Part shown: positions 1-32,343 of the stretch, in pieces | How positions within the stretch are numbered: the first letter of the stretch is position 1 | Layout of the letters: each line of letters opens with the position of its first letter | From: Thermococcaceae archaeon | Lineage (GTDB): Archaea; Methanobacteriota_B; Thermococci; Thermococcales; Thermococcaceae | NCBI GenBank assembly: GCA_030156945.1 | Contig: JASGLT010000021.1 | Location: 1-32,343 of the forward strand | DNA: 32,343 nt | Direction: 5' to 3' | Made by a program: the position numbers and the translations under genes | The notes under the pieces: model-generated | Database searches by the model: none | What the model was told of the DNA's origin: nothing | The model's input: only the letters and a program-made list of their open reading frames with translations

Positions 1-91
1 TTTATGATCAGGATTTTCCTTTGAAAGCTCAATACAACCACCAATCAACCAAAAGACTTAAGTGCTTATAACTCTAACGATCTAATGGGAA

Positions 92-310
92 CTAGGGTAC
101 TATTATGAACTTGGGGTACTGGGCAGTGTTAACCATTGTCACGTTTAGGTCGACCATGACGAGCTCGGATATCCCTATGTTATTGTAAGGGATTTCGTAG
201 GCCCCCGTAGGATTATAGGAGCCTGGAATCTCGTAGGTCTCGCTTAGAACCCCTGGAATCCCTGCCAGTAAAATTGAAAGGATGAAGAGCGCCGCTGGAA
301 CCTTTCTCAT
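92..310 (-). CDS. Small secreted protein of unknown function (72 aa)
   Basis: I do not recognise a family. The protein has a clear Sec-type signal peptide: a basic MRK start, a hydrophobic core at about residues 5-20, and a plausible cleavage site near VLS-ETY at residue 23. The mature part is only about 50 residues, rich in Tyr, Pro and Asn, and contains the tripeptide-plus motif YEIP twice (about residues 26-29 and 38-41). It is the last gene of a minus-strand cluster below the DUF515-like gene and a 38-aa ORF, with an 11-nt gap to the latter. A strong GGTGAT ribosome site precedes the ATG, and the stop of the upstream ORF sits next to it, so translation may be coupled. A cell-surface or pilus-accessory role is only a guess from context. 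Confidence 0.7.
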   Translation of the reverse strand: MRKVPAALFILSILLAGIPGVLSETYEIPGSYNPTGAYEIPYNNIGISELVMVDLNVTMVNTAQYPKFIIVP

Positions 311-321
311 GTGTTATCACC

Positions 322-438
322 TCAGGTGGCCACTTTGGCGAGATAGAGGTACTGCTGGTAGGTGAGTATGTCGGGCACGAACACAGTGGGGACCCTGATA
401 ATTACCAGGAACTGAGTGTCCGGGTTGAGTACGAGCAT
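322..438 (-). CDS. Possible 38-aa small protein between the DUF515-like gene and the secreted protein
   Basis: An ATG-started ORF of 38 codons lies in the 138-nt gap between two minus-strand genes. It begins MLVLNPDTQF and ends YLAKVAT. It starts 10 nt after the stop of the upstream gene, and its TGA lies next to the GGTGAT ribosome site of the next gene, which is typical of a translated link in an operon. The residues before the ATG (GGAGTAAGGACTCCGGA) contain GGAG, but at an unusually long distance. The frame stays open upstream into the end of the DUF515-like gene, so it could also be a remnant or a frameshifted extension. There is no transmembrane segment or recognised domain. Confidence 0.4.
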   Translation of the reverse strand: MLVLNPDTQFLVIIRVPTVFVPDILTYQQYLYLAKVAT

Positions 439-448
439 TCCGGAGTCC

Positions 449-1774
449 TTACTCCAGATCAACCACCTTCCAGCCGTAGGCTTCAAGCTGCTCCTGTATC
501 TCCTCCGGGGAGGCCATTTTACCCGCTGCTAGAGCCTTGAGTATCTCACCAAGGTTTACGACGTAGGAGTAGCTGGCGGATGCGGTCTGGGTCGTGCTCT
601 GGGAGTTCTGATAGGAGTCACTGCTGCTCTCCTGCGTTGAGATGCCTCCCCCTCCAAGGCTGCTGCTCTCGCTGCTCTGTTCAGTGTAAGTCGTCGAGGA
701 AGTGGAGGAAGCCGAAGTCGTCTGGCTCTGGGATTCGCTTACTGAAATCCGCCCTGCATCGGATGGCAGTAGCACCATCTCAACGTAAGCCCTGTTAACA
801 ATTTCCATAAACGGAGCGTTCGTCGAGTTCTTTGAGAATATCACCACCCTATCGCCAGGGGACAGGAAGGCTCCGTTTATCCTGTCGCGAGTGAGCACGA
901 GGGCTATCTCCACGTACTCCACCTGAGAAACCCGGTACTTCATCAACTCTCTGTAGTCAGAGAGGCTACTTATAAAGGCCTTTGCCTGAGCCTTGCTGAC
1001 GAGGTTCTTCTCCGCTTCGCTCTCCAGCACAACCTCCTCTCCAGGGGTGCTGTCTATGAGGTAGTAGTAGTAATCCCTCCAGAGGGTCAGGAGGTAGGGA
1101 TCGGGCTTGGTGGCGTTTACCTCTTCCTCACTTTTAGCACTCCATATCTGCTCCTCAAGGGTGTTTAGGGTGTTGACAGCTTTCTGTCTGAGGTCATCGG
1201 GTAACGGCAGTGACAGCAAAGGCTCAAAAGCCATTCTTATAGACTTGATCTTCTGCTCTTTTGTTTGATTCAGCTGTTTCTCGAATTCAAGCCTTCTCTG
1301 GTTCTCAACACAGGCATTGTATTTCTGCAGGGCCAGATTGAAGTACTCCCTCACGTTTATTTTATTGAGCTCCTCAATGCTATTAGCGGCGTTTATCTTT
1401 TGAACCAGCTCGTTCTTTATCCTTATGGGCTCCTCACTGCACTTCTGAGACGCGTTTACAAGGTCTCCCTTGAAGTACGAGGAGACCTCTCTAAGTTTGT
1501 TAGCTCTTTCGTTCTCCAACCGCTGCTGGGCTTGATTCTGGAGGTAGACGTAGGCACCAATGGATACCAAGAGAATAGCGATGATAATGATTGATGCACC
1601 AACCAGTATCCTCTTACGTCTCTCCCTACTCCTAATAGCTCCAATACGTCTGGGTTTGGGCCTTGGTAGGGGCTTTGCAGGGGGCTTTGCCACCGGAGCT
1701 TCCTTTTGCTCTGGTGCTCCCGCCTTACCAAGCTCTCTCAAACGCCGAATTTTCGCTTCAATATCCTCGGACAC
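449..1774 (-). CDS. DUF515-like membrane-anchored protein
   Basis: The protein starts with a charged cytoplasmic tail of about 60 residues rich in Lys, Arg and Pro, followed by one transmembrane segment (about residues 57-80). A long helical, Glu/Gln/Lys-rich extracellular part follows, then a Ser/Thr/Gln low-complexity linker with a GGGG stretch, and a short C-terminal helix ending VVDLE. This order fits archaeal DUF515 proteins, some of which sit near type IV pilus genes in other archaea (family knowledge, recalled rather than searched). I chose GTG at 1774 because GGTGGTG lies 6 nt before it; a longer reading from 1786 would put that site inside the gene. It heads a cluster with two small ORFs downstream. 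A role in surface appendages is inference. Confidence 0.6.
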   Translation of the reverse strand: MSEDIEAKIRRLRELGKAGAPEQKEAPVAKPPAKPLPRPKPRRIGAIRSRERRKRILVGASIIIIAILLVSIGAYVYLQNQAQQRLENERANKLREVSSYFKGDLVNASQKCSEEPIRIKNELVQKINAANSIEELNKINVREYFNLALQKYNACVENQRRLEFEKQLNQTKEQKIKSIRMAFEPLLSLPLPDDLRQKAVNTLNTLEEQIWSAKSEEEVNATKPDPYLLTLWRDYYYYLIDSTPGEEVVLESEAEKNLVSKAQAKAFISSLSDYRELMKYRVSQVEYVEIALVLTRDRINGAFLSPGDRVVIFSKNSTNAPFMEIVNRAYVEMVLLPSDAGRISVSESQSQTTSASSTSSTTYTEQSSESSSLGGGGISTQESSSDSYQNSQSTTQTASASYSYVVNLGEILKALAAGKMASPEEIQEQLEAYGWKVVDLE

Positions 1775-1786
1775 TTTGAGCACCAC

Positions 1787-2119
1787 CGTTCAAGTTATCA
1801 TCATAATCCTTCTTGAGTCAAATAATTCTTTGCACTTTGAACTTTATTTAGATTTCGGTTAGAAAATTGGGGTTAATGGGGGCGGGGAGAACTAAAAATG
1901 GTGATTTATGCCCCAAATTCCAATTAAGACTCACGCCATAACTCCAATACCCATGTTTTTCCCTACCTATCCTTTGTTGTTACTCCAACACCACCCAGCA
2001 TATCACCAAAGCACTACTCCAACCTTGGTAGATACTCCAAAGAAGACGTGAGTTATTTGCAAATACCCAGGAGAATTTTTATGACCGAAGAAGCTAAACT
2101 AAAAGGAAGGAGATAAACC
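1787..2119. promoter_or_regulatory. Divergent intergenic region with repeated TACTCCAA motif
   Basis: This 333-bp gap separates the DUF515-like gene (minus) from the TIGR04076 gene (plus). TACTCCAA occurs exactly at 1981-1988, 2015-2022 and 2033-2040. AACTCCAA lies at 1940-1947, and a looser copy, ATTCCAA, at 1917-1923. All are on the same strand. A TATA-like AATTTTTATG around 2074-2083 fits a plus-strand start about 20 nt before the ribosome site AAGGAG near 2107. A/T-rich sequence around 1835-1850 may serve the minus-strand gene. No RNA gene or ORF is convincing here. Confidence 0.45.
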
Positions 2120-2455
2120 ATGGAAAGACTTGAAATTAGAATCGTGGAAATTCGCGGCAAATGCCCAGTTTTCAAGCTGGGAGACAGGATAGTGATAGAA
2201 GGGCCAGGGGTGAACCTCAAAGAGACCGACGCTATATGCACCCATGCATTCGCTTCTCTGTTGCCCTATATAGTTGCCCTCCGAAAGGGTATTAAGCCCA
2301 GCGAGTTAGGGCTCGGCAGGGGAGAGAAAGCTTACGTCCAGTGCCTCGACCCCGGGCCGCCGTATACCGACGGTGGGACTGTAATCTTTGAAATAACGGT
2401 GGTGCGTGATGAAGGCGAGAAAGGCATGGAGAGTCGTGAGAGAAGTAGTGGATGA
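2120..2455 (+). CDS. TIGR04076 family protein
   Basis: This small soluble protein of 111 aa fits the TIGR04076 family, whose function is not known. Visible family hallmarks are an N-terminal beta strand ending in GKCP (about residue 16), GDRIVI, a central AICTHAF-LLPYIVALRKG segment, and a late C-x-DPGPP motif before a VIFEI strand. Three Cys residues (in GKCP, ICTH and VQC) lie where the family often has conserved ones, which suggests metal or redox use, but this is inferred. The ATG is preceded by AAGGAGAT. The last 47 nt overlap the start of the GTPase gene in another frame, so the C-terminal tail after VVRDEG is probably variable and the two genes are cotranscribed. Confidence 0.72.
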   Translation: MERLEIRIVEIRGKCPVFKLGDRIVIEGPGVNLKETDAICTHAFASLLPYIVALRKGIKPSELGLGRGEKAYVQCLDPGPPYTDGGTVIFEITVVRDEGEKGMESRERSSG

Positions 2456-3482
2456 GGCCGACATAGTCGTTGAGGTAGTTGATGCCCGCGATCCAATCGG
2501 AACGAGGAATAGGAAGCTTGAGAGGCTGATCCTTGAAGAGGAGAAGCCCCTGCTCATCGTCATGAACAAGGCCGACCTCGTCCCAAAGGAGTGGGCGGAA
2601 GAATACAAGAGGAAGAGCGAGATACCGGTGGTTTTCATAAGCGCGAGGGAGAGGAAGGGGACCGGGATACTCAGGAAGGAGATCAAAAAGCTGGCAAAGC
2701 CGCTCCTGGACGAGAAGGAGAAAGTTAAGGTTGCACTAATAGGCTACCCCAACGTCGGCAAGAGCACGATAATCAACACCCTGAAGGGCAAGAGGGCCGT
2801 AGGGACTGCGCCGATTCCAGGATACACGAAGGGCAAACAGCTGATAAGGCTGAGCAAGAAGATATGGCTCCTCGACAGCCCAGGAGTCATTCCGATAGAC
2901 GAATTCGACGAGCTCGTCATTAGGGGAGGTTTTCCAGCTGATAAGATAGAGGAGCCAGTCAAACCAGCTGTAAAGCTCATCGGAAGAATCCTGGAAACGA
3001 GGAAAGAGGCCATAACCGAGAAGTTTGGAATCACGGAGTTCGAAAGCGAGGAGGACATTCTCAGGAAGATCGGCGAGAGAAGGGGCCTCATAAAGGCGGG
3101 TGGTGAGGTCGACATCGAAGAGACAGCCAGATGGTTCCTCCGCGAGTGGCAGACCGGAAGGTTCACGCTCTTCGGGAGCGAGGAAGAGAGGGAGAGAGAC
3201 TTCGTCTGGGACTTCGAGGACGTGCTTAATGGGATCGAGAAAGACCTCCTACTCGACCCGAGGAGGATACTCTGGAAGTACGGAGATGAGCTGAGAGAGA
3301 AGCTCGACGGCCAGAAGAGGGCGGGAGTGAGGGAGATAGAGGGAATTACGGTCGGCATAGCGACCGGATTTAAGAAGTGCGACTCTGCCGTTAAGTTCCT
3401 CGAAGAGCTTACCGGAAAGCATGCCCTAGCGAGCGAATGCTTTGGAAAGAAGTGGAAAGGGGTTGTGGCTGTTCTCGATTAG
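2409..3482 (+). CDS. Circularly permuted GTPase (YlqF/YawG type)
   Basis: The G motifs occur in the permuted order G4-G5-G1-G2-G3: NKAD at residues 53-56, SAR near 78-80, the P-loop GYPNVGKST at 112-120, a conserved Thr in PGYTKG near 140, and DSPG at 156-159. This order defines the YlqF/RbgA/YawG group, whose studied members act in ribosome assembly, so a ribosome-biogenesis role is likely. The roughly 200-residue C-terminal part is helical and charged and presumably binds RNA or ribosomal protein. I chose ATG 2409; an adjacent GTG at 2406 is possible. A GGTGGTG site lies just upstream. Its stop overlaps the stop of the convergent permease gene by 4 nt. Confidence 0.88.
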   Translation: MKARKAWRVVREVVDEADIVVEVVDARDPIGTRNRKLERLILEEEKPLLIVMNKADLVPKEWAEEYKRKSEIPVVFISARERKGTGILRKEIKKLAKPLLDEKEKVKVALIGYPNVGKSTIINTLKGKRAVGTAPIPGYTKGKQLIRLSKKIWLLDSPGVIPIDEFDELVIRGGFPADKIEEPVKPAVKLIGRILETRKEAITEKFGITEFESEEDILRKIGERRGLIKAGGEVDIEETARWFLREWQTGRFTLFGSEEERERDFVWDFEDVLNGIEKDLLLDPRRILWKYGDELREKLDGQKRAGVREIEGITVGIATGFKKCDSAVKFLEELTGKHALASECFGKKWKGVVAVLD

Positions 3483-5425
3483 ACCCTTAAGGCCTTAACA
3501 ACGTCCAGCTTCCCCATTACCCTCCTGACAACCAGGACCGTGAAGAGGGCATAGGCAACATATAGAACAGGCAGGAGCGGGAGAATCTGGAGGGCATCGC
3601 CGAGTGAGACGTTCACTGGTAGGATTATGTTACCTATGTAGTAGCCCAGCCTCACCGCCGGTGGAATGGCGATGAGCGATCCAATTACTGCAGAGAGAAC
3701 CGTTTTTCCCAGGAACTCCCTCTCGACGTGCGAATCCGGAATTCCAACAGCCTTGAGGGTGGCGTATACCTTCCCGTTGCCCTCGACCTCAAGGTATATC
3801 AGCGTGAAGATGGCGAAGACGCTGAGGAGGAATGTAACGAGCATGAGAGCGTAAACGGGTGTTTTGAAAAGTATGAGGTTCTGCTCGATATTTCTTCTTA
3901 GATCATCGAGCGTGTAAACCTTGAACCCCTGGGATTCGAGTTCTTCCTTGACCTCTTCCGGGTTTTCCGCCTTCATAAAATTCATCCTCGGCTCGAGGAA
4001 GCCCTCCATCGGGAGGAAGAGGGCGCGGTAGTCGTAGAAGAAAGCATCGCTGATCCCGACCACGCGATAGGTTCTCTCAACGCCGAGGAGGTTCACCCTG
4101 ATGGTGTCGCCAACCTTTATATGGAGCTTCCTCGCGAGGCCAACCTCAACGACGGCCTCGTCCTGCCTTTCGAACCATCTCCCCTCGATGATAGTTTTCT
4201 CAAACATGCTCGTCCGGTTGAAGAAGTAAACCTCCGTCGTAATCCCGTTAACGCTCTGACCGCTCAGATAGCCAACCTTCTCGCCCGGGAGCTTCGCCAT
4301 CTTCTCTGGAGTTCCGATGACCCAGACGTTGAAGGGCGCGTTGAGGTTGGCGAGCTTCTCCACGCCTGTTAAGGCAAAGTAGGCCGAGCTCGACGCCAGA
4401 AAGGCGACGAAGAAGACAGCCAGGAACTTGAGGAGGGATGACCTCTTGGGGACAAAGCGCAGGGCCTCTGTGGTTTTAATCCGCGAGACGTAGAAGTATG
4501 GGAGGGAAACCATCAGGACTATCGCCATGGTTATTAGAACGTCGAACTTGAGGGGATAAGCATAGTTCGGCCTCAGCGGGACGGAGACGCCGAAGAGGCT
4601 TGAACGGCTTCCTAAGAGGATTCCAGGAACGATTCCAATGGCATAGCCAAGGAGGGCGACGATTAAGTAATCGCCGACGAAGAGCGCGAATATAAAGGAA
4701 TCTGGAAGGCCGAGGGCCTTTAGAGTTCCAACCTCCCTCGTGCTTCCCCTTATGTGTGCCACCGTCACGAGAACCTCGATGAGGAGAGCCGTCCCAAGGA
4801 GGAGGTAGAAGAAGCTCATGACGAAGTTCTTAACGTTCCCCAGCTCGTCCATGTAGGGTGTGTGGCTGCCCTCGTAAACCAGGAAGTAGCGAACCCTCGC
4901 GTTTTTCATCAGGAATTCGGCCAGGGCTTCTGTGTCGTTACATCTCATGAACGCGTAGAGGTTCTCGCCCTTCTCCATCGTCAGGACTACCGGCTTGCCC
5001 ATCAGGTAGTAGTAGGAGCCGAGAACCGTGTAGGTTTCCCCGTTGACTTCGATTTTATCGCCCTGCCTGGCTTCGGGGAAGGCCAGGACGTAGATCCCAT
5101 CAGGCGTGCTTTTAGCATTGGGGACGTCAAAGCGCCCGTAGCCGATTAAAGCGCTGTACTCCTTTCCGTTCAGCTTTACCTTGCCCTCGTTGAAGTAGAG
5201 GTAGTTCACGACCTTGCCGAAGTGCGTGAGGTTCTCAACGCCAACCCCCTGGACGACGAACTCAACGTTGCCGATGTGCGAGAATTCATCAACCGTCCCC
5301 ATGAAGGCCCCGATTCCGCCGAGGGTGAAGTTGATGCCCAGGCTGAGGAAGGCGAAGATTATGAAAACCGCCACCGCCTTTTTCTTCTCGCGCTTAAGCT
5401 TTGCGACCGCCGTCTTTAATGGCAT
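3479..5425 (-). CDS. ABC transporter permease, FtsX family (two FtsX domains)
   Basis: The protein has an N-terminal transmembrane helix (about residues 18-38), an extracytoplasmic domain, a three-helix FtsX block in the middle (from about residue 205, with the cytoplasmic loop REVGTLKALGLP), another helix, a second extracellular domain, and a terminal FtsX block (from about 530, with ATLKAVGIPDS). This duplicated layout is that of MacB/LolC-like exporters and of archaeal permeases of unknown substrate. It overlaps the ATPase gene by 32 nt, so the pair forms one transporter. I chose ATG 5425, giving 648 aa, because GGTGA lies 5 nt upstream; the GTG at 5434 would be part of that site. The substrate cannot be deduced. 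Confidence 0.85.
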   Translation of the reverse strand: MPLKTAVAKLKREKKKAVAVFIIFAFLSLGINFTLGGIGAFMGTVDEFSHIGNVEFVVQGVGVENLTHFGKVVNYLYFNEGKVKLNGKEYSALIGYGRFDVPNAKSTPDGIYVLAFPEARQGDKIEVNGETYTVLGSYYYLMGKPVVLTMEKGENLYAFMRCNDTEALAEFLMKNARVRYFLVYEGSHTPYMDELGNVKNFVMSFFYLLLGTALLIEVLVTVAHIRGSTREVGTLKALGLPDSFIFALFVGDYLIVALLGYAIGIVPGILLGSRSSLFGVSVPLRPNYAYPLKFDVLITMAIVLMVSLPYFYVSRIKTTEALRFVPKRSSLLKFLAVFFVAFLASSSAYFALTGVEKLANLNAPFNVWVIGTPEKMAKLPGEKVGYLSGQSVNGITTEVYFFNRTSMFEKTIIEGRWFERQDEAVVEVGLARKLHIKVGDTIRVNLLGVERTYRVVGISDAFFYDYRALFLPMEGFLEPRMNFMKAENPEEVKEELESQGFKVYTLDDLRRNIEQNLILFKTPVYALMLVTFLLSVFAIFTLIYLEVEGNGKVYATLKAVGIPDSHVEREFLGKTVLSAVIGSLIAIPPAVRLGYYIGNIILPVNVSLGDALQILPLLPVLYVAYALFTVLVVRRVMGKLDVVKALRV

Positions 5426-6074
5426 TGACCTCACCGTCCTTGAGGGTTATGAGAACGTCCGCGAACTCAAAGAACTCCTTTTCGTGGGTCGAGGCTATGA
5501 CGGTGATTCCCTCCTCGCGGTTCACCCTCTTCAGGAGCTCCCACACCCTTACCTTGTTCTCCCAGTCGAGGTTGGCAGTCGGCTCGTCGGCGAAGAGGTA
5601 TTTCGGTCTGTTTGCCAGCGCCCTCGCTATTGCTATCCTCTGCATCTCGCCGCCGCTCATGTGCTCTGGCAGTTTGTCTGCGAGATGCTCGGCGTTCACG
5701 AGCTTTAGGAGCTTCTTCGCTCTCCCCTCTGGATTCTCGACCTTTTTGGAGTACTTCATCGGCAGGAGAACGTTTTCAAGGCCCGTTAAGTAGGGAACTA
5801 GGTAGAAGAACTGGAAGACTATCCCGAAGTTGTCGAGGCGGAACTTCCTGAGCTCTTTCTCTTTGAGAGAGTGGATGTTGACGCCGTCGACGATAACTTC
5901 TCCAGAAGTTGGTCTGTCTATACCGCTCAGGATGTTGAGGAGCGTCGTCTTACCGCTTCCAGAGGCACCCGCTATGATGTAAAACCTCCCATCCTCAAAG
6001 GTCAGGTTGATCCCCTTGAGGGCCGTGACGTTGCCGAACTCGTAGTGTTTGGTGAGGTTGCGGACCTCGATCAT
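5394..6074 (-). CDS. ABC transporter ATP-binding protein, LolD/MacB type
   Basis: All nucleotide-binding motifs are intact in a 226-aa protein: Walker A GASGSGKT at residues 36-43, Q-loop VFQF near 86-89, signature MSGGE at 139-143, Walker B YLFADE at 159-164 followed by the D-loop, and the switch His in ASTHE near 208. Length and sequence fit the LolD/MacB/FtsE-like group that pairs with FtsX-type permeases. The downstream gene overlaps it and encodes exactly such a permease. A GGTGATG site lies 5 nt before the ATG. A TATA-like ACTTTTTATTT on the minus strand lies within the 89-bp divergent promoter shared with the methyltransferase gene. Confidence 0.9.
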   Translation of the reverse strand: MIEVRNLTKHYEFGNVTALKGINLTFEDGRFYIIAGASGSGKTTLLNILSGIDRPTSGEVIVDGVNIHSLKEKELRKFRLDNFGIVFQFFYLVPYLTGLENVLLPMKYSKKVENPEGRAKKLLKLVNAEHLADKLPEHMSGGEMQRIAIARALANRPKYLFADEPTANLDWENKVRVWELLKRVNREEGITVIASTHEKEFFEFADVLITLKDGEVNAIKDGGRKA

Positions 6075-7261
<1,187 letters not shown>

Positions 7262-7314
7262 AGAATAAGTGTCTATATAGATTTACAATCCAAATATATT
7301 TTATTGCGGCAATC

Positions 7315-7341
7315 TTTATATTTTCTAACCTTCTTCTAACC
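7315..7341 (+). promoter_or_regulatory. Phosphate operon promoter with direct repeat TTCTAACC
   Basis: A TATA box, TTTATATT at 7315-7322, is followed directly by two exact copies of TTCTAACC at 7323-7330 and 7334-7341, 11 bp apart, which is about one helical turn. The expected transcription start is near 7345, just before the GGTGA ribosome site at 7345-7349. A protein bound to the repeats would lie between TATA box and start, a usual position for archaeal repressors. That it responds to phosphate is inference. Confidence 0.45.
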
Positions 7342-7354
7342 ATTGGTGAAAGCC

Positions 7355-8497
7355 ATGAAGAAAGCCATCTCGGCGTTTATCGTCCTGCTGCTGGGGCTTT
7401 CCCTAGTGGCAAGTGGCTGCATATCTGGAGAAAAAGACTCCAATACAAGCCCGTCCAGCACGGTTCAGAGCACTTCCCAGACCAAGGTAATAATCATCCG
7501 CACCACAGGTGCAACGTTTCCCCAGTACCAGATACAGAAGTGGATTGAAGCTTATATGAAGAGCCACCCCAACGTCAAGATCGAGTACGAAGGCGGCGGA
7601 AGCGGACACGGGCAGGAGGCGTTCCTCAAGGGCCTCACCCATATAGGTAGAACCGACCCACCCGTGAAAGAGGAAACATGGAAGAAGTTCCTCGCAACTG
7701 GCGACCAGCCCCTTCAGTTCCCCGAAATCGTAGGTGCGGTTGTTGTTGTCTTTAATGTTCCTGGCGTTGACGAGCTGAAGCTCGATGGAGAAACCCTCGC
7801 CAAGATATTCATGGGCGATATAGAGTACTGGGACGACCCAGCTATCAAGGCCCTCAATCCCAGCGCGAACCTTCCGCATGAGAAGATCATAGTCGTCCAC
7901 AGGAGCGACTCGAGCGGAACAACTGCCATTTTCACCACCTACCTGAGCCTGGTGAGCAAGGAGTGGGCCGACAAAGTTGGAGCAGGGAAGACCGTTGACT
8001 GGCCCGTTGACAAGGTCGGCAGGGGCATCGGTGGAAAAGGCAACCCTGGAGTCGTCCAGGCACTTAAGAACACCAAGTACAGCATAGCCTACACCGAGCT
8101 CTCCTTCGCCATAGAGGAGAACCTCAAGGTCGTGGCGCTCAAGAACAAAGATGGAAACTTCGTTAAGCCCACTGACGATGCGATAAAAGCGGCCGTTGCC
8201 GGTGTTAAAGCCTTCATACCAAGCCCGACCGAGGGCTACAAGGAGGACCTCAAACAGCTCCTCAACGCCCCTGGAGAGAACTCCTACCCGATAGTCGCCT
8301 TCACACACCTCCTCGTCTGGCAGAACAAGGGAGGAAAGCACTACAGCAAGGAAGAGGCCCAGGCCATCAAGGACTTCCTCAAGTGGATACTGACCGAGGG
8401 GCAGAAGCCAGAGAACATCGCTCCTGGATACGTTGGGCTTCCACCCGAGGTTGCCAAGATAGGCCTCCAGGCGGTTGAGATGATAGAGACTGGATAA
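7355..8497 (+). CDS. pstS: Phosphate ABC transporter substrate-binding lipoprotein PstS
   Basis: PstS captures phosphate outside the membrane and hands it to PstCA. The protein begins with a lipoprotein signal: a basic MKK start, a hydrophobic core and the lipobox VASGC near residue 22, followed by a Ser/Thr-rich linker. Phosphate-binding loops are visible as GGGSGHGQEAFL and HIGRTDPP in the first lobe and as HRSDSSGTTAIF in the second. Length (380 aa) is usual. I chose ATG 7355 because GGTGA lies 5 nt upstream; a TTG 12 nt earlier would overlap that site. It opens an operon in which alkaline phosphatase follows after 12 nt and the Pst channel and ATPase lie downstream. Confidence 0.93.
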   Translation: MKKAISAFIVLLLGLSLVASGCISGEKDSNTSPSSTVQSTSQTKVIIIRTTGATFPQYQIQKWIEAYMKSHPNVKIEYEGGGSGHGQEAFLKGLTHIGRTDPPVKEETWKKFLATGDQPLQFPEIVGAVVVVFNVPGVDELKLDGETLAKIFMGDIEYWDDPAIKALNPSANLPHEKIIVVHRSDSSGTTAIFTTYLSLVSKEWADKVGAGKTVDWPVDKVGRGIGGKGNPGVVQALKNTKYSIAYTELSFAIEENLKVVALKNKDGNFVKPTDDAIKAAVAGVKAFIPSPTEGYKEDLKQLLNAPGENSYPIVAFTHLLVWQNKGGKHYSKEEAQAIKDFLKWILTEGQKPENIAPGYVGLPPEVAKIGLQAVEMIETG

Positions 8498-8509
8498 GGG
8501 GGTGAAAAA

Positions 8510-10003
8510 ATGAAAAAGCCCCTCGCTAGCAGTTTGCTTTTGAGTCTTTTAATTTTTAATCTTGTTTCATTACAGCCCTGCCTAGCTTACAGCCATCAGA
8601 GTGCCGTCAAAAACGTAATAATACTGATTGGAGACGGCATGGGTGTTGCACACGTTGAGATTACAAAGCTCGTATACGGCCACTTGAACATGGAGGACTT
8701 TCCTGTTACGGGACTAGAACTCACGGACTCTTTGAGCGGGGAAGTCACAGACTCCGCCGCGGCGGGAACCGCGATAGCCACCGGAGTCAAAACGTACAAC
8801 GGCATGATTTCGGTTACCAACGTTACCGGGAGGATAACAAACGTAACAACTCTGCTCGAAGTAGCACAGACACTTGGTAAATCCACTGGGCTAGTGACCA
8901 CTACTAGGATCACCCACGCAACCCCCGCGGTGTTTGCCTCCCATGTTCCCGACAGGGACATGGAAGATGAAATAGCGAGGCAACTAATATTACACAGGGT
9001 TAACGTCCTCCTTGGTGGCGGGAAAAAGGAATTCGACGAAGATACGCTAAAAATGGCAGAAGACTATGGATACAATATAGTTTTCACTAAGGAAGAGCTC
9101 GAAAAATCCGAGGGAGATTTCATTCTGGGGCTTTTTGCAGACAGTCACATTCCCTATGTGCTGGACAGAGAGCCAGGGGACGTTGGGCTCCTAGACATGA
9201 CCAAAAAGGCGATTTCGGTATTGGAGAGGAATCCAAATGGATTCTTCCTTATGGTCGAAGGTGGAAGGATCGACCATGCTGCCCATGAAAACGATATTGG
9301 ATCGGTTGTTGCAGAAACCAAGGAGTTCGACGATGTCGTTGGATATATCCTCGAGTATGCAAGGAAGAGAGGAGATACCCTGGTAATAGTGCTGGCCGAC
9401 CATGAGACTGGAGGGCTTGCAATAGGTCTGACGTACGGAAACTCGGTCAACGAAAAGGCCATCAAAGGAATAAAAGCCAGCGCGTCAAGAATAGCCAGCG
9501 AGATTAAAGTAACTGGCGACATAAGGGGAATCTTCAAAAAATACGCCGACTTCGAGCCGACAATTGAAGAGATCGCCTACATCAAGAAGACTCTGAACTC
9601 AACTGACAGGTATGCACTCCAGAATGCGGTGGTCGAAATTATTAACAGACGCGTTGGCGTGGGCTTCGTCTCACACAAACACACTGGAGCCCCAGTTCCC
9701 CTTTTGGCATATGGGCCTGGATCGGAAAATTTCGGGGGCTTTTTGCACCATGTAGACACTGCAAAGCTGATCGCAAAGCTGATGCTCTTCGGAAGGGAAA
9801 ACACGCCAATCACGATCTCCGGAGTGAGCGGCATTAAAGGAGACATAACAGGCGACTCCGAGGTGGATAGGAGAGACGCGTACATAACTCTAATGATGCT
9901 CTTGGGAGAGAATGTGGACAATGAGGCAGAAAAAAGAGTTGACATGGACCGCAACGGCATGATAGACCTGAAGGATGTGCTTCTGATTCTCCAGGAATCC
10001 TAA
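8510..10003 (+). CDS. Secreted alkaline phosphatase with C-terminal dockerin-like domain
   Basis: The enzyme releases phosphate from organic esters outside the cell. A signal peptide occupies residues 1-26 (cleavage near CLA-YS). The alkaline phosphatase fold shows the metal Asp in IGDGMG (residue 42), the nucleophile Ser82 in TDSAAAGTA, EGGRIDHAAHEND, LADHETGG and a late HTGAPVPLLAYGPG zinc-ligand motif. The last 54 residues (444-497) form a separate unit with two Ca-loop repeats, GDITGDSEVDRRDA and VDMDRNGMIDLKDV, matching the paired loops of type I dockerin domains. Such a tail suggests anchoring to a cohesin-bearing or other surface partner; no cohesin is seen in this window. It sits between pstS and the Pst genes, and GGGGGTG precedes its ATG. 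Confidence 0.92.
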   Translation: MKKPLASSLLLSLLIFNLVSLQPCLAYSHQSAVKNVIILIGDGMGVAHVEITKLVYGHLNMEDFPVTGLELTDSLSGEVTDSAAAGTAIATGVKTYNGMISVTNVTGRITNVTTLLEVAQTLGKSTGLVTTTRITHATPAVFASHVPDRDMEDEIARQLILHRVNVLLGGGKKEFDEDTLKMAEDYGYNIVFTKEELEKSEGDFILGLFADSHIPYVLDREPGDVGLLDMTKKAISVLERNPNGFFLMVEGGRIDHAAHENDIGSVVAETKEFDDVVGYILEYARKRGDTLVIVLADHETGGLAIGLTYGNSVNEKAIKGIKASASRIASEIKVTGDIRGIFKKYADFEPTIEEIAYIKKTLNSTDRYALQNAVVEIINRRVGVGFVSHKHTGAPVPLLAYGPGSENFGGFLHHVDTAKLIAKLMLFGRENTPITISGVSGIKGDITGDSEVDRRDAYITLMMLLGENVDNEAEKRVDMDRNGMIDLKDVLLILQES

Positions 10004-10033
10004 CCCTTTAACATTTTAGGCTTGGTGAGAACG

Positions 10034-10849
10034 ATGAAGCTCGGCGTCAACTCCTGCATCGTCAAGGAAATCAGCGGGAAGGGGTTTTCATTAGATAACC
10101 TTCAAGTGGACTTCATCGAGCTTGGCTTTGACGATTCTGGTATCATTAAGAACGAAGAGATAAACTGGGAAGCACTCAAAAACCTTGAGGGCCTTGGGGT
10201 TGAGTTCACACTCCACGCTCCGACTGCAGATGGAAAGAACCTCCCGATAGACCTCGGAGTCTATGGGAAAGAGCCGGTAAAGAGGATGGAGAAGGTAATC
10301 AGAATCGCCAGCCATCTCGGCGCAGAGGTCATCGTCCTTCACGGTGGGGATATCAGAAAGAGCTACACGAAGGCCTACGTAAACACTCTGAGACACCTAA
10401 GGGGGCTTAAGCCAATAGCGGAAGACCACGGAGTAAAGCTCGTCGTTGAGAACCTCTTTGAGGGGAGAATCGGAGCGCTTCCTCACGAGCTTCTCACATT
10501 CATTAGTGAGGGCTTTGAGCTGTGCTTTGACATCGGACACGCTTTCCTGACATCCATGAGTTCCGGGCTTAGGATTGACGAGTTTAACGTGATCTTCCCA
10601 TACACGAGCCACCTCCACATCCACGATAACAACGGCTCCAGAGACGAACACAGGCCGCTCGGCGAGGGCATGATAGGTTTTTCTTACGTCGGCAGAGTGG
10701 TGGAACTTACAAAAGCCGAAAGGGCCGTCATGGAGATAAGAAGGTACAGCGGGAAGGATTCAGTCCTCCCAAACGTGAGTTTCTTCCGCAACATGCCGGA
10801 CGAAAATTTTTCAAGGGTAGAAAAGGCGGAAGGGGGTAGTAAGGCTTGA
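10034..10849 (+). CDS. Sugar phosphate isomerase/epimerase-like TIM-barrel protein
   Basis: This 271-aa protein fits the xylose isomerase-like/AP endonuclease 2 superfamily. It opens with MKLGVNS, has beta-strand ends carrying likely metal or substrate residues (FTLHAP, VIVLHGGD, LVVENLFEG, LCFDIGHAF, HLHIHDNNG) and ends with ERAVMEIR. The His, Glu, Asp pattern is that of a divalent-metal TIM barrel, and LHIHDN is a hallmark of the group. The precise substrate is unknown. Its place inside a phosphate operon suggests a phosphorylated sugar or a related phosphate-sparing reaction (inference). ATG 10034 is preceded by GGTGA at 5 nt. Its TGA overlaps the TTG start of pstC, so translation is probably coupled. 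Confidence 0.75.
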   Translation: MKLGVNSCIVKEISGKGFSLDNLQVDFIELGFDDSGIIKNEEINWEALKNLEGLGVEFTLHAPTADGKNLPIDLGVYGKEPVKRMEKVIRIASHLGAEVIVLHGGDIRKSYTKAYVNTLRHLRGLKPIAEDHGVKLVVENLFEGRIGALPHELLTFISEGFELCFDIGHAFLTSMSSGLRIDEFNVIFPYTSHLHIHDNNGSRDEHRPLGEGMIGFSYVGRVVELTKAERAVMEIRRYSGKDSVLPNVSFFRNMPDENFSRVEKAEGGSKA

Positions 10850-11766
10850 GGAAGGTTGAATCTTTCAAGGTAGCCACTTATCCCGCCGTTATCATCGTCT
10901 TCCTGCTGTTCGCGGGGATGCTCTTCGTTTACTTTACCAACGCCCTTCCAGCGCTCCACAGGTACGGCCTCGACCTCTACCTGGAGAACGTCTGGAGAGC
11001 GGCTGAAGAGCCGAGCGAAGAGGTCTATGGAATAGCGGCAGCTATATGGGGAAGCATCTACACTTCAATTATAGCGATTCTCATAGCCCTGCCACTATCG
11101 GTGGCCTACTCGGTGTTCGTCGTTGACTACGCACCGAAGAGGCTGAAGAACGCCTTCATAATCCTCTCCGACATAATGGCTGGCCTTCCGACGATAATCT
11201 ATGGAATATGGGGAGCGTTCTTCCTCGTCCCGTTCCTGAGGGATTGGATTATGAAGCCCCTTTACGATCACCTCTCCTTCATTCCGCTCTTTTCCTATCC
11301 GCCGGTTGGTGGCTACAGCTACCTCTCGGCGGGAGTTCTCCTGGCGATAATGGTCACTCCCTTCGCCTCCGCTATAATAAGAGAAGCCTACAACATGGTG
11401 CCCTTCACCTACAGGGAAGCAATCTACTCCCTCGGGGCAACGAGGTACGAAGCAACCAAAATCCTCCTCGGCTACATAAAGCCGGCAATAATCTCTGGAA
11501 CGATCCTTGCCTTCGGAAGAGCCGTAGGTGAGACGGTCGCCGTTTCCCTCGTGATAGGGAACACGTTCAACCTGACAACGGCCCTCTTCGCACCGGGATA
11601 CACAGTCTCTTCGCTAATAGCCAACCAGTTCGGCAACGCCTTCATCTACGAGTACATGACCTCGACTCTCTTCGCGGCCGGATTAATACTCTTCGTAATC
11701 GGATTGGCCGTGAACGTGGTCGGCCTCAAGATGCTCAAGAGGTGGGAGAGAGATGTTAACATCTAA
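10846..11766 (+). CDS. pstC: Phosphate ABC transporter permease PstC
   Basis: A six-helix inner-membrane channel subunit of 306 aa. It has an N-terminal helix at about 12-30, an extracellular loop, five further helices, and the permease-ATPase coupling loop EAIYSLGATRYEATKILLG. GRAVGETVAVSLVIG follows, which is characteristic of PstC/PstA. The start is TTG at 10846 within a TTGA overlap with the upstream stop, with GGGGGT about 8 nt before; no ATG or GTG lies close by. The end overlaps pstA by 14 nt. It forms the channel with PstA and is powered by PstB. Confidence 0.92.
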   Translation: MRKVESFKVATYPAVIIVFLLFAGMLFVYFTNALPALHRYGLDLYLENVWRAAEEPSEEVYGIAAAIWGSIYTSIIAILIALPLSVAYSVFVVDYAPKRLKNAFIILSDIMAGLPTIIYGIWGAFFLVPFLRDWIMKPLYDHLSFIPLFSYPPVGGYSYLSAGVLLAIMVTPFASAIIREAYNMVPFTYREAIYSLGATRYEATKILLGYIKPAIISGTILAFGRAVGETVAVSLVIGNTFNLTTALFAPGYTVSSLIANQFGNAFIYEYMTSTLFAAGLILFVIGLAVNVVGLKMLKRWERDVNI

Positions 11767-12583
11767 CCGAAAGACCAAAGAGAAGGTCTTTTTCATAGGG
11801 ATCGGTGCGCTCACCATCCTAATCTTCATACCGCTGTTCCATATCATAGCCACAGTCCTGATCAAGGGATTTCCGGTGATAGCCGAGAGGGGGACGAAGT
11901 TCCTCACGGGGACGCTCAGCGAGGGGGGAATAGGTCCAGCCATAGCGGGAACCTTCATCCTTACGTTCCTCTCTGCTCTCCTCGGTCTTCCAGTTGCTTT
12001 CCTCGTCGGAGTTTACGCCTACGAATATCCTAAGAGCACACTCGGCCAGTGGACCAAGACTCTCCTTCAAATAATGATAGAGTTCCCGACGATACTGGTC
12101 GGAGTCTTCGTGATGCAGGTCGTGGCCGTTCCGATGGGCACCTACTCCGCCCTAGCTGGGGCCTTAGCACTGGCGATAATTCTCACTCCCTACGTGGCCG
12201 TTTACACCCACGAGGCACTCAGAGAGATACCCTCAACATACAGGGAGGCAGGCTTTTCCCTCGGGCTCACGAGGGCAAAGGTCGTCTTCAGAATCCTCGC
12301 GCCGATGGCGAAGCGCGGCATTTTGACAGGCATCCTCATAGGAATGGCCAAAGTCGCTGGAGAAACCGCGCCGCTCCTCTTCACAGCAGGAGGACTTTAC
12401 GAGAGCTATCCATCCTCCGTAACCAAGCCCGTCGGTGCCGTTCCACTCCTCATCTACCAGCTCGTCCAGAGCCCGAATCCAGTGGACCATGCAACCGCCT
12501 GGGGAGCCTCTCTGGTTCTCCTGGCGATTTTCCTCGGGATATTCATCCCGATACGCCTTAGCCTTAAGGAGGTGAGACTGTGA
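11753..12583 (+). CDS. pstA: Phosphate ABC transporter permease PstA
   Basis: The second channel subunit, 276 aa, has a first helix at about 10-35 and five more after a short external loop. The coupling loop is [20 protein letters not shown], followed by [16 protein letters not shown], the conserved PstA segment. It overlaps pstC by 14 nt at its start and pstB by 4 nt (GTGA) at its end, so PstC, PstA and PstB are almost certainly produced together. Sequence and length are ordinary for archaeal PstA. Confidence 0.93.
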
Positions 12584-13341
12584 ACTTCGCGATAGAGACT
12601 GTTAACCTAAACGTTTACTACGGCCAGAACCATGTGATAAAGGGCGTTGACCTCAAAATCCCGAACAGGGGGGTCTTTGCACTCATGGGGCCAAGCGGCT
12701 GTGGAAAGAGCACGATGCTGAGGACTTTCAACAGGCTGATAGAGCTGAACGAGGGTGCAAGGGTTGATGGCGAAGTAAGGCTCTTCGGAGAGAACATCTA
12801 TTCGGGGGACGTTGACCCGATAGAGGTCAGGAAGAGAGTTGGAATGGTGTTCCAGTACCCGAACCCTTTCCCCCACCTGACCATCTACGACAACGTTGCC
12901 ATAGGCCTCAAGCTAAACGGACTGGTTAAGTCCAAGGAAGAGCTCGACGAAAGGGTTGAATGGGCTCTGAAGAAGGCCGCCCTATGGGACGAGGTCAAGG
13001 ACAGGCTGAACGACTATCCAGGGAACCTCTCTGGTGGCCAGAGGCAGAGGCTCGTTATAGCGAGGGCCCTGGCTATGAAGCCGGAGGTTCTTCTGATGGA
13101 CGAGCCGACGGCCAACATTGACCCTGTTGGAACTGCCAAGATAGAGGAGCTCCTCCTAGAGCTTAAGGAGGACTACACGATAGTACTCGTCACACATTCG
13201 CCCGCCCAAGCGGCGAGAGTTGCTGACCACGTCGCCTTCCTCTACCTCGGTGAGCTGATAGAAGTTGGGCCAGCAAGGAAGGTCTTCGAGAACCCGGAGC
13301 ATGAATTAACTGAGAAATACGTTACGGGGGCGCTTGGATGA
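12580..13341 (+). CDS. pstB: Phosphate ABC transporter ATPase PstB
   Basis: The ATPase subunit of 253 aa carries all motifs: Walker [10 protein letters not shown] at residues 37-45, Q-loop [11 protein letters not shown] near 89-99 (typical of PstB), signature LSGGQ at 150-154, Walker B LLMDE at 171-175 with the D-loop NIDP, and the switch His in THSP. The start is GTG, overlapping the pstA stop as GTGA, with AAGGAGGTGA just upstream as ribosome site. The end overlaps the first phoU-like gene as ATGA. The position and PNPFPH motif separate it from other ABC ATPases in the window. Confidence 0.95.
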
Positions 13342-13943
13342 AAAGGAAAGCCCTGGAGAAGGCCCGAAATCTTTTGAAGGCGGAGGGGAATGGGGTCTTA
13401 AATGGCATGAGAACCCTGACAGCCGAGACGCAGAGAAACGAGTACGGGAGAATGGAAGACCTCCTCTGGGAAGTTGCCAATACGAGCGAAGAGCTGAACG
13501 ACGTTCTAATAGAGATACTCCTCCGCTATCAACCAATGGCCAGTGAGCTTCGATTCGTCAGGTCAGCCTTAAATGCAAACTACGACCTGTACAGAATGAT
13601 GAGACACCTCTCCCGCATTGAGGTTCTGCTCGGCCTCCACGGATCGGAGGAGCAGAGGGATCTCGTGATGGAGGCGATGGAGATTTTCCACTCATGGGTC
13701 ATTAGGGGAGTCGAGGCCTTGGTCTCAAAAAAGGAAATACCAGTGGAGGAGCTCCCTTTCATTGAGTTCGAGTTTAACGAACTCTGGAATTCCTATGTTA
13801 AGACAGAGAACCCCTACGTTATGGGAACCTTAATCCACCTGGCGGGCTTCTTCAATCATACAAAGAACCTGCTTCGCTCGGCTGTTTACTACCTCCTGGG
13901 TTCTAAAGGGCTCAAAAAGACTCCCATACTGTATATAGTTTGA
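13338..13943 (+). CDS. PhoU-like protein, divergent paralogue
   Basis: This 201-aa all-helical protein is related to the next gene and to PhoU, the regulator that links Pst transport to phosphate signalling. The first half keeps the PhoU pattern [18 protein letters not shown], matching DLRFIQSSIDVSYDLYRI in its neighbour. In the second half the expected metal-binding E-R-x-x-D helix is replaced by [12 protein letters not shown], so the second three-helix bundle has lost its acidic site. It overlaps pstB by 4 nt (ATGA). It may have become a structural partner of the second PhoU; this is inference. Assignment to the PhoU superfamily is supported by context and by the paralogue. Confidence 0.75.
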
Positions 13944-13952
13944 GGTGATACC

Positions 13953-14546
13953 ATGAGGAAACTCCTTGATATTGGTGAGGAACAGCTCAGGAAGCTGATA
14001 AACGAGATGGGAAGCGATGCCCTCAACTCCCTGGAGAACGCCAGGAAAAGCCTCAAAGGGGAGTTTAACTCAACGGAGGAGATTTCGAGCAAGCTCCACC
14101 TTCTCAGGAACGAAGTTCTCGATATAGCAACAGAGCTCCTCGTGAGGTACTCGCCAGTTGCCAGCGATCTGCGCTTTATCCAGAGCTCGATAGATGTATC
14201 CTACGACCTCTACAGGATTTCGCGCTATGCCATGGAGATAGAGAGGACGGCTAAGATAGTGGGAGCCGAGGAAAGCGAGCTCATCAAGGAAGGCTTTGAG
14301 CTGACTATTGAGGCCGTTAAAACTGCCATAGAGGCCTTTGAGAACCTCGATGAAGTCTCAGCAGGAAAGCTCCTTGAGATAGACAACAGGATAGACGACC
14401 TATACATCCAATCCTTGGAGAACCTGAAAAGCTTGGCCTCTTCTCCAGTTGAGGCCCTCATAATGCGCCACCTGGAGAGAATAAGCGACCACGCGAAGGA
14501 AATCGGGGCGAGGGTCGTTTACGTGAAGGAAGGGAAGAGGGTGTGA
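13953..14546 (+). CDS. phoU: PhoU family phosphate uptake regulator
   Basis: The protein has 197 aa and two similar three-helix bundles. The first carries SDLRFIQSSIDVSYDLYRISRYAMEIE and the second RHLERISDHAKEIG, the classic PhoU metal-cluster motif with E-R-x-x-D. PhoU proteins bind metal clusters and modulate the Pst transporter and phosphate signalling. In archaea no PhoR/PhoB pair is generally present, so direct action on PstB is the likelier role (inference). It starts 9 nt after the previous stop with a strong GAGGTGAT site. It closes the operon; a T-rich stretch follows. Confidence 0.88.
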   Translation: MRKLLDIGEEQLRKLINEMGSDALNSLENARKSLKGEFNSTEEISSKLHLLRNEVLDIATELLVRYSPVASDLRFIQSSIDVSYDLYRISRYAMEIERTAKIVGAEESELIKEGFELTIEAVKTAIEAFENLDEVSAGKLLEIDNRIDDLYIQSLENLKSLASSPVEALIMRHLERISDHAKEIGARVVYVKEGKRV

Positions 14547-14549
14547 ATG

Positions 14550-14568
14550 CATTTTACTTCTTTTTAAG
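14550..14568 (+). terminator. T-rich terminator after the phosphate operon
   Basis: A run of thymines broken by few other bases (TTTTACTTCTTTTTAAG) begins 4 nt after the phoU stop. Archaeal RNA polymerase terminates at such T-rich tracts without a hairpin. The next gene, a separate ABC exporter, starts about 100 bp on with its own A/T-rich promoter sequence. Confidence 0.45.
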
Positions 14569-14653
14569 TCCCTCAAAGAGTTCATCACTCTGAACTTCAG
14601 AGAAACCGCGGGCCTTTTATGGAGTTTCACAAATTTATGTAAGGTGCAGTACG

Positions 14654-15535
14654 ATGATGGCGCTCAGGATAAAGGGTCTTAGGAAACGCTACGGCGACTT
14701 CGAGGCCCTGAAGGGGGTTGACCTCGAAGTCCGCGAAGGGGAGATATTCGCCCTTCTCGGCCCAAACGGGGCCGGAAAGACCACCCTCATAAGAATTCTG
14801 GCGGAAGGGCTCGCCTACGACTCCGGTGAGATAAAGGTGTTTGGTAAGGAGCTTTCAAGGGAAACGAGGAGGCTCATAGGCTACGTCCCCCAGGAGAGCA
14901 TAGCCTACGATCTGCTTACGGTGAGGGAGAACCTCGAGTTCTACGCCGACCTATACAACGCCTCCCGCGAGAGGATAGGGGAGCTCATCGAGCTTTTCTC
15001 TCTGCCCGAGAAAAAGAAGGCAAAGGAGCTGAGCGGAGGCTTTAAGAGGCGTTTGAATCTTGCAATAGCCCTCCTGTACGATCCAAAAATCCTTATTCTC
15101 GACGAACCGACGACGGGACTGGACGTGCCTTCGAGGCGGGAGTTCTGGGAGATTATACGAAACTTCCGGAACGAGGGAAAGACCGTTCTCCTCGCGACCC
15201 ACTACATGGAGGAGGCGGAGGAGCTCGCAGACAGAGTCGCGGTGATGAACGAGGGGAAGGTCATCGCAACCGGAACGCCCGGGGAGCTGAAGCATCTCAT
15301 TGGCGAGGAGAGCATAATAACGATCAGGGGGCTTTTGAAGGGGCTGGAGGGCATAGGCTATCCCTTCGTTGAGAGGGGGAGCGAGATAAGGGTTCGCGTG
15401 AGAAACCCGCGGGAGGCCCTGCCAGAAATAGTTGAAATCCTTGTGAAAGCCGGGAGCAGCGTGAAGGAGATAAAGATTGAGGAGCCGACGCTCGAGGATG
15501 TCTTCGTGAAGCTGACCGGGAGGGGGCTGGAATGA
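14654..15535 (+). CDS. ABC-2 type transporter ATP-binding protein
   Basis: This 293-aa ATPase has Walker A GPNGAGKTT at 36-44, Q-loop YVPQES near 77-82, signature LSGG at 126-129, Walker B ILILDE near 146-151, and switch His in ATHYMEEAEELADRV. The phrase THYMEEAE and the roughly 80-residue C-terminal extension are typical of DrrA/NatA-like exporters. The permease gene overlaps its stop by 4 nt (ATGA), so the two form one transporter. AAGGTG lies 7-9 nt before ATG 14654; ATG 14657 is equally possible. The substrate is unknown: related systems export drugs, sodium or lipids. Confidence 0.9.
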   Translation: MMALRIKGLRKRYGDFEALKGVDLEVREGEIFALLGPNGAGKTTLIRILAEGLAYDSGEIKVFGKELSRETRRLIGYVPQESIAYDLLTVRENLEFYADLYNASRERIGELIELFSLPEKKKAKELSGGFKRRLNLAIALLYDPKILILDEPTTGLDVPSRREFWEIIRNFRNEGKTVLLATHYMEEAEELADRVAVMNEGKVIATGTPGELKHLIGEESIITIRGLLKGLEGIGYPFVERGSEIRVRVRNPREALPEIVEILVKAGSSVKEIKIEEPTLEDVFVKLTGRGLE

Positions 15536-16746
15536 ACCCGCGGGCCATTAAGGGCATCTTAATCAAGGATTTAAAGGAGGTAAGGCGCGAGAAGATGGTG
15601 GTTTTCTGGGTATTCGTCTTTCCCCTGATGTGGGTCACCCTCATGGGCGGCCTCTGGGGAAGCCCGGGCTCTCCGGTAACGGTTGATGTAGGCATCGTTA
15701 ACCCCGGAGGGAACTTTTCGACCCTCATAACCGGTGTTATGGAGAACGTAACCATCAACGGAACGCACCTCTTCGACGTTAGGGAGTTCCCGGACGTTTC
15801 CTCGGGCCTTGAAGCGTTAAAACGGGGCAGCGTAAACGCTCTCATCCTCTTTCCAAAAGATTTCGACGCCAACATAAGCTCCGGACTGCAGGGGAAGGTA
15901 GTGGTCTATTTCGACAGAACCGACCCCCAGGACTACCAGATAGTGAGCTCCATAATAAGGAGCTTCTTCTCCGGGGTCGGGAGGGAGTTCAGGGAGCGGA
16001 AGATGGAGATGATGATGGCCTACATCCCGGGGGAGTACTTTGAGACGTACAACCTCTCGGAGGAGCGGATTAGGGAGTACTTCCTCGCGAGTGCCGAGCC
16101 TATAGCGCTCGAAGAGAGGAGCGTCCGTGGAGAGAAGGGAGAAGGGATAAGGTTTTACGTGACGGGCTTCATAGGGATACAGTTCCTCTTCGCCACGATG
16201 CTTTCGATAGGGAGCTCCGTGCTCGAGGAGATAAACAAGGGTACCCTCCGGAGGATAGCGGCCTCGCCAACGACGCCCTGGGACTTCCTGATCGGAAAGA
16301 GCCTCTCAACCCTAATCACCATAACCGTGAGCATACTCGTGGGAATAGCCTACGCGAGGCTGGTTTTCGGCTCAACGCTCTTCCCGAGCCCCTTCGGCTG
16401 GCTTATCATCTTCACGGCGGCGGTCTTCTCGATGAGCCTTGGTTTGGCAATAGCGATGCTCACCCGGAGCGAGAGGTCAACTACCGCTATTGTGAACCTC
16501 GTCTCCATGCCCCTTCTGTTCTTAGCTGGCATAGTCATTCCCGCGAGCATAATGCCCGAGTGGGCGAGACCCATAGCCCACTACTTCCCCCTCGGAAGGG
16601 CCCTGAAGGTGCTGAGGCTCTCCGACATCTACGGGAGGCCAACGGGGGAGCTGATGGGGGACTTCACCTACGTGCTCATCTGGAGCGTCGTTATGGCGGT
16701 ACTCGCGGTGGCCAGCTACGCGTGGGCAATAAAGAGGATGGAGTGA
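15532..16746 (+). CDS. ABC-2 type transporter permease
   Basis: The protein has 404 aa, with one N-terminal transmembrane helix (about residues 20-40), a long extracytoplasmic domain (about 40-215) containing several Asn glycosylation-like sites, and five helices in the C-terminal half. The interhelical segment EEINKGTLRRIAASPTTPWDFLIGK is the usual cytoplasmic motif of ABC-2 permeases of the ABC2_membrane_3 type. It overlaps the ATPase gene by 4 nt and ends in a sequence capable of forming a bulged hairpin. The substrate cannot be read from sequence. Confidence 0.87.
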   Translation: MNPRAIKGILIKDLKEVRREKMVVFWVFVFPLMWVTLMGGLWGSPGSPVTVDVGIVNPGGNFSTLITGVMENVTINGTHLFDVREFPDVSSGLEALKRGSVNALILFPKDFDANISSGLQGKVVVYFDRTDPQDYQIVSSIIRSFFSGVGREFRERKMEMMMAYIPGEYFETYNLSEERIREYFLASAEPIALEERSVRGEKGEGIRFYVTGFIGIQFLFATMLSIGSSVLEEINKGTLRRIAASPTTPWDFLIGKSLSTLITITVSILVGIAYARLVFGSTLFPSPFGWLIIFTAAVFSMSLGLAIAMLTRSERSTTAIVNLVSMPLLFLAGIVIPASIMPEWARPIAHYFPLGRALKVLRLSDIYGRPTGELMGDFTYVLIWSVVMAVLAVASYAWAIKRME

Positions 16747-16862
16747 GCCACAGATGGCTACGGTCGAACACGTGGCCACTCTGAAGTACACACCTACATA
16801 GTCGAGTGAATTTCCACAAACTTTTTTAAGTTGTATTTCACTTATTTTTTGAGGGATGGCTC

Positions 16863-17252
16863 GTGAAGAAGGCAAGTGCCGTTATTCTGGCCGTGGCCAT
16901 TTTCTTTGCAGTAGGCCTCGGCATTAACTACGCGATTAACCATTATGGCAGCTTCCATTACGAGTGGAAGAGGGGCTTCACGAACTACAACACCTACAAC
17001 CTGGCCGGGGACTCGGTTCTCAACGGCTACATCAGGGCGGACGGAGATGTCAGCGTGTACGTCCTCACAAAGGAGGATTTTGAAAAGATGAAGAGCGGCG
17101 AGCCCTTCAGCTATTACAAGGCCTGGGAGCACGTCCAGAGCGTCGAGTTCGATGGCATTAAGATACCCGACGGAGACTACATCCTCGTCGTCAAGAACGA
17201 AGGGGATGAGATGAGGTGGATCACCGCGAAGGTCGTAAACAAAAAAGAGTAG
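16863..17252 (+). CDS. Small membrane-anchored or secreted protein of unknown function
   Basis: A GTG-started protein of 129 aa begins with a basic KK pair and a hydrophobic helix at about residues 5-25 that could be a signal peptide or anchor. The exported part has short alternating strands (VLNGYIRADGDVSVYVL, then KIPDGDYILVVKN) that look like a small beta-sandwich, similar in outline to GOLD or prepeptidase C-terminal folds; that is a pattern impression only. TATA-like CTTTTTTAAG lies about 35 nt upstream and GAGGGATGG precedes the start. Its TAG directly abuts the stop of the convergent gene at 17253. No family was recognised. Confidence 0.65.
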   Translation: MKKASAVILAVAIFFAVGLGINYAINHYGSFHYEWKRGFTNYNTYNLAGDSVLNGYIRADGDVSVYVLTKEDFEKMKSGEPFSYYKAWEHVQSVEFDGIKIPDGDYILVVKNEGDEMRWITAKVVNKKE

Positions 17253-17930
17253 TCAGCACAGAATCGAGTCCTCAGCTAAAACGTCGAACTCTACCTTTCC
17301 TATCCCTTCTATCCACGCCTCTATGTGATCGCCGTGCCTCAGGGGGGCTATACCGGCTGGTGTTCCTGTCGCTATTATGTCCCCGGGTTCGAGCGTCATC
17401 ACCGAGCTTATGTACTCTATCAGCTCCGGAACTTTAAAGACCATCTGACTCGTCCTTCCGAGCTGTCTCAGCTCGCCGTTCACCTTGAGGCCGATTTCGA
17501 GGTCTTCAACCTTTAACTCGCGCCTGTCAACGACCCTAGGCCCGACGGGGGCGAAGGTATCGAAGCCTTTGGAGATAGTCCACGGAAGGCCCTTCTTCCT
17601 CGCCTCGGCCTGGAGGTCACGGACGGTTATGTCGAGCATTATGGTGTAGCCCATGACGTAGTCCATAGCTTTTTCAGCCGGGACGCGCTTTGCACGCTTT
17701 CCGATTATCACCGCCAGCTCGACCTCGTGGTCAACGCGCTTGCTCATCCTCGGAAGGATTATCGGGTCTCCAGGGGCGATGAGTGCGCTTGGCGGCTTGA
17801 GGAAGAATACCGGGCTTTCTGGAACGTCGCTCTCCATCTCCTTTGCGTGCTCCGCGTAGTTTTTAGCTAAGGCCACTATCTTGCTCGGGCGGAGCTCATA
17901 AAAACCGTCGCGGAAGGGAAGGCGGACCAT
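17253..17930 (-). CDS. Fumarylacetoacetate hydrolase family protein
   Basis: This 225-aa enzyme fits the single-domain FAH family, which hydrolyses or decarboxylates 2-oxo acid and acylpyruvate compounds with a divalent metal. Visible are IVALAKNYAEHAKEM, FLKPPSALI, the metal-ligand HEVELAVIIGKRAK, a second ligand Asp in MLDITVRDLQ, SKGFDTFAPVGP, and the closing GDIIATGTPAGIAPL. The exact substrate is unknown; acylpyruvase or oxaloacetate decarboxylase activity is common in relatives. ATG 17930 follows GGTGAT at 3 nt. A TATA-like TTTTATACTC (plus 17957-17966) supports its own promoter. Confidence 0.88.
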   Translation of the reverse strand: MVRLPFRDGFYELRPSKIVALAKNYAEHAKEMESDVPESPVFFLKPPSALIAPGDPIILPRMSKRVDHEVELAVIIGKRAKRVPAEKAMDYVMGYTIMLDITVRDLQAEARKKGLPWTISKGFDTFAPVGPRVVDRRELKVEDLEIGLKVNGELRQLGRTSQMVFKVPELIEYISSVMTLEPGDIIATGTPAGIAPLRHGDHIEAWIEGIGKVEFDVLAEDSILC

Positions 17931-17983
17931 GGTATCACCAAGGGTGAATGAACCGTTGAGTATAAAACTTTAGCCACGCCACA

Positions 17984-18007
17984 GGTCAAAAAGAAAAAGA
18001 ATTTTTG
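17984..18007 (-). terminator. T-rich terminator after the peptidase gene
   Basis: Read on the minus strand, a tract of the form ATTCTTTTTCTTTTTGA follows closely after the peptidase stop at 18010. It matches the oligo-T terminators of Thermococcales and separates the broken peptidase gene from the downstream FAH-family gene, which has its own TATA box. Confidence 0.4.
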
Positions 18008-18009
18008 GC

Positions 18010-19865
18010 TCAGTCCACCTTCACGACGACGCCGTTTACGCTGAATTCCCTGTTCACGTTTGCAATGGCCTCTTCAGGGTCAATGACGATCTTAACTGGT
18101 TTATCCGGCAGTTCAAGGCTTACTGTGGCAGTACCATTCACCCAGACTCTCTCGTCAACGTACTCGCCGTTTTCCAGGTAAATTCTGACTGGAACTGGCA
18201 TCGTGAAGTTGCTGGCGTCGGTTATAGTGAGAGTGAGGTTGTATGTATTCTCCACCTGCGTAATATTGAGAACGGTAACGTTGTAGTCCGGCACCTCTGT
18301 TGTGTTGAACCACTCGTCGAAGAACCAGCTTAGGTCGTCTCCATAGACTTTCTCGGAGATTCTAATAAAGTCCCTGTACTCGCAGTAGGAACCGTGGCAT
18401 TCTTCAAGAAGTGTATGGAAGATTTCGCCGAACTTTTGATCGCCCACCAGGAAGCGCAGAGAGCGCAGTATGTAGGGGCCTTTGAAGTAGCGGATGTACC
18501 ATGCCTCCTGTGAATAAAGACGCGGGTCGCTGAAATTGTCGTATTTTCCGGTTATGGTTTCAATGTATGTGAAATTCTTAATTGACACAACTTGCTTCTC
18601 AACTTCATCCAGGTATTGGTCGTAGAAATAGGTCTGAGACACTGAGCGGGAATAGGCTTCAAGCATGAGGAACTGCGTTGGAGTTTCCACGAAGAGGCCA
18701 AAGCCAGCATAATGTCCAAACCACTCATGAGCGAATTCGTGAAACAGGTTAAGCTGATAGTAGTCCAGGGTTGTTGGAAGGTCGTTTCTGAATGGAAGGA
18801 TAATTGTGCTGAAGTAGTTAATACCCCTGGCTGTGTAGCCAAGGGTCTCCTGGGAAAACTTCCAGAATTGCGAGTGGAAAATGATAAAGAGTCTCTCGGT
18901 GGGTTTCTCTATACCAGTTAGATTGCCGTAAACGGAGAGGGCCAGGTTCAATTTCGACTTAAGAGCCTCGATACCTTCATCGGATATCACCCACGAGGGC
19001 AGATAAACAGTGAAGTTCATGCTTCCAAGTGTGAAATCAACCCGCTCAAGATTGGGCATCCAGACCATGACGGTGGAGATACTGAGATGCTGGACCCCGG
19101 AATCCACACCGTAGACAACAGTGCTACCATTTTCGACAGTCCCATAGCCACTTATGACGTACAGAGTTCCCTTTGGAAGCTTTGGAGTCACTACAATACG
19201 ATAACCACCGGAATTCGACGCCAAATCCCAGAATGAGAAGTCGGTACCAATCGTTATGTTCTCCCCAAGAGAGTAGAACAGCTTCCAGTTCTTCTTGTAC
19301 CTAACCTCGTATGTTGCAACGCCTTGCAGTTTTGTAAGGTTCGTTGAAACGTTTACCGCGTAGAACTCAATTCCTGAGCCATTGATGATCTCATACCTGT
19401 ACCTGTCGAGCTTGGAGAGGTTCAGTGGTACCCCTTCAATTGTTATGTTATTGATGTCAACAAACCCATCTGGAGTAAAGTACCTGGCAATGTAGAGAGT
19501 CTTAGACGTGAAATTGAATATCGTGAACTCGTACCTGCCCATGAAGGTTCCATCCTTGTACTCAACGCTTATGTTTCCGTGAACGTAGTAAGGGACCTTT
19601 AGGAATTGTTCTCCCAGAAATCGTATGCGAGAGTACGATTTATCTCCCTGATTCGGGGCGTTTCAGGGTACTCAAATTCAAGAAGGGCCGATTTATGATC
19701 CTCATTCGAGGTTGAAGTTAAACTTGCTTCCGTATTACTCGCAGCTGATTCTGGGGAAGACGCTGATGGTTCTACGGAACTCGTTGTTTGATCGCTCCCA
19801 TTCAAACATCCACTAGCAACAACCAAAACTGCAATTAAGAGAACGACAACTGCCTTCTTCCACAA
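18010..19865 (-). pseudogene. M1-like (gluzincin) lipoprotein metallopeptidase, frameshifted
   Basis: Two adjacent reading frames make one protein. The 5' part (19599-19865, TTG start, GGTGAT 5 nt upstream) has a lipoprotein signal with lipobox ASGC, a Ser/Thr linker and ends NRTLAYDFWENNS-stop. The 3' frame, open across that stop, reads on as LKVPYYVHGNISVEYKDG and into the 510-aa segment beginning at 19542. A shift of -1 within about 19600-19640 joins them. The 3' part holds the zinc motif HEFAHEWFGHYAG with a likely third ligand Glu 14 residues later in FVE, as in M1-type peptidases with a shortened loop. The total length, 1856 nt, is one short of a multiple of three. Either a real inactivating mutation or a sequencing error; the enzyme would act on peptides outside the cell. 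Confidence 0.75.
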
Positions 19866-19906
19866 CTCTAATCACCCCGCAGATCATCAATACAACTCTT
19901 GAACGT

Positions 19907-19925
19907 CAAAGGTATAAAAATGTTT
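19907..19925 (-). promoter_or_regulatory. Promoter of the M1-like peptidase gene
   Basis: On the minus strand ATTTTTATACC lies about 45 nt before the TTG start at 19865, with GGGGTGAT between. It is a good archaeal TATA sequence and shows that the 5' part of the disrupted gene still has an intact promoter and ribosome site. Confidence 0.45.
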
Positions 19926-20006
19926 TGATAACACAAAAAGACACAGGGGATAAAGGACAAAACCCCCATAAATAAGTAAGAAAAATAGTCAAATAACCCC
20001 AAGCAG

Positions 20007-21161
20007 TTAAGTTTTCAGCGGCTCTGGGATTGCCTTATCCCACTGCTCCCGAGCGAGCTCGCCGGTGTACTTGAACTTCTCGACCTTCTTTTCCGCCTCC
20101 TTCCTCCTCTTCTGGTGCTCCTTGAGGAAATCCTGGACTTTCTTGATGAGGTAGCGCTTGCACTCACCGCAGGTCAACTCTCCGGCCTTGCAGGCTCTGT
20201 AGCGCTCCATGAGCTTCTCATCGTCCTCCTCGAAGAATATCTCGAACCACTTGAAGACGACGCACTTCTCCGGCTCGCCACCCTTCTCGCGCTGCTCCTT
20301 GAGCGTTGCTCTTCCCCCGGTGAGGGCGAACTTCCATATCTTCTTTCCGGCTTCTTCAGGGTCATCGGTGAGGTAAACGGCAGTTTCGGGCTTGCTCGCG
20401 CTCATCTTGCCCTCCATGCTGGTCAAACCGGGCACGAACTTTGAGTGGATTGCAGCAGTCTTGTAGTAGCCGAGGCTTTCGGCAAAGTCCCTCTGGAGCC
20501 TCCAGTAGGGGTCCTGGTCGATGGCCGCTGGAATGAGACAGCGCTTCTTCTCGAAGAAGGTTGGAGCGGCCTGTATGGCCGGGTAGAATATCATTCCAAT
20601 CTTGCTCTGGTCGTTGAAGCCAAAGACTGCCCTCGCCATCGAGAAGTTTATCTTCTTGGCTATTGGAATGGCCATCTCGTAAATCTTGGTAAACTCACTG
20701 TTCTGGAAGATGAATGTCTTGTCGGGATCGAAGCCGACCGCTATAATGTCGAGGATGTTGTCATAGGCCCACCTCTTAGTGTCTTCAAAGCTCAGCTTCT
20801 CCTTGAAGAGGAACTTCTCGTCGTCGGTTATCTGGATGTAGAGGTTGACGTCGAAGTTCTCCTGGAGCCACTTTGTCGCAAAGAACGGGATTATGTGGCC
20901 GATGTGCATCGGACCGCTCGGGCCCCTTCCGGTGTAGAGGAAGAAGCCCCGACCATTCTCGTAGTCGTCGAGGATTTTATCGTAGTCCCTGTGGGAGAAG
21001 AAGAACCTCCTCCTGAAGAATATCGGTAGCTCGCTCTTCGTGAGTTCTGCCGTCTTCTCTATAAGCTCGTCCGTCAGCGGGCTGGTTCCGAACTGCTCTA
21101 TCAGCTTGTTGTAGTCCACGACACCTTCAACGTCCCATGGAGTAACCTTAAAGTCGTCCAT
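20007..21161 (-). CDS. trpS: Tryptophan--tRNA ligase
   Basis: This class I aminoacyl-tRNA synthetase charges tRNA-Trp. The 384-aa protein has the archaeal/eukaryotic form: an N-terminal extension with FKVTPWDV, the ATP-binding GRGPSGPMHIGH with HIGH at residues 86-89, and the KMSKS equivalent KMSAS near residue 255. A Cys pair, CKAGELTCGECKRYL, near the C-terminus may bind a metal. The ATG at 21161 is preceded by GGAGGTG. It lies alone; the adjacent downstream peptidase gene has its own promoter. Nothing is missing. Confidence 0.95.
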   Translation of the reverse strand: MDDFKVTPWDVEGVVDYNKLIEQFGTSPLTDELIEKTAELTKSELPIFFRRRFFFSHRDYDKILDDYENGRGFFLYTGRGPSGPMHIGHIIPFFATKWLQENFDVNLYIQITDDEKFLFKEKLSFEDTKRWAYDNILDIIAVGFDPDKTFIFQNSEFTKIYEMAIPIAKKINFSMARAVFGFNDQSKIGMIFYPAIQAAPTFFEKKRCLIPAAIDQDPYWRLQRDFAESLGYYKTAAIHSKFVPGLTSMEGKMSASKPETAVYLTDDPEEAGKKIWKFALTGGRATLKEQREKGGEPEKCVVFKWFEIFFEEDDEKLMERYRACKAGELTCGECKRYLIKKVQDFLKEHQKRRKEAEKKVEKFKYTGELAREQWDKAIPEPLKT

Positions 21162-21300
21162 TCAAACACCTCCGTTTCCAGTGGAAAGGAAACTCCAGAC
21201 TAAGGCGGCGCAGAAGAGATGGACTTCACCAAGGCCAAAAACGACCACCGAACATGGAAGAAGAAAGGGCGGAGAGATTTTAAAGTTTTTGGGTGCGAAA

Positions 21301-21518
21301 GTGTTTTCTAGGAAAAGGGAGCACACCCCAATTGGTGGGAGTACGGAGGTAGTCGAGGTTGTTTATGAAAACGGCGTCCTCAAGCTCAAGAAAAAGCTCA
21401 ACTGCCCGACGGTACCAAGGTCAGCGTTAGGCTCATTCCCAATAAAATCTCCGAGAAGACCTTTGGAATCATGAAGCTTGAGAAGGAGGAAGTTGATAAA
21501 CTGATCCAGGACTTATGA
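21301..21518 (+). pseudogene. AF2212-like (DUF104) antitoxin relic with one-base deletion
   Basis: The sequence STEVVEVVYENGVLKLKKKLN is followed, after a frame change, by DGTKVSVRLIPNKISEKTFG and ends LIQDL-stop at 21518. Together this is a full-length AF2212-like antitoxin, a family normally paired with PIN-domain ribonuclease toxins. The break lies at about 21397-21400: CTCAACTGCCCGACGGT would read LNLPDGT if one C were restored (CTCAACCTGCCC). No start codon lies directly before STEVV; the nearest in-frame one is GTG 21301, close behind a TATA-like ATTTTAAAG. No PIN toxin gene is adjacent. The locus looks like a decayed orphan antitoxin, or a sequencing error in a solitary one. Confidence 0.72.
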
Positions 21519-21563
21519 CTTACTGAAAAAAAGCTTTTTTACCAGTTGCTACCATTGGCTATC

Positions 21564-22406
21564 ATGAAGACCGAAACCGAAGGCACTCTCCTCGCTTTCC
21601 TCGTCCTCCTGGCTCTGGGCCTTGAGCCGGCCGTAATAAAGGCCAATCCATCTAATCCAATTGGCTTCATAACCCTGTCCGTCTTCTTCGCAGCCCTTAT
21701 CCTGTGGGCGGTTCTTCTGGCAACTGGCAGGTTCAGGGAGATTCGGGAGAAACCCGCCGAGCTTAAAAAGACCTTCCTGACAGGTCTCTTTGCCACCGCC
21801 ATAGCTTACTCCCTTTACTCCCTCGGAACCAGCATGAGCACGGCCGTGAACTCCGCCATAATCACGCGCCTTGAAGTGTTCTACTCCCTCGCCATCGGCT
21901 GGCTCCTTTTAAGGGAGAGAGTGAGCGGAAAAGCTCTAACCGCTTCGCTCATGCTCTTTGGCGGAGTCTTCCTCGTCCTCACGCAGGGGAGGTGGATAAC
22001 TCCTAGGAAGGGCGACGTCCTGCTCCTCCTAACGCCGCTCTTCTGGCAGCTGGGGCACGCGGTGGCAAAGTTCACGGACTACTCTCCGCTGACGATAGCG
22101 ACACTCAGAAACACCTTCGGCTTTCTCCTCCTGCTTCCGGTCGCCCTCATGAGTGGAATCCAGTTCACGGGCCTTGCCCTCGCTGAAGGCGTCATAATAG
22201 CCGCAATCCAGGCCCTCTGGTACGCCTCAATCTCGCGTATAAACCTTTCGAAGGCCACCGCGATTCTCACTCCAGCCCCGGCAGTCACGATAGCGGTGGC
22301 CATAGCATTCCTCGGGGAGAAGGTTGGAGTTTACCACCTGCTCGGCTTCCTTCTTGTGACAATCGGAACGCTCCTGATAGCCTTTGAGGAGAGCGGGAAG
22401 AGGTAG
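21564..22406 (+). CDS. EamA/DMT family transporter
   Basis: This integral membrane protein of 280 aa has ten predicted helices arranged as two five-helix EamA repeats, with the signature of the drug/metabolite transporter superfamily: ITRLEVFYSLAIGWLLLRERVSGKAL in the first repeat and LTPAPAVTIAVAIAFLGEKVGVYHLLGFLLVTIGTLL in the second. The likely role is export or import of a small metabolite; the substrate is unknown. ATG 21564 has no clear ribosome site, but a TATA-like CTTTTTTACC lies about 30 nt upstream, consistent with a leaderless transcript. Its stop abuts the stop of the convergent ATPase gene. Confidence 0.87.
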   Translation: MKTETEGTLLAFLVLLALGLEPAVIKANPSNPIGFITLSVFFAALILWAVLLATGRFREIREKPAELKKTFLTGLFATAIAYSLYSLGTSMSTAVNSAIITRLEVFYSLAIGWLLLRERVSGKALTASLMLFGGVFLVLTQGRWITPRKGDVLLLLTPLFWQLGHAVAKFTDYSPLTIATLRNTFGFLLLLPVALMSGIQFTGLALAEGVIIAAIQALWYASISRINLSKATAILTPAPAVTIAVAIAFLGEKVGVYHLLGFLLVTIGTLLIAFEESGKR

Positions 22407-23765
22407 TCAGGTTGATGTTTCGAAGTCCTCCAAGTCCCAAACCAGCCAGCCTTCTTCTCTGAGCCCCTCTTTTCCCTCGACGCTTTTAGCCACAAGCCCG
22501 TAATACTTCTTCCACCCGTCCAGTCCAACGAGTTCCGCCTTCCTCTCCAAGTCCTTCAAAATTCCCCTCGCCTCCCTCTCCTTCAGCTCCCCCCACTTAA
22601 CTTCAACGAAGAGCACTTTTCTCTCACGCTCGTTCAAGGCCACTAGATCAATCTCCTCACCCTTACGCCACCACTTTCCAATCTTAGCGAACCTGAAAGA
22701 AAGCTTTCCTGCCCTGTTCATCCCCCTGAGGAAGTCCGCACTGGCCTTTTCAAAGACGAAGCCGAGATAGCGGTTGTATTCCTCTTCAAAGTTCTCGATG
22801 TAGCCAAAGTCGAGGAGCTGGGAACGGTTCGGGTAAACGAAGCGGAACCAGAAGTTGAAGTATAGGTCGCTTAAGTAATAGCGCGCGTTCCTCTTCCGCT
22901 CTGGCTCGCCCACAGGATGCCTCTCCTCGACTATGTGGAGAGTCTGCAGGTTGCTGAGGTACTTTGAGACGGTTGAGCCGGGAAGTCCAGTGAAGCTCAC
23001 TATCTCCCCGAACTTCGTCTTCCCAAAGGCTATCGCCTTGAGTATCGCGAAGTACCTCGCAGGCTCCCTAAGCTCGCTCCTGAGCAGGAACTCCGCCTCG
23101 TCGAAGAGCGGCTTGTTGGGCTGGAAGACCTCTTCGAGGCTCTCCCCGGCATTCAGCCGGAACTGGACTTCTCTGATGTAGGCTGGGATTCCATCGGTTA
23201 TCCCGTATATCCTCACGAGCTCCTCCCAGCTTTTCTCCGGGAAGAATTCCCTGAGGTGGAGAAAGCTCAGGGGCCTAAGCATTATGGACAGCGTCCTCCT
23301 GCCGTAGAGAGGGCTTTTGTAGCCGAGGACGTGGCTCTCCATCACGCTGATGGCAGAACCCGTCAGGACGAGCTTGAGCCCCTTGGCCGAGTCCCATACC
23401 TTCTGGAACTTTGAAACCAGCCCCCTGTTGGACTTCAAAAGGTTCAGGAACTCGTCGATTATCACGACAACTCCAGAACCGTCGAGGAGCTCAAAAAGCT
23501 CCTCCCACGAGAGCTCTGCCTTCTCAACCAGCGGGTTTCCAAGGGCCTTTGCAACTAAGCTCTTGAACATCCTGAGGTTTTCGCTCTCAAGGGTCTCCTC
23601 TGCGAAGAAGTAGATGTGGGGAATATCTTCCACTGACTTCTTAACGAGTGCGGTCTTTCCAACCCTTCTCCTCCCGTAAACGATTATTAACTCTTTCCGA
23701 CTGCTCTCATATGCTCTCCTGAGAGCTTTCAGCTCTCCAGCTCTATCGACAAATTGTTCACTCAT
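22407..23765 (-). CDS. Archaeal ATPase with C-terminal DUF234 (nuclease-like) domain
   Basis: The N-terminal half is an archaeal AAA/STAND-type ATPase: FVDRAGELKALRRAY, Walker A GRRRVGKT at residues 31-38, Walker B VVIIDEF near 100-106, and LTGSAISVM as sensor. A winged-helix section follows (GEIVSFTGLPGSTVSKYLSNLQTLHIVE). The C-terminal DUF234 part contains GEEIDLVAL and VLFVEVKWGE, a PD-(D/E)xK nuclease-like pattern. These ATPases are abundant in Thermococcales; their role is unknown, with suggestions of mobile or defence functions. ATG 23765 lies about 27 nt after a TATA-like CTTAAATAG, fitting a leaderless transcript; ATG 23774 would add three residues. Confidence 0.85.
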   Translation of the reverse strand: MSEQFVDRAGELKALRRAYESSRKELIIVYGRRRVGKTALVKKSVEDIPHIYFFAEETLESENLRMFKSLVAKALGNPLVEKAELSWEELFELLDGSGVVVIIDEFLNLLKSNRGLVSKFQKVWDSAKGLKLVLTGSAISVMESHVLGYKSPLYGRRTLSIMLRPLSFLHLREFFPEKSWEELVRIYGITDGIPAYIREVQFRLNAGESLEEVFQPNKPLFDEAEFLLRSELREPARYFAILKAIAFGKTKFGEIVSFTGLPGSTVSKYLSNLQTLHIVEERHPVGEPERKRNARYYLSDLYFNFWFRFVYPNRSQLLDFGYIENFEEEYNRYLGFVFEKASADFLRGMNRAGKLSFRFAKIGKWWRKGEEIDLVALNERERKVLFVEVKWGELKEREARGILKDLERKAELVGLDGWKKYYGLVAKSVEGKEGLREEGWLVWDLEDFETST

Positions 23766-23872
23766 GATTATCATAATTTAGTGTGAACTATTTAAGCCTT
23801 TCCATGATCCGGAAAAGATCGGCTAAGGGCTCAAGCTTAAATTATCTCCTCTGAATAAGGAGCGGTGATACC

Positions 23873-24649
23873 ATGAAGGTCGTCGTCCTTGGCTCAGGTT
23901 CCTACAGCGGAACTCCCAAGCCCCTCTGCACCTGCGAGAACTGCTCAAGGGCAAGGATAAACCCAGCGTTGAGGAGGACGCGCTTCTCCCTCTACATAGA
24001 GGGCGGAATCCTAGTCGATCCCAGCCCAGACCTGCACTACCACCTCGAGCAGCTGAACAAGAAGATTAAGAAGGTCTTCATAACCCACGCCCACTTCGAC
24101 CACATAGCGGGCTTTCCGGAGCTTCAGGTCTTCAAGAGGGTGGATGTTTACTCCCACAGGCAGGCGGTTGATATGGCCAAGCACCTCTCGGCCATCTTCC
24201 TCGGGGGAGCCGCTCCAGAAAACAGGGACTGGTTCTACCACGAGCTCGAATTCGGGAAGTGGTACGAGATTGGTGGCATTAGGGTCTATCACTTCAGAAC
24301 GGTCCACCAGCCGATAGAGAACGCCGGCGGCTTCGTATTCGAGATCAAGGAGAAGAGAATAGCCGTAACCGGGGACACAGGGCCGGAGATACTGAAGGAC
24401 AAAGAAACGCTTAAGCTCCTCGAAGGCGCTGACCTTCTCATAGCGGAGATGACGCACAGGGAGTCAATTCCACGGACTCACCTCGGGGTGGAAGACGCCA
24501 TAAAGCTTGCCGAGCTTACCGGTGCTCCATACACCGTTTTTGCCCACATAAGCCACAGAAACTACACGCACGAGGTTCTTGAGAAGAGAGTGAGGGAGAG
24601 CGGAATAAAAGGAGAGGTCGCAAGGGACTTCACGTGGATCGAACTGTAA
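23873..24649 (+). CDS. MBL-fold metallo-hydrolase, PhnP-like
   Basis: The 258-aa protein belongs to the metallo-beta-lactamase superfamily. It has the zinc-binding THAHFDH at residues 71-77, further ligands in HFRTVHQP, TGDTG and AHISHRN, and an N-terminal CTCENC segment (Cys19, 21, 24) followed by RARINPALRRTRFSLYIEGG. That Cys-rich start is shared with PhnP-type phosphoribosyl cyclic phosphodiesterases, which carry an extra structural zinc there. The family therefore suggests a cyclic phosphodiester hydrolase, but the substrate is not established. ATG 23873 follows GGTGAT at 3 nt. A TATA-like TTAAATTATC lies about 35 nt before. Confidence 0.85.
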   Translation: MKVVVLGSGSYSGTPKPLCTCENCSRARINPALRRTRFSLYIEGGILVDPSPDLHYHLEQLNKKIKKVFITHAHFDHIAGFPELQVFKRVDVYSHRQAVDMAKHLSAIFLGGAAPENRDWFYHELEFGKWYEIGGIRVYHFRTVHQPIENAGGFVFEIKEKRIAVTGDTGPEILKDKETLKLLEGADLLIAEMTHRESIPRTHLGVEDAIKLAELTGAPYTVFAHISHRNYTHEVLEKRVRESGIKGEVARDFTWIEL

Positions 24650-24706
24650 ACAGAAACATAGAAACCTTTATATATCTCATACTTTGTACCATCTTAGGTG
24701 GTATTC

Positions 24707-25481
24707 ATGTTAGATATAGACATAATGGTTGCAAAAATAGGATGGTCTTTCAACAACTGGAGGGGATTTGACCAAGAGATGTTCAAGAACAGGCTTCTCT
24801 ACGACTTTGAATATATATTAATATATTAGAAACACAGGATTCGGACACGAGCTGTGGAACTTCTACGAAGGATTCAGCAGAAACAACTACTTTGGCCACA
24901 TTGAGGGGAATCCCGCCAACTTTACTTCGGGTATTGTGCTTTTTGTCTCAAAATTCATTGATCCTCGAGACCCAAGGCCCAGGGGGAGTTCACTGTATCT
25001 AGTGGGAGTGTATGGAAACGCAATATACGAACCCAACGGCTTCAAAACTGGCACAAGAATCATTGACCTCCTACCGGACTACGCAGTTGAACACATCAAG
25101 GATCTTGTCCAAACGGGATCATGGAAGGGGAGGGATCCAGATCGCCATTTAGAATACTTGGAGAGACTGTTGGGCGGTGAAGAATACACAGCCCGGCTTG
25201 TGGCAAGCAAGAAATACTCCACAGCTTTTTTCCCAGGATATTACGGCTACGTTTACATAACCGAGGACGATATAGGCGTTGACCAATTTGGACAGTGGAA
25301 GTTCACGTACAAAATCTCACAAGAGAAAGCAGTAACACTACTTGAAAGAGCCATATTCCAGCATGAACGCATAGCAAAAAACGAAGTGGAAGAGCCTATA
25401 CCAAACGAATCAAGAAAACAGGCAATAGAAATAACCGCGAGGATTAAAAGAGTCAAAAAGATTCTAGAGCGCTTGGGTTGA
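24707..25481 (+). pseudogene. Unknown gene split by a frameshift in an AT-rich tandem duplication
   Basis: A good promoter (TTTATATAT at 24667-24675) and GGTGGT 4 nt before ATG 24707 open a frame that reads 40 codons to TAG at 24827. Directly after it another frame is open to 25481, beginning RNTGFGHELWNFYEGFSRNN and continuing through a 200-residue soluble part. The two fit as one protein: the first part ends DFEY, and the second starts at the same place. The junction holds an exact 8-bp tandem duplication, ATATATTA at 24813-24820 and 24821-24828. The full length, 775 nt, is one over a multiple of three. The family is not recognised; the GW-start, VLFVSKF and LYLVGVYGNAIYE strands recall PUA/EVE-like domains, a weak impression. 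It is more AT-rich than its neighbours. Confidence 0.65.
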
Positions 25482-25486
25482 AAGCC

Positions 25487-26893
25487 TCAAAGCCTCCCGT
25501 TCTCCCTCAGCCACTCTCCGTACTTAACGAGCGCATAGACGGCGTCAACGCCATCCTCAACAGTCTCGTAGACTGGAATGCCCTTCAGCTCGATGTTCCT
25601 GGCCATCTTGTGCGGATAATCTCCACCCGGAGCGACGAAAACGATCGGCTTGCCGTAGGCCTTCATTCTCTCCAGGGCATCGACGATTCCCTCGTCCAAA
25701 GCGGGGCTCTGGAAGAGGGCTATGACGACGAGGACATCAACGTTGGGATCCTCCAAAGCGTAGCGCATGGCTATCTCGTACCTGCTGGATGGGGCATCGC
25801 CTATGACATCTATCGGGTTCTTGTAGCTCATGTGCTCGGGGAGCTTTCCTTCCTCGATGTCTCTCCTGAACTTTTCGTTCGTCTCTTCTGTCAGCTCGGT
25901 GAGCTTCATGCCCCTCTCAAGCAGGCCGTCGCTCATCATAACTCCAGCGCCGCCGCCGTTCGTAACTATCGCCACGCGGTTGCCCTTCGCTGGGCTCTGC
26001 ATGGCCAATGCCTTCGCGTAGTTGAAGAGCTGGCGCATGCTTTTAGCCTCTAAAACGCCGGTCTGCTCAAAGGCAGCCTGGTATATCTTGTAAGAACCTG
26101 CCAGAGAGCCCGTGTGAGAAGCGGCTGCCTTCGCTCCCGCCTCTGTCCTTCCGGCCTTGAGGATAACGACGGGCTTCTTGAGGGTCACTTCTTTTGCCGT
26201 GTTGAAGAACTTCCTCCCGTCCTTGACGCCCTCAAGGTAAGCTGTGATGACGCCAGTCTTCGGGTCGTCGCCGAGGTAGGCCATGAAGTCGCTCTCGTCG
26301 AGGTCGGCCATGTTGCCGAGGCTGATGAACTTGCTCATACCAATCTTGTGACTCGCGGCCCAGTCGAGGATTGCAGCTCCGAATGCACCGCTCTGGCTCA
26401 TGAAGGCAACCTTTCCAAATGGCGGCCTCGCCTGCCTCTCGGGTGGGTTGAAGTTGCAGTCGAAACCGTTCTCAAGGTTGGTAACGCCGAGACAGTTCGG
26501 GCCGACGACCCTTATACCCCACTTCTTGGCCCTCTTGACAAGCTCTTCCTCGAGGTCGGCCCTTCCAGCCTCTTTGAAGCCAGCGGATATGACAACTGCC
26601 ACCTTAACGCCCTTCTCGCCGCACTCGTCAATGACATCGGGAACGAACTTTGCGGGGACGGCTATGACGGCGACGTCAACGTCATCCGGAATCTCCTTAA
26701 CGCTCCTGTAGACCTTGAACTTCTTGCCGTTTACTTCGATTTCCCCACCCTTCACGTTGACGGGGTAAACCTTTCCGTCAAATCTGAGCGTTATCGAGCG
26801 CATTATAGAGTTTCCAATCTTCCCCCGGACGTTTGAGGCGCCTATGACCGCAACGCTTCTTGGATAAAACAGGAACTCCAAGTTTCCTGCCAT
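25487..26893 (-). CDS. acdA: Acetate--CoA ligase (ADP-forming) alpha subunit
   Basis: This enzyme converts acyl-CoA, ADP and phosphate to acid, CoA and ATP, the main energy-saving step at the end of peptide and sugar fermentation in Thermococcales. The 468-aa protein has the CoA-binding fold (YPRSVAVIGASNVRGKIGNS), the succinyl-CoA ligase-like part with VVGPNCLGV and FMSQSGAFG, and the phosphohistidine in AASHTGSLAGS. Only the alpha subunit is present; in this order alpha and beta genes are usually separate, so this is not a defect. ATG 26893 follows GGAGGTGG at 4 nt; GTG at 26902 would lie inside that site. The specific isoform (acetate, aryl or branched acids) cannot be told. Confidence 0.9.
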   Translation of the reverse strand: MAGNLEFLFYPRSVAVIGASNVRGKIGNSIMRSITLRFDGKVYPVNVKGGEIEVNGKKFKVYRSVKEIPDDVDVAVIAVPAKFVPDVIDECGEKGVKVAVVISAGFKEAGRADLEEELVKRAKKWGIRVVGPNCLGVTNLENGFDCNFNPPERQARPPFGKVAFMSQSGAFGAAILDWAASHKIGMSKFISLGNMADLDESDFMAYLGDDPKTGVITAYLEGVKDGRKFFNTAKEVTLKKPVVILKAGRTEAGAKAAASHTGSLAGSYKIYQAAFEQTGVLEAKSMRQLFNYAKALAMQSPAKGNRVAIVTNGGGAGVMMSDGLLERGMKLTELTEETNEKFRRDIEEGKLPEHMSYKNPIDVIGDAPSSRYEIAMRYALEDPNVDVLVVIALFQSPALDEGIVDALERMKAYGKPIVFVAPGGDYPHKMARNIELKGIPVYETVEDGVDAVYALVKYGEWLRENGRL

Positions 26894-26984
26894 GGCAACC
26901 ACCTCCGAATTTTTTTCGGGAACTGGTATTTAAGCTTTCCCTCATGCAAAAGCATAAAAAGTTCTCCGTCCACTTCAAAACGAA
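26894..26984. promoter_or_regulatory. Divergent promoter between ACS alpha and DUF134 regulator genes
   Basis: On the minus strand GCTTAAATACC (plus 26927-26937) is a TATA box about 35 nt before the ACS alpha start, with GGAGGTGG between. On the plus strand CATAAAAAG (around 26953-26961) lies about 27 nt before the DUF134 start, which has no ribosome site and so is probably leaderless. Confidence 0.5.
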
Positions 26985-27347
26985 ATGCCCCGCGGAATGG
27001 GTAGAGGACCGGGAAGAAGGAGAAAGATGAGGTTCATCGGATTCATTCCTCAGGTTAGGCACTTCTATCCCGCCGGCCCTCCATTCGGCCCACCCAAACC
27101 TCCGATATTCATGAGCTACGAAGAATTCGAAGCACTCAGGCTTGTGGACTACGAGGGAATGACTCAGGAAGAGGCGGGAATAAAAATGGGGGTGTCGAGA
27201 GGAACGGTTTGGAGGGCCCTGAGCTCGGCCCGCAGAAAAGTTGCACAGATGCTTGTAGAGGGTCGAGAGCTCATTATACTCCCGCAGGGGAACGAGGTAC
27301 CAAAAATTTCAAATTTGAAGACAACGAGTGAGTCTCCCGATGAATGA
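26985..27347 (+). CDS. DUF134 family helix-turn-helix protein
   Basis: The protein has 120 aa and begins with a basic PRGMGRGPGRRRKMRFI segment, then the family-typical FYPAGPPFGPPKPPIFMSYEEFEALRLVDYEGMTQEEAGIKMGVSRGTVWRALSSARRKVA, a sigma-70 region 4-like helix-turn-helix. DUF134 proteins are small putative DNA-binding regulators, often near redox or metal genes. The tail after LIILPQG is short and variable. It is divergent from ACS alpha and could regulate it, but nothing in the sequence proves this. Confidence 0.88.
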   Translation: MPRGMGRGPGRRRKMRFIGFIPQVRHFYPAGPPFGPPKPPIFMSYEEFEALRLVDYEGMTQEEAGIKMGVSRGTVWRALSSARRKVAQMLVEGRELIILPQGNEVPKISNLKTTSESPDE

Positions 27348-27428
27348 AGGTCGTTCAAAAATCCACACCCAACCGATACAAAAATTCTCATCCTTCAATC
27401 AAAATGGTCATGAATCTGATGGGAAAGA

Positions 27429-27467
27429 GTTATATTGGATAACGTTCAAAAGGGGATTAGAACGTTA
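27429..27467 (+). promoter_or_regulatory. Promoter and palindromic operator of the regulator-DUF211 cassette
   Basis: A TATA-like GTTATATTGG at about 27429-27438 is followed by a perfect inverted repeat: TAACGTTC at 27440-27447 and GAACGTTA at 27460-27467, with a 12-nt spacer. The centres are 20 bp apart, two helical turns, so a dimer would contact one face of the DNA. The expected start site falls inside the repeat. A half-like CGTTCAAAA occurs again at 27352-27360. Autoregulation by the downstream winged-helix protein is the simplest reading. Confidence 0.6.
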
Positions 27468-27483
27468 AAATTGGGTGACGCCA

Positions 27484-28059
27484 ATGCCGAAGGTGAAAGT
27501 GATAACCGACCCAGAGGTCATAAAACTGATGCTTGAGGACACGAGGAGGAAAATCCTCCAGCTCCTGAGAAACAAGGAGATGACAATATCACAGCTCAGT
27601 GAGATCCTCGGAAAAACGCCCCAGACGATCTACCACCACATCGAGAAGCTTAAAGAGGCCGGGCTTGTTGAGGTCAGGAGAACCGAGATGAAGGGGAACC
27701 TGGTTGAGAAATACTACGGGAGAACCGCCGATGCTTTCTACATAAACCTCTACCTGGGCGACGAGGAGCTTCGGTATTTCGCACGTTCCAGGCTCAAGAC
27801 AAAGCTCGACGTCTTCAAGGCCCTAGGGTACACCTTTGACGATGAGGAGCTCCTTGATGTTATGGACAAGCTTCTCCAGAAGGAGCACGAGTTTAAGACG
27901 AAGATTTCCAAGGACATAGAGAAGAAAGAAAGCAGCCTTAAGGAGTTCTCCAACGAGGACATAATCCACGCCATAGAGTGGCTGACAATGGCCGAAATGG
28001 GGAGGGACGAAGAGGCATTGGAATTGCTCAAAAAGCTCGGGAAAATACTTAAAAAATGA
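27484..28059 (+). CDS. ArsR-like winged-helix transcriptional regulator
   Basis: The N-terminal half is a winged-helix DNA-binding domain: VITDPEVIKLMLEDTRRKILQLL, then MTISQLSEILGKTPQTIYHHIEKLKEAGLVEV with the recognition helix TPQTIYHHIEKL, and a wing ending VEKYYGRTADAF. The C-terminal half (about residues 85-191) is helical and charged, probably for dimerisation or ligand sensing. It is a paralogue of the protein at 28391-28948. I chose ATG 27484 because GGTGA lies 6 nt upstream. DUF211 follows after 24 nt. No metal-binding cysteines are present, unlike in the paralogue. Confidence 0.85.
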   Translation: MPKVKVITDPEVIKLMLEDTRRKILQLLRNKEMTISQLSEILGKTPQTIYHHIEKLKEAGLVEVRRTEMKGNLVEKYYGRTADAFYINLYLGDEELRYFARSRLKTKLDVFKALGYTFDDEELLDVMDKLLQKEHEFKTKISKDIEKKESSLKEFSNEDIIHAIEWLTMAEMGRDEEALELLKKLGKILKK

Positions 28060-28083
28060 TTCCCAAAGGAGAAGCGATGAAAG

Positions 28084-28389
28084 ATGGCAAGGGGAATAAG
28101 ACTGTTAGTTCTGGACGTTCTTAAGCCGCACCAGCCGATGGTAACGGAACTTGCACTGGGGCTTAGCGAGCTCGAGGGGGTTGATGGAGTCAACATAACG
28201 CTCGTTGAAATAGACAAGGAGACCGAAAACGTCAAAATCACCGTTGTTGGCGACGATCTTGATTACGAGGAAATAGTGAAGACCATAGAAGAGTTCGGTG
28301 GTGTCGTGCACAGCATAGACATGGTTGCCGCCGGAAGGAAGATCGTGGAGGAGGGCGAAACCCCACAGGACAAGCTGGAGGAATACTGA
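28084..28389 (+). CDS. DUF211 family protein
   Basis: This small protein of 101 aa has the typical DUF211 start RGIRLLVLDVLKPHQPMVTELALGLSELEGVDGVNITLVEIDKET. The predicted order beta-alpha-beta-beta-alpha-beta fits a ferredoxin-like fold, as reported for relatives. The biochemical role of the family is not known; binding of metal ions or a small ligand has been suggested. It lies between two related winged-helix regulators, 24 nt after the first and 1 nt before the GTG of the second, so the three form an operon. ATG 28084 has AAAGGAG upstream at a rather long distance. Confidence 0.88.
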   Translation: MARGIRLLVLDVLKPHQPMVTELALGLSELEGVDGVNITLVEIDKETENVKITVVGDDLDYEEIVKTIEEFGGVVHSIDMVAAGRKIVEEGETPQDKLEEY

Positions 28390-28390
28390 A

Positions 28391-28948
28391 GTGAAAGAGG
28401 TCATCATAATCACCGACCCCGAAACGGTTAAGGTGCTCTCGGAAGAGACCCGGTTTAGGATACTCCAGCTTCTCAGGCTTCGGCCAATGACCATCAAAGA
28501 GCTTGCGGATGCCATAGGTAAGGACAGGAGCACCATAAGCAGGCACATAAAAGCCCTCGAAAATGCCGGTCTCGTCGAGGAGTTTGAGGCTTTTGGTAAC
28601 GAAAAAGTCTACTCGCGGAGTGCGAGGCTATTTCTCATAAAACCAGACCCTGACGAAAGCGTAGAACGCTTCAGACAGGCCTATCTACAGTTAGAGGCTG
28701 AAAAAATTGTCAATATCCTTGAGAGGGCAGGGTTCACAATAAAGGACAGGAGAAGTCTGAAAAAGATAATAAAAGAGGTCTTTGACCAAGTTGAAATAAA
28801 ATCCCAGCCGATTTTGAAGAGGATATCCCTTGCCGACGTGGAACTGACCGAGGTAGAGCTCTTTCACCTCCTCAACATTCTCGTCTTCCTCCAGAGTTGT
28901 GAGCTTTGTGAGCATGCAAAGAAAGTCAGAGAGCTGATAATATTTTGA
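28391..28948 (+). CDS. ArsR-like winged-helix regulator with C-terminal CxxCxH motif
   Basis: This 185-aa paralogue of the gene at 27484 starts with the same pattern (KEVIIITDPETVKVLSEETRFRILQLL), followed by MTIKELADAIGKDRSTISRHIKALENAGLVEE with recognition helix DRSTISRHIKAL. The C-terminal half is helical and ends with CELCEHAKKVRELIIF; the CxxCxH cluster is a possible metal or redox sensor that the paralogue lacks. GTG 28391 is preceded by GGAGG about 10 nt upstream, inside the end of the DUF211 gene; a longer frame from 28325 would overlap DUF211 and lacks similarity. It is probably the third gene of the cassette. Confidence 0.83.
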   Translation: MKEVIIITDPETVKVLSEETRFRILQLLRLRPMTIKELADAIGKDRSTISRHIKALENAGLVEEFEAFGNEKVYSRSARLFLIKPDPDESVERFRQAYLQLEAEKIVNILERAGFTIKDRRSLKKIIKEVFDQVEIKSQPILKRISLADVELTEVELFHLLNILVFLQSCELCEHAKKVRELIIF

Positions 28949-29093
28949 CCCTCAATAGCTCTCAAGAAGAGCTTACAATGAAATTAACGCTTTCAAAAGT
29001 CCCATGCTCTGTTCAATTCTTGACAAATTCAAGACTAAAAGTGGGAATGTCGTTAACCAAAAATTTACAAAAACTCCCAAATTACAAGATTCC

Positions 29094-30107
29094 ATGCTGG
29101 AGGAGTTACTTGAGCTTTCAGAAAAAGCTCTTGAAAGCCCTCTAAGTCAAAAAGACGTTAATAAAATTTTCAAAACTCCCGACAAGTATTTAATCGAGCT
29201 TGTTCTCTCAGCAAACAGAATAAAAAGAGCATTCAGTGGGAATAGAATTTCAACATGTTCAATAATAAGTGCAAAAACAGGGATTTGCAGCGAAGACTGC
29301 GCGTTTTGTGCCCAATCAAAGATCAGCAAAACCAACATTAATAGACACAGGCTTCTAGAAACAGAAAAGATTCTGGATGCTGCCATAGAAGCCGAGAAGA
29401 ACGGAGCAGATAGGTTTTCAATAGTCACGAGCGGGTGGGGTTACAGAGGGGATGAAAAGGAGTTTCTAAAAATCTTAGAAGCAATCCAAGTACTCAAACA
29501 GTGCACCAACATGAAGATAGATGTTTCTTTAGGAATGCTAGGTAAAAAGGCCATAGAAATGCTGTCAAAGGTTGAAGTAGACAGAGTTCATCACAATATA
29601 GAGACTTCAAAACGCTTTTTTACCAAAGTCTGTACCACTCATACCTTCCAAGATAGGGTAAAAACAGTGAAAAGGCTAAAAGAAGCTGGACTTGAAGTAT
29701 GCTCTGGCTTCATAATTGGGATGGGGGAGAAAATTGAAGACAGAATAAGCGCAGCAGAGACTTTAAGATCTCTCCAGGTGGATTCCGTACCAATAAACAT
29801 GTTAATTCCTATTAAAGGGACTCCCCTTGGAACAAAAAGCCCCATGAAAGCAATGGATGCCCTAAAAAGCATTGCAGCACTAAGATTCCTACTGCCAAAA
29901 ACAGAGTTAAGGCTGTGTGGTGGAAGAGTGCAGGTTCTCGGAGACCTATGGATCCTGGCGTTGTTCATTGTTGACGGAGTTCTCATTGGAAGAACTGCCC
30001 TCACAACAACCATAAGAGATCCAGAGCTTGACATAAAGGCTATGAAGGATCTAGGTTTAATCTTGAAAAATTCAGAAGATTACCAAAACCATAGAACCCA
30101 CACATGA
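29094..30107 (+). CDS. bioB: Biotin synthase (BioB), variant with non-classical cysteine set
   Basis: Radical SAM enzyme that inserts sulfur into dethiobiotin. The 337-aa protein has the cluster motif CSEDCAFC (Cys65, 69, 72), HHNIETS near 166-172, GLEVCSGFIIGMGE and SVPINMLIPIKGTPL, all typical of BioB. The classical [2Fe-2S] ligands of E. coli BioB are only partly kept: the positions of Cys97 and Cys128 are Ser109 and Asp143, while Cys203 matches Cys188 and the Arg ligand remains in GGR. Extra Cys55, Cys180 (KVCTTHTF) and Cys275 are present, as in BioB of strict anaerobes. I chose ATG 29094; an upstream ATG at 29004 would add 30 unlike residues. The gene is markedly AT-rich, has no clear ribosome site, and no other biotin gene is nearby, suggesting transfer. 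Confidence 0.82.
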   Translation: MLEELLELSEKALESPLSQKDVNKIFKTPDKYLIELVLSANRIKRAFSGNRISTCSIISAKTGICSEDCAFCAQSKISKTNINRHRLLETEKILDAAIEAEKNGADRFSIVTSGWGYRGDEKEFLKILEAIQVLKQCTNMKIDVSLGMLGKKAIEMLSKVEVDRVHHNIETSKRFFTKVCTTHTFQDRVKTVKRLKEAGLEVCSGFIIGMGEKIEDRISAAETLRSLQVDSVPINMLIPIKGTPLGTKSPMKAMDALKSIAALRFLLPKTELRLCGGRVQVLGDLWILALFIVDGVLIGRTALTTTIRDPELDIKAMKDLGLILKNSEDYQNHRTHT

Positions 30108-30830
30108 TCCACAAAATGTCCAAAGTCCCTAAAACATGCAAAGCAAAATTAGAAATGAGAAAATCCACAAACCATAGGAAGTATCACAGCCATACAGTTT
30201 GGAGCTACTTTTGGGCGGAATAAAGCTCGCCCCATTAATTTCACGATTATTTATAAAATTTTTCAACTCCTAACACCAGTCCGGCCCCAAAAAAAGCAAG
30301 AAAGTCCCGAGAATGAGATTACAGCAGTTGGCTACGGTTATAACTTAAAACCCACGCGGGAACATTAGACGCTGGAACCCCTCCAGAGAACACAAACCAA
30401 ACCATGTCCTACATCGAGCCGTGCTCCGTATACTTATGGGTGAATCACATGAACAATTCCAAAGTTGAAGAAGCTAAGAAAAAAGAAACCAGTAGTAAGA
30501 ATAGCCACAGGGTGAAGCCCACTGCTCCCAAAGTAACCACCTATGAGCGCCAAGAGTAGCTCGGAAATCCACCAGCGTAAAAATAAAAGTAGCCCCATAT
30601 AGTTTCATTTCCCCCTTAATTTGGACAGAATTAGCTCCTGCACAGGGGTGAGAGTGGGTAGTAATACCTGAAAGGATGCGCGCTTTAAGAGAGCTTTACT
30701 CGTGGATTGGCGTATTTAGGTTCTCTCTGCCCCAATTCCCCACCCATGACTTCAGAGGAAGCTTATGAAAAAGTCCTATGATGCATAGCCTACATCTTTT
30801 TTCTAAATATGGTAGTCGGTTTATATGACG
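30108..30830. other. 723-bp stretch without a convincing gene
   Basis: Both strands were read. There are only short ORFs: 54 codons on the minus strand at 30434-30598, hydrophobic (starts MGLLLFLRWW) with a G-run far upstream, and another hydrophobic stretch in a second minus frame over the same DNA (VVTLGAVGFTLWLFLLLVSF), broken by a stop. This could be the remains of a membrane-protein gene. A small hairpin (GGGCG at 30213-30217, CGCCC at 30228-30232) follows the bioB gene by about 100 bp. No repeat ends, RNA gene or integrase remnant was recognised. Confidence 0.4.
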
Positions 30831-31154
30831 TTAAAGTGTTACAAATCGCCCGGCCCGACATAAGAGCGTTGAAATGTTCTGGATCTCAATGAGGAGGGAG
30901 TCCGGAGCAACGTCAAAGATTTCCTCAAGTTCAGAAATGTTCTTTCCCGCTGGTAACTCTTTAAAGCGGAAGATAGAAACGTGGGTGACGGCGTTTGGAT
31001 AGCCCCTGAGCAACTCGGCCCCATTAAACCCAACCGGCTTTTGAAACTCCGCGTTGAGCCTGGCCGGATACTTCTCGGATGAAGTAAAGAGAAATGTAAA
31101 AACCACAACTGAGGTGATAACCAAAAAGAGAAAGAGGCCAACGACCCGCTTCAT
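30831..31154 (-). CDS. Small membrane-anchored protein of unknown function, possibly truncated
   Basis: The 107-aa protein has an N-terminal signal or anchor helix (about residues 4-24) and a short exported part with NGAELLRGYPNAVTHVSIFRFKELPAGKN and an acidic ELEEIF segment. I do not recognise the family. It starts 9 nt after the stop of nnr, with GAGGTGG before its ATG, so the two are cotranscribed. The last residues (TLLCRAGRFVTL) look unlike the rest and the adjoining 720 bp hold no gene, so the C-terminus may have been lost to a rearrangement; this is inference. Confidence 0.65.
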   Translation of the reverse strand: MKRVVGLFLFLVITSVVVFTFLFTSSEKYPARLNAEFQKPVGFNGAELLRGYPNAVTHVSIFRFKELPAGKNISELEEIFDVAPDSLLIEIQNISTLLCRAGRFVTL

Positions 31155-31163
31155 GAAACCACC

Positions 31164-32343
31164 TCAGAACTCCAGTACCCATTTCACGGCTTGTGGCACC
31201 TTTTCGGCAACGTCCAGGGCCGTGAAGTTCTCTCCCATCTCCTCCTTCACCATATCGCCTGCCAAACCATTGAGGAAGGCCCCAGCGGAGGCGGCCCTCA
31301 ACGGGGAATTCCCGAGCGCGAGGAGGGCCCCGACAAGGCCAGCCAGAACGTCGCCGGTTCCGCCGGTCGTCATGCCCCTGTTGCCGGTCTTGTTGTACTT
31401 CCAGACCTTTCCGTCGCTTATGAGGTCGTAGGCCCCTTTGAGCAGGAGCGTCCCCCCAATGGCCTTTGCTTTCTCCACCACGAGCTTCGCCCTCTCTTCA
31501 AGGCTTCCCTCGGGCTTCTCCCCAAACAGTATCCTGAACTCGCCGGCGTGGGGTGTCAGAACGAACTTCTTCCCCTTGAGAACGTCCAAATCCTCGGCGA
31601 CGGCCTTTAAAGCGTCGGCATCTATAACAATGGGCTTCTCGCACCAGCGGAGGAACTCAACGACGAAGTCCTTTGTCTCCGGCTTAGTTCCAATCCCGGG
31701 ACCGATAACTACGGCATCAACCCCATCAGCTATTGCCAGAACATCCTCAACGTCTTCCTTCCTGAAGTTTCTACCCTCAAAGGAGCGCAGGATTAGGTTG
31801 GGGTCGTTTATTCTCCTCGCCGAATATTCTGGCATAGCGAGATAGACCAGATCAACGAGGTAGGAAGCGGCCTTTGAGGCAAGATAAGGCGCTCCGAAGT
31901 AGTCCTCACTCCCGCCAATCACGAGGAGCTTCCCGTTCTGGCCCTTGTGCTCTCCCTTCTTCCTCAGCGCGAACTTGGCATCGCCGGACCCCACAAGGTG
32001 GTAGAGCTCCTTCGGGTAGCCTATCTTCGCTATGACGCGCTCGAAACCCTCGTATTCCTCCTTGTCCCACTGGAAGGTGACAGCAAAGTCGACCTTTACC
32101 CTAACGTTGCTCGGATAACCGCTTGGGAAGTCAACGCTCACTATCTTCGCTTTTCCCACATACTCGTTTATCTTCTCGATTGCTGAGCGTATCGGCTCCC
32201 TCGGCTCCCCTTTAGTGCCCGCCCCGAGGAGGGCATCTACAATCACGTCAAAGCCGGAAAGGTCGAGGGACTTGAGGTAGGAAGAATCTTTGAGAACCCT
32301 GATCTTCACGAAGTCGAGCTTTTTGAGAATCTCCCAGTTGTGC
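31164..32343 (-). CDS. nnr: Bifunctional NAD(P)H-hydrate epimerase/dehydratase Nnr (5' part outside window)
   Basis: Nnr repairs damaged NADH and NADPH hydrates: the N-terminal YjeF domain epimerises them and the C-terminal ribokinase-like domain dehydrates them. The frame is open to the window edge, beginning here HNWEILKKLDF, so the first part of the epimerase domain is missing from view; its end DALLGAGTKG and VDFPSGYPSN is present. The dehydratase shows GKLLVIGGSEDYFGAPYLA, VVIGPGIGT, TPHAGEF and the catalytic/ATP-site TGGTGDVLAGL. The gene is followed by the small anchored protein at 9 nt. About 392 residues are visible of an expected 480. Confidence 0.92.
   Translation of the reverse strand, partial: HNWEILKKLDFVKIRVLKDSSYLKSLDLSGFDVIVDALLGAGTKGEPREPIRSAIEKINEYVGKAKIVSVDFPSGYPSNVRVKVDFAVTFQWDKEEYEGFERVIAKIGYPKELYHLVGSGDAKFALRKKGEHKGQNGKLLVIGGSEDYFGAPYLASKAASYLVDLVYLAMPEYSARRINDPNLILRSFEGRNFRKEDVEDVLAIADGVDAVVIGPGIGTKPETKDFVVEFLRWCEKPIVIDADALKAVAEDLDVLKGKKFVLTPHAGEFRILFGEKPEGSLEERAKLVVEKAKAIGGTLLLKGAYDLISDGKVWKYNKTGNRGMTTGGTGDVLAGLVGALLALGNSPLRAASAGAFLNGLAGDMVKEEMGENFTALDVAEKVPQAVKWVLEF

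Follow-up and report, generated by a model that had tools for sequence, protein, structure and literature searches.

A DUF211 gene string with two ArsR-type regulators and a conserved tandem operator in Thermococcales, and DUF211 genes adjoining VIT1-type genes outside the order

In the SmtB–SmtA system, an ArsR-family repressor is paired with a metallothionein. Among archaea, PH1932 of P. horikoshii is an ArsR-type winged-helix protein whose structure was reportedly presented by Itou et al. in 2008, with its role left unassigned. VIT1/CCC1 proteins are Fe2+/Mn2+ transporters; in the plant VIT1 structure the metal-binding domain lies between TM2 and TM3, and MbfA-type ferritin-VIT fusions have an added cytosolic iron domain. 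A cytosolic metal-binding domain is characteristic of VIT1-type transporters (PMC8247066), and the MbfA iron exporter class is limited to alpha-proteobacteria according to a 2020 review (PMC7762939). Structures of the DUF211 family (COG1888, arCOG04140) comprise MTH889 (2RAQ), an A. fulgidus protein (3BPD) and SSO6206 (2X3D), all of which share family, fold and length with the protein described below. The same is true of the product of TK1882, the DUF211 gene of T. kodakarensis; by its numbering, TK1881 is one of the two genes adjoining it. In an EMSA screen TK1881 shifted a trp-promoter probe, without specificity for that probe (PMC6737238), which is weak evidence that the TK1881 protein binds DNA. 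For 3BPD, from A. fulgidus, a toroidal homoheptamer is reported (PMC9953691). The family is listed with the archaeal proteins that are widely conserved but have no assigned function (252 genomes; PMC6393860), and within Thermococcales few such proteins vary less; a single table line enters COG1888 (arCOG04140) as linked to ArsR transcriptional regulators, with a variability of 0.2 (PMC9425974, Table 3, 2022). A preliminary description of the DNA analysed here, which knew of no described function for the arrangement, is thus right in that none is assigned in the literature searched, but the linkage to ArsR regulators was already in print (PMC9425974).

The window (the whole analysed stretch of 32,343 nucleotides) comes from a Thermococcus-like genome (G000, contig C18). 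Three genes, all on the + strand, form one gene string: (i) ArsR-type regulator 1 (27484–28059, 191 aa), with an ATG start at 27484 and the N-terminus MPKVKVITDPE, (ii) a DUF211 / COG1888 / arCOG04140 gene (28084–28389, 101 aa), with an ATG start at 28084, and (iii) ArsR-type regulator 2 (28391–28948, 185 aa), with a GTG start at 28391 and the N-terminus (V/M)KEVIIITDPE. What the preliminary description had said about these genes was borne out: all three lie where it had placed them, the regulators that it took for paralogues with ITDPE starts share 37% identity over 167 aa (5e-23), the near-zero spacing that it saw between DUF211 and regulator 2 amounts to a single base between stop codon and GTG, and, in the window's proteins, CxxCxH is confined to regulator 2 of the pair. 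A gene for a DUF134 (PRK04217) DNA-binding protein (window 26985–27347) is located just upstream in the same orientation, some 90 bp ahead of the promoter of the string, and bioB (TIGR00433, 345 bits; window 29004–30107) comes after it. The bioB stretch has approximately 39–42% GC, compared with about 50–57% in most of the surrounding sequence, which suggests that this gene may have been acquired horizontally.

Both regulators matched the ArsR/SmtB winged-helix profile above its curated cut-off (HTH_5, PF01022; 4.5e-16 for regulator 1 and 2.9e-16 for regulator 2). Regulator 1 is a full-length orthologue of PH1932 (323 bits; 4.2e-96 to PDB 1uly/2cwe), and regulator 2 has the same fold: 1uly was matched at 1.2e-16 by sequence and, by Foldseek with the AF2 model (pLDDT 89.8), at 1.5e-12, followed by SmtB/CzrA at around 1e-4. 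With the NCBIfam HTH_metalloreg model the scores were 49.4 bits for regulator 1 and 55.3 bits for regulator 2, the cut-off being 55. No metal ligand, the known ArsR/SmtB metal-site residues (alpha3N ELCVCDL-type, alpha5 D/H sets) included, was evidently conserved in either regulator, and no Cys was found in their recognition region. Whereas PH1932 is known as a structure without an assigned role, the present locus adds a putative operon, an operator and a link to DUF211.

The DUF211 protein matched PF02680 with 129.4 bits (6e-38), against a gathering score of 22.1, and the related structures 2raq (1.4e-35), 3bpd (6.9e-31) and 2x3d (1.7e-17). Its AF2 model (pLDDT 90.9) has a ferredoxin-like fold, for which Foldseek returned 3bpd (2.4e-12) and weak resemblance to the ferredoxin folds of the NikR C-terminal domain, HMA and PII; the likeness to HMA (E 0.022) failed the cut-off and was not used. 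Across 44 diverse DUF211 sequences, D11, E42, D44, G56, S77 and D79 are invariant and K14, P15, P18 and H76 nearly so, with a bias at positions 9–16, as many of these sequences were obtained by peptide patterns. In outline, the locus resembles SmtB–SmtA in that an ArsR-fold protein, a probable repressor as argued below, stands beside a small candidate metal-binding protein. Unlike in that system, however, there are two paralogues in one gene string, the operator lies in a single shared promoter, the SmtB metal-site residues are not evident, and the small protein is predicted to form a ferredoxin-fold ring.

Analysis of the region preceding regulator 1 revealed a BRE/TATA-like core promoter (GGGAAAGAG TTATATT, 27421–27436, + strand; TATA at 27430–27436), recognised from its sequence and from the conserved columns of 51 anchored upstream regions. 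Just past the TATA box are two direct copies of RAACGTTNAAA on the + strand, box 1 (TAACGTTCAAA, 27440–27450) and box 2 (GAACGTTAAAA, 27460–27470), the second exactly 20 bp after the first; both boxes, with this fixed spacing, were present in all 51 distinct upstream regions examined. Mean column information was 1.61 bits for box 1, 1.71 for box 2 and 1.19 for the BRE/TATA element, against 0.14 farther upstream. The strict paired pattern occurred in 49 of the 51 regions, with 0 expected in shuffles.

A sequence-only profile of the paired boxes (R1) was run on 94 whole genomes. It matched in all 74 good genomes, with one strong match in each (5.8e-8 in the window genome), always before this gene string. 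Since R1 was built from these same sites, their recovery is given by construction, and what the scan adds is that no other strong matches appeared. In several Pyrococcus genomes the operator is partial or degenerate (E 0.003–0.02), and the claim of uniqueness does not extend to them. Weak second matches that recurred in genus g4 were rejected as operators, being placed inside a sugar-nucleotidyltransferase coding sequence and not in promoters; one further weak match in this genus lies beside repeats resembling a CRISPR array, again not in a promoter. At the level of sequence, and with the weak Pyrococcus matches borne in mind, the operator is placed as for a single-target autorepressor, confined to the promoter of the regulators themselves. 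The two boxes overlap the region in which transcription is expected to start, a repressor-like geometry. It is thus probable that the three genes are controlled by autorepression through one or both regulators, and that little else is. We propose that they are co-transcribed as one autoregulated operon, and that one or both PH1932-type paralogues bind the two boxes, two helical turns apart in the interval between TATA box and start codon, thereby repressing the operon that encodes them. The self-contained unit envisaged in the preliminary description is supported by the one conserved tandem operator per genome, before the triplet.

We investigated how widely the arrangement is conserved by searching for regulator 2 in 94 Thermococcales genomes and for DUF211 across 115 genomes from the phylum. 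Regulator 2 directly follows DUF211, on the same strand and within 120 bp, in 86 of the 88 DUF211-bearing Thermococcales genomes compared; in one of the two exceptions (G057) the genes are on different contigs owing to a contig break, and in the other (G033) regulator 2 has been relocated. Regulator 1 precedes DUF211 throughout the fetched Thermococcales loci that hold the latter. The same gene order thus recurs throughout Thermococcales, far from what chance would give; DUF211 identity between the sampled genera is 89–93%. Neither regulator was found at 64 DUF211 loci outside the order. The preliminary description had made its proposal depend on DUF211 and the regulators being linked in most genomes; the neighbourhood survey supports this for all Thermococcales genera, but elsewhere the genes are unlinked. 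In G033 (L177, G033:C1:1603000-1620000), regulator 2 has moved by about 10 kb and to the opposite strand, which was seen in no other Thermococcales genome on a single contig; R1 found no operator upstream of the relocated gene, and the regulator 1 promoter there keeps its operator. Another locus (L178, G015:C1:388000-392000) carries a second, decayed pair of DUF211 and regulator 2 without regulator 1, and R1 found nothing in front of it.

The fixed three-gene arrangement, with its near-zero spacing across the whole order, would also be expected of a sensor complex in which the DUF211 ring is the ligand-sensing subunit, the loaded or empty ring binding the ArsR pair and altering its DNA binding, with the operon as the main target. 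This reading is close to the one in the preliminary description. The regulators have no evident ligand sites of their own and DUF211 weakly resembles small ligand-binding ferredoxin folds (NikR C-terminal, HMA, PII), which is consistent with such a role. However, most archaea have DUF211 without these regulators, so that serving them cannot be what it is primarily for, and a dedicated sensor, there being one operator per genome, would have nothing but its own operon to control. We therefore consider a sensor complex improbable. An autorepressed operon with DUF211 as its output is the reading that we prefer.

Clustering of the neighbours at the 64 non-Thermococcales DUF211 loci revealed that many are housekeeping genes (SRP19, S8e, FtsJ and a divergent PHP phosphatase). 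In 11 of these loci, from Bathyarchaeota, halophilic archaea, Actinomycetota and Anaerolineae, DUF211 is directly adjoined by a gene for a VIT1-family membrane protein of 190–207 aa (PF01988, TIGR00267). Co-occurrence was then assessed in evenly drawn genomes. Among 200 Thermoproteota genomes, 76 have a VIT gene, 102 have DUF211 over the cut-off and 71 have both; that is, 71 of 76 VIT-bearing genomes carry DUF211 (Fisher p 5e-23, a value that ignores relatedness). The two genes are less than 300 bp apart in 47 genomes; 44 of these pairs share a strand and divide evenly, 22 and 22, between the two orders. In the 400 Chloroflexota genomes DUF211 was present in just four, each time immediately followed by a VIT-like gene (L197, L206, L207, L208). 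Most of the DUF211-linked VITs tested exceeded the PF01988 cut-off of 28.1 bits, but those of L207 (25.8) and L208 (13.5) scored below it. A VIT neighbour was seen at 11 of 29 DUF211 loci in Actinomycetota, where the others are mostly behind rluD/lspA-like genes (named from sequence), and at one of the best 29 loci in Halobacteriota. In Methanosarcinales, Archaeoglobi and many Actinomycetota no VIT gene was found beside DUF211, which has only housekeeping neighbours there. SRP19, S8e, FtsJ, PHP and RluD were considered as functional links to DUF211 and were judged to be lineage housekeeping context. That the two genes adjoin each other again and again, and in either order, points to proteins that work together; where they do so, a functional link is, on this genomic evidence, likely. 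It is worth mentioning that in one Thermoproteota locus a PH1932-like ArsR gene (L271:577-1194; 66 bits with the combined regulator profile) lies about 300 bp from a VIT gene of the DUF211-associated type, hinting that such regulators meet this type of transporter outside Thermococcales too.

The DUF211-linked VITs differ from VIT1/CCC1 and MbfA in having a short metal-binding-domain loop and a separate soluble neighbour. Aligned to a Thermococcus rubrerythrin-VIT domain, they miss approximately 37 residues of this loop, around which their PF01988 matches are split, and much of the cytosolic three-helix metal-binding domain expected between TM2 and TM3 is missing from them. In Thermococcales, a PF01988 search gave no VIT of the DUF211-linked (TIGR00267) type. 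The tested Thermococcus genomes with a PF01988 match have one VIT each, and the single such protein examined over its whole length proved to be a rubrerythrin-VIT fusion. Such rubrerythrin-VIT1 fusions, with an MbfA-like domain make-up, were observed in Thermococcales at L180–L191 (e.g. L184:1057-2151). The gene was rejected as a member of the regulon, the nearby half-sites being weak and inconsistent between genomes.

In the explanation that we favour, the output of the autorepressed operon would be DUF211, assembled into a ring of ferredoxin folds; its invariant acidic cluster (D11, E42, D44 and D79) would bind a divalent cation, with Fe2+ or Mn2+ the likeliest. In other archaea and in bacteria DUF211 would work with a VIT1/CCC1-type transporter lacking much of the cytosolic metal-binding domain, while in Thermococcales, where no such transporter stands beside it, DUF211 on its own would be subject to dose control. 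To this explanation as a whole, autorepression and a metal-related DUF211 together, we assign a probability of roughly 0.5. Several observations weigh against it: neither regulator has an evidently conserved metal ligand, VITs of the DUF211-linked type did not turn up in Thermococcales, many DUF211 loci elsewhere have housekeeping neighbours and no VIT, the co-occurrence counts ignore relatedness, and several Pyrococcus operators are degenerate. The odds that DUF211 binds a divalent metal appear about even; the preliminary description had suggested an effector, perhaps a metal, and the VIT linkage, the short VIT loop and the invariant D/E cluster lend this indirect support. That the regulators sense the same metal seems rather doubtful. 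In this order the tightly autoregulated operon yields, apart from its regulators, nothing but DUF211, and a homeostatic buffer fits this better than a global regulator. A more specific proposal, offered tentatively and at less than even odds, is that a widespread class of short-domain VIT1-type transporters has its cytosolic metal-binding module detached and acting in trans, in the form of DUF211, and that Thermococcales have made of DUF211 a stand-alone, ArsR-autoregulated metal buffer. If true, this would provide a function for an archaeal protein family that ranks with the most widespread of those still uncharacterised, and the VIT linkage suggests that VIT-type transporters can be of split design, the soluble metal-binding part coming from a gene of its own. 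Together with the mapped operator, this linkage makes DUF211 function precisely and cheaply testable in Thermococcus kodakarensis, for which genetics are in place. The parts belong to known families, but the operator, its near-uniqueness, the link between DUF211 and VIT1 and the short loop were not mentioned in the literature searched and look new.

The output might alternatively be unrelated to metals, DUF211 binding another small ligand and the VIT context reflecting housekeeping control in common or a transporter for some other substrate. The ligands of ferredoxin folds are diverse, metal-bound DUF211 is not documented in the literature searched, and the neighbours elsewhere include SRP19, S8e, PHP phosphatase and RluD. 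However, the presence of VIT genes in both orders within the same draw argues for a specific functional link, DUF211 is rare in Chloroflexota and yet has a VIT-like neighbour each time, and several of its invariant positions are acidic, all of which makes a non-metal output unlikely.

The metal-related reading does not involve the C-terminus of regulator 2, SCELCEHAKKVRELIIF, whose C170, C173 and H175 are situated at the start of the last helix (residues 169–182 of the AF2 model). Among 58 distinct orthologue sequences, CxxCxH occurs in 5, CxxC without the His in 38 (usually as CELCEKAKK) and neither in 15. The Cys pair is lost from L040 (a Pyrococcus-type genome), from most genus g4 sequences (L042–L047), and from L012 and L026, which are otherwise close to regulator 2 of the window. 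With CxxC lost in 15 orthologues and the His found in only 5, CxxCxH was rejected as a conserved metal site and, judging from this comparison, is a local variant. The role that the preliminary description gave to this tail did not hold, as the Cys pair is missing in the Pyrococcus-type genome, most of g4 and some Thermococcus; the conservation of the cysteines on which that role hinged is partial. The system persists without the pair, which cannot therefore carry its core function, although a lineage-specific redox or metal role is possible. A SurR-like switch, in which a CxxC disulfide of regulator 2 would derepress the operon under oxidative or sulfur conditions, accords with the CxxC that opens the last helix of most Thermococcus orthologues but is very improbable, since operon and operator persist where the motif is gone and regulator 1 has no such motif. 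Regulator 2 is tandemly duplicated at three loci (L060, L067, L072), the extra copy being without CxxC and about 41–42% identical to regulator 2 of the window.
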